Origin: Thermovorax subterraneus
Lineage (GTDB): Bacteria; Bacillota; Thermosediminibacteria; Thermosediminibacterales; Thermosediminibacteraceae
Reading direction: 5' to 3'
Assembly: GCA_021608145.1 (NCBI GenBank)
Contig: JAKIHM010000019.1
Coordinates: 1-50,140 of the forward strand
Length of the DNA: 50,140 bases
The first letter of the stretch is position 1. Every line of letters starts with the position of its first letter. A program made the position numbers and the translations under genes. Under the pieces are notes generated by a model, which ran no database searches, was not told where the DNA came from, and saw only the letters and a list, made by a program, of their open reading frames with translations. Shown one piece after another: positions 1 through 50,140 of this stretch.

Positions 1-1375
1 GCACCGGAACGGCGTAACACTCCATATACTTCCAGTAGCCTATGGTGGACGTGTGCCGGGCAGATACGAGCTTAAAGGGCACTCCTTCCTTGACAGCCCG
101 CCGGTACATGGCTTCTACCATTTTTGTAAAGGGAAAGTTTGAAGCCATTCGGTTAAACTTTTTGTTGGTATCCAGCCTGTCTTTGCCGAAATCCAGGTCC
201 TCCAGGACTATGGGTTTGCCCAGGGAGAAAGCCACGTCAGTGATTACCCTAGCTAAAACGCCTATCAGATAGTCCCTCCGGAAGCCACAAGCATAGGCTA
301 AGTCGGGTATCCTAATGTAGAGAAAACCGTCCGGGTAAGTGATAACCTGAAACTCTCCCTCATACTTGCCCAGGTTGCCAGGGTAAGGGATATTAAAATC
401 TTCCGACCACGGCTCAGGCTGGCCTAAAGCACTTACATTGCATAAGGCTATCCCGTCAGGATTGATGTCCAGGGCTATACAACCTTTAGTAAAGTCGGGT
501 TCCTTCATCCCGCCAAGGTCGAACGTCAGGTGCACTATATAGCGGTCCTGCGGGGTGCGGACCAGCTCTACTGTGTAGGGCAGCTTCATAGCTAGCCATA
601 TCCGCACCAGGTCCCGGTGCTTCTCCGGAAGCCACAATCTCCCTTCTACTCTGGGGGCTTTGCTCATCTTCGGGCGGCCATGTTTATCCGTGCCTGTCTG
701 TTGGGAAAGGTGGGATATGGATACTGCGAGGCGGAAATCTCGCCCGTCAAAGGATACCTTAATGTTAGGGTTACCGCCTTTTGTCTCGTCTCCCCGGGAG
801 TAAAGGCGGTTTTTGCGGGATGCTCGCCACTCCTCCAGCGTGGCCCGCCCCTTGCAGACCTTTTCCCATAGCTTTCTTCCGCCAAAGACTACCTTTGGTA
901 TCGTGCCATTCTCCCGGTAAGCCTCAAGCTCGGCTAGCTTCTTCTCTAAAGACGCTACCCGGTTGTTCCGTCCCTTGACTGCCATGCGGAGTTTTTCAAC
1001 AATATCCGGGGCATCGCCTTTCCTCTCTGCTTTCACCAACTTTCTCATGGCTGTGCTTAGTTTCTTCCTCGCCCGGCGTAGCTTGTTTTCCGTCTCCTCA
1101 ATCTCCAGCTCCAGCAGCTCTTTTTGGGAGTCCAGCACGGCCTGTGCCCTAAGCCTTGCATCGTCTACGTAGCGGGAGTTGATTCCGAAAAGATCTTGCC
1201 CCAATTTCTTTATTTCATCGCGGGATGCACCCTCTAGTAGCCGGTTGAAGGCCCATCTCTGGCAGGCACAGAAGAGGCGCATCTCCGTCTCAAGAGGGTC
1301 TTCCTCTCCACGGCTCCATTTCTGTGAGCGGAAGGCCGGGTAAACTTCCGGAAAGAACTCTCCACAAACTGTCAT
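1..1375 (-). CDS. tnpB: TnpB-like RNA-guided nuclease of an IS607-type element (C-terminus beyond window)
   Basis: An open frame runs on the minus strand from ATG at 1375 to the window edge with no stop (458 codons seen), so the C-terminus is missing. It starts 1 nt after the stop of the serine recombinase. A basic, coiled-coil-like segment lies around residues 75-140. A RuvC-I-like strand with Asp303 (ALDIN) and a RuvC-II-like strand with Glu392 (IVLEDLDF) follow, as in TnpB/IS605 OrfB proteins, where they form the nuclease site. The last visible part, TSTIGYWKYMECYAVPV, sits where classic TnpB has a CxxC zinc ribbon; here no CxxC is seen. The third RuvC Asp would lie outside the window. Family knowledge: TnpB is an RNA-guided nuclease that helps the element persist; the guide RNA would overlap its 3' end, also outside. 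Confidence 0.88.
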   Translation of the reverse strand, partial: MTVCGEFFPEVYPAFRSQKWSRGEEDPLETEMRLFCACQRWAFNRLLEGASRDEIKKLGQDLFGINSRYVDDARLRAQAVLDSQKELLELEIEETENKLRRARKKLSTAMRKLVKAERKGDAPDIVEKLRMAVKGRNNRVASLEKKLAELEAYRENGTIPKVVFGGRKLWEKVCKGRATLEEWRASRKNRLYSRGDETKGGNPNIKVSFDGRDFRLAVSISHLSQQTGTDKHGRPKMSKAPRVEGRLWLPEKHRDLVRIWLAMKLPYTVELVRTPQDRYIVHLTFDLGGMKEPDFTKGCIALDINPDGIALCNVSALGQPEPWSEDFNIPYPGNLGKYEGEFQVITYPDGFLYIRIPDLAYACGFRRDYLIGVLARVITDVAFSLGKPIVLEDLDFGKDRLDTNKKFNRMASNFPFTKMVEAMYRRAVKEGVPFKLVSARHTSTIGYWKYMECYAVPV

Positions 1376-1376
1376 G

Positions 1377-2024
1377 CTAAATTTGTCCTTCTTGTGTTTC
1401 TTCGGCATCTCTTATCAGCTCCCGAAAACCCTGCCGGACTTTTCTGCCACCTCTTGCGCCATACAGCTGGGCTGAAAAAAAAGTCACTACAGCCAGTAAA
1501 TCCTGGACCAGTTCCGTATGTGCATCTTCAGCCTCCTTCTGCGAGGTGATTTCTATCTCCACACCGCAGTACTTAAGATGGCGTTCCAAATAGGCATACC
1601 CGAATCTTGCCAGCCTGTCGGGGGATTCGATGAGCAATTTCTTAAACTCGCCCTTCTCGGCCGCTTTCAGCATACGCTCCAGACCCCGGCGGCTCTGGTT
1701 TAAACCCGAAGCTACATCCGTATACTCCGCCACCACACGGTAACCCTTCTCCTGCGCGTATGCCCGTAGCCTCTCCATCTGACGCTCAAGATTTCCAGCA
1801 TCAGCCTGCTCCTTTGTAGATACCCGAGCATAGAGGGCAACCGTGTCCGGCTCCGCCTTTATCCCTCCCGTTCCTAAAATGCGGTTGATTTCCTCCACCG
1901 GGTATCTCCGCTGGCCGCTGGGCAACCGCACAGGCCTGATTAGTCCCTGTTTTTCCCATGCCCGAAGCCTGTTCGGGTGTACACCTAATCTTTTCGCTGC
2001 TTCGCCAATGGATAAGAGTTCCAT
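1377..2024 (-). CDS. tnpA: IS607-type serine recombinase (transposase TnpA)
   Basis: 215 aa. An N-terminal MerR-like helix-turn-helix (SIGEAAKRLGVHPNRLRAWEKQG) is followed by a resolvase domain with the catalytic serine motif YARVST (Ser69), a DRLARFG segment and a C-terminal helix. This order, DNA-binding domain first, is diagnostic of IS607 transposases, which move through a circular intermediate and make no target duplication. The frame can be extended to a TTG at 2060, but ATG 2024 fits the family N-terminus better; no strong ribosome site is seen at either. It is followed by tnpB after 1 nt, the standard IS607 arrangement. It appears intact. Confidence 0.92.
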   Translation of the reverse strand: MELLSIGEAAKRLGVHPNRLRAWEKQGLIRPVRLPSGQRRYPVEEINRILGTGGIKAEPDTVALYARVSTKEQADAGNLERQMERLRAYAQEKGYRVVAEYTDVASGLNQSRRGLERMLKAAEKGEFKKLLIESPDRLARFGYAYLERHLKYCGVEIEITSQKEAEDAHTELVQDLLAVVTFFSAQLYGARGGRKVRQGFRELIRDAEETQEGQI

Positions 2025-2042
2025 GTTTCTATTTGTAGCAAA

Positions 2043-2072
2043 ATAGTTAAATATAGTCAATTATAGTATAGT
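2043..2072. repeat. Phased ATAGT repeats at the IS607 end
   Basis: ATAGT occurs at 2043, 2053, 2063 and 2068, so the first three are spaced exactly 10 bp. They lie between tnpA and the stop codon of cca, where the element must end. Repeats near the ends are plausible recombinase-binding or promoter sequence for tnpA; this role is inference. The exact element boundary cannot be set without an empty site. Confidence 0.45.
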
Positions 2073-2081
2073 TTCTTGTAG

Positions 2082-3413
2082 CTACTGCCATCCTCCTTCC
2101 AGATATTTTCTTGAAATTTCCAGCAGGATTTCCCTGCGGTTTAGCTCGGGATTTTCGAGGACTTTTTCTAAAAGCATGTTAAGGAGCTTTCCCACCAGCG
2201 GGCCCGGTCGGATTCCAAGCTCCTCTATCAGGTCTTTTCCGGAGATGTCGAGGTCCTTTATCTGGTAATCGGATTTTTCTTTTTTCAGTTCTTCAAGGTC
2301 CGAAATAAGTTTTTTCAGTCCGGGGCCCACGGCCTCCTCAAAGCCGCTGGCCAGGCGATCAGCTTTTCTAAGCTCGATTAAATCGTATATGTTTTCCCAC
2401 CCCACTTTTGAAATGAGTCTTCTTGCTTCGGATAGAGGAGTATCAGGCGCGTAGATGAACATGTGATGTTCAATAAGCAGAAGGACTTTATTTACGGTAT
2501 AGTTGTCAAACCGCAGATTTTTCAATATGGCTTTTGCCATTTCCAGCGACTTAGTATGGTGACCCGGGAATTCCAGAATTCCTTCTTTTTCTACGGCACA
2601 CCGGGGTTTCCCCACATCGTGGAGCAGAGCCGCGAGGCGAAGGTGAGGGGAATTTTTTACGTACTTGCAAGCAAGAAGGTTATGTTCGAGGACATCGTTT
2701 GGCTTGTTGTTGTGATGCATTCCCATGCCTTCTAACAGTTCGGGTATGACGTGCTTCATGAGTCCGGTGACGACCAGGGTCACCAGACCGTCGAAGGGGT
2801 GATCGGACGTTATAAGTTTCAAAAGCTCGTCCCTTATCCTTTCGCGGGAAATCGTATCTAAAAGATGGGCATGGGCTTTAAGGGCGTAAAGAGTGGAAGG
2901 TTCTATTGTAAAGCCCAATTGTGCCTGAAACCGCGCTGCCCTCAAGGCCCTGAGCGGGTCTTCCCAGATTCGCCTGGTATTTCCTGTGCATCTTATCACC
3001 CTGGATTTCAAATCTTGAAGGCCATCAAAAGGGTCTATGAATTCAGAAGATATGGGGTCGTAAGCCATTGAATTTATCGTAAAATCCCGGCGGGCAAGGT
3101 CCGTATATATTGTGCCTCCGAAAGAGTAGCAGGGCTTTCTCCCCGGGGCGTCGTTTCGAAAAGGGGTTATTTCTATTTTTGTATTTTCCGCCAAAAGAAG
3201 CACAGTGCCGAAGTTGCCGTAGGGAATAGCCTTGGGAAATATGGACAAAATTTCTTCCGGCATGGCGTCGGTAGCGATGTCGTAGTCCGGGTTTTCTCTT
3301 TGCAGCAATGCATCCCTGATAGCTCCTCCAACTACAAAAGCCTGGTATCCACCGACTCTTAATTTGTGGCATATTTCTTTTACGATAGATGGAATTTTTA
3401 TGTTTAGATCCAT
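2082..3413 (-). CDS. cca: CCA tRNA nucleotidyltransferase (HD-domain type)
   Basis: 443 aa. It adds or repairs the 3' CCA end of tRNAs. The nucleotidyltransferase head is clear: GGAIRDALL near residue 25, then the metal-binding pair in DYDIAT. Next come the RRDFTINSMAYD and RRIWEDPLRALRAARF segments of class II polymerases, and an HD domain (LLHDVGKP, with HH later) in the C-terminal half. ATG 3413 is preferred; a TTG 6 nt upstream is possible, with AAGGTG just upstream of both. It is read away from the thioredoxin-like gene. The stop lies at the edge of the IS607 element, so its native terminator may have been displaced and none is visible. Confidence 0.95.
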   Translation of the reverse strand: MDLNIKIPSIVKEICHKLRVGGYQAFVVGGAIRDALLQRENPDYDIATDAMPEEILSIFPKAIPYGNFGTVLLLAENTKIEITPFRNDAPGRKPCYSFGGTIYTDLARRDFTINSMAYDPISSEFIDPFDGLQDLKSRVIRCTGNTRRIWEDPLRALRAARFQAQLGFTIEPSTLYALKAHAHLLDTISRERIRDELLKLITSDHPFDGLVTLVVTGLMKHVIPELLEGMGMHHNNKPNDVLEHNLLACKYVKNSPHLRLAALLHDVGKPRCAVEKEGILEFPGHHTKSLEMAKAILKNLRFDNYTVNKVLLLIEHHMFIYAPDTPLSEARRLISKVGWENIYDLIELRKADRLASGFEEAVGPGLKKLISDLEELKKEKSDYQIKDLDISGKDLIEELGIRPGPLVGKLLNMLLEKVLENPELNRREILLEISRKYLEGGWQ

Positions 3414-3530
3414 GGTCAATTTTCACCTTCGCAGGATGTACTTTACAATGGATATTATACACAAAATATATCAAAATTCCTACTTTGGAGAAACCGGTAT
3501 TTATTTTTGATTCCGGGGTTAAGTCTGGTA

Positions 3531-3539
3531 TGGTATAAT
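3531..3539 (+). promoter_or_regulatory. Extended -10 promoter
   Basis: TGGTATAAT gives a perfect TATAAT with an upstream TG, 23 nt before the start of the thioredoxin-like gene. No good -35 is seen at 17 bp, as is usual for extended -10 promoters. Confidence 0.55.
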
Positions 3540-3562
3540 AAATTGAGGCGGGAGGGATTTTT

Positions 3563-4072
3563 ATGCTGTTGAAAGATTTATACGAAAAAGGTTTGAGTTA
3601 CAACGAATTTTTGGACAAAGCCGAACCGAACTACAGGGAAAAATTCGAGATGTTTTACAAAAATATGGCTCTTTCCGAAAATACCGTGGAGCGGATTAAA
3701 AAAATAGGGAAAATAGTCAAAGTTTTAGTTTTTGCCGAGCCCTGGTGTCCGGACTGCATGGTAACCCTGCCGGTAATGGCTAAAATGGCCGAAATCAACA
3801 ATTTAATAGAATTTGCCATCTTGCCAAAGGAAGGACATGAGGATTTTCTCGAGAAATACAAATACGACGGGAAACCCCGTATACCAACCTTAATTTTTAT
3901 GAACGAGGATTATGAGGAATTAGGGGCCTTTGTGGAGATTCCAAAGTTCATAAAAGAAATTTACGAAAGAGGATACCAGCCGGATATAATAGTGGCAAGG
4001 AGAAACTACCGGCAGGGCAAGTATCCGGAAGCTATCGCCGGGGACTTTCTTGAAATAATAGAAGGCAAATAG
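3563..4072 (+). CDS. Thioredoxin-family protein with WCPDC active site
   Basis: 169 aa, no signal peptide, so cytoplasmic. About 55 N-terminal helical residues precede a thioredoxin fold with W61-C62-P-D-C65 after a VKVLVFAEP strand, and the cis-Pro region is RIPTLIF. WCPDC is the dithiol signature of a group of bacillary and clostridial thioredoxin-like proteins of unproven substrate; disulfide reduction or exchange is inferred. The ribosome site GGCGGGAGGG lies 8 nt or so before ATG. A DUF1284 gene follows after 17 nt and a sigma-54 activator after that, so the three may be co-transcribed. Nothing links it firmly to ornithine use. Confidence 0.85.
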   Translation: MLLKDLYEKGLSYNEFLDKAEPNYREKFEMFYKNMALSENTVERIKKIGKIVKVLVFAEPWCPDCMVTLPVMAKMAEINNLIEFAILPKEGHEDFLEKYKYDGKPRIPTLIFMNEDYEELGAFVEIPKFIKEIYERGYQPDIIVARRNYRQGKYPEAIAGDFLEIIEGK

Positions 4073-4089
4073 ATGGGGGAAAGAAAACT

Positions 4090-4464
4090 ATGATCAGGTT
4101 GAGGGGGCATCACCTCGTATGCCTGCACTTTTACCACGGCGAGGGTTATCCTCAAGAGTACATCGATAATCTGAGAAATATAATAGAGAAAGTGGAAAGC
4201 GGAGAAAAAATCAGGGTCGTTTGCGGGCCTGACGACGTGTGTGGTATGTGTCTTTATTTAAGTGAAGGCCGATGCGGCTACAAAGAGGGCATGGAAGAAG
4301 AAATTAGAAAGCTAGACATTAAAGCTTTAGAGCTTTTTAAAGTAAGTCCAGGAGAAGTGGTAAATTGGAGTGAAATAAAAGGAAAAGTCGCGTCGGCCTC
4401 TAACGATTGGTTCTTGTCCTTTTGCGAAGGGTGCGACTGGGAAAGATACTGCAGCAGGTCCTGA
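4090..4464 (+). CDS. DUF1284 cysteine-rich protein
   Basis: 124 aa. The N-terminus IRLRGHHLVCLHFYHGEGY matches the start of the DUF1284 family as I recall it. Nine cysteines are visible: one near residue 11, a group around 39-57 (VCGPDDVCGMCLYLSEGRC) and a C-terminal set (FCEGCDWERYCSRS). They could bind metal or an iron-sulfur cluster, which is inference. The function is unknown. It lies 17 nt behind a thioredoxin-like dithiol protein and 24 nt ahead of the sigma-54 activator, so a redox partnership is possible but unproven. Confidence 0.8.
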   Translation: MIRLRGHHLVCLHFYHGEGYPQEYIDNLRNIIEKVESGEKIRVVCGPDDVCGMCLYLSEGRCGYKEGMEEEIRKLDIKALELFKVSPGEVVNWSEIKGKVASASNDWFLSFCEGCDWERYCSRS

Positions 4465-4488
4465 AGGGATTGACAGGGAGTGTTAAAA

Positions 4489-5898
4489 ATGTCCGCCGGG
4501 CTTTTAGACGAATTTTATAGTGAGATATTGGAAAACTTGGATGTTGGAATTCATGTCGTGGACAGCAACGGCAAAACGGTGTTTTACAATTCGGCCATGG
4601 GCAGACTGGAAAGGCTCGAACCGGAAAACGTGGTGGGGAAAAACCTCTTTGAGATATTCCCCTCTTTAAGCGGGGAAACGAGCACCCTGTACCAGGTTTT
4701 GAAAACAGGGAAAGCTATCGTCGATCGCGTTCAGACTTATTTTAACTACAGGGGCCAGCGGATAACCACCATAAATACGACTTTTCCTTTGAAAAAAGAT
4801 GGCAAAATTCTTGGTGCTGTAGAAATTGCCAAGGACATTACGGCTTTGCGGGAAATGTCAGAGAAGGTGATATTTCTACAGGATTCAACAAAAGGAAAAG
4901 TTTCACGGGAAAATCTTTCTCCGTTTACGAGGTTTACCTTTGAAGATATAATAGGTGAAAGTCCGGCAATCAAACAAGCCATTTATATGGCGAAGAAAGC
5001 AGCTGCTACATCATCGGCGGTGTTGATTTTTGGAGAAACGGGGACCGGGAAGGAACTGTTTGCCCAGAGCATCCACAATGCCAGTCCGAGGAAGGGAAAA
5101 CCTTTTATAGCCCAAAATTGCGCAGCCCTTCCGGAAACCTTGCTGGAGGGCATACTCTTCGGCACCGTAAAAGGGGGGTTCACCGGCGCGGTTGACAGGC
5201 CCGGGCTTTTCGAACAGGCGGATGGAGGTACCTTGCTGCTGGACGAAATAAACTCGATGGGGATAAATCTTCAGGCAAAGCTACTCCGGGTGCTGCAGGA
5301 AAGGGCTGTGAGGCGGGTGGGTGGGGCAAGCCTAATTCCCATTGATGTAAGGGTTGTTGCGACGACCAACGAAGACCCTATCGAAAGCATTAAAAAGGGC
5401 GCTATAAGAAAAGACTTGTTTTATAGACTTGGAGTGGTGTACATAAAAATACCGCCCCTTAGGGAAAGAAGAGAAGACATCCCGGTCCTTACTAAATATT
5501 TCATTGAAAAGTTTAACGAGAGATTTGGCAAAAAGGTAAAAGGAGTATCGGAGAAAGTCAGGAGAATATTTAGGGAATATGATTGGCCCGGCAACGTGAG
5601 GGAACTGGAAAATGCAATAGAAGGCGCCATGAATATGCTCGGAGATGAGAAATACATAGATGTGGAACATCTTCCCTTTTATATTACGGAGAATTTTTGT
5701 AAAGCCGATGCGGAGTTTAAAAATGAGCCTTCATCGAAAAGCGAGCTGCCTTTGGAGGAAGCAATTGAAAGCATCGAGAGAGAAATTATATTAAAGGCTT
5801 TAAAAGAATGCGAAGGAAATATCACCAAAGCTGCGGAAAGGCTGAAAATAAAACGGCAGACGTTGCAGTACAAAATAAAAAAATATAGGTTGACGTAA
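4489..5898 (+). CDS. Sigma-54-dependent transcriptional activator, RocR-like (PAS / AAA+ / Fis HTH)
   Basis: 469 aa. A PAS domain (about residues 10-115) is followed by the sigma-54 interaction AAA+ domain. Walker A is GETGTGKE (182-189), the sigma-54 contact loop is GGFTGA (from about 229), Walker B is LLLDE (249-253), and the RKDLFYRL arginine segment follows. The protein ends in a Fis-type HTH (NITKAAERLKIKRQTLQYKIKKY). The contact loop has Gly for the usual first Ala (GAFTGA). ATG 4489 has GGGAG 8 nt upstream; a GTG at 4480 is the alternative. RocR-type activators control arginine/ornithine catabolism, and three sigma-54 promoters lie just downstream before orr, nhaC and ord. A strong terminator follows. 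Control of those promoters is inference from position and promoter type. Confidence 0.92.
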   Translation: MSAGLLDEFYSEILENLDVGIHVVDSNGKTVFYNSAMGRLERLEPENVVGKNLFEIFPSLSGETSTLYQVLKTGKAIVDRVQTYFNYRGQRITTINTTFPLKKDGKILGAVEIAKDITALREMSEKVIFLQDSTKGKVSRENLSPFTRFTFEDIIGESPAIKQAIYMAKKAAATSSAVLIFGETGTGKELFAQSIHNASPRKGKPFIAQNCAALPETLLEGILFGTVKGGFTGAVDRPGLFEQADGGTLLLDEINSMGINLQAKLLRVLQERAVRRVGGASLIPIDVRVVATTNEDPIESIKKGAIRKDLFYRLGVVYIKIPPLRERREDIPVLTKYFIEKFNERFGKKVKGVSEKVRRIFREYDWPGNVRELENAIEGAMNMLGDEKYIDVEHLPFYITENFCKADAEFKNEPSSKSELPLEEAIESIEREIILKALKECEGNITKAAERLKIKRQTLQYKIKKYRLT

Positions 5899-5914
5899 TG
5901 TAAAGTGAGGCAAA

Positions 5915-5960
5915 CCGCCATTCACCGAGCTTAAAAGGAGGGTGAATGGCGGGATTTTTT
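5915..5960 (+). terminator. Rho-independent terminator after the sigma-54 activator
   Basis: A perfect 12-bp stem, CCGCCATTCACC (5915-5926) with GGTGAATGGCGG (5941-5952), has a 14-nt loop and is followed by TTTTTT. Confidence 0.93.
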
Positions 5961-6011
5961 AAACACCACTATTTTCTGGTTCGTCAAAATAGCTGTAGAG
6001 GTCAACCGGCC

Positions 6012-6025
6012 TCAAGTAAAATTGC
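6012..6025. promoter_or_regulatory. Possible activator-binding half-palindrome upstream of orr
   Basis: TCAAGTAAAATTGC resembles the GCAAA-n4-TTTGC palindromes found before nhaC and ord (CAA and TTG arms kept). It lies 34 bp before the -24 box. It is weaker than the other two and is offered only because of its position. Confidence 0.3.
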
Positions 6026-6058
6026 CGAGATTAGCTTTTATCTGTATACCAGTATAAA

Positions 6059-6074
6059 TGGCACGAAGTTTGCT
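6059..6074 (+). promoter_or_regulatory. Sigma-54 promoter of orr
   Basis: TGGCACGAAGTTTGCT matches the -24/-12 consensus TGGCAC-N5-TTGC(A/T) exactly. It lies 44 nt upstream of the orr start, right after the terminator of the sigma-54 activator gene. Confidence 0.88.
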
Positions 6075-6117
6075 AGCTTTGACATACAAGAAAAACTTAT
6101 TTAAAAGAGGTGAAAAT

Positions 6118-7185
6118 ATGCGAAGACCATGTATTGAAATCGATATTGAAAAAATAAAGCACAACGCAAATTACCTTGTGAACTACTGCGGCGAAAAAGG
6201 TATAGAAATAATGGGTGTAACGAAAGGAGTTTGTGCCTATTTGCCGGTGGTCCAGGCGATGCTGGAAGGCGGTGTAAAAAAGCTCGGAGATTCCCGCATA
6301 CAAAATATAATGGCTTTAAGAGAGGCAGGCGTAGAAAACCCAATTTATCTAATAAGAATTCCTATGATTTCGGAAGCACAAGACGTTGTATATTACGCCG
6401 ATGGTAGCCTTAATTCAGAAATAGATGTAATTAAAGCTTTGGCAAGAGAGGCAAAAAAGATTGGGAAAGTTCACAAGGTAATTTTGATGGTGGACGTAGG
6501 CGATCTCAGAGAAGGGGTGATGCCGGAAGATGTATTAGATGTGGTTGGGGAAATTTTAAATCTTGAAGGCATAGAATTTGAAGGCCTCGGCACCAATGTC
6601 GGTTGTTACGGGGCGATACTTCCAAGCTACGAAAACACGAAAATTCTGGTTGATTTGGCGGCTAATATCGAAAAAAAGTACGGTATTAAGGTTAAGACCA
6701 TTTCAGGAGGTAATACTGCGACCCTGTCGCTTATTGAAAGAGGCAAACTGCCTGAAGGGGTAAACCAGCTTAGAGTGGGTGAAGGTATTCTGCTGGGTAC
6801 CGATGTTACTAATTTCAGAAAAGTGCCAGGAACCGTTCAGGATACGATGAAGCTTAAAACCGAAGTAATAGAAGTCAAGGTAAAGCCTTCATACCCCATA
6901 GGCGAAATAGGTCGAGACGCTTTTGGAAATATACCCGTATATGAGGACAAAGGTCCAATGAGAAGAGCGATAGTCGCCTTAGGAAAGCAGGATTGCCGAA
7001 TTGAAGGATTGAAACCAGTGGATGACAGGATGGAAATTCTAGGTGCGAGCAGCGATCATATGATACTGGATGTTACCAAGTGTCCTGAAATTAAGGTTGG
7101 CGATGTAATAGAGTTCAATGTGGATTACGCGGCAATGCTAAGTCTTATGACTTCCGGTTATGTGGAGAAAGTAGTGATTCGTTAA
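6118..7185 (+). CDS. orr: Ornithine racemase (PLP, alanine-racemase fold III)
   Basis: 355 aa. It would convert L-ornithine to D-ornithine, the substrate of the aminomutase encoded at 13390-15984. The N-terminal barrel begins with CIEIDIEKIKHNANYL, and the PLP lysine is expected at Lys36 in IMGVTKG. Later blocks (EGLGTNVGCYG, SGGNTATLSL, NQLRVGEGILLG) match the amino-acid racemase group that includes clostridial Orr. The frame opens upstream at 6058, but that start lies inside the sigma-54 promoter; ATG 6118 has AGAGGTG just before it and is the true start. Substrate is inferred from context; other diamino-acid racemases look similar. Confidence 0.9.
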   Translation: MRRPCIEIDIEKIKHNANYLVNYCGEKGIEIMGVTKGVCAYLPVVQAMLEGGVKKLGDSRIQNIMALREAGVENPIYLIRIPMISEAQDVVYYADGSLNSEIDVIKALAREAKKIGKVHKVILMVDVGDLREGVMPEDVLDVVGEILNLEGIEFEGLGTNVGCYGAILPSYENTKILVDLAANIEKKYGIKVKTISGGNTATLSLIERGKLPEGVNQLRVGEGILLGTDVTNFRKVPGTVQDTMKLKTEVIEVKVKPSYPIGEIGRDAFGNIPVYEDKGPMRRAIVALGKQDCRIEGLKPVDDRMEILGASSDHMILDVTKCPEIKVGDVIEFNVDYAAMLSLMTSGYVEKVVIR

Positions 7186-7248
7186 TGCTTAATGCAAGAG
7201 TGATTTACAACATTAGGAACTTTAGATTTAATAGGGGGATACAAAGCG

Positions 7249-8901
7249 ATAAATAACAACAAAGAGGGGCTTTTAGAGTTAACTCTCGAACTGGTAAAGG
7301 TTCCGAGTTTTTCTTGTTCGAAAGGCGAGATAGAAATAGCAAATTTTATTTACAATAGATTGAAGGAACTAGAGTATTTTCAAAAAAATAAAGACAATCT
7401 TAGGTTGTTGGAAATAGCGAATGATGAATTAGGAAGAAGTCTGGTATTGGCACTGGTTAAGGCTATTCCGCCGACGAGTAAAACAATAGTCTTTATAGGC
7501 CATTATGATGTTGTAAATGTGGAAAATTTCGGGGCATTAAAGGAAATAGCTTTCGACCCCATTAAGTACACTAAATGGATTCGAAATTTGCCTTTGAACG
7601 AAGATGCCGAAAGAGACCTGGAATCAGGGAATTATTTGTTTGGCAGGGGAATTATGGACATGAAGGCAGGTTTGGCCATTCAGATGGCCTTTCTGGCAGA
7701 AGCTTCACAAAATCCAGCTTCTCTAAATGCAAATATAATGCTTTTGGCAGTTCCGGATGAAGAAAATAACTCGGCGGGGATGCGTGGAGCGATTCCCTAT
7801 CTTGTCAAATTCCAGGAGGAAATGGGTTTAGATTATATAGCCGCTATTAATTGTGAACCTTCAAGCCCTGCGTTTCCTGGCGATACCAAAAGATATATTC
7901 ATTTAGGCACTGTAGGGAAGATTATGCCTTTTTTTTACGTTGTGGGAAAAGAAACTCATGTTGCGGATTGGGCTGACGGGTTCAATGCCAATCTATTGCT
8001 GTCATACATAAATATCCTGTTGGAGGTAAAGACGAAATTTATCGATGGAAAAGACAGGCAGTTTTTCTCCCCACCACTGTGTTTAAAACAGAAAGATCTG
8101 CGGGACGCATATTCTGTTACCGTCCCAGGAAGGGGAGTTGCATATTATAACTATTTGACGGTTACTAAGTTGCCGAAGAAGATATTAATGGAGATGAAAA
8201 ATATTGCCGAAGAAGCTTTCAATATGACTATAAGACATTTAAATGATTCCGCAAAGGAATTTTACAAAATTTCGGGAAGGAAAGTAGATATTCCATGGAA
8301 GGTAAAAATCCTAACTTACCAAGAATTATTCGAAAGTGTCAAACAGAATTTTTCAGGAGATATAAATGAGTATGTGAAAAAATTTTTTAAAACTCTTCCG
8401 AACGACCTGGATGAACGCGAAAAGTGCATAGCGTTAATTGGGGAACTGTTGAAATTCTACCCGGACAAAGATCCGAAAGTGATTATCGGATTTTTGCCGC
8501 CTTATTATCCTCATCGAGGAAATCTCATGCAAACTACTAAAGAGAAAAACATCTTGGAAGTGGTAAGCGAAGTCATTGATTTTGCTAGGAATGAGTTCGG
8601 TGAGGAGTTGGAAATGGTTGAGTATATGGCTGGTATAACTGATCTGAGCTTTTTTGGATTTCAAGGAAGTCACGAAGAATTAGTTTTCCTTGCGGAAAAT
8701 ATGCCTGGTTGGGGAAATCTTTACGATATTCAGATAGACGACCTTGTTAAACTGGATGTACCTGTACTGAATATAGGCCCCTCAGGAAAAGATGCCCATA
8801 AGAACACGGAGAGGTTAGAACTTGATTACTCATTTAGAGTTGTTCCAAAGCTTTTAAAATTATTTGTAGAAAAGTTGAGCAAAAATTTTTGCGCAAAATA
8901 A
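7249..8901 (+). CDS. rocB: RocB-like M20-family amidohydrolase (apparent AUA start)
   Basis: About 550 aa. M20 metallopeptidase blocks are present: FIGHYDVV, FGRGIMDMKAG, VPDEENNSAG, INCEPSS, and a late DAHKNTERL with the C-terminal metal histidine. The overall pattern and length match RocB, found with arginine/ornithine catabolic genes but of unproven reaction. The start is odd. The conserved N-terminus (KGEIEIANFIYNRLKELEYF) lies upstream of the first TTG (7360), and the frame is open back to 7204 with no ATG, GTG or TTG. A ribosome site GGGGG (7234-7238) is followed at 10 nt by ATA 7249. Either AUA is used or the true start was altered by mutation or sequencing error. It follows orr by 63 nt and probably shares its sigma-54 promoter. 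Confidence 0.82.
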   Translation: MNNNKEGLLELTLELVKVPSFSCSKGEIEIANFIYNRLKELEYFQKNKDNLRLLEIANDELGRSLVLALVKAIPPTSKTIVFIGHYDVVNVENFGALKEIAFDPIKYTKWIRNLPLNEDAERDLESGNYLFGRGIMDMKAGLAIQMAFLAEASQNPASLNANIMLLAVPDEENNSAGMRGAIPYLVKFQEEMGLDYIAAINCEPSSPAFPGDTKRYIHLGTVGKIMPFFYVVGKETHVADWADGFNANLLLSYINILLEVKTKFIDGKDRQFFSPPLCLKQKDLRDAYSVTVPGRGVAYYNYLTVTKLPKKILMEMKNIAEEAFNMTIRHLNDSAKEFYKISGRKVDIPWKVKILTYQELFESVKQNFSGDINEYVKKFFKTLPNDLDEREKCIALIGELLKFYPDKDPKVIIGFLPPYYPHRGNLMQTTKEKNILEVVSEVIDFARNEFGEELEMVEYMAGITDLSFFGFQGSHEELVFLAENMPGWGNLYDIQIDDLVKLDVPVLNIGPSGKDAHKNTERLELDYSFRVVPKLLKLFVEKLSKNFCAK

Positions 8902-8906
8902 TTTGC
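8879..8906. promoter_or_regulatory. Tandem 14-bp palindromes upstream of nhaC (candidate activator site)
   Basis: GCAAAAATTTTTGC (8879-8892, perfect palindrome) is followed without gap by GCAAAATAATTTGC (8893-8906, 5-bp arms). They overlap the end of the rocB-like gene, about 75 bp before the -24 box of nhaC. A near-identical palindrome precedes ord. Enhancer binding by the RocR-like activator is inferred. Confidence 0.5.
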
Positions 8907-8979
8907 GTGATTTTAAATGTTTACAAAATAACCGGATAATTTATCAAAGTTTGGTTTTATTCGATAATTAAAATGTTTT

Positions 8980-8995
8980 TGGCACAAAATTTGCT
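8980..8995 (+). promoter_or_regulatory. Sigma-54 promoter of nhaC
   Basis: TGGCACAAAATTTGCT is an exact -24/-12 element, 50 nt before the nhaC start. Confidence 0.88.
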
Positions 8996-9045
8996 GAATA
9001 AATGTGGTTAAGTTGTAACAATAAAATTAGCAAAGGAGGAAAAAA

Positions 9046-10434
9046 ATGCAACCGAGAAAACCTTATCTTTATGAAGCCCTTTTTTCTGTTTTAGCACTGA
9101 TTACAGTCATGGGAATAAGTTTGATTAAGTATCACACCGACCCCCACGTCCCCATGTTAATAGGTTCTTTTTTTGCGAGCCTCGTAGCTGTAAGATTAGG
9201 TTATAAATGGAAAGATATTGAAAAAGGCATGATTGACGGCATTTCTCAGGCTCTGCAGGCGGTTATCATTTTGACAATAATTGGAATTTTGATAGGTGTG
9301 TGGATTTTAGCCGGAGTTGTTCCCACTATGATATATTATGGCCTCAATATTATTTCACCAAAGTTCTTTTTACTTGCTGCGCTTCTTATATGTTCTATTA
9401 CTTCACTGGCAACAGGTACATCATGGGGGACTGCAGGCACGATAGGTATTGCTCTGATGGGTATAGGCAAAGGTCTTGGAATACCGGCTCCGCTGGTGGC
9501 AGGAGCTGTAATCTCGGGGGCGTATTTTGGGGACAAAATGTCGCCTCTTTCGGATACAACTAATCTTGCACCGGCTGTAGCTGGAACGGATATTTTTTCT
9601 CACGTCAAACATATGGTTTATACTACGGGTGTAAGTTATACTATTGCAGCTTTGTTATACCTCTTTTTAGGTTTTCGATACAGTTCCGGTGCAGTGGATG
9701 TTTCGACAATTAAAGAAATACAGGGAGTTCTTACTGGACAGTTCAATATAAATCCCTTATTGCTCATTCCTCCTTTAGCAGTAATAATGTGTGTAGCTTT
9801 AAAAGTCCCAGCCATTCCCGGAATAACTTTGGGCATTATTTTAGGGGCGATAGAGGCATTTATATTCCAGGGAGCCGATTTGGGGCAGATTTTAAATGCA
9901 GGATATTCTGGATTTGTGAGTGAGACCGGGAATAAAATGATTGACGACCTTTTAACCGCAGGTGGATTGACTGCCATGATGTATTCAATTTCATTGACGA
10001 TTGCCTCCATGATGTTCGGAGGCATTATGGAAAGAACCGGACAGCTGGAGGTTATTCTGGAAGCGCTTTTAAAGCGAGTGAAAAGTGTCGGAGGTTTGAT
10101 ATGTTCCACAATTTTGACGTGCGTTGCCAGCAATATGCTGCTGCCTGAGCAGTATATTTCTATAGTTGTGCCCGGCAGGATGTATGCAAAAGCCTATAGA
10201 GAAAAAGGGCTTCACCCAAAGAACCTTTCGCGGGCACTGGAAGACGCAGGCACCCTCACTTCAGCTTTGGTTCCTTGGAATACGTGCGGTGCTTTTATGA
10301 AGGGGGTTCTCGGGGTTTCAGCAACTGCCTATGCACCGTGGACCTTTTTGAATCTCATTAACCCTATTGTTTCTATTATTTACGGTTTTACGGGATTTAC
10401 TATAGAAAGGCTCAAAGACGATAATAAAAGCTGA
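9046..10434 (+). CDS. nhaC: NhaC-family Na+/H+ antiporter-like transporter
   Basis: 462 aa, integral membrane protein with about 11-12 hydrophobic segments. The blocks TSLATGTSWGTAGTIG, SGAYFGDKMSPLSDTTNLAP and, near the C-terminus, LPEQYISIVVPGRMYA and TLTSALVPWNTCG are typical of NhaC. NhaC members exchange Na+ and H+, and some relatives exchange amino acids or organic acids. The own sigma-54 promoter between the racemase/RocB genes and the ornithine degradation operon suggests a role in ornithine uptake or in ion balance during its fermentation; the substrate is not shown by sequence. AAAGGAGG lies just upstream of ATG. A terminator follows. Confidence 0.9.
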   Translation: MQPRKPYLYEALFSVLALITVMGISLIKYHTDPHVPMLIGSFFASLVAVRLGYKWKDIEKGMIDGISQALQAVIILTIIGILIGVWILAGVVPTMIYYGLNIISPKFFLLAALLICSITSLATGTSWGTAGTIGIALMGIGKGLGIPAPLVAGAVISGAYFGDKMSPLSDTTNLAPAVAGTDIFSHVKHMVYTTGVSYTIAALLYLFLGFRYSSGAVDVSTIKEIQGVLTGQFNINPLLLIPPLAVIMCVALKVPAIPGITLGIILGAIEAFIFQGADLGQILNAGYSGFVSETGNKMIDDLLTAGGLTAMMYSISLTIASMMFGGIMERTGQLEVILEALLKRVKSVGGLICSTILTCVASNMLLPEQYISIVVPGRMYAKAYREKGLHPKNLSRALEDAGTLTSALVPWNTCGAFMKGVLGVSATAYAPWTFLNLINPIVSIIYGFTGFTIERLKDDNKS

Positions 10435-10463
10435 CAAAAAATAAAAAAGATTCATGCGCAGTA

Positions 10464-10490
10464 ACCCTCGTTGATGAGGGTATTTTTTTT
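10464..10490 (+). terminator. Rho-independent terminator after nhaC
   Basis: ACCCTC (10464-10469), a 6-nt loop, GAGGGT (10476-10481), then ATTTTTTTT. Confidence 0.88.
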
Positions 10491-10491
10491 A

Positions 10492-10505
10492 GCAAAAAAT
10501 TTTGC
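10492..10505. promoter_or_regulatory. Palindrome upstream of ord (candidate activator site)
   Basis: GCAAAAAATTTTGC has 6-bp arms and lies 43 bp before the -24 box. It is almost identical to the palindrome at 8879-8892. A degenerate second copy (GCAAGTAATT, from 10507) follows, echoing the tandem arrangement before nhaC. Confidence 0.5.
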
Positions 10506-10548
10506 GGCAAGTAATTATAAATAAACCTTTTTTCCGGGACGAAATATT

Positions 10549-10564
10549 TGGCATAAAATTTGCT
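10549..10564 (+). promoter_or_regulatory. Sigma-54 promoter of the ord-ort-ora operon
   Basis: TGGCATAAAATTTGCT differs from the -24/-12 consensus by one base (T for the final C of TGGCAC). It lies 48 nt before the ord start. Confidence 0.82.
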
Positions 10565-10612
10565 CTTTCAATAAAAATAACTGAATCAAAAAGTCACAAA
10601 GGAGTGTTTTTT

Positions 10613-11665
10613 ATGAAAAACATAAAAGTCATCGTCTGGGGCCTGGGTGCCATGGGTGGAGGCATGGCCAGGATGATTTTGCAAAAAAAGGGCATGGAGA
10701 TAGTCGGAGCTATAGCTTCGCGGCAGGAAAAGGCCGGAAAGGACTTGGGGGAGGTCTTGAATCTTGGCAGTAAAGTCGGGGTGACTGTAACCGCAGAGCC
10801 GGAAAAGGCATTGAAAGAACCTGCTAATATCGTTCTACTTGCCACTTCGTCTTTCACGGGGGAAGTTTACCCCCAGTTAAAAATGATTATAGAAAGCGGC
10901 AAAAATGTTATCACCATTGCCGAAGAGATGGCTTACCCCGCCTATCGAGAACCCGAGATGGCAAGGGAAATAGACAAATTGGCGAAAGACCATAACGTAA
11001 CGGTCCTTGGCACCGGAATAAATCCGGGGTTTGTACTCGACACACTCATAATCGCTTTAAGTTGTGTGTGCATGGATGTGAAGAAAATCACTGCGAGGAG
11101 AATTAACGATCTTTCGCCTTTCGGAACGACGGTGATGCGGACCCAGGGCGTGGGGACTACCGTGGAAGAATTCCACAAAGGCCTGGAGGAAGGCACGATA
11201 GTCGGCCACATCGGTTTTCCCGAGTCCATAAGCCTTATTTCTGAAGCTTTGGGGCTTGAAATCGACGAAATAAAGCAAATAAGAGAACCCATAGTTTCGA
11301 AAGTCTACCGGGAAACTCCTTATGCCAAGGTTCAGCCGGGCATGGTGGCGGGCTGCAAGCATATCGGTATTGGCCTTAGGAAGGGTGAGCCTGTTATAGT
11401 CCTGGAACACCCCCAGCAGATAAGGCCGGAGCTGGAAAATGTCGAAACAGGAGATTATATAGAGATCGAAGGAACACCAAATATAAAGCTTTCGATTAAG
11501 CCCGAGCTTCCTGGGGGAATAGGCACGATTGCCATCGCAGTCAATATGATTCCGAAGGTTATTGAGGCAAAGCCAGGACTGGTTACTATGAAGGACCTGC
11601 CGGTGCCTGCTGCTATCATGGGAGATGTGAGGAAACTTCTGAAGGATGGTGGGGAAAATGCCTGA
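10613..11665 (+). CDS. ord: 2,4-diaminopentanoate dehydrogenase
   Basis: 350 aa. It deaminates 2,4-diaminopentanoate oxidatively to 2-amino-4-ketopentanoate, making NAD(P)H. The N-terminal Rossmann motif is VWGLGAMGGGMA. The central region (GTGINPGFVLDTL, RINDLSPFGTTVMRTQGVGTT) and the dihydrodipicolinate-reductase-like fold match Ord of clostridial ornithine fermentation. The frame opens 37 codons earlier, within the sigma-54 promoter; ATG 10613 with AAAGGAG upstream is the start. It is the first gene of ord-ortA-ortB-oraS-oraE-reactivase, and its end overlaps ortA. The neighbours make the assignment firm. Confidence 0.95.
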   Translation: MKNIKVIVWGLGAMGGGMARMILQKKGMEIVGAIASRQEKAGKDLGEVLNLGSKVGVTVTAEPEKALKEPANIVLLATSSFTGEVYPQLKMIIESGKNVITIAEEMAYPAYREPEMAREIDKLAKDHNVTVLGTGINPGFVLDTLIIALSCVCMDVKKITARRINDLSPFGTTVMRTQGVGTTVEEFHKGLEEGTIVGHIGFPESISLISEALGLEIDEIKQIREPIVSKVYRETPYAKVQPGMVAGCKHIGIGLRKGEPVIVLEHPQQIRPELENVETGDYIEIEGTPNIKLSIKPELPGGIGTIAIAVNMIPKVIEAKPGLVTMKDLPVPAAIMGDVRKLLKDGGENA

Positions 11666-11969
11666 TGCTTTAAAAGGGACCTGGGTCCAGATTCATAAGG
11701 TTGTGTTAAAACCCGAGGAAAGGTCGGCACGCCTTCCGGACGATACGAAAAAAGTGCCGCTGGAATTCAGGCTGAAAGGCTTTCTCACCCATGACGCCAA
11801 TTTGGGTGATGAAGTGGAAATCGAGACTTTAATAGGCCGAAAGGTAAGAGGTAAGCTTGTAAAAATAAATCCCATGTATGACCATGGATTTGGAAGGCCT
11901 GTGCCCGAGCTTCTCTCAATAGGGATGGAGTTGAGGAAGATCCTGGGAGGTGAAGACAGTGCCTCGTGA
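11658..11969 (+). CDS. ortA: 2-amino-4-ketopentanoate thiolase, alpha subunit
   Basis: 103 aa. This is the small subunit of the PLP thiolase that cleaves 2-amino-4-ketopentanoate with CoA to D-alanine and acetyl-CoA. The family look is clear (KGTWVQIHKVVL, RSARLPDDTKKVPLE, PMYDHGFGRPVPEL). ATG 11658 follows GGTGGGG and overlaps the ord stop by 8 nt; an in-frame ATG at 11646 is less well placed. The end overlaps the start of ortB, so the subunits are translationally coupled. Confidence 0.93.
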   Translation: MPDALKGTWVQIHKVVLKPEERSARLPDDTKKVPLEFRLKGFLTHDANLGDEVEIETLIGRKVRGKLVKINPMYDHGFGRPVPELLSIGMELRKILGGEDSAS

Positions 11970-13377
11970 TATGAGCTACGATGCCGTAATGAAGAGAAAA
12001 AATGAAATAATGAAAAAGGCGGTTGGGATAGACTATCAAATCTTTGAATCGGGCAGCATTGCTTTCGACTACGAGCGCATGATGCAGGAAGTGGGTTATA
12101 CCATAGACGAAGTAAGGAAGATACAGGCAGAGACGGGGGTAGGGAATACTCCTTTGTTGGAACTTAAAAATCTTACGAAGCTAGCAAGAAAAGTTGCACC
12201 ACCGGGTAAGGGAGCCCGGATTTTCGTAAAGGACGAAGCCTGCAACCCTTCGGGCAGCTTTAAGGACAGGAGAGCATCGGTTTCGGTCTACAGGGCTCAA
12301 AAATTGGGATATAAAGGGGTAATAGCCGCCACCAGCGGAAATTACGGCGCGGCGGTGGCATCGCAGGCTGCCATGAGGGGATTAAACTGCATTGTGGTTC
12401 AGGAGGTATTCGACAGTCACGGCAGGGGCCAGCCCGAAATACTGGAAAAAGGGCGAAAGTGCGAAGCTTTTGGCGCAGAAGTGATTCAGCTCACTGTGGG
12501 GCCGGAACTTTTTTACACCTTTTTGTGCCTTTTAGAAGAGACCGGATACTTCAACGCATCGCTTTATACTCCCTTTGGCATAGCTGGAATTGAGACTTTA
12601 GGATACGAGCTGGCAGAGCAGGTAAGGGCAATTGCTGGGAAGGACCCCGACGCAGTGGTCATAACCCATGCCGGCGGCGGGAACGTAACCGGCACCGCAA
12701 GGGGCCTTTTGAAGGCGGGCTGCCAAAATACGAAGATAATCGGTGCCAGCGTAGATCTTTCAGGGCTTCACATGGCAAGCGACAGGGACTTTAACAGGAA
12801 ATCCTTTACCACAGGACATACGGGTTTTGGCGTTCCCTTTGCCACATGGCCTGACAGGGCCGACGTGCCGAGAAATGCTGCAAGGCCCCTGCGCTACCTG
12901 GATAGATACGTGACCGTAAGTCAGGGCGAGGTCTTTTACATTACGGAAGCTTTAGCGCAACTCGAAGGCCTGGAAAGGGGCCCGGCGGGTAACACGTCCC
13001 TTGCTGCAGCTTTTGCCATAGCTCAAGAGATGGACGAAGACCAGATTCTCGTAGTGCAGGAAACGGAATACACGGGAGCGGGAAAACTCCCGTCGGCTCA
13101 GCTTACTTTTGCAAAAGAAATGGGTATAGAAGTGCGCCGCGGCGACCCTGCCGACGACAAGCCCGGGGAGAGGATAATAATCCCGGAACATCCATCCCAA
13201 ATTAGGGTAAAGGAAGTTGACCTGAACGTCTTGAGGAAATCCTATATCAGCAACTGTATAGAAAATTATAGAGTCGAAAAGGTGACGGAGGAAGACATAA
13301 AATTTCTGGCCGAAGATACGAAGACGGACGAGGAATATGTAAAGAACGTATTAAAAGATCTGGGAGTTAAATTTTAG
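11959..13377 (+). CDS. ortB: 2-amino-4-ketopentanoate thiolase, beta subunit (PLP)
   Basis: 472 aa, a fold-type II PLP enzyme related to threonine synthase. The PLP lysine is Lys102 in NPSGSFKDR. The phosphate-binding and cofactor regions TSGNYGAAVAS and AGGGNVTGTARG follow. With OrtA it makes acetyl-CoA and D-alanine from ornithine carbon. GTG 11959 has GGGAGG at 8 nt; GTG 11950 and ATG 11971 are alternatives in frame. It overlaps ortA by 11 nt and is followed closely by oraS. Confidence 0.95.
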   Translation: MPRDMSYDAVMKRKNEIMKKAVGIDYQIFESGSIAFDYERMMQEVGYTIDEVRKIQAETGVGNTPLLELKNLTKLARKVAPPGKGARIFVKDEACNPSGSFKDRRASVSVYRAQKLGYKGVIAATSGNYGAAVASQAAMRGLNCIVVQEVFDSHGRGQPEILEKGRKCEAFGAEVIQLTVGPELFYTFLCLLEETGYFNASLYTPFGIAGIETLGYELAEQVRAIAGKDPDAVVITHAGGGNVTGTARGLLKAGCQNTKIIGASVDLSGLHMASDRDFNRKSFTTGHTGFGVPFATWPDRADVPRNAARPLRYLDRYVTVSQGEVFYITEALAQLEGLERGPAGNTSLAAAFAIAQEMDEDQILVVQETEYTGAGKLPSAQLTFAKEMGIEVRRGDPADDKPGERIIIPEHPSQIRVKEVDLNVLRKSYISNCIENYRVEKVTEEDIKFLAEDTKTDEEYVKNVLKDLGVKF

Positions 13378-13389
13378 GGGGTGGAACAA

Positions 13390-13779
13390 ATGCAGCGCAA
13401 AGATGATTTTGAAGAAAGGCGAAAGCACCTTGCAAATCTCACGGAGGAAGAATTAGAAAAAAGGTTCTGGGAGCTCACCGAAAAAATAGTAGACCCCCTG
13501 ATTGAGCTTGCGCGAACCCATACATCTCCTTCTATAGAAAGGTCCGTGCTGCTCAGGATGGGTTTTGACAGCCTCACAGCCAAAGCCGTTGTGGAAAAGT
13601 GCGTGGAAAAGGGATTGCTCGGAAAGGGAGCGGGGCATGTGGTTTTGAAATACGCCCTTTATAAAGGGATTTCCGTTAAAGAAGCCGGGAATCAATTGGC
13701 TCGAGGCGAGGGCTGGGATGAAATAGAAAAAGCCATGGCGTTAAAAATAGACGCATCTACTGTGGGGAAGGTGATGTAA
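13390..13779 (+). CDS. oraS: D-ornithine 4,5-aminomutase, small subunit
   Basis: 129 aa. OraS supports the B12- and PLP-dependent OraE in converting D-ornithine to 2,4-diaminopentanoate. Recognisable segments are WELTEKIVDPLIELARTHTSP, ERSVLLRMGFDS and GAGHVVLKYAL. ATG 13390 has AGGGGG at 8 nt; a GTG at 13381 lacks a ribosome site. The stop abuts the oraE ATG directly. Confidence 0.93.
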   Translation: MQRKDDFEERRKHLANLTEEELEKRFWELTEKIVDPLIELARTHTSPSIERSVLLRMGFDSLTAKAVVEKCVEKGLLGKGAGHVVLKYALYKGISVKEAGNQLARGEGWDEIEKAMALKIDASTVGKVM

Positions 13780-15984
13780 ATGGAACTTAAAAAAGATGAA
13801 AAGCTGAATATTGAAGAAATACTAAAGGACCTGGAGCACTACCGTCCCCGCAGAAGGGGCTGGCACTGGCGTGAAAAGGTAGAAAACCAGAAAATAGGGC
13901 CTTTTGAATACCTAGAAACATCAAAAGGGCTCAAAAACAGCATTCCGCTTCCAGCTGCTAAGTATTTCGGAAACATAGACCCGCAGCCGGATTTCGTCAT
14001 CACCACGGAGATTGCTTCCGGCAGGTTTGAGGACGATATCCGCCGGATGCGCATGGCGGCTTGGCACGGCGCGGACCACATCATGGTCATAAGGACCGCG
14101 GGACAGAGCCACTTTGACGGCCTTATCGAGGGTACTCCAGAAGGTGTCGGGGGAGTTCCGATAACCAGGAAACAGCTTCGGGCTACAAGAAAAGCTCTTG
14201 ATATGATAGAAGATGAGGTGGGGAGGCCGATAAACTTTCACTCTTATGTCAGTGGTGTGGCGGGACCTGAGGTAGCAGTGCTGTTTGCGGAAGAAGGGGT
14301 AAACGGCGCCCACCAGGACCCGCAGTACAACGTGCTCTATAGAAACGTCAATATGGTGCGTTCTTTCGTCGATGCGGCGGTGGCAAAAAAGATAATGGCG
14401 TGGGCCGATATGATACAAATAGACGGCGCCCACAATGCCAACGCCACCGCCCGGGAAGCGTGGAAGGTAATGCCTGAGCTCATGGTGCAGCACGCCATAA
14501 ATGCTATGTATTCATTAAAGGTCGGCATGAAAAAAGAAAACATCTGCCTTTCGACAGTGCCGCCGACTGCGCCCCCGGCTCCGTGTTTGAGGCTTGACCT
14601 CCCCTATGCTGTGGCCCTGCGGGAACTCTTTAAAGGATTCAGGATGCGGGCCCAGATGAACACGAAGTACATCGAATCAAGCACCAGGGAAGCTACGGTT
14701 ACGCATGTCCTGAACCTCCTTATCTCGCGCCTTACAGGTGCCGATATTCAGAGCACGATAACTCCTGATGAAGGAAGGAACGTGCCCTGGCATTACTTCA
14801 ACATACAGGCTATTGACACGGCAAAACAAGCTCTTGTTGGTATGGACGGTTTGACCGAGATGGTCCAAATAAAAAGGGATGGCCCCCTCGGGGAAAAAGT
14901 GAGGGAATTAAAGGAGAGAGCTGTGCTGTTTTTAGAAGAAATCCTGGAGGTAGGTGGGTATTTCAAGGCCGTCGAAATGGGATTTTTCGTGGATTCGGGA
15001 TTTTACCCCGAGCGTAACGGCGATGGAATCGTAAGAAAAATCGATGGCGGCGTGGGAGCCGGGACCGTGGTAAAAAGGGACGAAGACTACATGGCGCCCG
15101 TTTGCCACCATTTTGGCTACAATAACCTGCCGGAGGGACTGGAGCACCCCTGCGATTTGATAGGAGGGTGCACCCTTTGCAATCCAGATAAGATAGCTTA
15201 TATCGATGAACTGGATGAAAAAGACAACGTCCATGTGAGGCTGGAAGAGACGAGAGAACTCAGAGAAAAAGGCCTTATAAAACCTGAAGTAGAGTGGTTT
15301 GCCGATGGAGTTGTTTGCTTGAACGTGTTCCTGCCTGTCAATGAAGAGGTGGCAGAAGCTGCGGGACTCGAGATTGCAAAAAGGATGGGACTGCAGGATG
15401 CCGAAGTAATCCACCGAGAGATAATGCATCCTGCTGAAGGTACTTATCTTGAAATAAAGGGGAAAGTCCCATTCGCGATTGACCCTGCAACGCTTTCGAT
15501 TCCAAAGAAACCCGAGGTGCTTTCGGAAGAAGAGATAAGGAGCTTCATAAAGGAACATCCAATGAAAATCGTGGCGGCTACAGTTGGAGAGGATGAGCAT
15601 TCCGTGGGACTTAGGGAAATTATTGATATCAAGCACGGAGGGATTGAAGGTTTCGGAATAGAATGCCATTATTTGGGAACTTCCGTCCCGGTGGAAAAGG
15701 TGGTGGATGCAGCCATAGAAATCGATGCGGATGCAATACTCATAAGCACCATCATCACCCACGCCGATATCCACAGAATAAATATGAGGAAATTGCACGA
15801 ACTTTGCATCGAAAAGGGCATAAGGGAAAAGGTCATCCTCGTGGGCGGCGGAACGCAGGTCACTGATGAAATGGCTAAAGAAGCGGGGCTTGACGCCGGA
15901 TTCGGGCGTGGCACCAAAGGCATCCACGTGGCTAGTTTCCTGGTGAAAAAAATGAAGGAGAAAATTGAAAAAAACGGAGGTTAA
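13780..15984 (+). CDS. oraE: D-ornithine 4,5-aminomutase, large subunit (B12/PLP)
   Basis: 734 aa, the usual full length. It moves the terminal amino group of D-ornithine by an adenosylcobalamin radical mechanism. The N-terminal barrel (residues 1 to about 500) carries the substrate and PLP pocket. The C-terminal Rossmann domain has the base-off B12 motif D605-x-H607-x-x-G610. Lys618, exactly 11 residues after the cobalt-ligand His, fits the PLP-tethering Lys of characterised OraE, where the spacing is also 11 (H618/K629 in the C. sticklandii enzyme). VGGGTQ near residue 690 closes the domain. A reactivase follows after 5 nt. Confidence 0.96.
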   Translation: MELKKDEKLNIEEILKDLEHYRPRRRGWHWREKVENQKIGPFEYLETSKGLKNSIPLPAAKYFGNIDPQPDFVITTEIASGRFEDDIRRMRMAAWHGADHIMVIRTAGQSHFDGLIEGTPEGVGGVPITRKQLRATRKALDMIEDEVGRPINFHSYVSGVAGPEVAVLFAEEGVNGAHQDPQYNVLYRNVNMVRSFVDAAVAKKIMAWADMIQIDGAHNANATAREAWKVMPELMVQHAINAMYSLKVGMKKENICLSTVPPTAPPAPCLRLDLPYAVALRELFKGFRMRAQMNTKYIESSTREATVTHVLNLLISRLTGADIQSTITPDEGRNVPWHYFNIQAIDTAKQALVGMDGLTEMVQIKRDGPLGEKVRELKERAVLFLEEILEVGGYFKAVEMGFFVDSGFYPERNGDGIVRKIDGGVGAGTVVKRDEDYMAPVCHHFGYNNLPEGLEHPCDLIGGCTLCNPDKIAYIDELDEKDNVHVRLEETRELREKGLIKPEVEWFADGVVCLNVFLPVNEEVAEAAGLEIAKRMGLQDAEVIHREIMHPAEGTYLEIKGKVPFAIDPATLSIPKKPEVLSEEEIRSFIKEHPMKIVAATVGEDEHSVGLREIIDIKHGGIEGFGIECHYLGTSVPVEKVVDAAIEIDADAILISTIITHADIHRINMRKLHELCIEKGIREKVILVGGGTQVTDEMAKEAGLDAGFGRGTKGIHVASFLVKKMKEKIEKNGG

Positions 15985-15989
15985 TTCAA

Positions 15990-17345
15990 GTGGTAAAGGT
16001 GGATGTACTTGTAGCAGAAATAGGCAGCACCACTACTCTCGTAAACGCTTTTTGCGGTATCGGTACCCCCTGCCCTCGATTTATGGGGCAGGGGGTTGCA
16101 CCTACTACTGTGCTTCAGGGAGATGTTACCGTTGGTCTTGAAAAGGCCATAAAAGATCTGGAGAAAAAGCTGGGCGGTCCTTTAAAATGGCAGAGGATGA
16201 TGGCTTCAAGCAGCGCAGCCGGCGGGCTTAAGATGACTGTCCACGGACTAGTTCACGACATGACGGCAAAGGCGGCCAGGGAAGCGGCTTTGGGCGCCGG
16301 AGCGGTCCTACATATGACGACGGCGGGTGTTTTGAGCGATGCTGAGCTTGAGAGGATTAAAAAAATAAGGCCGAATATAATTCTCTTGGCAGGAGGGGTT
16401 GACTACGGCGAAAAGAAAACTGTTATCGAAAACGCAAAAAAAATTGCAGGGTTGAACCTGAATACCCCCGTAATTTACGCGGGGAACGTGGCGGCAAGGG
16501 ATGAAGTGGCTTCCATCTTTGAGGGGAAAAACAAAGTTTTTTTCGTAGAAAATGTCTACCCCAGAATTGACGAACTCAACGTGGAGCCTGCGAGAAATGT
16601 AATTCAGCAGGTTTTCGAAGAGCACATAGTGGTTGCGCCAGGGATGGAAAAAATCCGCACCATGGTGGACGGACCAATAGTGCCGACTCCAGGGGCTGTC
16701 ATGATGGCTGCGGTACTTTTAAAAGAAGACATAGGGGATTTGATGGTAATAGATGTGGGTGGGGCCACGACGGATGTGCATTCGGTAACTGAAGGTTCGG
16801 AGGAGATAAGCAGGATACTACTCTCTCCAGAACCTGTTGCCAAGAGGACGGTTGAAGGAGATTTGGGAGTTTATGTAAACAGGTACAATGTGATAGAAGT
16901 GGTAGGGTTTGAAGAAGCAAAGAGAATTTACGGAGAAAATTTAAAAGAGGCCCTGAAAAATCAACCGCCGGTGCCCGAAAATCCCGACGAGATAAAACTC
17001 GCGGAATTACTGGCGGAGATAGCTACCGTAACGGCGGTCAATCGCCATGCGGGAGAGATAAAGCATCTATACGGACCGACGGGAAGATACACTGTGGCTC
17101 AGGGGAAGGACCTGACGCAGGTAAAGTGGATAATCGGAACGGGCGGAGCTTTTAGCCGGCTTCCCCGGGGGAAAAATATATTGGAAAAAATAAAGACTAA
17201 AGCCGGGACAAAAAAGCTGCTGCCCGGTGAAGACGCGAAAGTTTTGATAGATTGGGACTATATAATGGCTTCTGTGGGCGTACTGTCAAAAGAATATCCT
17301 GCCGATGCAAAAGAACTACTCGAAAAAAGCCTCAGGCTGAAATAA
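15990..17345 (+). CDS. MutL/GlmL-family reactivating ATPase for the B12 aminomutase
   Basis: 451 aa, ASKHA/actin-fold ATPase. The N-terminal phosphate loop is EIGSTTTLVNAF and the second is VIDVGGATTDVHSVTEG, with LAGGVDYG between them. MutL/GlmL proteins stand next to B12 mutases and are believed to exchange damaged cobalamin for fresh cofactor. The position 5 nt after oraE makes OraE the likely client. GTG start with CGGAGG at 9 nt. No terminator is visible before the next promoter at 17357. Confidence 0.9.
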   Translation: MVKVDVLVAEIGSTTTLVNAFCGIGTPCPRFMGQGVAPTTVLQGDVTVGLEKAIKDLEKKLGGPLKWQRMMASSSAAGGLKMTVHGLVHDMTAKAAREAALGAGAVLHMTTAGVLSDAELERIKKIRPNIILLAGGVDYGEKKTVIENAKKIAGLNLNTPVIYAGNVAARDEVASIFEGKNKVFFVENVYPRIDELNVEPARNVIQQVFEEHIVVAPGMEKIRTMVDGPIVPTPGAVMMAAVLLKEDIGDLMVIDVGGATTDVHSVTEGSEEISRILLSPEPVAKRTVEGDLGVYVNRYNVIEVVGFEEAKRIYGENLKEALKNQPPVPENPDEIKLAELLAEIATVTAVNRHAGEIKHLYGPTGRYTVAQGKDLTQVKWIIGTGGAFSRLPRGKNILEKIKTKAGTKKLLPGEDAKVLIDWDYIMASVGVLSKEYPADAKELLEKSLRLK

Positions 17346-17356
17346 TTCTTTACTCC

Positions 17357-17386
17357 TTGTCAAACGCAGGTCAAAAACGGTATACT
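17357..17386 (+). promoter_or_regulatory. Sigma-A promoter before the DUF6391 gene
   Basis: TTGTCA (17357-17362), an 18-bp spacer and TATACT (17381-17386), 16 nt before the start codon. Confidence 0.7.
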
Positions 17387-17402
17387 ATAACTGGGTGATG
17401 TT

Positions 17403-18104
17403 ATGCCGTTTTTGATTTTTTTATTTTTACTCCTTTTGTTTTTCCCGTATCTCTTTTTACCGATTCTGGCTTTTTTCCTCATAGGCTTTATATTCCTGCT
17501 TCCGTATGTATTCGTTTTCCAGTCTCTGTTTAACATCGTAACCATTCCGTGGCAGCTACTAAAAATCGCCACGGACAAGCGGGTAAGGAAGAATCACAGC
17601 CTTGAACACGCCACCATTAATGTGCTGGAAGAAAGGTACGGCAGGACGCTTCGCATAGGCGGTCTTGCTTACTCCGATGGATTTTCGATATCGGGGCCCG
17701 ACCTTCCGCCGGCTTATGAAGTTTTGGATGCTGCGAGGGAGGCCCTTTTCCGCATGAAGAACGGCGAAAGTCGGCTCGCCATCCACCCGCGGTGTGGGAC
17801 TTCTATGGCGGGGGCGAATTTCCTCTTTTCGGTAGTATTCATATTACTACTGGTTTTTTACGACCATCTTTCCATCATCAATATTTTATTGGCGTTTTTG
17901 GTTGCGAACATGCTGGCGATTCCATTTGGCAAGGTGCTCCAAAAGTTTTTTACGACCTATCCGGACGTAAGAGATTTGATGATCGTAGATATCTACGGGA
18001 GAGGTTTTATTTTTGGTTTTCCGTTCGAAAATTTTTTTAACCCCAACAGAACTTATTATGTAAGAACTGAATTTGAATCCGGACAATTTAGATTGCTGCT
18101 TTAG
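17403..18104 (+). CDS. DUF6391-type membrane protein
   Basis: 233 aa. Two long hydrophobic N-terminal segments (residues 1-45) and a pair at about 140-180 suggest a membrane protein. A cytoplasmic part in between has KNHSLEHATINVLEERYG and HPRCGTS. The NHxLEHATI block is the hallmark I recall for DUF6391. It has the look of a metal-binding histidine-glutamate motif, but the function is unknown. ATG 17403 follows GGGTGATGTT. sfsA follows after 11 nt. Confidence 0.75.
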   Translation: MPFLIFLFLLLLFFPYLFLPILAFFLIGFIFLLPYVFVFQSLFNIVTIPWQLLKIATDKRVRKNHSLEHATINVLEERYGRTLRIGGLAYSDGFSISGPDLPPAYEVLDAAREALFRMKNGESRLAIHPRCGTSMAGANFLFSVVFILLLVFYDHLSIINILLAFLVANMLAIPFGKVLQKFFTTYPDVRDLMIVDIYGRGFIFGFPFENFFNPNRTYYVRTEFESGQFRLLL

Positions 18105-18115
18105 GAGAAAGGACT

Positions 18116-18805
18116 ATGAAGATCGATGGCGAAAAGGTCGACGGGATTTTTGAAAAAAGGTTGAACAGGTTTGTCGCTTCCGTGAAAATAAACGACAAGC
18201 CGGAAAATGTGCACGTTCCAAACAGCGGAAGGCTTAAAGAACTTCTGACACCGGGCGCCCGAGTGATCCTGCAAAAAGCTCTAAATTCACATAGAAAATA
18301 CCCTTATGATCTGATAATGGTTTACAAGGGCAATACCCTCGTATCCATAGATTCGACCTTGCCATCCCGGCTTTTAGCCAGCGAACTTTCAAAAAAGAAG
18401 TTGTTAAAACTCGATTATGACTGCGTAAAGACAGAAGTATCTTATGGCAACAGCCGTTTTGACGTCGCGCTTGGAAACGATGGCAAAATTTTCTATTATA
18501 TGGAAGTCAAGGGTGTAACCCTGGTTGAAGAAGGTAAGGCCCTCTTTCCCGATGCGCCGACGGAAAGAGGCGCAAAGCACATGATGGAGCTTGCAAAAGC
18601 AAAAAAAGAGGGATTCGGGGCTGGCGTATTTTTCGTGGTACAGAGAGACGACGCAGAAATTTTTTCACCCAATGATTCTATGGACGAAAATTTCGGGAAG
18701 GCTCTAAGGGTTGCCGCAAATGCCGGGGTTGAACTTTTTGCATACAGCTGCCGGGTGACTCAAGATGAAGTGGTGCTGCTTCGGCCGTTGCCTGTAAAGT
18801 TGTGA
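18116..18805 (+). CDS. sfsA: SfsA family protein (DNA/RNA nuclease-like)
   Basis: 229 aa. Family blocks are all present: HVPNSGRLKELLTPGA, SRFDVAL, MEVKGVTL, FPDAPTERGAKHM and FFVVQRDDAEIFSPN. The D-ExK arrangement is a PD-(D/E)xK nuclease-like core. The family was named for sugar-fermentation stimulation in E. coli and its role elsewhere is unclear. The start has AGGAGAAAGG upstream. The end lies just ahead of the LysR gene. Confidence 0.93.
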   Translation: MKIDGEKVDGIFEKRLNRFVASVKINDKPENVHVPNSGRLKELLTPGARVILQKALNSHRKYPYDLIMVYKGNTLVSIDSTLPSRLLASELSKKKLLKLDYDCVKTEVSYGNSRFDVALGNDGKIFYYMEVKGVTLVEEGKALFPDAPTERGAKHMMELAKAKKEGFGAGVFFVVQRDDAEIFSPNDSMDENFGKALRVAANAGVELFAYSCRVTQDEVVLLRPLPVKL

Positions 18806-18831
18806 CCAAAAAAATGACGGGGGTTTTCACG

Positions 18832-19734
18832 GTGGAATTCCATCAGTTAGAAGCTTTCGTAAAAGTAGCGGAAAATAAAAGTTTTTCAAAAGCTGCGGCT
18901 TCGCTTTTTTTGACTCAACCCACGGTAAGCTCCCATATAATTTCTCTGGAAAAAGAACTAAACGCAAAACTTTTCGATAGGCGGGGAAAGGAAGTAGAAT
19001 TAACCCCGGCAGGCAGGATTTTGTACGAAAAAGCAAAACTCATCTTGGAGGAGAAAGTAAGGATTCTTGAAGAAATTAAGCATTTTTTGGGGACCGTGGA
19101 GGGGGAACTCAAGATTTGCGCAAGCTCCATTCCGGCGGTTTACATACTGCCATTTTTGATAAAAAAATTTAACGAACTGTATCCCGGGGTTAAGTTAAAG
19201 GTACACCAGGCCGATTCGGGAGAGGTTATAAGAATGGTTTCCGATGGGGAAGTTGAGATAGGTATTGTAGGTACCGCTTTGACGACCGACGAGCTGGTAT
19301 TTGAATCTTTTATGACCGATGAACTGGTGCTGATAACGCCAGCCTGTTGGGAAAAAAAGAGGTTTGAAAAAGGGAAGTCGGTATCAATTGGCGATATTAT
19401 TGAAGAAAGATTTGTATTGCGCGAAAAAACTTCTGGCACGAGAAAGGTTTTTGAAAAGGCATTGAGCGACAAAGGTATAAAACTCGAAGATTTAAATGTC
19501 GTTGCGGAGTTAGGCAGTTCCGAAGCGGTAAAACATGCTGTAAAAGAAGGTGTGGGGATTTCCGTTGTATCTCAAAAGGCCGTGTTGGATTACGAAAAGA
19601 TGGGCTTTATAAATATTTACCGCATCGGGGACCTGGACCTTCGCAGGAACTTTTACCTGGTGTACAAAAAAGGTCGAACTCTCTCGCCGAATGCCGCTAC
19701 TTTTAAAGAATTTATTCTAAATTTAATTCCGTAG
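18832..19734 (+). CDS. LysR-family regulator, resembling the selenium-metabolism-associated group
   Basis: 300 aa. An N-terminal winged HTH (FHQLEAFVKVAENKSFSKAA, then LFLTQPTVSSHI) and a periplasmic-binding-like effector domain make a standard LysR. The C-terminal blocks (REKTSGTRKVFEKAL, GSSEAVKHAVKEGVGIS) resemble the LysR group NCBI names selenium metabolism-associated, by memory. Two selenoprotein genes lie downstream (37472 and 39445), which fits but does not prove the link. GTG 18832 with GGGGG at 8 nt is chosen; the frame opens at 18802 without a good ribosome site. It converges on and overlaps the sirtuin gene by 23 nt. Confidence 0.85.
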   Translation: MEFHQLEAFVKVAENKSFSKAAASLFLTQPTVSSHIISLEKELNAKLFDRRGKEVELTPAGRILYEKAKLILEEKVRILEEIKHFLGTVEGELKICASSIPAVYILPFLIKKFNELYPGVKLKVHQADSGEVIRMVSDGEVEIGIVGTALTTDELVFESFMTDELVLITPACWEKKRFEKGKSVSIGDIIEERFVLREKTSGTRKVFEKALSDKGIKLEDLNVVAELGSSEAVKHAVKEGVGISVVSQKAVLDYEKMGFINIYRIGDLDLRRNFYLVYKKGRTLSPNAATFKEFILNLIP

Positions 19735-20464
19735 CTAATTTTACGAAATATTCGCCTGCAGATGAGTGAAAAACTAAAGTGGCTTTTTTGTCCCAGCGAG
19801 TGGGTTCCCTGTTTATTATTATTAGCTTTTCCGCATATCCGGGCATATCGGCAACAGGATAAACCTGAAGGCTGCTTCCCACCACTATCAAAAGGTCGCA
19901 TCCCCTTAAAGCTTCTAACGCTTGATAATAATCCTCCCCTAAAGGGTCTTCGAAGAGCACCACATCGGGGCGTAGCATCCCGTGGCATTTTTTACATAAT
20001 GGGGGATTTACGCCTTTTTCGTATTGCTCTTTTAATTCCGTGAAAGGATAGGACCTGCCGCATTCCATGCAGTGGCATGTGCGAAGGTGCCCGTGGACTT
20101 CCCATACTTTTTTGGAACCTGCCTTTATGTGTAGCCCATCTATATTCTGGGTAATCACCCCATATATCAGTCCTTGCTCTTCCATCAAAGCTAGTACTTT
20201 GTGCGCTATGTTGGGTTTGGCATCAATATAGCTGCTCCACCGCGGCAGGTTGAATTCGTAAAATTCTTTAGGATTACGCATCAGGGCGGATAGACTTGCT
20301 TTCTGGATAGGGTCGTATTTTTCCCAAAGACCCGTGCCTTTGCTTCGATAATCGGGGATCCCGCTTTCAGTGCTTATGCCTGCACCGGTAAGTACTAAGG
20401 TATGGCGGGATTTTTTTATTATGTTTGCCGATTCTTTTATGATATCCTTTTCTGATATTGACAT
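19712..20464 (-). CDS. cobB: SIR2-family NAD-dependent protein deacylase
   Basis: 250 aa. Sirtuin blocks are complete: GAGISTESGIPDYR (NAD binding), TQNIDGLH, the catalytic His in WEVHGHL, the zinc set CHCMEC ... CKKC, and GSSLQVYPVA. It removes acyl groups from lysines using NAD+. GAGGTG lies 7 nt before ATG 20464. The last 23 nt overlap the end of the LysR gene in the opposite orientation. Confidence 0.95.
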   Translation of the reverse strand: MSISEKDIIKESANIIKKSRHTLVLTGAGISTESGIPDYRSKGTGLWEKYDPIQKASLSALMRNPKEFYEFNLPRWSSYIDAKPNIAHKVLALMEEQGLIYGVITQNIDGLHIKAGSKKVWEVHGHLRTCHCMECGRSYPFTELKEQYEKGVNPPLCKKCHGMLRPDVVLFEDPLGEDYYQALEALRGCDLLIVVGSSLQVYPVADMPGYAEKLIIINREPTRWDKKATLVFHSSAGEYFVKLATELNLE

Positions 20465-20483
20465 GTGTAATCACCTCAATTAA

Positions 20484-20489
20484 ATTATA
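20484..20489 (-). promoter_or_regulatory. -10 element of the sirtuin gene
   Basis: On the minus strand TGTATAAT gives TATAAT with TG directly before it, 19 nt before the start codon. No convincing -35 is seen. Confidence 0.5.
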
Positions 20490-20693
20490 CACCTTTTTTG
20501 TAAAAATTGGACTTGATCGAAGGAATTTTTGTTTGAGTGTCGAATAAAGAAAATACCATTAATTATCAAAAATAAAAATTAATACTATTGCCTACGTCAA
20601 GAATATAAAATATTTTTAGGAAGGGGTGAATATAGAAGACATAAATCACTCAAATTCAAAGTATAATTATCAAATAAAAGAGGGGGGTCTTTA

Positions 20694-21863
20694 GTGTTTA
20701 AAAAACTTATTTCTGTATTTTTAATCTTAGTGTTCTGTTTGAGCATAGCAGGGTGCGGGAACACCGGTACGCAGGGTTCCTCTTCTGGTGGAAATACTAC
20801 ACAAGGTTCTGGCTATAAAATCGCCATCTACACCAATACCGTCTCTCAAAACGAAGAGGAATTCAGATCTGCAGAGCAGGCTCAGAAAAAGTACCCGGAT
20901 ATTATAGTGACACAGACGATGCCCGACAACTTTATGAAAGAGCAGGAGACCCTTATAGCTAATGCTGTTGCCCTTGTCTCTGACAAGAATGTTAAGGCTC
21001 TGATTATGAACCAGGCGGTTCCCGGCGCGGCGGCGGCTTTCGAAAAAATAAAGCAGCAGCGTCCGGACGTTCTTTTGATTGCCATAACCCCTGCCGAACA
21101 GGATGTCATCGGAGACAAGGCCGATATAGTTATTCAGGCCGATGAACTTTCCATGGGCTACAAAATGGTGGAACAGGCCAAAAAATTTGGAGCTAAGACC
21201 TTTGTGCATTATTCATTCCCGAGGCATATGTCTTACCCGCTTCTCGCGAGAAGAAGAGACATATTGAAGCAGGAATGCGAAAAGGCGGGGATAAAATTCG
21301 TCGACGCCACTGCGCCTGACCCCACAGGTGATGCGGGATTGCCCGGTGCGCAGCAGTTCATCATCGAGGACATTCCCAGAAAGGTTGCCGAATACGGAAA
21401 GGATACCGTATTTTTCAGCACCAACTGCGGTATGCAGGAGCCTCTGATAAAAACAGCCTTGGAACAGGGTGCCATGGTGGTGCAGCAGTGCTGTCCGAGC
21501 CCATTCCACGGCTATCCTGGGGCCCTTGGCATAAACATTCCTCCTGACAAGGCCGGAGACGTGAATTATGTGATAGAGCAAATAAAGACGAAGATTGCGG
21601 AAAAAGGAGGAACGGGCAGGTTCTCCACCTGGCCGATTCCAGCAGGAATGCTCTTTACTGCTGCTGCGGTGGAATACGCGAAACTTTATGCGGAAGGGAA
21701 ATTAGCATCTAAAAACGATCCTGAAGTCTTTAAAAAGTGTTTGCAGGAAGTTGCCGGAGATACGAAGATTGAAATAAGCAATTACGTCGAAGTGGGTGCG
21801 GACGGAAAAGAAATAAAGCACGACAATTTCTATATGGTCTTGAGCGACTACATAACCTTCTAA
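20694..21863 (+). CDS. DUF3798 lipoprotein, substrate-binding component of the adjacent ABC importer
   Basis: 389 aa. The signal peptide MFKKLISVFLILVFCLSIAG ends in a lipobox (IAGC, Cys21), so the mature protein is a membrane-anchored lipoprotein. A Ser/Gly/Thr-rich linker follows to about residue 40, then a periplasmic-binding fold (YKIAIYTNTVSQNEEEF, ALIMNQAVPGAAAAFEKI). The composition matches DUF3798, a family of solute-binding proteins with no known ligand. GTG start after a run of G. The ATPase and two permeases follow, separated by a stem-loop. Context does not reveal the solute; nearby hut and ornithine genes make an amino acid derivative possible. Confidence 0.85.
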   Translation: MFKKLISVFLILVFCLSIAGCGNTGTQGSSSGGNTTQGSGYKIAIYTNTVSQNEEEFRSAEQAQKKYPDIIVTQTMPDNFMKEQETLIANAVALVSDKNVKALIMNQAVPGAAAAFEKIKQQRPDVLLIAITPAEQDVIGDKADIVIQADELSMGYKMVEQAKKFGAKTFVHYSFPRHMSYPLLARRRDILKQECEKAGIKFVDATAPDPTGDAGLPGAQQFIIEDIPRKVAEYGKDTVFFSTNCGMQEPLIKTALEQGAMVVQQCCPSPFHGYPGALGINIPPDKAGDVNYVIEQIKTKIAEKGGTGRFSTWPIPAGMLFTAAAVEYAKLYAEGKLASKNDPEVFKKCLQEVAGDTKIEISNYVEVGADGKEIKHDNFYMVLSDYITF

Positions 21864-21879
21864 TTTAATTTTGGAAGGT

Positions 21880-21911
21880 GAGGGGATTGCTGTTTTAAGG
21901 GCAATCCCCTC
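21880..21911 (+). other. Stem-loop between binding protein and ATPase genes
   Basis: GAGGGGATTGC (21880-21890) and GCAATCCCCTC (21901-21911) form an 11-bp perfect stem with a 10-nt loop. No T-run follows directly. It fits an mRNA-stabilising or partly terminating hairpin that keeps the binding protein more abundant than the membrane parts, as in other importer operons; this role is inferred. Confidence 0.7.
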
Positions 21912-21954
21912 ATGAGTGATATTTTTTATTTTCTTTTAGAGGTGAAAGCTTGAT

Positions 21955-23574
21955 ATGGGAGAAACCAAAAATACATACATAATAGAGCTGAAAGAAATAG
22001 AAAAGGAATACTATGGAAACAAAGTTTTAAAGGGAGTTAGCCTCGCCGTAAAACAGGGGGAAATCCACGCACTGGTGGGAGAGAACGGTGCGGGGAAATC
22101 TACTCTGATGAACATCATTTTCGGAATGCCGGTGATTTTTAATACGGGCGGATTTTCAGGCGAAATCTTTTTTGAAGGAAGACCCGTTGAAATAAAATCG
22201 CCTAGAGAAGCTATGGAGCTAGGCATAGGAATGGTCCACCAAGAGTTCATGCTCCTGCCGGGGTTCACGATAACGGAAAACATAAAGTTAAACCGGGAGA
22301 TACTGAAGGACAATATAGCAAGTAAAATTTTCGGACCCAAGCTTAAGACTTTAGACGTGGCCGCCATGAGAAAAGATGCAAAAAAAGCGTTGAATGAGCT
22401 CGGGATGAATGTGGATGAGTGGCTTCCCGTTGCGGGGCTGCCTGTAGGATACATGCAGTTTGTGGAAATAGCCAGGGAAATAGACAAGAAAAACGTGAAA
22501 CTGCTTATATTCGATGAACCTACCGCAGTTTTGGCCGAAAGCGAAGCAGAAAAATTGCTCGATGCCATGAAGATGCTGGCTGCCAAAGGCATAGGAATAT
22601 TATTCATAACCCACAGATTAAATGAAGTATTGGCTGTAGCTGATAATATAACGGTTTTAAGAGACGGCGAAAAGGTAGGCACCATGAGAAAAGAAGAAGC
22701 ATCAATTGAAAAAATGGCACAGATGATGGTGGGAAGGAAAATAGAGAGAGTTGAAAAAAGTAAGGGCAGGGTAGAAAAAAATACCGAGGTCATTTTGTCG
22801 ATAAGAAATCTTTACGTCGATATGCCGGGCGAACAAGTGAAAGGCGTAAATTTGGATGTTTACAGGGGAGAAATTTTAGGAATAGGAGGGCTTGCGGGCC
22901 AGGGGAAAATAGGCATCGCCAACGGGATAATGGGGCTTTACAGGGCAAAAGGGGAGGTATATAAAAACGGCAAAAAGATTGAATTGAACAATCCCAGAAA
23001 AGCGATGGAAAACGGTTTGGCCTTCGTCTCGGAGGATAGGCGCGGCGTAGGTTTGATGCTTGACGAATCCATCGAATTGAATATAGCCATAGGGGCGATG
23101 CAGGTAAAAGGGATGTTTTTAAAGCCCCTTTTGGGCTTAAATTGGATAAAACTTCTGGATGAAAGAAAGGTGCGGGAGAATGCCTTAAAGTACATAAAGG
23201 AGCTGGATATAAGGTGTACCGGCCCAACCCAAAAGACCAGGCAGCTGAGCGGCGGCAACCAGCAAAAGGTCTGCATAGCAAAGGCTCTTGTCCTTGAGCC
23301 GGACATATTATTTGTCTCTGAGCCCACGAGAGGTATCGACATAGGGGCGAAGAAACTAGTTTTGGATTTGCTGGTGAAACTCAATGTCGAAAAGGGTATG
23401 ACCATAGTTATGACCTCCAGCGAATTGGGAGAACTGCGCTCTATTTGCGACAGAATTGCAATCGTCTACGACGGAAAAATCGAAGGCATCTTAAGTCCTC
23501 AGGATTCCGACACCGACTTCGGACTGATGATGGCCGGAGAATATAAATCCCATTCGAGGGAGGAGGCTTTGTAA
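21955..23574 (+). CDS. ABC transporter ATP-binding protein, tandem-domain (RbsA/MglA/YufO type)
   Basis: 539 aa, two nucleotide-binding domains in one chain. Domain 1 has Walker A GENGAGKST and Walker B LLIFDEPTA, with a degenerate signature (PVGYMQFVEIAR). Domain 2 has a weak P-loop (GGLAGQGKIGIANGI) but a canonical LSGGNQQKV signature and SEPTRGID. This asymmetry is typical of the sugar/nucleoside importer class that pairs with two BPD_transp_2 permeases, as here. ATG 21955 has AGAGGTG upstream. The stop overlaps the next start (TAATG). Confidence 0.93.
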   Translation: MGETKNTYIIELKEIEKEYYGNKVLKGVSLAVKQGEIHALVGENGAGKSTLMNIIFGMPVIFNTGGFSGEIFFEGRPVEIKSPREAMELGIGMVHQEFMLLPGFTITENIKLNREILKDNIASKIFGPKLKTLDVAAMRKDAKKALNELGMNVDEWLPVAGLPVGYMQFVEIAREIDKKNVKLLIFDEPTAVLAESEAEKLLDAMKMLAAKGIGILFITHRLNEVLAVADNITVLRDGEKVGTMRKEEASIEKMAQMMVGRKIERVEKSKGRVEKNTEVILSIRNLYVDMPGEQVKGVNLDVYRGEILGIGGLAGQGKIGIANGIMGLYRAKGEVYKNGKKIELNNPRKAMENGLAFVSEDRRGVGLMLDESIELNIAIGAMQVKGMFLKPLLGLNWIKLLDERKVRENALKYIKELDIRCTGPTQKTRQLSGGNQQKVCIAKALVLEPDILFVSEPTRGIDIGAKKLVLDLLVKLNVEKGMTIVMTSSELGELRSICDRIAIVYDGKIEGILSPQDSDTDFGLMMAGEYKSHSREEAL

Positions 23575-24611
23575 TGAAAAACCTGTGGCAAAAACTCGTA
23601 GATAAGTACGGTTATCCTAAAGTTTTTATAACGATCCTGCTTATAATACTCCTCATTATAGCAATTATACAAAAGCAAAGCGTTTACGGACTTTTGAAGG
23701 ACTCACTCGTAAGAATAGGCATGAACAGCGTTTTGGTGCTGGCGATGGTGCCGAGCATTGTATCGGGGACGGGACTCAATTTTGCACTTTCCATAGGAAT
23801 AATATGCGGTTTGATTGCCGGATGCATAACTATAGAAATGAACATCGTGGGATTGAAGGGTTTTTTGACTGCGGTTTTGATTTCTATTCCTCTTTCGGTA
23901 ATGGCGGGTTATTTATATTCCATCTTGTTAAATAAGGTTAAAGGGGACGAGATGACCGTAGGGACATACATGGGTTTTTCAGTCGTGTCCTTGATGTGCA
24001 TCGGGTGGTTGCTGCTTCCTTTTAGGAATCCCGAAATGGTGTGGGCAATAGGAGGAAGAGGTCTCAGAACCACCATAACCCTGGCAAATAAATACGATAA
24101 GGTGCTGGACCGGTTGATAACTCTGCCCAATGTTGACTTACCCATAGGTACTTTTTTGTTTTTTGCCGTCTGCTGTTTCTTCATCTGGCTTTTTTTGAGG
24201 TCCAAGACGGGAATCGCCATGATGGCTGCGGGGAGCAATCCCAGGTTTGCACAAGCTTCGGGAATTAATGTGGATAAATATAGGACAATAGGGACTATAC
24301 TCTCCATGGTTTTGGGTGGAATCGGCATACTTGTGTATGCCCAAAGTTACGGATTTTTCCAGCTTTACACCGGCCCCTTGATGATGCCTTTCGCTGCGAT
24401 TTCCGCAATATTAATTGGCGGGGCAACAGCGAGGAAGGCTTCCATTTCCAACGTAATAGCTGGAGTGATTTTATTTCAATCCCTCCTTACCATTTCGCTG
24501 CCGGTGATTAATAGAATGATGCCGGAAGGGAATCTGTCGGAGGTAGTGAGGATAATAGTAAGTAATGGAGTTATTTTGTATGCATTAACCAGGGTGGGAG
24601 GGAATGAATGA
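23574..24611 (+). CDS. ABC transporter permease (BPD_transp_2 family), first
   Basis: 345 aa, about 9-10 hydrophobic segments. VPSIVSGTGLNFALSIG, the EMTVGTYMGF segment and GSNPRFAQASGINVDKYR (the cytoplasmic coupling region) match nucleoside/sugar-type permeases. It begins in the stop of the ATPase gene and overlaps the second permease by 8 nt, so it should form a heterodimer with it. Confidence 0.92.
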   Translation: MKNLWQKLVDKYGYPKVFITILLIILLIIAIIQKQSVYGLLKDSLVRIGMNSVLVLAMVPSIVSGTGLNFALSIGIICGLIAGCITIEMNIVGLKGFLTAVLISIPLSVMAGYLYSILLNKVKGDEMTVGTYMGFSVVSLMCIGWLLLPFRNPEMVWAIGGRGLRTTITLANKYDKVLDRLITLPNVDLPIGTFLFFAVCCFFIWLFLRSKTGIAMMAAGSNPRFAQASGINVDKYRTIGTILSMVLGGIGILVYAQSYGFFQLYTGPLMMPFAAISAILIGGATARKASISNVIAGVILFQSLLTISLPVINRMMPEGNLSEVVRIIVSNGVILYALTRVGGNE

Positions 24612-25710
24612 GATGAAAGCTATGTTTTCGAAAAAAACACTGATAAAACTCGTAAGGAGCAATATGGTTCCCATGTTGTTTTTCGTGATATGTCTGGGAG
24701 GGGTGGTGGCTTCCAAACTAAGCTTCCTTTACATTGTGAATGAGATTGTCAATAGATTGGACAGGAATCTTTTCCTGGTTTTGTCCCTTATAATCCCTGT
24801 GGTGGCAGGAATGGGACTGAATTTCGCTCTTGTTATAGGGGCTATGGCAGGGCAAATAGGCCTTATTGCAATAAAAGTGTGGAATATAGGCGGCATTTCG
24901 GGGCTTTTTCTTGCCATGTTAATATCGGTTCCTTTTGCACTGGTTTTCGGATATGCCACCGGTATATTATTAAATAAAACCAAGGGTAAAGAAATGATTA
25001 CCAGTTTGATTCTGGGCTTTTTTGCGATGGGATTGTACCAGTTGGTGTTTTTGCTATTTATAGGTACCATCATTCCTATAAAAAACCCGGAAATCGTGCT
25101 GCCAGGCGGCGTCGGTTTAAAGAACGCCATAGACCTTTCGCTCATCCAGTATGCCCTGGATAATCTGTTAAGCGTTAACATAATGGGAATAAAAATACCC
25201 CTAGCTTCTTTTATATTGATCGGGCTTTTATGCCTTTTTACCGAATTTATCCTAAAAACTAAGATAGGGCAGGATTTCAGGGCGGTAGGTCAGGATATGC
25301 ACGTGGCGGAAGTAGCGGGGATTGACGTAGATAGGACGAGACTGGTTGCTATTACGATATCCACACTTCTTGCAGCCTGGGGACAGATAATCTTTTTGCA
25401 GAACATAGGGACCCTTCAGACTTACAGCAGCCACGAACAGGTTGGGATGTTTGCCGTTGCTGCTATTTTGGTAGGTGGTGCCTCGGTTACAAAAGCTACT
25501 ATAAGCAACGCTATAATAGGAACCATTTTGTTTCATACCCTGTTCATAGTTTCGCCCAATGCCGGTAAAAACCTCTTCGGTGATCCGCAAATAGGGGAGT
25601 TTTTCAGATCTTTTGTCGCTTATGGTGTAATTGCACTTTCTCTAGCCTTGCACGCGATACAAAAGAATTTTGATACAAATATAAAAGCAGAATCGGCCGA
25701 ATTAAAATAA
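24604..25710 (+). CDS. ABC transporter permease (BPD_transp_2 family), second
   Basis: 368 aa with about 9-10 hydrophobic segments. IPVVAGMGLNFALVIGAMAGQ and GQDMHVAEVAGIDVDRTR parallel the first permease, showing an old duplication. It completes the four-gene importer (lipoprotein, ATPase, two permeases). The ATG overlaps the end of the first permease. A terminator follows 12 nt after the stop. Confidence 0.92.
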   Translation: MNEMKAMFSKKTLIKLVRSNMVPMLFFVICLGGVVASKLSFLYIVNEIVNRLDRNLFLVLSLIIPVVAGMGLNFALVIGAMAGQIGLIAIKVWNIGGISGLFLAMLISVPFALVFGYATGILLNKTKGKEMITSLILGFFAMGLYQLVFLLFIGTIIPIKNPEIVLPGGVGLKNAIDLSLIQYALDNLLSVNIMGIKIPLASFILIGLLCLFTEFILKTKIGQDFRAVGQDMHVAEVAGIDVDRTRLVAITISTLLAAWGQIIFLQNIGTLQTYSSHEQVGMFAVAAILVGGASVTKATISNAIIGTILFHTLFIVSPNAGKNLFGDPQIGEFFRSFVAYGVIALSLALHAIQKNFDTNIKAESAELK

Positions 25711-25721
25711 CTTAAAACTTC

Positions 25722-25746
25722 AAGAGGCGTCAGCCGCCTCTTTTTT
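25722..25746 (+). terminator. Rho-independent terminator after the ABC operon
   Basis: AAGAGGCG, a 4-5 nt loop and CGCCTCTT, running into TTTTT. Confidence 0.9.
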
Positions 25747-25817
25747 AATTAGTATTTTTAGGTCTAATTGAGGGAATTATTAAATTGAGAAAAACAAAAT
25801 GAAGGAGGAAAGAAACG

Positions 25818-26033
25818 GTGGCCTCGTTCGACATTAGGGAACTGGTATTGAAAAACTTAGCGGGAAGTACGCGGGAGGAGGTGGAAGAATACATCAACGA
25901 GACCATACAAACTAGAGAGGAACAGGCTCTTCCTGGAATGGGGGTACTTTTTGAAGTAGTTTGGCAAAAATCAAATAGCAGCGAAAAAGAAGGCATGATG
26001 GATAAAATTATGGCGGCCATTGAAAGAACATAG
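25818..26033 (+). CDS. sspI: Small acid-soluble spore protein, SspI type
   Basis: 71 aa, the same length as B. subtilis SspI as I recall it. The conserved block LPGMGVLFEVVW and the N-terminal DIRELVLKNLAGSTREEVEEYI match. These proteins are packed in the spore core. GTG start with GGAGG at 10 nt. It is the clearest sign in the window that the organism forms spores. It stands alone, converging on a small peptidoglycan-binding gene. Confidence 0.9.
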   Translation: MASFDIRELVLKNLAGSTREEVEEYINETIQTREEQALPGMGVLFEVVWQKSNSSEKEGMMDKIMAAIERT

Positions 26034-26062
26034 CATTATTACGACTTAGAGTAAGAGGGGTA

Positions 26063-26082
26063 AGGGGTGGATTTCCACCCCT
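26063..26082. other. Hairpin between convergent genes
   Basis: AGGGGTGG, a 4-nt loop and CCACCCCT form a perfect 8-bp stem between sspI and the minus-strand gene. There is no T-run on either strand, so a terminator role is only possible. Confidence 0.4.
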
Positions 26083-26089
26083 AAACAGT

Positions 26090-26326
26090 TTATGGTATAA
26101 GTTGTTCTAATAGTGCATAAGTTTGAGGTCCGACTATGCCGTCAACTTTTATATTATTGTCCCGCTGCAGTTGCCTTACGGCCCTCTCGGTTAAAGGCCC
26201 AAAAATACCATCTATAGGACCTGTATAATATCCAAGGGATTGTAATTTCATCTGCAGCTCGGCAACATCCTTGCCGCACATACCCCGTCGCAATATTCTA
26301 GAACCAAAGACTTGACGTGATTGCAC
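26090..26326 (-). CDS. Small peptidoglycan-binding domain protein
   Basis: 78 aa, almost entirely one PG_binding_1 repeat (GKDVAELQMKLQSLGYYTG, then IDGIFGPLTERAVRQLQ and VDGIVGPQTYALL). There is no signal peptide and no catalytic domain, so it is either a cell-wall or spore-cortex binding protein or a remnant of a longer hydrolase such as SleB. GTG 26326 with GGAGG at 7 nt upstream supports it as a gene in its own right. Next to sspI, a spore role is plausible. Confidence 0.8.
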   Translation of the reverse strand: MQSRQVFGSRILRRGMCGKDVAELQMKLQSLGYYTGPIDGIFGPLTERAVRQLQRDNNIKVDGIVGPQTYALLEQLIP

Positions 26327-26639
26327 GTTAAGGCCTCCTTTTCGGATAACTTTGTGGGCAATATAATATTATGGTAATCCGATAAATTTTGTTAAAAGTA
26401 ATAATATGAGCAGGAAAAAATTATGATTTTGAAGAATATATATCGCTAATTGCATGAACAACAATTTCATTGTGATGCTATGTTAAAATATTAATTTATT
26501 AATGCAGAAAATTAAGAATGTATAGCAAAATTATGCTAACTTACCAAAAAATTTAAAGAGGAAAAATCTAGGCTTAAAATGAATATATGTAACATACAGA
26601 AAATAAATAAAAAAATAGCAATAAAGGGGGCGAAAGGGC
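26327..26639. other. Intergenic stretch between divergent genes
   Basis: 313 nt, very AT-rich, between the start of the peptidoglycan-binding gene and the start of the sodium symporter. Both promoters should lie here, but no pair of boxes stands out. A small inverted repeat (TAGCA ... TGCTA, near 26523-26538) is visible. No RNA gene, riboswitch or open frame is supported. Confidence 0.6.
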
Positions 26640-28040
26640 ATGATATTGTTTGTCGTAATTCTTTATATGATCTTTATGTTGTTAATAGGCTGGTGGTGCA
26701 GCAGGTACTACATTAAAGGAATGACGGACTTTTTACTAGCAGGCAGAAGACTTGGAGTTTGGATGTGCGCTGCCACTCTAGCAGCTACACATTTCGGCGG
26801 TGGAGCCGTTATGGGCGGCGGTGAATACGGGTTTAAATACGGTATATCGGGGGCGTGGTACGGCGTATCCTGTGGCATTGGTCTGCTTTTTCTGGCATTT
26901 ATGACGGCAAGCAAATTCAGAGACTTGGCGCTGTATACGGTGCCAGATTATCTTGAACAAAGATATGGAGGCAAGGCGGTCAGGGTTTTAGGGGCATTGC
27001 TTTCGCTTTTTGCATTAATCGGTATACTGGCTGCACAGGTTCTCTCGGCCAGGAACGCTCTAGGCATAATAGGTATCAAAGGAAATACTGGTGCTATTCT
27101 GGCAACACTGGTTTTCATTATTTATACCACAACCGGTGGACTCTGGGCCGCTACCATAACTGATTTTGTCCAGCTTATACTGGCGGCATTTGGCGTGATT
27201 TTGGCAACTATTGTGGTTTTTTCAAAGACAGGAGGTATAGCTGGCCTTACTTCAGCTCTTGCAGCGAAAGGCGTCGAGGGGGGCTACTTTAATTTCTGGG
27301 GTCTGGGTACTTCCAGCATTATGTGGCTTTTACTTCCTACGGTTATGTATACTCTTGTGGGGCAGGATTTTTACCAGAGACTTTTTGCTGCAAAAGACTC
27401 TAAAGTGGCGAGAAACGCCTCACTTCTTGGTGGTATAATTCTTGTAATCATAAGCTTTTTCCCGACCATAATAGGAATGGGGGCCCGGGCACTTTCGGAT
27501 TTGGACCAAGGTGGCATGTCGGTTCCCTGGGTGCTTCAAAATTTGATGAACCCTGTTGTGGGAGGAATAGTCCTTGCGGCAATACTTGCGGCTATTATGT
27601 CTACGGCCGACTCACTTTTGACCGCGGCAACCTCCCATATTGTAAAGGACTTGTGGATTGAAACCTTCCATGTGGATGAGGTAAAGGAGGAAAAAAAGCT
27701 CCTCAATACCTCAAGGAATTTTACATTTATAATTGGTATCCTATCCTTAATCATAGCTCTCATTGTTCCCGGGATAATTGATGCTCTGATTTACTCATAT
27801 ACAATGTATACTGCCGGTGTATTTGTTCCCGTTATAGGGGGTGTCCTGTGGAAGTCGGCCACAAGAGCAGGTGCCCTGGCTTCTCTTGTAGGCGGATCCA
27901 TGGTTGCCCTCTTTGGGATATTGACAAAGGTCAACATATTTGGTGCACCGGCGGAAATCTATGCCGCCATCATCTCCCTTATAATATTTGTTCTGGTATC
28001 TCTGGCAACAAGAAGGCAGATGGATGGGATAGGAAATTGA
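26640..28040 (+). CDS. Sodium:solute symporter (SSS family)
   Basis: 466 aa, about 13 hydrophobic segments. SSS features include FLLAGRRLG near residue 31, ATHFGGGAVMGGGEYGFKYG, TTGGLWAATITDFVQ and the sodium-site region AAILAAIMSTADSLLTAATSHI. It is followed by the histidine degradation genes after a strong terminator, so uptake of histidine or urocanate is a reasonable guess, not shown by sequence. ATG follows AAGGGGG at 9 nt. Confidence 0.9.
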   Translation: MILFVVILYMIFMLLIGWWCSRYYIKGMTDFLLAGRRLGVWMCAATLAATHFGGGAVMGGGEYGFKYGISGAWYGVSCGIGLLFLAFMTASKFRDLALYTVPDYLEQRYGGKAVRVLGALLSLFALIGILAAQVLSARNALGIIGIKGNTGAILATLVFIIYTTTGGLWAATITDFVQLILAAFGVILATIVVFSKTGGIAGLTSALAAKGVEGGYFNFWGLGTSSIMWLLLPTVMYTLVGQDFYQRLFAAKDSKVARNASLLGGIILVIISFFPTIIGMGARALSDLDQGGMSVPWVLQNLMNPVVGGIVLAAILAAIMSTADSLLTAATSHIVKDLWIETFHVDEVKEEKKLLNTSRNFTFIIGILSLIIALIVPGIIDALIYSYTMYTAGVFVPVIGGVLWKSATRAGALASLVGGSMVALFGILTKVNIFGAPAEIYAAIISLIIFVLVSLATRRQMDGIGN

Positions 28041-28122
28041 ATTTAAACTGAAATAACGCCTCTTAGGTGTGACAACCATGACTTATGATTGCTCAAAGCA
28101 TACGTGGTTGGACAGATGATTT

Positions 28123-28168
28123 GTAAATATTTTTGTAAGTATTTTAGTAAGTATTTTAGTATTTTTAT
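28123..28168. repeat. 12-bp tandem repeat
   Basis: Units GTAAATATTTTT (28123-28134), GTAAGTATTTTA (28135-28146), GTAAGTATTTTA (28147-28158) and a partial fourth (GTATTTTTATCG) lie just before the terminator at 28171. This is probably simple sequence drift in spacer DNA. Confidence 0.6.
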
Positions 28169-28170
28169 CG

Positions 28171-28212
28171 GTCAATTAAGGGAAACCTCGTGTTTCCCTT
28201 AATTGACTTTTT
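28171..28212 (+). terminator. Rho-independent terminator after the symporter gene
   Basis: A perfect 16-bp stem, GTCAATTAAGGGAAAC (28171-28186) with GTTTCCCTTAATTGAC (28192-28207), has a 5-nt loop and TTTTT. Confidence 0.95.
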
Positions 28213-28277
28213 GGGAGATTTTAAAACATTAAAGCATTACATTAAAAAATGGACAACTTTTCGGGAGGTGCAGGGAT

Positions 28278-29810
28278 ATGATAATAAATGGAGAAAATCT
28301 CAGTATAGAAGATGTGGTGAGAGTTGCAATTAAGGGTGAAAAGGTGGAACTTTCGGACGAATCCATAGAAAAAGTCGAGCATTCAAGAAAGTACGTGGAA
28401 AACATAATAGGAAGAGGGGAGATAGTCTACGGTGTTACTACAGGGTTTGGAAAATTTTGCAATGTAGTTATTTCACCGGAAGACGTCAGAAAACTGCAGA
28501 TAAATCTCATAAGGAGCCATTCGGTAGGAGTTGGAGATTACTTTCCCGAAGAAGTGGTAAGGGCCATGATGCTCCTGAGGATTAATGCCCTTGCAAAGGG
28601 ATACTCGGGAATCAGGCTTTCTACTCTTATCACTTTGATTGAAATGTTGAATAAAGGAGTTACGCCTCTTGTCCCATGTCAGGGCTCACTCGGAGCTAGT
28701 GGAGATCTGGTTCCTCTCGCTCATATGGCCCTAGTGATGATGGGGGAGGGAGAGGCTGTTTTTAAGGGTGAAATATTGCCCGGGGGAAAAGCCCTAGAAC
28801 GCGCCGGCATAAAACCCGTAGTTCTTGAGGCAAAAGAGGGCCTTGCACTGATAAACGGAACCCAGGCCATGTCGGCGGTGGGAAGCCTTGCCCTCGCCTG
28901 CGCTGTGAACCTGTCAAAAGTCGCCGACATTTGTGGGGCTTTAAGCTTTGAAGCTTTGAACGGCATAATTGACGCATTAGATGAAAGAATCCAGGAGGTA
29001 AGGCCTCATCCCGGCCAAGCATCGTGTGCTAGGAATCTGAGAAAGTTGTTACATGGCAGCGAGTTCGTTACCCGGCAGGGACAACTAAAAGTCCAGGACG
29101 CTTATGCATTAAGGTGTATACCCCAGGTTCACGGGGCGGTAAAAGACGCTATATGGCATGTAAAAAAAGTATTAGAAATTGAGATTAATTCGGCTACAGA
29201 CAATCCCCTTATATTTCCCGAAGAAGAAAGGGTAATTTCGGGAGGCAATTTCCACGGGGAGCCCGTGGCCATAAACATGGATTATCTCAGCATAGCCGTG
29301 TCGGAACTGGCAAATATTTCGGAGCGCCGCATAGAGCGACTTGTGAATCCACATCTCAATGAGGGATTGCCAGCTTTTTTGACAGAAAAAGGCGGATTGA
29401 ATTCTGGCCTGATGATAAGCCAGTATACTGCTGCTGCTTTAGTTTCTGAGAACAAAACCCTGTCCTTTCCGGCCAGTGTCGATTCGATACCTTCTTCTGC
29501 CAATCAAGAAGACCACGTAAGTATGGGTACAATCGCGGCCAGAAAAGCTTTGAAAATTGTCGAGAATACCACAAATGTATTGGCCATCGAGCTTTTGTGT
29601 GCCGCTCAGGCTTTAGATTTTAGGATGGAGAAAAACCGCTCGCTTAAGTTGGGGAAGGGAACCGACGTGGTCTACAAAGCCGTAAGGGATATAGTGCCTA
29701 AAATTGTAGAAGACAGAGTATTAAGCGTGGATGTAAAAAAACTTACGAATATCATAAAAAGTGGCGAGTTGGTAAAAAAGGTAGAAGAGGTCATTGGGGA
29801 ATTGGAATAA
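28278..29810 (+). CDS. hutH: Histidine ammonia-lyase
   Basis: 510 aa, full length. It deaminates L-histidine to urocanate. The self-forming MIO cofactor comes from Ala140-Ser141-Gly142 in GSLGASGDLVPLAH. GVTTGFGKF and the SATDNPLIF, FHGEPVA and SSANQEDHVSM blocks complete the active site. ATG 28278 has GGGAGGTG at 7 nt. hutU follows after 164 nt that contain a hairpin. Confidence 0.97.
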   Translation: MIINGENLSIEDVVRVAIKGEKVELSDESIEKVEHSRKYVENIIGRGEIVYGVTTGFGKFCNVVISPEDVRKLQINLIRSHSVGVGDYFPEEVVRAMMLLRINALAKGYSGIRLSTLITLIEMLNKGVTPLVPCQGSLGASGDLVPLAHMALVMMGEGEAVFKGEILPGGKALERAGIKPVVLEAKEGLALINGTQAMSAVGSLALACAVNLSKVADICGALSFEALNGIIDALDERIQEVRPHPGQASCARNLRKLLHGSEFVTRQGQLKVQDAYALRCIPQVHGAVKDAIWHVKKVLEIEINSATDNPLIFPEEERVISGGNFHGEPVAINMDYLSIAVSELANISERRIERLVNPHLNEGLPAFLTEKGGLNSGLMISQYTAAALVSENKTLSFPASVDSIPSSANQEDHVSMGTIAARKALKIVENTTNVLAIELLCAAQALDFRMEKNRSLKLGKGTDVVYKAVRDIVPKIVEDRVLSVDVKKLTNIIKSGELVKKVEEVIGELE

Positions 29811-29874
29811 TATCCCTCTTAAATGGGACGGAAAAGGCAGTTGGTATCGAGCAAAGTGGTAAGTAGAAATTGCA

Positions 29875-29901
29875 AAAAATTCCACATAATGAGGAATTTT
29901 T
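29875..29901 (+). other. Hairpin between hutH and hutU
   Basis: AAAAATTCC (29875-29883) and GGAATTTTT (29893-29901) form a 9-bp stem with a 9-nt loop. The U-rich side could give weak termination or attenuation; the arms are A/T-rich and no separate T-run follows. Confidence 0.4.
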
Positions 29902-29974
29902 CCGAAGGGTAAAAGGAGAAAATTGAGAATTATATATAAGTGAAATAAATAACTTTAAAGGAGGCATGGATTTT

Positions 29975-31624
29975 ATGAAAAGGGTTATAAGAGCCCCGAG
30001 AGGCAAGGAAATTTCCTGCAAGAGCTGGCAACAGGAAGCCGCTCTGAGGATGCTTATGAACAATCTAGACCCTGAAGTCGCCGAAAAACCCGATGAACTA
30101 ATTGTTTACGGGGGTGCCGGTAAGGCTGCTAGAAACTGGGAGTGCTTTGACAAAATCGTAGAGGCATTGCGAAATTTGGAGAATGACGAGACGCTGCTCA
30201 TCCAGTCGGGAAAGCCTGTAGGAATTTTTAAGACCCACCCTATGGCGCCCAGAGTATTAATATCGAACGCGATGCTTGTCCCTGCATGGGCTACTTGGGA
30301 AAATTTCTGGGAACTTGAGAAAAAGGGTCTTACCATGTACGGTCAGATGACAGCCGGCAGCTGGATATATATAGGCACCCAGGGTATTTTGCAGGGTACC
30401 TACGAAACTTTTGCAGCTTGTGCTAATAAATATTTTGGTGGATCGCTTAAGGGCAAGCTGGTCCTGACGGCTGGTATGGGCGGAATGGGTGGAGCGCAGC
30501 CCCTTGCCATAACCATGAACGAAGGCGTGGCTTTGGTAGTCGAGGTAGACAGAAGCAGGATAGAAAAGAGGATAAAAACCAAGTACTGCGACGTAATGGT
30601 AGAAGATCTGGATGAGGCTATCAATATGGCTCTCAAGGCGAAGGAAGAGGGAAGGGCCATTTCCATAGGACTTGTGGGCAATGCGGCTGAGGTGCATCCG
30701 GAACTGGTGAGAAGGGGCATAATACCTGATGTGGTGACCGATCAGACTTCCGCTCACGATCCCCTCAACGGTTACGTCCCCGCGGGCATGACTCTTGAAC
30801 AGGCGATAGAACTCAGGAAAACCAATCCCAAGGAGTATATAGCAAAGGCCAAAAGAAGTATAGCAGAACACGTAAGGGCGATGCTCGAGATGAAAAAACG
30901 CGGTGCTGTAGTATTCGAATACGGCAACAACATAAGGCGGCAGGCTTACGACGAAGGGGTAACCGATGCGTTTGAAATTTTAGGTTATGTACCGGAGTTT
31001 ATAAGAGACCTTTTCTGCGAGGGAAGCGGTCCTTTCCGTTGGGCTGCTCTTTCCGGAGATCCGGAAGACATCTACAAGACCGACGAAAAGATCTTGGAAC
31101 TTTTCCCCGAGGACAAACACCTTGCCCGCTGGATTAAATTAGCAAGGGAGAGGGTCGCCTTCCAGGGCCTGCCGGCAAGGATCTGCTGGCTGAGGTATGG
31201 AGAAAGAGCTAAAGCTGGTCTAGCTTTCAATGAGATGGTGAGAAAAGGAGAACTCTCTGCACCCATAGTTATAGGTAGAGACCACCACGATACGGGTTCG
31301 GTGGCATCACCTTACAGAGAAACCGAAGCCATGAAGGACGGCAGCGATGCCATAGCTGACTGGCCCATCTTGAACGCCTTGCTCAATGTGGCATCGGGAG
31401 CAACCTGGGTTTCTGTCCACCACGGCGGCGGCGTTGGTATCGGCTATTCAATTCACGCGGGCGTAGTGGTGGTAGCCGACGGGACGGATGATGCGGCCTA
31501 CAGGATTTCAAGGGTGCTAAATAACGACCCAGGCACAGGTGTAATGCGCCATGCCGATGCAGGTTACGAGATAGCCATAAGGACTGCCAAAGAACACGGG
31601 ATAAAAATGCCGATGCTGATGTAA
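29975..31624 (+). CDS. hutU: Urocanate hydratase
   Basis: 549 aa. It hydrates urocanate to imidazolone propionate with a tightly bound NAD+. The NAD site is [14 protein letters not shown], and the catalytic Cys is expected in [15 protein letters not shown]-terminal [11 protein letters not shown] and the C-terminal [17 protein letters not shown] are classic. ATG 29975 has AAGGAGG at 10 nt; the ATG at 29966 is only 1 nt from that site. ftcD follows after 19 nt. Confidence 0.97.
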
Positions 31625-31643
31625 AAGAGGGAGGTTTGTAATA

Positions 31644-32546
31644 ATGGCTAAGCTCGTTGAATGCATTCCCAATTTTAGCGAGGGAAGAAGAAAAGAGGTA
31701 ATAGAAGCAATAGCTGATGCCATCCGAGCCGTAAAAGGCGTGAGGCTCCTTGATTATTCTTACGATCAAAATCACAATAGAAGCGTTTTCACTTTCGTCG
31801 GCGACCCGGAGGGCGTAAAGGAGGCTGCCTTTGCTTCAGCGGCAAAGGCAGCAGAATTGATAGACATGACAAAACATAAGGGCGAGCATCCGAGGATGGG
31901 CGCTGTTGACGTCATACCCTTTGTCCCTGTAAAAGACGTAACTATGGAAGAATGTGTTGAAATATCTCGCCAAGTTGGGGAAAGAATCGCAAGAGAACTT
32001 TCTATACCCGTGTTTTTATACGAAGAGTCGGCGACGAGGCCAGAACGAAAAAGCCTGGCCGATATAAGGCGCGGCGAATTCGAGGGAATGACAGAGAAAA
32101 TAAAAGACCCCGCATGGGCTCCTGATTTTGGAAAACCTGAAATACACCCGACAGCAGGCGCAGTAGCAGTCGGGGCGAGAATGCCGCTCATCGCCTTTAA
32201 TGTGAACTTAAATACTTCTGATATAAATATTGCCAAAAACATAGCAAAAGTTATCAGGGAAAGCGGTGGAGGCCTGAAAAACGTCAGGGCCATAGGGGTT
32301 ATGCTGGAGGACAAAAATATAGCACAGGTCTCCATGAACATGACGAATTACGAAAAAACTTCCCTCTACAGGGCATTTGAACTTATAAAAATAGAAGCCA
32401 AAAGATACGGAGTGGATATCATCGGGAGCGAAATTGTCGGCATAACGCCCATGAAAGCTCTGATTGATGTGGCAAAGTATTACCTGCAACTTGAGAATTT
32501 CGATGACAAAAAGCAGATACTCGAGAATTATTTGATCCCCGAATAA
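31644..32546 (+). CDS. ftcD: Glutamate formimidoyltransferase
   Basis: 300 aa, only the transferase part of the bifunctional animal enzyme. It moves the formimino group of formiminoglutamate to THF, giving glutamate and formimino-THF. CIPNFSEGRRKEVIEAI at the N-terminus, then HNRSVFTFVGDPEGV and the catalytic-region His in HKGEHPRMGAVDVIPFVP are characteristic. The deaminase partner is the separate fchA two genes on. The start has GGGAGG upstream. Confidence 0.96.
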   Translation: MAKLVECIPNFSEGRRKEVIEAIADAIRAVKGVRLLDYSYDQNHNRSVFTFVGDPEGVKEAAFASAAKAAELIDMTKHKGEHPRMGAVDVIPFVPVKDVTMEECVEISRQVGERIARELSIPVFLYEESATRPERKSLADIRRGEFEGMTEKIKDPAWAPDFGKPEIHPTAGAVAVGARMPLIAFNVNLNTSDINIAKNIAKVIRESGGGLKNVRAIGVMLEDKNIAQVSMNMTNYEKTSLYRAFELIKIEAKRYGVDIIGSEIVGITPMKALIDVAKYYLQLENFDDKKQILENYLIPE

Positions 32547-32560
32547 GATGGAGGGTGCGC

Positions 32561-33838
32561 ATGACTCGCAGTAATCCTGATCTCTTGATAAAAAACATAG
32601 GAATTTTGGCTACTCCGGTTGGAAGTAGCGCAAAAGGTGGCAAAGAGCAAGGTCATATTGAGCTTATCGAAGACGCTTTTATTGCGGTAAAGGATGGCGT
32701 TATCACCGGCGTGGGAAAAGCAAATAATCTAATGGATTTCAAACCTGGTGAAAATACCAAATTAATTGACGCCGGGGGGAACCTGGTCACCCCCGGCCTT
32801 GTGGACCCCCATACCCATCTTGTTTTTTCTGGCTGGCGGCAGAAAGAGCTTTCACTGAAATTGAAGGGCGTAAAATATCTGGATATTCTCAAGATGGGGG
32901 GCGGGATACTAGAAACCGTCAGGAAAACCAGAAGAGCTTCTTTAGAAGAGCTGATTTCAAACGGAATAAAGGCTCTTGACCGCATGCTCGAATACGGCAC
33001 GACCACCTGTGAAGCCAAGAGTGGATACGGACTTAACTTAGAAGATGAGATAAAGTCCCTGGCGGCCATAAAGGAACTAAACAGGCTTCACCCAGTGGAT
33101 GTTGTGCCAACTTTTATGGGAGCACACGCGGTTCCCGAGGAATACAGGGAAAACAAGGAAGAATACGTAAGACTTGTCGCGGAGGAAATGATACCCAGGG
33201 TGGCGCGGGAAGGACTTGCGGAGTTTTGCGATGTGTTCTGTGAGGAAGGGGTCTTCGACATCGAAGAATCAAGATACATATTAGAATGCGCAAAAGCCCA
33301 TGGCCTTATACCTAAACTTCACGCCGATGAGATCACGCCGATGGGCGGCACAAGGCTCGCAGCAGAAGTTGGAGCACTTTCGGCGGAGCATCTGATTTAC
33401 GCAACTGATGACGGAATCAGGGCGATGGCTAAAGCGGGAACCATTGCCGTGCTATTGCCCGGCACGTCCTTTTACCTCGGAGAATCCTTTGCCCGCGCAA
33501 GAACTATGATAGAAGAAGGGGTGCCGGTGGCTCTGGCTACCGATTTCAACCCCGGCTCTTCGCCGACCGAATCGCTGCAGCTGGGTATGAATCTGGCCTG
33601 CCTTAAGTACAGGATGACCCCGGAAGAAGTTCTGACAGGAGTTACATTAAATGCTGCAGCTGCCGTAAAAAGAGCCACAACTATCGGTACTATCGAGGTC
33701 GGGAAGCAGGCCGACATAGTAATATGGGATGCGCCGGATTTGGATTTCATATTTTACCACTACGGAGTAAACCTTGTAAGAACTGTAATAAAGAAAGGGA
33801 AAGTTGTAGTTCAAAGAAACGAAAGAAAGGAGATATAA
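32561..33838 (+). CDS. hutI: Imidazolonepropionase
   Basis: 425 aa, amidohydrolase superfamily. It opens imidazolone propionate to formiminoglutamate. Metal ligands are visible in DPHTHLVFSGWR and LHADEITPMGG, with AEHLIYA and ATDFNPGSSPTESL later. ATG 32561 has GGAGGG at 5 nt; GTG 32555 is the alternative. The order hutU-ftcD-hutI-fchA reflects the THF-linked route to glutamate without free formamide. Confidence 0.96.
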   Translation: MTRSNPDLLIKNIGILATPVGSSAKGGKEQGHIELIEDAFIAVKDGVITGVGKANNLMDFKPGENTKLIDAGGNLVTPGLVDPHTHLVFSGWRQKELSLKLKGVKYLDILKMGGGILETVRKTRRASLEELISNGIKALDRMLEYGTTTCEAKSGYGLNLEDEIKSLAAIKELNRLHPVDVVPTFMGAHAVPEEYRENKEEYVRLVAEEMIPRVAREGLAEFCDVFCEEGVFDIEESRYILECAKAHGLIPKLHADEITPMGGTRLAAEVGALSAEHLIYATDDGIRAMAKAGTIAVLLPGTSFYLGESFARARTMIEEGVPVALATDFNPGSSPTESLQLGMNLACLKYRMTPEEVLTGVTLNAAAAVKRATTIGTIEVGKQADIVIWDAPDLDFIFYHYGVNLVRTVIKKGKVVVQRNERKEI

Positions 33839-33839
33839 A

Positions 33840-34475
33840 ATGCTGCTTTCGGAATACCGAATCAAAGAATTTGTGGATGAGCTAGCTTCCAAAAGTCCCG
33901 CTCCCGGTGGAGGCTCAGCTTCGGCACTCGTCGGCGCGATAGGGACGGCGCTGATATCGATGGTTTCAAACCTATCTTACGGAAAAGAGAAATTTAAGGA
34001 TAAGGAAGGACTGCTGGTAGAGATTTTGGAGGAGGCGAGAAGAATAAAAGAGTCCCTTATAAATTTAATAGATAAAGATGCTGAAGCCTTTAACCGGGTG
34101 GCGAGAGCCTCAAAAATGCCGCGCACGACGGAAGAAGAGGAAAAATTGAGAAGTGAAGCCATGGAGCAGGCTTTAAAAGAAGCAGCCCTTGTCCCGCTTT
34201 CTGTAATGGAAGAAAGCTTAAAGTCCCTCAAGTTGCACGAAAGAGCACTTGGAAATACAACTTCGGCTGCGATAAGCGATATAGGTGTGGGAATTCAGTG
34301 CCTTAAAGCGGCGCTCTACGGCGGATGGCTGAATGTAAGGATAAATTTAAACTCGGTAAAAGACGAAGAGTTTGTTAAAGATGTAGAAAAAAAGGCCAGT
34401 TCCATTTTGGAGAAAGGTATTCGCCTCGCCGATGGATTGTTCAAAAAAGTTGAGGAAGAACTTGCAAAAAAATAA
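33840..34475 (+). CDS. fchA: Formimidotetrahydrofolate cyclodeaminase / methenyl-THF cyclohydrolase family (first copy)
   Basis: 211 aa, mostly helical. It releases ammonia from formimino-THF, giving methenyl-THF. The glycine motif SPAPGGGSASALVGAIG near residue 20 and SDIGVGIQCLKAAL are family signatures. It is the last gene of the hut operon and starts 1 nt after hutI. A paralog lies at 49140 in the C1 cluster; this copy is assigned to histidine by position. A weak hairpin and T-rich stretch follow (34484-34530) without a clean terminator. Confidence 0.93.
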   Translation: MLLSEYRIKEFVDELASKSPAPGGGSASALVGAIGTALISMVSNLSYGKEKFKDKEGLLVEILEEARRIKESLINLIDKDAEAFNRVARASKMPRTTEEEEKLRSEAMEQALKEAALVPLSVMEESLKSLKLHERALGNTTSAAISDIGVGIQCLKAALYGGWLNVRINLNSVKDEEFVKDVEKKASSILEKGIRLADGLFKKVEEELAKK

Positions 34476-34557
34476 AAAAGGCGGTAAAACCGAAAAAGGG
34501 GGTTTTGTGCTCCCATTTTATTTTTTAATTAAAAAAGGAAAAATCAGATAAGTGTAG

Positions 34558-34563
34558 TATAAT
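34558..34563 (+). promoter_or_regulatory. -10 element before the AOR module
   Basis: TATAAT lies 72 nt upstream of the ferredoxin start. No clear -35 is seen at the expected distance. Confidence 0.45.
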
Positions 34564-34635
34564 ATCAATAGATAGGGTATTTAAAAATTTTTGTACTGGG
34601 CTACTGAGTAGACTAAATGGGAAGGAGGAAATTGT

Positions 34636-35031
34636 ATGAAAATAGTAAAGTCCAGACCGGACCTTTGTACCGGGTGCGGAGCATGTATGATAGCGTGCTC
34701 TAAAGTTCTTTACAAAGTTGAGGACCCGGATAAATCGGCAATCAGGATAAAAGAAAGGCCCGGAGCGGAAAGCGGTTACGATATTTTCGTTTGCAACCAC
34801 TGCGGGAAATGTATATCGATTTGCAGCGTCGAGGCAATTTACAAAGCAAAAAATGGTGCGGTGAGAATCGATGCGGAAAAGTGCGTAGGATGTTACATGT
34901 GCGTGGGATTTTGTCCCGAGCAGGCGATGTTCGTCCATAAAGACATAAACGAGCCCATAAAATGCATGGCCTGCGGTGCCTGCGTGAGGGCCTGTCCCAC
35001 GGGAGCAATTTATTTGGAGGAACAAGATTAA
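34636..35031 (+). CDS. Polyferredoxin with four [4Fe-4S] motifs (AOR electron partner)
   Basis: 131 aa, 16 cluster cysteines in four sets: CTGCGACMIAC, CNHCGKCISIC, CVGCYMCVGFC and CMACGACVRAC. Such proteins pass electrons for AOR-family enzymes. The gene precedes the AOR-family gene by 26 nt, with GGAAGGAGG just before ATG, so the two are probably partners. Cluster number is inferred from spacing. Confidence 0.9.
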   Translation: MKIVKSRPDLCTGCGACMIACSKVLYKVEDPDKSAIRIKERPGAESGYDIFVCNHCGKCISICSVEAIYKAKNGAVRIDAEKCVGCYMCVGFCPEQAMFVHKDINEPIKCMACGACVRACPTGAIYLEEQD

Positions 35032-35057
35032 TATCAAGGGTAAGGGGGTACGGGAAA

Positions 35058-37193
35058 ATGACGGGCAAAATATTGGCTACTTACGAATATACTCCTGCAA
35101 AAGTGGAAAGAGGATATGCTGGAAAGACCTTGTATATCAATTTATCGGATATGACGATTAAGGAAAAGCCGGTCACAGAAAAGATGAAAGAGCTTTTCGT
35201 AGGTGGAAGGGGATTCGGCCTTTGGTATTTATGGAATGCCGTCTCTAGTGACACGAAATGGAATGATCCGGAAAATGAGATAATAATTGCCGGGGGCCCT
35301 ATTTGCGGAATTACCCAGTACCCGGGTTCGGGGAAAGCAGCAGTGGTTACCCTTTCGCCTCTCACCGGATGTCCGATGGATAACAATGTAGGCGGCTATT
35401 TTGCACCGCTTTTGAAATTCTCTGGATGGGACGCTTTGGAGATTCAAGGGAAATCGGACAGGGACGTAATCGTATTCATCGACGGAAACAGAGGGAAAGT
35501 AGTTATAGAAGATGCCTCCGACGAACCTGCCGATACCCACCTTTTAGCGGAAAAATTAACGGAAAAGTATGCGGATTCCGAAGAAGACAAGAGGAACATT
35601 TCCGTTGTTTCATCCGGCAAAGGAGCGGAAAACACTCTGATTGGTATGCTCAACGTATCCTTCTATGACGTCAAAAGAAAGGCCGTCAGGGTAAAACAAG
35701 CCGGAAGAGGCGGGTCCGGAACGGTCTTCAGGGACAAGAAGATAAAGGCCGTCGTTGTGAAGTACAAAGGAGTGACCGGCGATTCAAACAATCCTGCCGA
35801 TAAGAAAAAGATAATCAATGCGGCCTTAAGGCTTCATAAAGAGATTTTTGAGCTCGATAAGCTGCAAAACAGGATGAGGGAAGTGGGGACGGCTAACTTG
35901 GTTGAAGTTATGAATGATTACGATTTGCTACCTGTAATGAACTTCCAGTACGGTTCCCATCCGGATGCTAATAGAATAACATCCAAAGTCTTTAGAGAAA
36001 AATACTTTACTCAAAATGTACCCGACAACTGCTGGTATGGTTGTTCGCTTTCGTGTGCAAAGGCGGTGGACAATTATGAGGTAAAAACAGGTCCTTACAA
36101 AGGGCAAAAGGTGTGCGTAGATGCAGCGGAATACGAGACCATCGCTGCGGTTGCGGCAAATTGCGGGATATTTGATCCGGAATACGTTATAGAGGCAAAC
36201 TTTTACTGCGATACTTACGGGCTTGATACTATTTCCTTCGGGAACATCGTCGGCTTTGCTATGGAATGTTATGAAAGAGGTATAATAAATAAAGAAATTA
36301 CAGGGGGACTTGAGCTCAAATTCGGAAATGCCGATGCGGCATTGGAGCTTTTGCACCAGATGGCAAAAGGCGAGGGATTCGGAAAGATAGCCGGGCAGGG
36401 AGTAAAGAGCCTTCGGGAATACATCCTTGAAAAAACAGGTGCCGATGCAAAATTGCTGCGGGATATAAGCATGGAAATAAAAGGCCTTGAAGTATCCATG
36501 TACGTAAGCAAGGAATCCCTAGCCCAGCAGGGAGGTTATGCCTTCGCCAACAAAGGACCGCAGCACGATGAAGCGTGGCTAATTTTCATGGATATGGTTA
36601 ACAAGCAAATACCCACATTCGAAGATAAAGCGGAAGCCCTCCATTACTTCCCGATTTTCCGCACCTGGTTCAGCCTGCAGGGATTGTGCAAACTTCCGTG
36701 GAACGACATTGTGCCTGCCGACAACGCGATGACCGATGAGCCGCATAAGATTCCGGCCCATGTTCAAAACTACGTAGACCTTTTCAACGGAGTCACGGGC
36801 AAAAACATAACAAAAGAAGAACTTTTGCTGCAGTCTGAGAGGGTATTTAATTTCCAGAGGATTTTTAATCTAAAAATGGGCAAGGGAACTCGGGAATACG
36901 ATATGCCGCCGTTTAGGCTTTTAGGACCTGCGACAAAGGAAGAATACGAATCAAGAGCGGAAAGATACGATAAGCAGTTGAAAGAGTTAGGATACGATAT
37001 TGAAGGCAAGACCACGGAAGAAAAGATGGCTTTGCTCAGGCAATACAGGGAAAGCCAATTCGAAAAGCTAACAGATGCGGTTTACAAGCGCAGAGGTTGG
37101 AACAAAAACGGAGTTCCGACCCTTGAAACCGTGAAAAAACTCGGAATAGATTTCCCCGAGGTGGTGGAATTGATAGCCAAATACCAGGAGTAA
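35058..37193 (+). CDS. aor: Aldehyde:ferredoxin oxidoreductase family tungstoenzyme
   Basis: 711 aa, somewhat longer than a typical AOR (about 600). AOR enzymes oxidise aldehydes to acids, or run in reverse, using a tungsten bis-pterin and one [4Fe-4S] cluster. Seen here: GGRGFGLWYLWN and GGPICGITQYPGSGK near the N-terminus, the cluster motif Cys325-x3-Cys329-x3-Cys333 in CWYGCSLSCAK, and a later LQGLCKLPWND that may give the fourth ligand. ATG 35058 follows a GGGGG run; the frame opens further upstream inside the ferredoxin gene. Amino-acid fermenters use such enzymes on aldehydes from keto acids; the substrate here is not known. Confidence 0.9.
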   Translation: MTGKILATYEYTPAKVERGYAGKTLYINLSDMTIKEKPVTEKMKELFVGGRGFGLWYLWNAVSSDTKWNDPENEIIIAGGPICGITQYPGSGKAAVVTLSPLTGCPMDNNVGGYFAPLLKFSGWDALEIQGKSDRDVIVFIDGNRGKVVIEDASDEPADTHLLAEKLTEKYADSEEDKRNISVVSSGKGAENTLIGMLNVSFYDVKRKAVRVKQAGRGGSGTVFRDKKIKAVVVKYKGVTGDSNNPADKKKIINAALRLHKEIFELDKLQNRMREVGTANLVEVMNDYDLLPVMNFQYGSHPDANRITSKVFREKYFTQNVPDNCWYGCSLSCAKAVDNYEVKTGPYKGQKVCVDAAEYETIAAVAANCGIFDPEYVIEANFYCDTYGLDTISFGNIVGFAMECYERGIINKEITGGLELKFGNADAALELLHQMAKGEGFGKIAGQGVKSLREYILEKTGADAKLLRDISMEIKGLEVSMYVSKESLAQQGGYAFANKGPQHDEAWLIFMDMVNKQIPTFEDKAEALHYFPIFRTWFSLQGLCKLPWNDIVPADNAMTDEPHKIPAHVQNYVDLFNGVTGKNITKEELLLQSERVFNFQRIFNLKMGKGTREYDMPPFRLLGPATKEEYESRAERYDKQLKELGYDIEGKTTEEKMALLRQYRESQFEKLTDAVYKRRGWNKNGVPTLETVKKLGIDFPEVVELIAKYQE

Positions 37194-37227
37194 AATGAGG
37201 TACTAGCAAAAAGAGGAGGGGAGCGCT

Positions 37228-37428
37228 GTGATAAAAGTCAACAACGAAGATATGGATTTTACAGATGGAATGACGGTTGAAGATGTACTGAAAATAAAAA
37301 AGTACTCCCATCCCATGATTACGGTTATAGTCAACGGAAAGGTAATTCCGGTGGATAGTTATTCCACTTATAAAGTAAAAGATGGTGACGTAATTAATGT
37401 AATTCACATGATGAGCGGGGGATGTTAA
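37228..37428 (+). CDS. MoaD/ThiS-like sulfur carrier of the AOR operon
   Basis: 66 aa, beta-grasp (ubiquitin-like) fold. VEDVLKIKKY and VIVNGKVIPVD are typical, and the chain ends MMSGGC. Sulfur carriers normally end in Gly-Gly, whose carboxylate is thiocarboxylated; here an extra Cys follows. It lies 34 nt after the AOR-family gene and probably serves tungstopterin synthesis. GTG start with GGAGGGG upstream. Whether the last residue is trimmed cannot be seen. Confidence 0.82.
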   Translation: MIKVNNEDMDFTDGMTVEDVLKIKKYSHPMITVIVNGKVIPVDSYSTYKVKDGDVINVIHMMSGGC

Positions 37429-37450
37429 ATCCCCTCCTCTTTTAAATTTT
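37418..37450 (+). terminator. Possible terminator/attenuator at the end of the AOR operon
   Basis: GGGGAT (37418-37423) and ATCCCC (37429-37434) form a short stem across the stop codon of the MoaD-like gene, followed by a T-rich stretch (TCCTCTTTTAAATTTTTTT). It may partly separate the small selenoprotein gene from the AOR operon. Confidence 0.4.
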
Positions 37451-37471
37451 TTTCCGGAGGGGAAAATAAAA

Positions 37472-37765
37472 GTGAAAGCTGATTTATCCCCTTGGGCTAA
37501 AAATTACGTGAGGGAACGTGGAAAAGTAATGTATATCGAAAAAAGGCTTGGCGTTCACGGCTGATGAAACGCTTTTTATGCCCCATCAGGTCTGGTGGGG
37601 AAGCCTGAAAACGAGGAAAACTTTGAAGTGTTTACGGTTGACGGCGACGTAAAAGTTTACGTCAAGAAAGAACTTCTCGAGGCGATGGACCCCGGAGAAA
37701 AGGTATTCAAATTTCTGATTCCGGAGTATGGCTGGCATTATCTTGTATTTTTAAATAAAAAATGA
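37472..37765 (+). CDS. Small CC/Se-motif family selenoprotein, two adjacent TGA codons (Sec31-Sec32)
   Basis: 97 codons if TGA 37562-37564 and TGA 37565-37567 are read through as selenocysteine. GTG 37472 has GGAGGGG at 9 nt. The same frame stays open on both sides: before the TGAs it encodes an N-terminus ending RLGVHG, after them FYAPSGLVGKPENEENFEVF then VDGDVKVYVKK, closing at TGA 37763. The pattern (SPWAKNYV start, double motif after Gly, GKP, VYV-KK) fits a small protein family I recall as CC/Se motif (seleno)proteins, in which this site is Cys-Cys or contains Sec. A 7-bp hairpin with loop AGGTCT follows 20 nt after the second TGA, like the fdhF SECIS. The alternative is a pseudogene with two nonsense codons. 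Function unknown. Confidence 0.72.
37562..37600 (+). promoter_or_regulatory. SECIS-like element of the small selenoprotein
   Basis: After TGATGA, CCCCATC (37581-37587) pairs with GGTGGGG (37594-37600), enclosing loop AGGTCT. The loop is the same as that of E. coli fdhF as I recall it (AGGUCU), and its core GGTCT also occurs in the window's own fdhF hairpin at 39874-39878. Confidence 0.72.
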
Positions 37766-37772
37766 ATTGGGA

Positions 37773-37804
37773 AAGCCGGTAATGCCCTGCCGGCTTGTTT
37801 TTTT
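37773..37804 (+). terminator. Rho-independent terminator after the small selenoprotein gene
   Basis: AAGCCGG (37773-37779) and CCGGCTT (37790-37796) with a 10-nt loop, followed by GTTTTTTT. Confidence 0.88.
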
Positions 37805-37834
37805 AAAAGTATGAGATAGGGGAGTGGTAAGGAT

Positions 37835-39121
37835 TTGAAAGAAAGCGTAAAAAAACTAAGACGGGAAATCTATAAGCTAGTAGCTGAACATGCACGAAAG
37901 CTAGATAACCTGCAGGACGTATATACGGCGGTTATGGAATCGATTGGGGACAAATTAAGCCGGGAAGAAGCAGAGGCCCGAGTTCGGGCGGCGCTTGGGA
38001 CTTTTGAAAGAGGTGCGATCCCCGAAGTAGTAGATTTTCCGTTTATTTCGATTATAGAAAAGGCTTGCACCGGACACGGCCAGGATTGCGGATGCAAAAT
38101 TGCGTGCGAACCGAAAGCTATAGAGGTAAAAGGCGATAAAAGCCCAGCTATCGACCTGGATAAATGCATATCCTGCGGACTTTGCATAATAGCCTGTCCT
38201 GAAGGTGCCATTGCCGACAAAACGGAGATAGCTCAGACCATCAATTTGATTAAGAAAAATCCAAGGGTCTATGCCGTGCTGGCACCAGCTTTTGCCGGGG
38301 AGTTTGGACCGGAAGTAAGCGAGGAGCAGGTGAAGTCGGGCTTACTCATGCTGGGGTTTTACGATGTCATCGAAGTTGCCCTGGGTGCTGATATGATAAC
38401 GGTGAAGGAAGCCGAGGAGTTCATCCGGCGCATGGATAGGGGAGACGAATTTATGATAACGTCCTGCTGCTGTCCGCCTTTTGTGAGGCTGGCCAAAAGT
38501 TACCGGGGTAAAATCGAAGGGATGGTGTCTGATTCGGTTTCGCCCATGGTTGCCATAGCCCGGTTTATCAAGGCCGAAGATAAAGACGCAAAAGTCGTGT
38601 TTATAGGCCCGTGCATCGCAAAAAAGACCGAGGCAAAATTGCCTGAACTCAAGGATGCGGTGGACTGCGTCCTGACGTTCGAGGAACTTTCTGCGATCTT
38701 TGAGGGCTATAAAATAAACCTGGCGGAAATAAGCATAAGAATGCCTATAACCGATGCCTCGCACGACGGAAGAATATATGCCCACACGGGCGGTGTTACG
38801 TCGGCCATTGTGTCCAGCGTAAAATCTATGAGGCCCGACATTGAAGTGAAGGCCTGCCAAGGTGACGGAATAAAGGAATGCAAAAGAATACTCGATGCTA
38901 TAGAAAAAGGTACTCTTGATGCGAATTTCGTGGAAGGAATGGCCTGCGTCGGCGGGTGCGTAGGAGGTCCAGGAGCATTGATTCCGAAGGAGGAAGGGGC
39001 GAAAGCGGTAGACGCCTTTGCTACAAGAAGCAGCGTCAAGGAAGCTATAAACAACGGCACTGCGAAGATACTTTACGGCAAACACAAAGATAAAGTAAAA
39101 TTAGAATCCCATCGAATGTGA
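37835..39121 (+). CDS. Atypical [FeFe]-hydrogenase-like iron-sulfur protein
   Basis: 428 aa. A helical N-terminus (to about 65) is followed by a Cys-rich piece (CTGHGQDCGCKIAC), a [4Fe-4S] motif (CISCGLCIIAC) and an H-cluster domain. The three H-cluster signatures differ from standard enzymes: L1 is TSCCCPPFV (usual TSCCPxW), L2 is GPCIAKKTE (usual MPCxxKxxE), and L3 is GMACVGGCVGGPG. All four H-cluster cysteines appear present. It resembles putatively sensory or uncharacterised groups (group C/D) rather than bulk hydrogenases, by memory. TTG start with GGGGAG upstream. It has no PAS or other output domain. It sits between two terminators, as its own unit. Confidence 0.8.
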   Translation: MKESVKKLRREIYKLVAEHARKLDNLQDVYTAVMESIGDKLSREEAEARVRAALGTFERGAIPEVVDFPFISIIEKACTGHGQDCGCKIACEPKAIEVKGDKSPAIDLDKCISCGLCIIACPEGAIADKTEIAQTINLIKKNPRVYAVLAPAFAGEFGPEVSEEQVKSGLLMLGFYDVIEVALGADMITVKEAEEFIRRMDRGDEFMITSCCCPPFVRLAKSYRGKIEGMVSDSVSPMVAIARFIKAEDKDAKVVFIGPCIAKKTEAKLPELKDAVDCVLTFEELSAIFEGYKINLAEISIRMPITDASHDGRIYAHTGGVTSAIVSSVKSMRPDIEVKACQGDGIKECKRILDAIEKGTLDANFVEGMACVGGCVGGPGALIPKEEGAKAVDAFATRSSVKEAINNGTAKILYGKHKDKVKLESHRM

Positions 39122-39129
39122 ATATAAAG

Positions 39130-39157
39130 TGCCGGAGAATTGTCCTCCGGCATTTTT
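39130..39157 (+). terminator. Rho-independent terminator after the hydrogenase-like gene
   Basis: TGCCGGAG (39130-39137) and CTCCGGCA (39145-39152) with a 7-nt loop, then TTTTT. Confidence 0.93.
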
Positions 39158-39175
39158 CATGTTTATTAAACAGAA

Positions 39176-39204
39176 TTGACAAAAAAATAACAAACCAGTA
39201 AAAT
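39176..39204 (+). promoter_or_regulatory. Sigma-A promoter of the fdhF-hydrogenase operon
   Basis: TTGACA (39176-39181), a 17-bp spacer and TAAAAT (39199-39204). A Rex site starts 4 nt later. Confidence 0.8.
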
Positions 39205-39207
39205 AAT

Positions 39208-39225
39208 TTGTGAAATATTTAACAA
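39208..39225 (+). promoter_or_regulatory. Rex operator of the fdhF-hydrogenase operon
   Basis: TTGTGAAATATTTAACAA fits the Rex consensus TTGTGAA/TTAACAA. It covers the expected transcription start, so Rex bound at low NADH/NAD+ would block the promoter and high NADH would release it. The near-copy at 42825 supports it. Confidence 0.85.
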
Positions 39226-39242
39226 ATAAAGGAGGTTATAGG

Positions 39243-39467
39243 TTGCTAGTAATAGATAAGACTGAATGCATTGAATGCGGGACATGTTTCCATCTATGCC
39301 CTTTTGATGCAATTGAAGAAAAACATTATGGAGGGAAAGAGATTTATGAGGTCATAGAAGAAAGCTGTATGGAATGCTTGCTTTGCTTGAAAGCCTGCCC
39401 GCTTAGAGCAATAAATTGGAAGGAAGACGATTTCGAAAGGTGTGATGGCGTTGACAAAGTATGTTAA
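39243..39467 (+). CDS. Two-cluster ferredoxin subunit (HycB-like) of the formate dehydrogenase/hydrogenase set
   Basis: 74 aa. Two [4Fe-4S] motifs are seen: CIECGTCFHLC then CP, and CMECLLCLKAC then CP. TTG 39243 with AAGGAGG at 7 nt is chosen; a GTG at 39210 lies inside the Rex operator. The gene overlaps fdhF by 23 nt. Known hydrogen-dependent CO2 reductases use larger HycB subunits with four clusters; this one is about half the size, suggesting a reduced wire between FdhF and the hydrogenase. The assignment to that role is inferred from context. Confidence 0.8.
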   Translation: MLVIDKTECIECGTCFHLCPFDAIEEKHYGGKEIYEVIEESCMECLLCLKACPLRAINWKEDDFERCDGVDKVC

Positions 39468-41502
39468 AACGATTTGTCCCTACTGCGGGTGTGGTTGTTC
39501 GATAATCCTTCACGTGAAAGATGGAAAGATTGTTCGAACCTCCCCGGCTGTAAAAGATTCAATAAACAAAGGGACGCTTTGTATCAAAGGCATGCTTGCT
39601 CATGAGTTTGTACATTCTCCTGAAAGGTTGAGGACGCCACTTATTAGAGAAAACGGAAGTTTTAGGGAGGCCACTTGGGATGAAGCCCTTAGAATGGTCG
39701 CTGAAAAATTCCATAAGATAAAGGAAAAATACGGCGGATTAACTTTTGGAGTTTTAAGCTCGGCTAGAGCCACATCTGAAGAGAATTACCTTATCTCAAA
39801 ATTCTCAAGAGCCGTTTTGGCTACAAACAACATAGACCATTGTGCTCGGTTGTGACACGCACCAACAGTGGCCGGTCTGGCCCAAACGATGGGTGCTGGA
39901 GCGATGACGAATTCTATAGACGAAATAACAGAAAGCCAGGTTTTATTCGTGATAGGTTCAAATACGACGGAGCAGCATCCTTTGATAGGCTCGCGGATAA
40001 TTGAGGCCATAAAAAAAGGAGCAAAATTAATAGTGGCAGATCCCAGGAGAACATACCTTGCAGAGAGGGCCTATGTCCACCTTTGCCTTTTGCCGGGAAC
40101 CGATGCGGCTTTGATAAATGCCATGATGAACGTGATAATAAATGACGGCCTTATCAATGAAGAATTCATTAAAGAGCGAACAGAGGGTTTCGAAGAGTTA
40201 AGACAAAACATCCTTCAATGGACGCCAGAAAGGGCAGAAAGAATTACGGGAGTAAAAGCCGAAGATATCCGGCGGGCTGCCCGCATTTACGCCGGTGCTG
40301 AGAGGGCAATGATCCTTTACTGTATGGGTATAACGCAGCACAACTGCAGTACCGACAACGTAATTGCTTTGTCGAATTTGGTGTTGCTCACCGGCAATGT
40401 AGGAAAACCCGGTGCCGGTCTTTGCCCGTTGAGAGGCCAGAATAACGTCCAGGGAGCCTGCGACATGGGCGCGCTTCCAGACGTTTTATCCGGTTATCAG
40501 AAAGTAAAAGATCCAGGAGTTCGCGAAAAATTTTCCAGGGCCTGGGGGGTTGAAATCCCAGAAATTCCGGGATTGACCGTGCCGGAAATGTTTGAGGCTG
40601 CAGAAAAAGGCATTATAAAGGCCATGTATATAATAGGTGAAAATCCTGCGGTGAGCGAAGCCCATCTTTCGCATGTAGAAAAAGCCCTGCGAAACCTCGA
40701 GTTTCTTGTGGTTCAAGACATATTCTTTACGGAAACCGCAAGATTTGCCGATGTGGTGCTGCCGGCTTGTTCCTTTGCCGAAAAAGACGGAACTTTCACC
40801 GGAACCGATCGCAGAGTTCAGAGGCTGCGAAAAGCCATTGAGCCTCTATGGAATTCCAAGCCCGACTGGCAGATTATAGCAGAACTTGCCGCCCGAATGG
40901 GTTATCCCATGACTTACACACATCCTTCAGAAATAATGGATGAAATCGCAAGCCTTACTCCTTCCTACGGGGGAATATCTTACGACAGGTTGGAAGGACC
41001 GGGTATTCAGGTCCCATGTCCTCACAAGGACCATCCGGGGACACCTTACCTTCACAAAGGTTCTTTTGCAAGGGGGAAAGGTAAATTCATTCCTGTAAAT
41101 TATACGCCACCCGCCGAAAGGACCGATGAAAAATATCCCCTCGTCCTTACTACAGGACGAGTACTGTATCATTACCACACGGGCACTATGACCCGAAAAA
41201 TAGATTTTCTCAACAAAAAATGTCCGGGGCCTTTTGTTGAAATAAATCCTGCCGATGCGCAAAAGCTGGGAATATCCGATGGCAATGAAGTTTACGTAAA
41301 ATCGAGGAGGGGAAAAATCAAAGTCCCCGCAAGAGTCACTGAGAAAATAAAGCAAGGTGTTGTGTTTGTGCCTTTCCACTTTGCGGAAGCTGCGGCCAAT
41401 TACCTTACAATAGATGCACTGGACCCGGTAGCTAAGACACCGCAGTTAAAATCTTGTGCAGTAAATATTTTGGCTGGGAGTGAAGAAAATGGCAATAGTT
41501 GA
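39445..41502 (+). CDS. fdhF: Formate dehydrogenase, selenocysteine-containing (Sec137)
   Basis: 685 aa when TGA 39853-39855 is read as Sec137, close to Sec140 of E. coli FDH-H. It interconverts formate and CO2. The N-terminal [4Fe-4S] site is CPYCGCGC with a later LCIKG; the Sec sits in DHCARL-U-HAPTVAGLA, exactly as in FdhF enzymes. Mo/W bis-pterin domain blocks follow (GSNTTEQHP, DPRRTYLAE, LPGTDAAL), and a C-terminal pterin-binding domain (VLTTGRVLYHYHTGTMTRK). A SECIS-like hairpin begins right after the TGA. ATG 39445 is chosen; GTG 39442 and TTG 39451 are close. The end overlaps the hydrogenase start by 14 nt. Given W-type genes nearby, W may replace Mo. Confidence 0.94.
39853..39896 (+). 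promoter_or_regulatory. SECIS-like hairpin of fdhF
   Basis: After TGA, lower stem GCACC (39859-39863) pairs GGTGC (39892-39896) and upper stem GGCC (39870-39873) pairs GGCC (39879-39882), with loop GGTCT. The G-U in the loop and the 18-nt spacing from TGA to loop match the bacterial fdhF SECIS pattern. Confidence 0.85.
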
Positions 41503-42781
41503 GATAAATAAGGAACTTTGCAAAGGCTGTACTTTGTGTTCGCAGGTTTGTGGGATAGGTGCATGTTTTGGGGAACCTTTGATACCGCACGAGATTGACG
41601 AACGTCGGTGTATCAACTGCGGACAGTGCGTAGTCACCTGCCCTACAGGTGCTGCTAGCGACCTGTCGGAGCTTGAAAGGGTAAAAGAGGTCCTTGAGGA
41701 GGATAACGTAATTAAAGTTGTACAGTGCGCCCCAGCTTTGAGAGTAAGCCTGGGGGAGGAATTCGGTATGGAAGCAGGTAGTATTGTCCCAGGACGAATG
41801 GCTTCGGTCTTAAGAAAACTGGGATTTGACAGGGTGTATGATACTTGCTTTGCCGCCGACCTGACCGCCATGGAAGAGGGGCATGAATTCTTGGAAAGGC
41901 TGGAAAGAGGCGGACCTTTTCCCATGTTCACTTCGTGCTGTCCGGCGTGGGTGCTTTATATGGAAAAAAACTATCCTGAGCTCCTTCCCCTTTTATCTTC
42001 ATGCAAATCGCCACAACAAATGTTTGGAGCCCTGGTAAAGGCTTATATGGCAGAAAAAGAAGGTATAGATAAAGACAAAATTTTTCTGCTTTCGGCCATG
42101 CCGTGTACAGCCAAAAAATACGAGGCTAAAAGACCTGAAATGAGTAAGGATGGATATAATGATGTGGATGCGGTATTGACAACAAGAGAGCTGGCGCAGT
42201 TGATAAAGGAAAAGCAAATCGAATTTACAGACTTGCCGGAGGAGAATTTCGATGTCCCGTTCGGAGTGTACACCGGAGCAGGAGTTCTCTTTGGGACAAG
42301 CGGAGGTGTGATGGAAGCGGCACTGAGGACTCTCGTGAAAAAACTCACAGGAAAACCCTTGAAAAACATAACTTTTAAGCCGGCTAGAGGAGCAGAGGGT
42401 GTCAGGGAAGCCGTAATAGGAATTGAAAACATGAAGATAAAAGTTGCGGTGGTGAGCGGCATCAAAAATGCTATGCCGCTCCTAGAAGATATAAGAAAGG
42501 GTTTTTCAGACTATCATTTTATAGAGGTGATGGCCTGCCCGGTCGGGTGTATTGGTGGAGGAGGACAGCCGCGGATTCCAAAGAGGTCTTTGAGAAAAAT
42601 GGTGCTGAAAAAAAGGGAAAAAGCCATATACTATTATGAACTCGGCCTGCCTCAAATTGCAGCGGTGGATAACCCTATTATAAAAGCTTTATATACAGAA
42701 TTCTTGGGCGGGCCCCTGTCGAAAAAGTCGCACGAGCTCCTGCATACGGTATATTCTGATAAAAAAATATTTTTTCACTAG
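41489..42781 (+). CDS. hydA: [FeFe] hydrogenase catalytic subunit, HydA2-like
   Basis: 430 aa. Two N-terminal [4Fe-4S] motifs (CKGCTLCSQVC, CINCGQCVVTC) lead to a complete H-cluster domain: TSCCPAW, MPCTAKKYE and EVMACPVGCIGGGGQP, all canonical. It should make or oxidise H2. ATG 41489 has GGGAG at 8 nt and lies inside the end of fdhF, so translation is coupled and a complex is likely. The combination Sec-FdhF + small ferredoxin + HydA is that of hydrogen-dependent CO2 reductase or formate-hydrogen lyase. No NuoE/NuoF-type subunit is present, so it is not the NAD-linked bifurcating form. Confidence 0.93.
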   Translation: MAIVEINKELCKGCTLCSQVCGIGACFGEPLIPHEIDERRCINCGQCVVTCPTGAASDLSELERVKEVLEEDNVIKVVQCAPALRVSLGEEFGMEAGSIVPGRMASVLRKLGFDRVYDTCFAADLTAMEEGHEFLERLERGGPFPMFTSCCPAWVLYMEKNYPELLPLLSSCKSPQQMFGALVKAYMAEKEGIDKDKIFLLSAMPCTAKKYEAKRPEMSKDGYNDVDAVLTTRELAQLIKEKQIEFTDLPEENFDVPFGVYTGAGVLFGTSGGVMEAALRTLVKKLTGKPLKNITFKPARGAEGVREAVIGIENMKIKVAVVSGIKNAMPLLEDIRKGFSDYHFIEVMACPVGCIGGGGQPRIPKRSLRKMVLKKREKAIYYYELGLPQIAAVDNPIIKALYTEFLGGPLSKKSHELLHTVYSDKKIFFH

Positions 42782-42784
42782 GTA

Positions 42785-42813
42785 TTGACAAATATTTAAC
42801 GAAGTAGTATTCT
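42785..42813 (+). promoter_or_regulatory. Sigma-A promoter of the CO dehydrogenase operon
   Basis: TTGACA (42785-42790), a 17-bp spacer and TATTCT (42808-42813). Confidence 0.8.
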
Positions 42814-42824
42814 AAAATCGGAAG

Positions 42825-42842
42825 TTGTGAAAATATTAACAA
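42825..42842 (+). promoter_or_regulatory. Rex operator of the CO dehydrogenase operon
   Basis: TTGTGAAAATATTAACAA differs from the 39208 site at only two central positions. It lies 11 nt after the -10 box, where binding would block transcription. Confidence 0.82.
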
Positions 42843-42867
42843 ACATGTACGTGAGGAGAGATAAATA

Positions 42868-43284
42868 ATGGTGAAAATCCTTTTCGAAAGGGATAAATGT
42901 TTGGGCTGCAAGACGTGTGAACTTGCTTGTGCTGCGGCACATTCAAAGACCAAAAGTTTGCTTGGTGCTATAAAAGAAAAAAAAGTTTCCCGTATTAGAA
43001 TAAAAGTAAAAAACGGTAAACTCAGTGCAGAACAATGTGCCCTCTGTAGTAACCCAAGATGTATTGAAGTCTGTCCTGTCGGCGCACTTAGCAGAAGCAA
43101 AAACGGAACCATCAAAGTAAATCCTCTGGTATGCACCATGTGTGGTCTGTGCCGGGAGGCCTGCCCCTTTGGAGCTATCGTTTTGAGCAGTTATCCCACG
43201 ATTTGCGACCGCTGCAGCGAACAAGATGAACCTTTGTGCGCAAAGGCCTGCCCCACAAGAGCACTGAAGATGAAGGCTATGTAG
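42868..43284 (+). CDS. cooF: CooF-like ferredoxin, four [4Fe-4S] motifs
   Basis: 138 aa. Cluster sets: CLGCKTCELAC; CALCSNPRCIEVC; CTMCGLCREAC; CDRCSEQDEPLCAKAC. The longer second and fourth sets are typical of the DMSO-reductase/CooF type. CooF takes electrons from CO dehydrogenase. It lies 12 nt before cooS. ATG has GAGGAGAG upstream. The carrier could also link to the fdhF/hydrogenase set just upstream. Confidence 0.92.
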   Translation: MVKILFERDKCLGCKTCELACAAAHSKTKSLLGAIKEKKVSRIRIKVKNGKLSAEQCALCSNPRCIEVCPVGALSRSKNGTIKVNPLVCTMCGLCREACPFGAIVLSSYPTICDRCSEQDEPLCAKACPTRALKMKAM

Positions 43285-43296
43285 GGAGGTATTGTC

Positions 43297-45183
43297 GTGA
43301 TAAACTGTGAGTTATTCACCTGCGATGCGGCGACAAAAAAGTTATACGAAAAGGCTAAAAAAGAGCGAATAGATACGGTATGGGACCGCGCCCTTGCTAT
43401 GCAGCCCCAGTGCGGCTTTGGCGAGACGGGATTATGCTGTACCAATTGCTCCATGGGACCGTGCCGTATTGTAAAAGTTTCGGACGATGGCCCCAAAGTG
43501 GGTATATGCGGAGCGACCGAGGACACGATTGCATCGCGAAACTTTGCTAGAGCGGTCGCTGCCGGTTCCGCAGCCCATTCGGACCATGGAAGGGATATTG
43601 CCCTGGCCCTTTATCATGCGACTGGTAAAAGCCGTGTAAAAGATGAGGAAAAGCTTTTTAAAATAGCCGGCGAGTGGGGTATAGCGGTAGAGGGCAAGGA
43701 TGCTTCGCTTATTGCCAGAGAAGTGGCGGAAAAAGCTCTATCGGAATTTGGTAAAATATTTGGCAAATTAGTATTTTTAAAAAGAGCGCCGCATAAAAGG
43801 CAAAATTTGTGGGATGAATTAGGGGTGGCCCCGGAGGCCATAGATAGAGAAATTGTAGAGGTTTTGCACTCCACCCATATGGGAAGTGATGCCGATTACA
43901 GGAACATAATCAGGCAGGCGATAAGGGCGGCGCTGAGTGACGGATGGGGAGGCTCCATGATAGGCACTGAGCTGAGCGACGTGCTTTTCGGCACCCCTGC
44001 GCCCCGGAAGGTGGAGGCCAATCTCGGCGTCTTGAAGAAGGAATGCGTAAATATAGTGGTACACGGCCACGAGCCCACTCTGTCCGAAGCTATCGTAATG
44101 GCGGCAAAAGACTCGGAACTTTTGGAACTTGCGAAAAAACAGGGAGCAGAGGGCATAAACGTAGTGGGTATGTGCTGCACGGGCAACGAGATAGCCATGA
44201 GGCATGGAATTCCGATGGCAGGCGATTTCTTCCAGCAGGAACTGGCTATTGTGACCGGCGCTGTTGAAGCTATGATAGTTGACGTTCAATGCATAATGCC
44301 TTCCCTTGCCACAGTAGCAAAATGCTACCATACGAAGCTTATTACTACCTCTCCCAAGGCAAAGGTTCCTGGAGCAATTCATATGGAATTCGACGAACAA
44401 AAAGGTCTGGATATAGCAAAAAGGATAGTAAAAGAAGCGGTAATGAACTTCAAAAACAGGAAGGGAGAAGTTTATATACCCGACGTAAAAAGTGAAGGGG
44501 AAATAGGCTATAGTTTCGAAGCCATAATCAAAATCCTCGACCGGGTTACAAATTCCTTCGCCCATCCTTCCGGAACCGTAAAACCCCTTGTTGACGCCAT
44601 AAAATCGGGCGTGCTAAGGGGTGCGGTAGCGATAGTTGGCTGCAACAACCATAAGCAGCCGCACAACTCGTGCCACGTTACTCTTGCAAAGGAGCTTTTA
44701 AGGCGCGACATACTCGTTGTGACGACAGGGTGCGGTGCTCATTCCTGCATAAAGGCGGGGCTAATGAGCAAAGAAGCCCGAAAATACTGCGGAAAAGGGC
44801 TTGCTACCGTTTGCGAACTGCTTGACATACCTCCCGTGCTCCACATGGGGTCCTGTGTGGACATAAGCCGTATTCTGGTGCTGCTTTCTGAAGTGGCCAA
44901 TTACATGGGCGTGGACATCAGCGATTTGCCGGTAGCTGCTGCGGCGCCTGAATGGATGTCTGAGAAGGCTCAATCTATAGGTCTTTATGCTGTAGCCTCA
45001 GGTATATGCGTAGTATTGGGTGTATCTCCCGCTGTCACCGGTTCGGAAAATGTAACAAACTATCTGACAAAAGACCTGGAAAGCATCTTAGGTGGCAGGT
45101 TTGAAATAGAAAAAGATCCGGTCAAAGCTGCCGAAAAAATTGCAGTTCATATCGAAAATAAGCGGAAGCGACTGGGGATTTAA
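43297..45183 (+). CDS. cooS: Carbon monoxide dehydrogenase catalytic subunit (Ni-Fe-S)
   Basis: 628 aa, the usual CooS length. It interconverts CO and CO2. N-terminal cysteines for the D- and B-clusters are in the stretch ending GLCCTNCSMGPCRI. C-cluster ligands are in GCNNHKQPHNSCHV, TTGCGAHSC and HMGSCVDISR. GTG start with GGGAGG upstream. No acetyl-CoA synthase or corrinoid protein genes are nearby, so this looks like a stand-alone enzyme with CooF and CooC. It ends just before cooC. Confidence 0.96.
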   Translation: MINCELFTCDAATKKLYEKAKKERIDTVWDRALAMQPQCGFGETGLCCTNCSMGPCRIVKVSDDGPKVGICGATEDTIASRNFARAVAAGSAAHSDHGRDIALALYHATGKSRVKDEEKLFKIAGEWGIAVEGKDASLIAREVAEKALSEFGKIFGKLVFLKRAPHKRQNLWDELGVAPEAIDREIVEVLHSTHMGSDADYRNIIRQAIRAALSDGWGGSMIGTELSDVLFGTPAPRKVEANLGVLKKECVNIVVHGHEPTLSEAIVMAAKDSELLELAKKQGAEGINVVGMCCTGNEIAMRHGIPMAGDFFQQELAIVTGAVEAMIVDVQCIMPSLATVAKCYHTKLITTSPKAKVPGAIHMEFDEQKGLDIAKRIVKEAVMNFKNRKGEVYIPDVKSEGEIGYSFEAIIKILDRVTNSFAHPSGTVKPLVDAIKSGVLRGAVAIVGCNNHKQPHNSCHVTLAKELLRRDILVVTTGCGAHSCIKAGLMSKEARKYCGKGLATVCELLDIPPVLHMGSCVDISRILVLLSEVANYMGVDISDLPVAAAAPEWMSEKAQSIGLYAVASGICVVLGVSPAVTGSENVTNYLTKDLESILGGRFEIEKDPVKAAEKIAVHIENKRKRLGI

Positions 45184-45198
45184 GTGGAGGTTAAAAGT

Positions 45199-46008
45199 AT
45201 GAAGATAGCTATTACCGGCAAGGGCGGGGTTGGTAAAACCACCCTTGCCGCAGTCCTCGCTAAATTGTATGCAGCGGAAGGTTACAGGGTGATGGCTGTA
45301 GATGCAGATCCGGATGCTAACCTTGCAGCTGCGCTGGGATTCCCTGAGGATAAGCAAAGTAAAATTGTACCTCTTTCTGAGATGAGAGACCTCATAGCAG
45401 AAAGGACAGGAGCCCAACCCGGTCTTGTGGGTCAGATGTTTACACTCAATCCAAAGGTTGAAGACATACCTGAGAGATTTTGCATTGAGCATGAAGGTGT
45501 CAGGCTCCTAGTAATGGGCGGCGTAAAAAAGGGTGGTTCGGGTTGTGCATGCCCGGAACATACCTTTTTACGGGCTATAATGAGACACTTGCTTCTTGAT
45601 AGTAAAGATGTGCTGATAGTAGATATGGAAGCTGGTATAGAACATTTAGGAAGAGCCACGGCGGATTGTGTTGACGCTTTCATAGTTATAGTAGAACCTT
45701 CTTTAAAGAGCATAAACACCTATTATTCTATAAGGAAACTTGCAGCCGAGATAGGTGTAAATAAAGTCCTGGTGGTGGGAAATAAGGTAAAAGACCGGGA
45801 TGATGAAAATTTTATAAAAAACAACGTGGAAGCGGATAAACTGCTGGGAATATTGAGCTACGATGTTACAGTAGAAAAAGCAGATAGGGAAGGCGTCTCT
45901 CCCTTCTACGCCAGCAAGCAAACCAGAGAGAGCATTGCTTTCATAAAGAATAAGATTAGCCAACTTTGTATTGCAAACTATTCATTGATGCCAAAAGCCA
46001 ATTTTTAA
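45199..46008 (+). CDS. cooC: CO dehydrogenase nickel-insertion ATPase CooC
   Basis: 269 aa, SIMIBI-class ATPase. P-loop GKGGVGKTT (residues 7-15), switch VDADPDANLAAALG, then CACPEHTFLRA, whose CxC is the metal site of CooC, and VDMEAGIEHLGRATA. It loads nickel into CooS. ATG 45199 has GGAGG at 8 nt; a GTG at 45184 is the alternative. The S-component gene follows after 16 nt. Confidence 0.95.
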   Translation: MKIAITGKGGVGKTTLAAVLAKLYAAEGYRVMAVDADPDANLAAALGFPEDKQSKIVPLSEMRDLIAERTGAQPGLVGQMFTLNPKVEDIPERFCIEHEGVRLLVMGGVKKGGSGCACPEHTFLRAIMRHLLLDSKDVLIVDMEAGIEHLGRATADCVDAFIVIVEPSLKSINTYYSIRKLAAEIGVNKVLVVGNKVKDRDDENFIKNNVEADKLLGILSYDVTVEKADREGVSPFYASKQTRESIAFIKNKISQLCIANYSLMPKANF

Positions 46009-46024
46009 GGAGGACACCAATTTT

Positions 46025-46558
46025 ATGAAAATGAGCACTAAAAGGATAACCTACATGGCGATGTTCGTGGTGCTGAACGTGGTACTCACCCGAATTGCCA
46101 GTATAAGGATAGCGTTCGGCTCAGTGGAAGCGATAAGAATAGGATTCGGAGGATTTCCCGTTATCCTAGCCGGGATTACGATGGGACCTGCAGCCGGAGG
46201 AATAGTGGGAGCAGTCGGTGATCTGGTGGGTTACTGGATAGTCCCGATGGGACCGTATATGCCTCATTTTACTTTTACAGCTGCATTGACCGGCATGATA
46301 CCCGGTTTTATGATAAGACTTTTTAACAGTAAACAACCGAACATCTGGCAGCTTGCCATAGCGATAGCTACCGGACAGATGATAACTTCGGTGTTACTCG
46401 TGCCCTATTTTCTCTACAAGCTCTTCGGCATACCGCTGGTTTACAAGATAGTTACTTCCTGTATCGTTCAAGCTTTTAATATTCCAATATACACCATTTT
46501 TGCCAGGCTAATAATGAAAAGGTTCAGCATCGGCCTGGCCCCGCAAAAAATCAATTAA
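46025..46558 (+). CDS. folT: ECF transporter S component, folate-type
   Basis: 177 aa, about six hydrophobic segments. The N-terminal RITYMAMFVVLNVVLTR and the segment FPVILAGITMGPAAGGIVG followed by GDLVGYW are typical of FolT-type S components, which take up folates with a shared ECF module (not in this window). It lies between cooC and the folate enzyme fhs, which fits folate supply for the C1 pathway. The start may be ATG 46025 or the ATG 6 nt later. Substrate is inferred. Confidence 0.85.
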   Translation: MKMSTKRITYMAMFVVLNVVLTRIASIRIAFGSVEAIRIGFGGFPVILAGITMGPAAGGIVGAVGDLVGYWIVPMGPYMPHFTFTAALTGMIPGFMIRLFNSKQPNIWQLAIAIATGQMITSVLLVPYFLYKLFGIPLVYKIVTSCIVQAFNIPIYTIFARLIMKRFSIGLAPQKIN

Positions 46559-46584
46559 AAAATTCCAGAAAGGACGGGGTGTAA

Positions 46585-48264
46585 ATGGCTTTCAAAAGCG
46601 ACATAGAAATAGCCCAGGAGGCAAAACTAGAGCACATAAGGGACATTGCCGCAAAACTCGGGCTTTCCGAGGACGACATCGAATACTACGGCAAATACAA
46701 GGCGAAGGTAGATTACAATTTATTAAAACGCCTTGGAGACAGACCCGATGCCAAACTGATTCTGGTGACTGCCATAAACCCCACGCCCGCCGGTGAAGGA
46801 AAGACCACCACGACGGTAGGCCTGGGCGATGCCTTAAGAAGGCTCGGCAAAAATGCGGCCATAGCTCTAAGGGAGCCCTCTCTTGGCCCGGTCTTTGGCG
46901 TAAAAGGCGGAGCGGCCGGCGGCGGTTACGCCCAGGTAGTGCCCATGGAAGACATAAACCTGCACTTTACCGGAGACATCCACGCCATAGGAGCGGCCAA
47001 CAACTTGCTGGCGGCCATGGTGGACAACCACATATACCAGGGCAACGAACTCGGCATCGACCCGCGGCGCATAGTCTGGAGGCGCTGCATGGACATGAAC
47101 GACAGGCAGCTGAGGTTCATAGTGGACGGCCTTGGAGGGAAAGCCAACGGAGTTCCCAGGGAAGACGGCTTTGACATAACGGTAGCATCGGAAGTGATGG
47201 CGGTATTTTGCCTGGCGACGGACCTGGAAGACCTCAAAAACCGCCTTTCCCGGATAGTGGTGGCCTACACCTACGACGGCAGGCCGGTAACCGCCGGCGA
47301 CCTCAAGGCCCATGGAGCGATGGCGGCACTGCTGAAAGATGCATTTAAGCCCAACCTGGTGCAGACGTTAGAAGGCACTCCAGCCTTTGTACACGGGGGG
47401 CCTTTTGCCAACATAGCCCACGGCTGCAACAGCGTAATCGCCACGAAGATGGCCATGAAACTGGCGGACTACGTAGTAACCGAAGCTGGATTTGGCGCGG
47501 ACCTGGGAGCAGAGAAATTCCTGGACATAAAATGCCGGGTAGCGGGCATAAAGCCCAACGCCGTAGCAATTGTGGCCTCGGTCCGGGCGTTGAAATACAA
47601 TGGAGGAGTACCGAAAGAAAAGCTAAGCGAAGAAAACCTGGAAGCCCTGAAAAAAGGCATACCCAACCTGATGAAACACATAGAAAACATAACACAAAAA
47701 TTCGGCCTTCCGGCGGTAGTAGCCGTAAACCGCTTCCCCAGCGACACGGAAGCGGAACTCAATCTCATAAAAGAAGAATGCAAAGCGAAGGGAGTAAAAG
47801 CGGTAATATCCGAAGTATGGGCAAAGGGCGGCGAAGGCGGAATTGACCTGGCCGAAGAAGTGCTCAGGCTCATAGAAGAAGGGAAAAACAACTACAAGCC
47901 CCTGTATCCGCTGGAGATGGGCATAGCCGAGAAAATCGAGACTATAGCGAAGGAAATATACGGGGCCGACGGAGTGGACTTTACCGCCGCTGCGAAGAAA
48001 GAAATAGAGACCATAGAAAAGCTCGGGTTCAGGGACGTTCCGGTGTGCATAGCAAAGACCCAGTATTCGTTGAGCGACAACCCGGCGTTATTGGGAAGGC
48101 CCACGGGCTTTAGGATAACCGTGAGAAATGTGCGGATATCCGCCGGTGCCGGGTTTGCCGTGGCTCTGACCGGCGAGATAATGACGATGCCGGGATTGCC
48201 AAAGAGGCCGGCGGCGGAAAACATAGACGTGGATTCAAACGGCAGAATAAGCGGGCTTTTCTAA
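46585..48264 (+). CDS. fhs: Formate-tetrahydrofolate ligase
   Basis: 559 aa, full length. It makes 10-formyl-THF from formate, THF and ATP, or gains ATP in reverse. P-loop-like [14 protein letters not shown], then [19 protein letters not shown], and [15 protein letters not shown]-type blocks are family-specific. The start has AGGACGGGGTG upstream. The sequence is GC-richer than its neighbours but the reading is clean. It connects formate from FdhF to folate. Confidence 0.97.
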
Positions 48265-48315
48265 TAAAATGAAATCTAATTGCAGTTAATAGAAAGAAAA
48301 AGAGGGCGGGGAAAA

Positions 48316-49146
48316 ATGAAGGGAAAATTTAAAATCTTGCTAGCTTCTGGTGATGACGAACTTTCTATCCCGGGCCCCTTTGAGGTTAGATTTGGCGGTG
48401 AATATGTTCACCGCAGACTGATACCACATCTGACAGATTACAAAAGGGGCAAGGGTATAGCAGACAAAAAATGTCTTGAGTACAGAAAAAGGTATAATCT
48501 CGATTATTCTCAGTATATAACCGGAATTATCGTTTTCCCAGCAGTTTTGCCGCAAATCGTGGATAATCCGGAGAACTACATACCTTCAGAAATTCCACAG
48601 CACAATGTTCTCATAGCAGCCGGACTTCATCCGGATTTGATGGAAGAGCTTATTAAAAAAGCAGCGACTAGAGGTTGCCGGGCCCTTATAGCTCCGAAAG
48701 AAAATCCTGCATGGTTCGATTCACATTTCGAAAAAAAGATAAAAAAACTTTGTATGACATACGGTATCGAGTGTGTCTTTCCCCGCCCTTTCTGTGCTCT
48801 GGAAAAAAGCGGTCAAGCCTTTATAGACGAATTTCTGAAAGCTTTTAGGCTTGGAAGGCCTCAATTTGAGATTAAGGTGAATCATCGCGGAATTATCGAG
48901 GATGTTTTGGTTGAGTCTTCGGCCCCCTGCGGAGCTACTTATCATGTAGCAGCCGGTCTTATCGGAGTGAAAAAAGAGGAAGCTATAGAAGTGGCAAATA
49001 AGCTGTGGCACTGTTATGCATGCCTTGCAAGTAGCAAAATAGACACGGAAATAGGTGATTCGGTGATGCACCTGGCGGCCCGTATAAATCTGGCTGCTAT
49101 AAAAAAAGCGGTGGAAAAAAGCGATTGGGAGGGTAAGGCGTGCTAA
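48316..49146 (+). CDS. DUF166-family protein in the C1 operon
   Basis: 276 aa. FGGEYVHRRLIPHLTDYKRG near the N-terminus matches what I recall of DUF166, earlier labelled thymidylate synthase in archaea without firm proof. Cysteines are plentiful, notably SSAPCGATYHVAAG and LWHCYACLASSK in the last third, and could hold a metal or iron-sulfur site. ATG 48316 is chosen (GGGCGGGG upstream); a longer reading from 48280 lacks a ribosome site. It overlaps the second fchA by 7 nt and stands between fhs and folD, so a folate C1 role is inferred. Confidence 0.75.
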   Translation: MKGKFKILLASGDDELSIPGPFEVRFGGEYVHRRLIPHLTDYKRGKGIADKKCLEYRKRYNLDYSQYITGIIVFPAVLPQIVDNPENYIPSEIPQHNVLIAAGLHPDLMEELIKKAATRGCRALIAPKENPAWFDSHFEKKIKKLCMTYGIECVFPRPFCALEKSGQAFIDEFLKAFRLGRPQFEIKVNHRGIIEDVLVESSAPCGATYHVAAGLIGVKKEEAIEVANKLWHCYACLASSKIDTEIGDSVMHLAARINLAAIKKAVEKSDWEGKAC

Positions 49147-49769
49147 TAGAAAAAAGTGTTCGCGAATTTGTTGAATTGCTCTCCTCCAAAGAGCCTGTCC
49201 CGGGAGGAGGGGGTGCAGCTGCCTTAGTTGGTGCCATAGGGGTTGCACTAGGCAGTATGGTTGGAAACCTCACCGTGGGAAAAGAAAAATATAAAGATGT
49301 GGAAGCAGAGATAATCAAGATACTCGAGAGTGCAAAAAGCCTTCAAGCCGAATTGCTGGACCTGGTGGATGAGGATGCTAAGGTTTTCGGTAAGGTTGCC
49401 GGTGTATATAAAATGCCGAAAAATACCGAAGAGGAGAAGGCAAAGAGAAATGAAGCGATGGAGCAGGCATTAAGGGAAGCGTGCAGGGTGCCGATTAAAA
49501 TCATGGAACTTTCATATGAAGCCATAAAACTCCACAGAAAGCTGGCGGATATAGGAAACAGACTTGCAATCAGCGACGTTGGCGTCGGTGTATTATGCCT
49601 CAAGGCAGCATTATTAAGCGGCAGGATGAACGTAATTATAAATCTAAACGGCATCAAGGATGAAGGATTTGTCAGAAGCACTAGGGATGTGATGGAAAGA
49701 ATCTGTGCTGAAGCTTTGACGATTGCCGATGACGTTTATGCAAAAGTAAAAGAGATTTTGGGTGATTGA
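49140..49769 (+). CDS. fchA: Methenyl-THF cyclohydrolase / cyclodeaminase family (second copy)
   Basis: 209 aa. EPVPGGGGAAALVGAIGVALG and SDVGVGVLCLKAALL match the copy at 33840 along its whole length (same motif positions, many substitutions), so the two are old paralogs. Here it lies between DUF166 and folD and probably converts 10-formyl-THF and methenyl-THF. GTG 49140 has GGGAGGG upstream and overlaps the DUF166 stop. The FolD that follows lacks cyclohydrolase residues, which fits this role. Confidence 0.92.
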   Translation: MLIEKSVREFVELLSSKEPVPGGGGAAALVGAIGVALGSMVGNLTVGKEKYKDVEAEIIKILESAKSLQAELLDLVDEDAKVFGKVAGVYKMPKNTEEEKAKRNEAMEQALREACRVPIKIMELSYEAIKLHRKLADIGNRLAISDVGVGVLCLKAALLSGRMNVIINLNGIKDEGFVRSTRDVMERICAEALTIADDVYAKVKEILGD

Positions 49770-49806
49770 GTCTCAATAAATTTAATGAAAGTTGGAGGCA
49801 TGACAA

Positions 49807-50140
49807 ATGACAGATATCCTAAGCGGAAAAGAAGTGGCGGATGCACTAAAACAAAAACTAATGAGAGAGGTAGAGGAATTAAAGGCACGCGGTGTTACTC
49901 CCGGCCTTGCCATAGTGATAGTAGGGGAAAGACCCGACTCGGTGTCGTATATAAAAGGAGCCCAGAAAAGGTGCGCGGAGATCGGCATAGAAACCAGCGT
50001 CGTCCAGCTTCCCGAAAACACCTCGGAAGAGGAATTTGTAAAAAAGCTCCACCAACTGAACAAAGATGAAAAAGTCCACGGCATACTCGTCATGCGGCCG
50101 CTACCCCCTCACATCTTGGAAGACAGGGTAAAATACGAAA
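49807..50140 (+). CDS. folD: Methylenetetrahydrofolate dehydrogenase FolD, N-terminal part (cut by window edge)
   Basis: 111 codons seen. GLAIVIVGERPDS and KVHGILVMRPLP fit FolD. In well-studied FolD the motif after the SxxY strand is Y-x-x-x-K with catalytic Lys, and later ILVQLPLP with Gln; here Tyr48 is followed by Ala at +4 (Ala52) and the Gln is Met96. Both residues serve methenyl-THF cyclohydrolase activity, so this may be a dehydrogenase-only form. ATG 49807 has GGAGG at 8 nt. The dehydrogenase half lies outside the window. Confidence 0.88.
   Translation, partial: MTDILSGKEVADALKQKLMREVEELKARGVTPGLAIVIVGERPDSVSYIKGAQKRCAEIGIETSVVQLPENTSEEEFVKKLHQLNKDEKVHGILVMRPLPPHILEDRVKYE

Follow-up and report, generated by a model that had tools for sequence, protein, structure and literature searches.

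Are two adjacent in-frame TGA codons in a small bacterial gene both read as selenocysteine (Sec, U)? The question arises from a frame at positions 37472–37765 (+ strand) of the window, by which we mean the whole 50,140-nucleotide stretch of Thermovorax subterraneus DNA analyzed here. The frame comprises 97 codons plus stop, starting with GTG at 37472 and ending with a terminal TGA at 37763–37765; its 97-residue readthrough product would carry Sec31 at the first internal TGA (37562–37564, +) and Sec32 at the second (37565–37567, +). A ribosome binding site, GGAGGGG, was read from the sequence at 37456–37462 (+), with similar sites preceding the other genes of this type, and an intrinsic-terminator-like hairpin with a T tail follows at 37773–37796 (+). 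The initial annotation had described a 97-codon frame with tandem TGAs, a good ribosome site and a downstream terminator, and frame, coordinates, codons and both flanking signals were verified. A second terminator-like hairpin, at 37417–37435, lies between a ThiS-like gene and this gene, so that the latter may be expressed separately or be subject to attenuation. No other TGATGA frame of comparable size occurs in the window. As a random window of like composition would be expected to contain 0.33 frames of such size, the case had to rest on conservation; the double-TGA frame with its hairpin, seen in one sequence, is weak evidence and not significant alone.

When TGA was treated as a residue, the window protein scored 44.7 bits against NF041239, the NCBIfam model of the CC/Se motif family of (seleno)proteins, above the cut-off of 40 bits and in line with the family assignment first proposed. 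Among ten other proteins with adjacent Sec codons (UU proteins), six pass this cut-off and four score 33.7–35.5 bits. Pfam contained no family for the window protein and PDB sequence profiles yielded nothing for it, Rfam yielded nothing in the window, and the PHROGs match was too weak to be useful. When 101 related genomes were searched with NF041239, 39 gave matches, including 12 double-TGA loci in 11 genomes, all with TGAs that align exactly with those of the window. A second genome scan added three UU genomes, Alkaliphilus peptidifermentans DSM 18978 and Anaerosolibacter among them, and six more came from searching 394 genomes of the Alkaliphilus order. Related genomes thus keep the double TGA within a single alignable readthrough frame, conserved at 21 loci in 20 Clostridia-type genomes, and two of these belong to cultured type strains (Thermosediminibacter litoriperuensis DSM 16647 and A. 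peptidifermentans DSM 18978). In two broad searches (398 + 394 genomes), matches of at least 69 bits all had two TGAs and lower ones all had none or one. Identity to the window protein falls to 31–35% inside the UU clade, and past the TGAs substitutions concentrate at third positions (5, 3 and 14 at codon positions 1, 2 and 3 between the window and genome G008).

The two aligned columns bear directly on a competitor of the Sec-Sec reading, namely that just one UGA encodes Sec while the other is decoded by a different tRNA (mis-reading as Trp or Cys) or by-passed, leaving one selenium per protein. Most CC/Se family members do have one Sec, and tandem recoding is costly. Among 86 aligned family members, however, the columns hold UC in 20, UA in 20, UU in 15, CC in 13 and CU in three, with a few others (US and UG types included). 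The first column is thus Sec in UC and UA members and Cys in CC and CU members, the second Sec in CU members and Cys in UC and CC members, so that each position is independently a Sec/Cys site. Homologs with CC, CU or UC at residues 31–32, which had been named beforehand as support for the reading, are therefore on hand, and the UU pair stands where they have their adjacent Cys/Sec pair. A comparison of UU and non-UU profiles aligned the UU pair to the CC pair as well (probability 99.3, E 1.7e-20). On the tree, all UU genes fall into one clade (support 98/90), explained by a single change. Both codons are TGA at 21 of 21 loci, although Cys is one base change away, and no member of the UU clade has Cys at either site or has reverted. 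Since the clade lacks a Cys-Cys orthologue of its own, the Cys evidence is drawn from sister subfamilies. Conservation of the frame and of both Sec positions is thus a result of direct comparison; that only one of the two codons yields Sec strikes us as very improbable.

Two observations on individual family members may be recorded separately. At one locus (L034, genome G001) the motif is C-U-U (HCUUN), with Cys immediately preceding the Sec pair. The genome of the window also has a second CC/Se family gene (L070; G000:C39:14874-15146), a separate selenoprotein with a single TGA and Ala at column 2 (GGGUAG type), which is conserved across related genomes.

A bacterial SECIS-type hairpin, common to both TGAs, was located at 37581–37600 (+; CCCCATC AGGTCT GGTGGGG). 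As initially described, it has a 7-bp stem and an AGGTCT loop beginning 20 nt past the second TGA; the A and T closing that loop also pair, which extends the stem to 8 bp and leaves a GGTC loop (37589–37592) at 24 nt from the first UGA and 21 nt from the second. The GGTCT core noted after the Sec codon of fdhF, 2.3 kb downstream, was likewise confirmed: this gene for a selenoprotein formate dehydrogenase alpha (39442–41502, +; TGA at 39853–39855), a Sec gene of known type, served as a local control. By itself the window hairpin has a folding energy of z = −1.62. Across 14 UU sequences, both sides changed in five of its eight pairs, and the covariation score of 0.324 (0.165 for shuffled alignments) was reached by none of 500 shuffles. 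The result was upheld with 20 sequences, although in two of them (G501 and G567) the 3' arm is shifted by one base and was scored as partly unpaired. At alignment columns 27 and 38, CCA pairs with GTG or ATG and CCG with ACG or GCG, so that the residue encoded there tracks the RNA stem. The published bSECIS rules (a loop of 3–9 nt, G in the first two loop positions, 16–37 nt from the UGA, MFE ≤ −7.5; PMC13188914) are met for both UGAs in all 20 distinct UU sequences.

The placement of the hairpin in relatives again speaks against a single selenium. In most UC and UA relatives the loop sits at almost the same position, some 23–24 nt past the column-1 UGA; in the three CU relatives, a hairpin lies 16–21 nt past the column-2 UGA. 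CC relatives have no consistent hairpin at the corresponding place. A hairpin in this position is hence able to serve either codon singly, and UU genes need it for both. The selenium genes, whose presence the initial annotation had asked to be checked, are all there: in the window's own genome selA (C42:73500), selB (C42:74891) and tRNA-Sec (C42:76872) are grouped together, and selD, which has a TGA of its own, lies on contig C33. Each of the 11 UU genomes tested has selA, selB, selC and selD above cut-off.

Taken together, the Cys/Sec columns, the 21 conserved loci and the complete set of selenium genes support the proposal that both TGAs encode Sec, making the product a UU-type member of the CC/Se family. 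We consider this highly probable as a statement about decoding, not function; it was derived from sequence, without protein-level evidence, and actual insertion of both residues is inferred. With the covarying hairpin added to this evidence, recoding of both adjacent UGAs by one SECIS is the most likely arrangement. SelB with Sec-tRNASec bound on the hairpin would insert Sec at the first UGA, and, by inference, the step would be repeated at the second UGA, three bases further along, while the hairpin is still folded, so that a single element would direct successive decoding. Bacterial Sec insertion is usually described with one hairpin per UGA. Tandem UGA decoding with one hairpin should be inefficient, which counts against the Sec-Sec reading.

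The hairpin also helps to judge a reading in which translation stops at the first TGA, the locus consisting of two short genes with a TGATG stop-start overlap or of a decayed gene. The ATG inside TGATGA does overlap a stop, and stop-start overlaps are common in bacteria. However, the frame opened by this ATG runs for only 14 codons in the window before a stop and is unconserved, whereas the original frame is conserved past the TGAs, the hairpin covaries, and the family contains CC genes without any stop. We rejected both overlap and pseudogene on frame conservation and covariation, and regard termination at the first TGA as scarcely tenable. Regarding genome-wide reassignment of UGA, the other genes of the window terminate at ordinary stops, some of them TGA, and the genome encodes a complete Sec system. 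A sequencing error was rejected, as the double TGA recurs in 20 genomes, two of them from type strains.

How far Sec-Sec decoding is new depends on what is already known. The CC/Se family (NF041239) was first predicted in Moorella thermoacetica. Among the 119 families listed in a 2026 review of prokaryotic selenoproteins, NF041239 is given one Sec, and none in the review's table has an adjacent Sec pair (PMC13188914). Table 1 of this review gives the NF041239 motif as CxxU, which is at odds with the adjacent Cys/Sec columns seen here. UU proteins share with the family homology over approximately 70–85 residues, the Cys/Sec pair at the same columns and a SECIS at nearly the same place; they differ in having Sec at both columns followed by an APSGxxGKPE-type motif, and some fall under the NF041239 cut-off. 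Adjacent Sec had initially been called very rare. That rarity stands, but it does not amount to uniqueness, as consecutive Sec was first reported in 2020, predicted in the algal PDI_e (GUGUU; PMC7539508), for which no bacterial homologue was reported. PDI_e resembles the UU proteins in its predicted Sec-Sec pair but is a eukaryotic thioredoxin-fold PDI, whereas the UU gene has one in-frame hairpin for both codons. In eukaryotes, SECIS elements lie in the 3' UTR. Selenoproteins with a UxxU motif (Prx-like, FmdB-like, NF041115 metal-binding; SelL) also have two close, diselenide-capable Sec residues, but these are three positions apart, not adjacent. The CC/Se family and algal Sec-Sec are thus known; for the bacterial UU form of that family we found no earlier report in the literature searched, which did not cover RefSeq annotation.

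What the two residues might do was approached through gene neighborhoods. The initial annotation had placed the gene between a tungsten AOR operon and a hydrogenase-like gene, and this holds: upstream lie a multi-4Fe-4S ferredoxin-like subunit (YdhY/PRK09898-like; 34636–35031, +) of the AOR cluster, an aldehyde:ferredoxin oxidoreductase (AOR) family enzyme, tungsten type by family (35016–37193, +; start codon provisional), and a ThiS/MoaD-like sulfur carrier (37228–37428, +), and the next gene downstream encodes a group B1-like [FeFe] hydrogenase-like protein below the curated cut-off (37835–39121, +). Counting the window's, a UU gene follows an AOR family enzyme at nine loci in eight genomes, usually with the ferredoxin before AOR and often with a ThiS-like carrier in between; a tenth AOR-adjacent locus (L146) belongs to another order. 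At several loci the [FeFe]-like protein comes next after the UU gene. Genome G005 has, in addition, a divergent UU paralogue (30% identity) 20 nt past a different AOR, which looks like a second AOR association. Across 28 genomes, the window's AOR subtype and UU occurred together in 10, UU alone in one, AOR alone in three and neither in 14 (Fisher p 2.7e-4, uncorrected for kinship). The link is not strict: UU is missing from three AOR genomes, and the same AOR cluster occurs without UU in G009, which makes UU an accessory.

The second context is arsenic. In five other genomes the UU gene lies in an ars cluster (L076, L078, L079, L142 and L144) with ArsR and ArsA and mostly ArsD, and at L076 also with ACR3 and ArsM. 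In two more genomes the UU gene has an ArsC-family neighbor, and in one more an ArsP-type permease and a thioredoxin-like gene adjoin. These neighbors are observed directly, yet the two contexts name no single substrate. In G022, the UU gene adjoins a C_GCAxxG_C_C redox protein (L033:5208-5729), from another family with known selenoprotein members.

A structure model built from nine UU sequences (pLDDT 89.1, pTM 0.79) was compared with known folds. The best Foldseek match was IscA, at a modest E of 0.11, and IscA, SufA and similar Fe-S biosynthesis proteins headed the VIA-align results (best IscA Z 5.4, again modest), the nine best matches being mostly annotated A-type carriers. An IscA/SufA-like fold presenting a vicinal diselenol on a loop is thus likely, not proven, and rests on a predicted model. 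The Sec pair would presumably occupy the place of the one loop Cys of IscA, although the two were not aligned. The window protein did not match PF01521 (A-type Fe-S carrier; Pfam gathering score 26.3); sister proteins matched it weakly and below cut-off (best 23.1 bits, 8.8e-5), and one UU protein had a weak match to the IscA_HesB_Se model. UU proteins thus resemble A-type carriers (IscA, SufA) and HesB-like selenoproteins in predicted fold and through this weak sister-protein similarity, but fall below the family cut-offs and lack the C-terminal CxC motif, which is absent from the alignments; they are not filed as A-type carriers. As none of eight genomes with CC/Se proteins has a canonical PF01521 protein over cut-off, the CC/Se family perhaps fills part of the A-type Fe-S carrier role.

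Links to ArsD/ArsA and to AOR clusters favor handling of metal(loid)s or electrons: a vicinal diselenol would bind or relay soft metal(loid)s or electrons, an inferred and unproven function. The pair of selenolates would provide either a soft-ligand site or a diselenide; in support of arsenic handling and of AOR-type tungsten enzymes, the diselenol would bind a metal(loid) or cluster and pass it on, or cycle via the diselenide. One form of this idea is a carrier or chaperone of metal(loid)s or Fe-S/W, A-type-carrier-like, with the two selenolates as soft ligands. It draws on the IscA/SufA-like model, the weak PF01521 matches of sister proteins, the membership in five ars clusters, and the published statement that certain small selenoproteins may use Sec as a metal ligand (PMC13188914); it is weakened by the missing CxC, by the lack of any shown substrate, and by an AOR context equally suggestive of an electron role. 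We regard such a carrier as a serious candidate that falls just short of an even chance. The other form, in which the pair would act as a redox relay of the dithiol/diselenide type and serve AOR-ferredoxin or [FeFe]-like proteins, is possible but on the doubtful side. The 10 AOR-adjacent loci, the [FeFe]-like neighbors, the G005 paralogue and the thioredoxin-like or ArsC-like neighbors elsewhere fit it, whereas ArsD, ArsA, ArsR, ACR3 and ArsM at other UU loci point to metalloid binding and the fold is closer to metal or cluster carriers than to thioredoxins. The redox role and diselenide capability initially suggested thus remain inference, and fold and neighbors suit a carrier of metal(loid)s or clusters equally well or better; the evidence does not decide between carrier and redox relay. 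A tentative proposal, which we would not yet call probable, combines these elements: one in-frame SECIS would recode two adjacent UGAs, and the resulting diselenol, displayed by a protein of A-type-carrier-like fold, would carry soft metal(loid)s or electrons for arsenic operons and tungsten AOR clusters alike.

A conserved double UGA with one hairpin makes SelB reloading and the successive decoding of two codons directly testable, and natural controls exist in the UC, CU and CC relatives. For a small protein, a vicinal diselenol would be an unusual ligand or redox site, and the ars and AOR clusters suggest concrete substrates for it.
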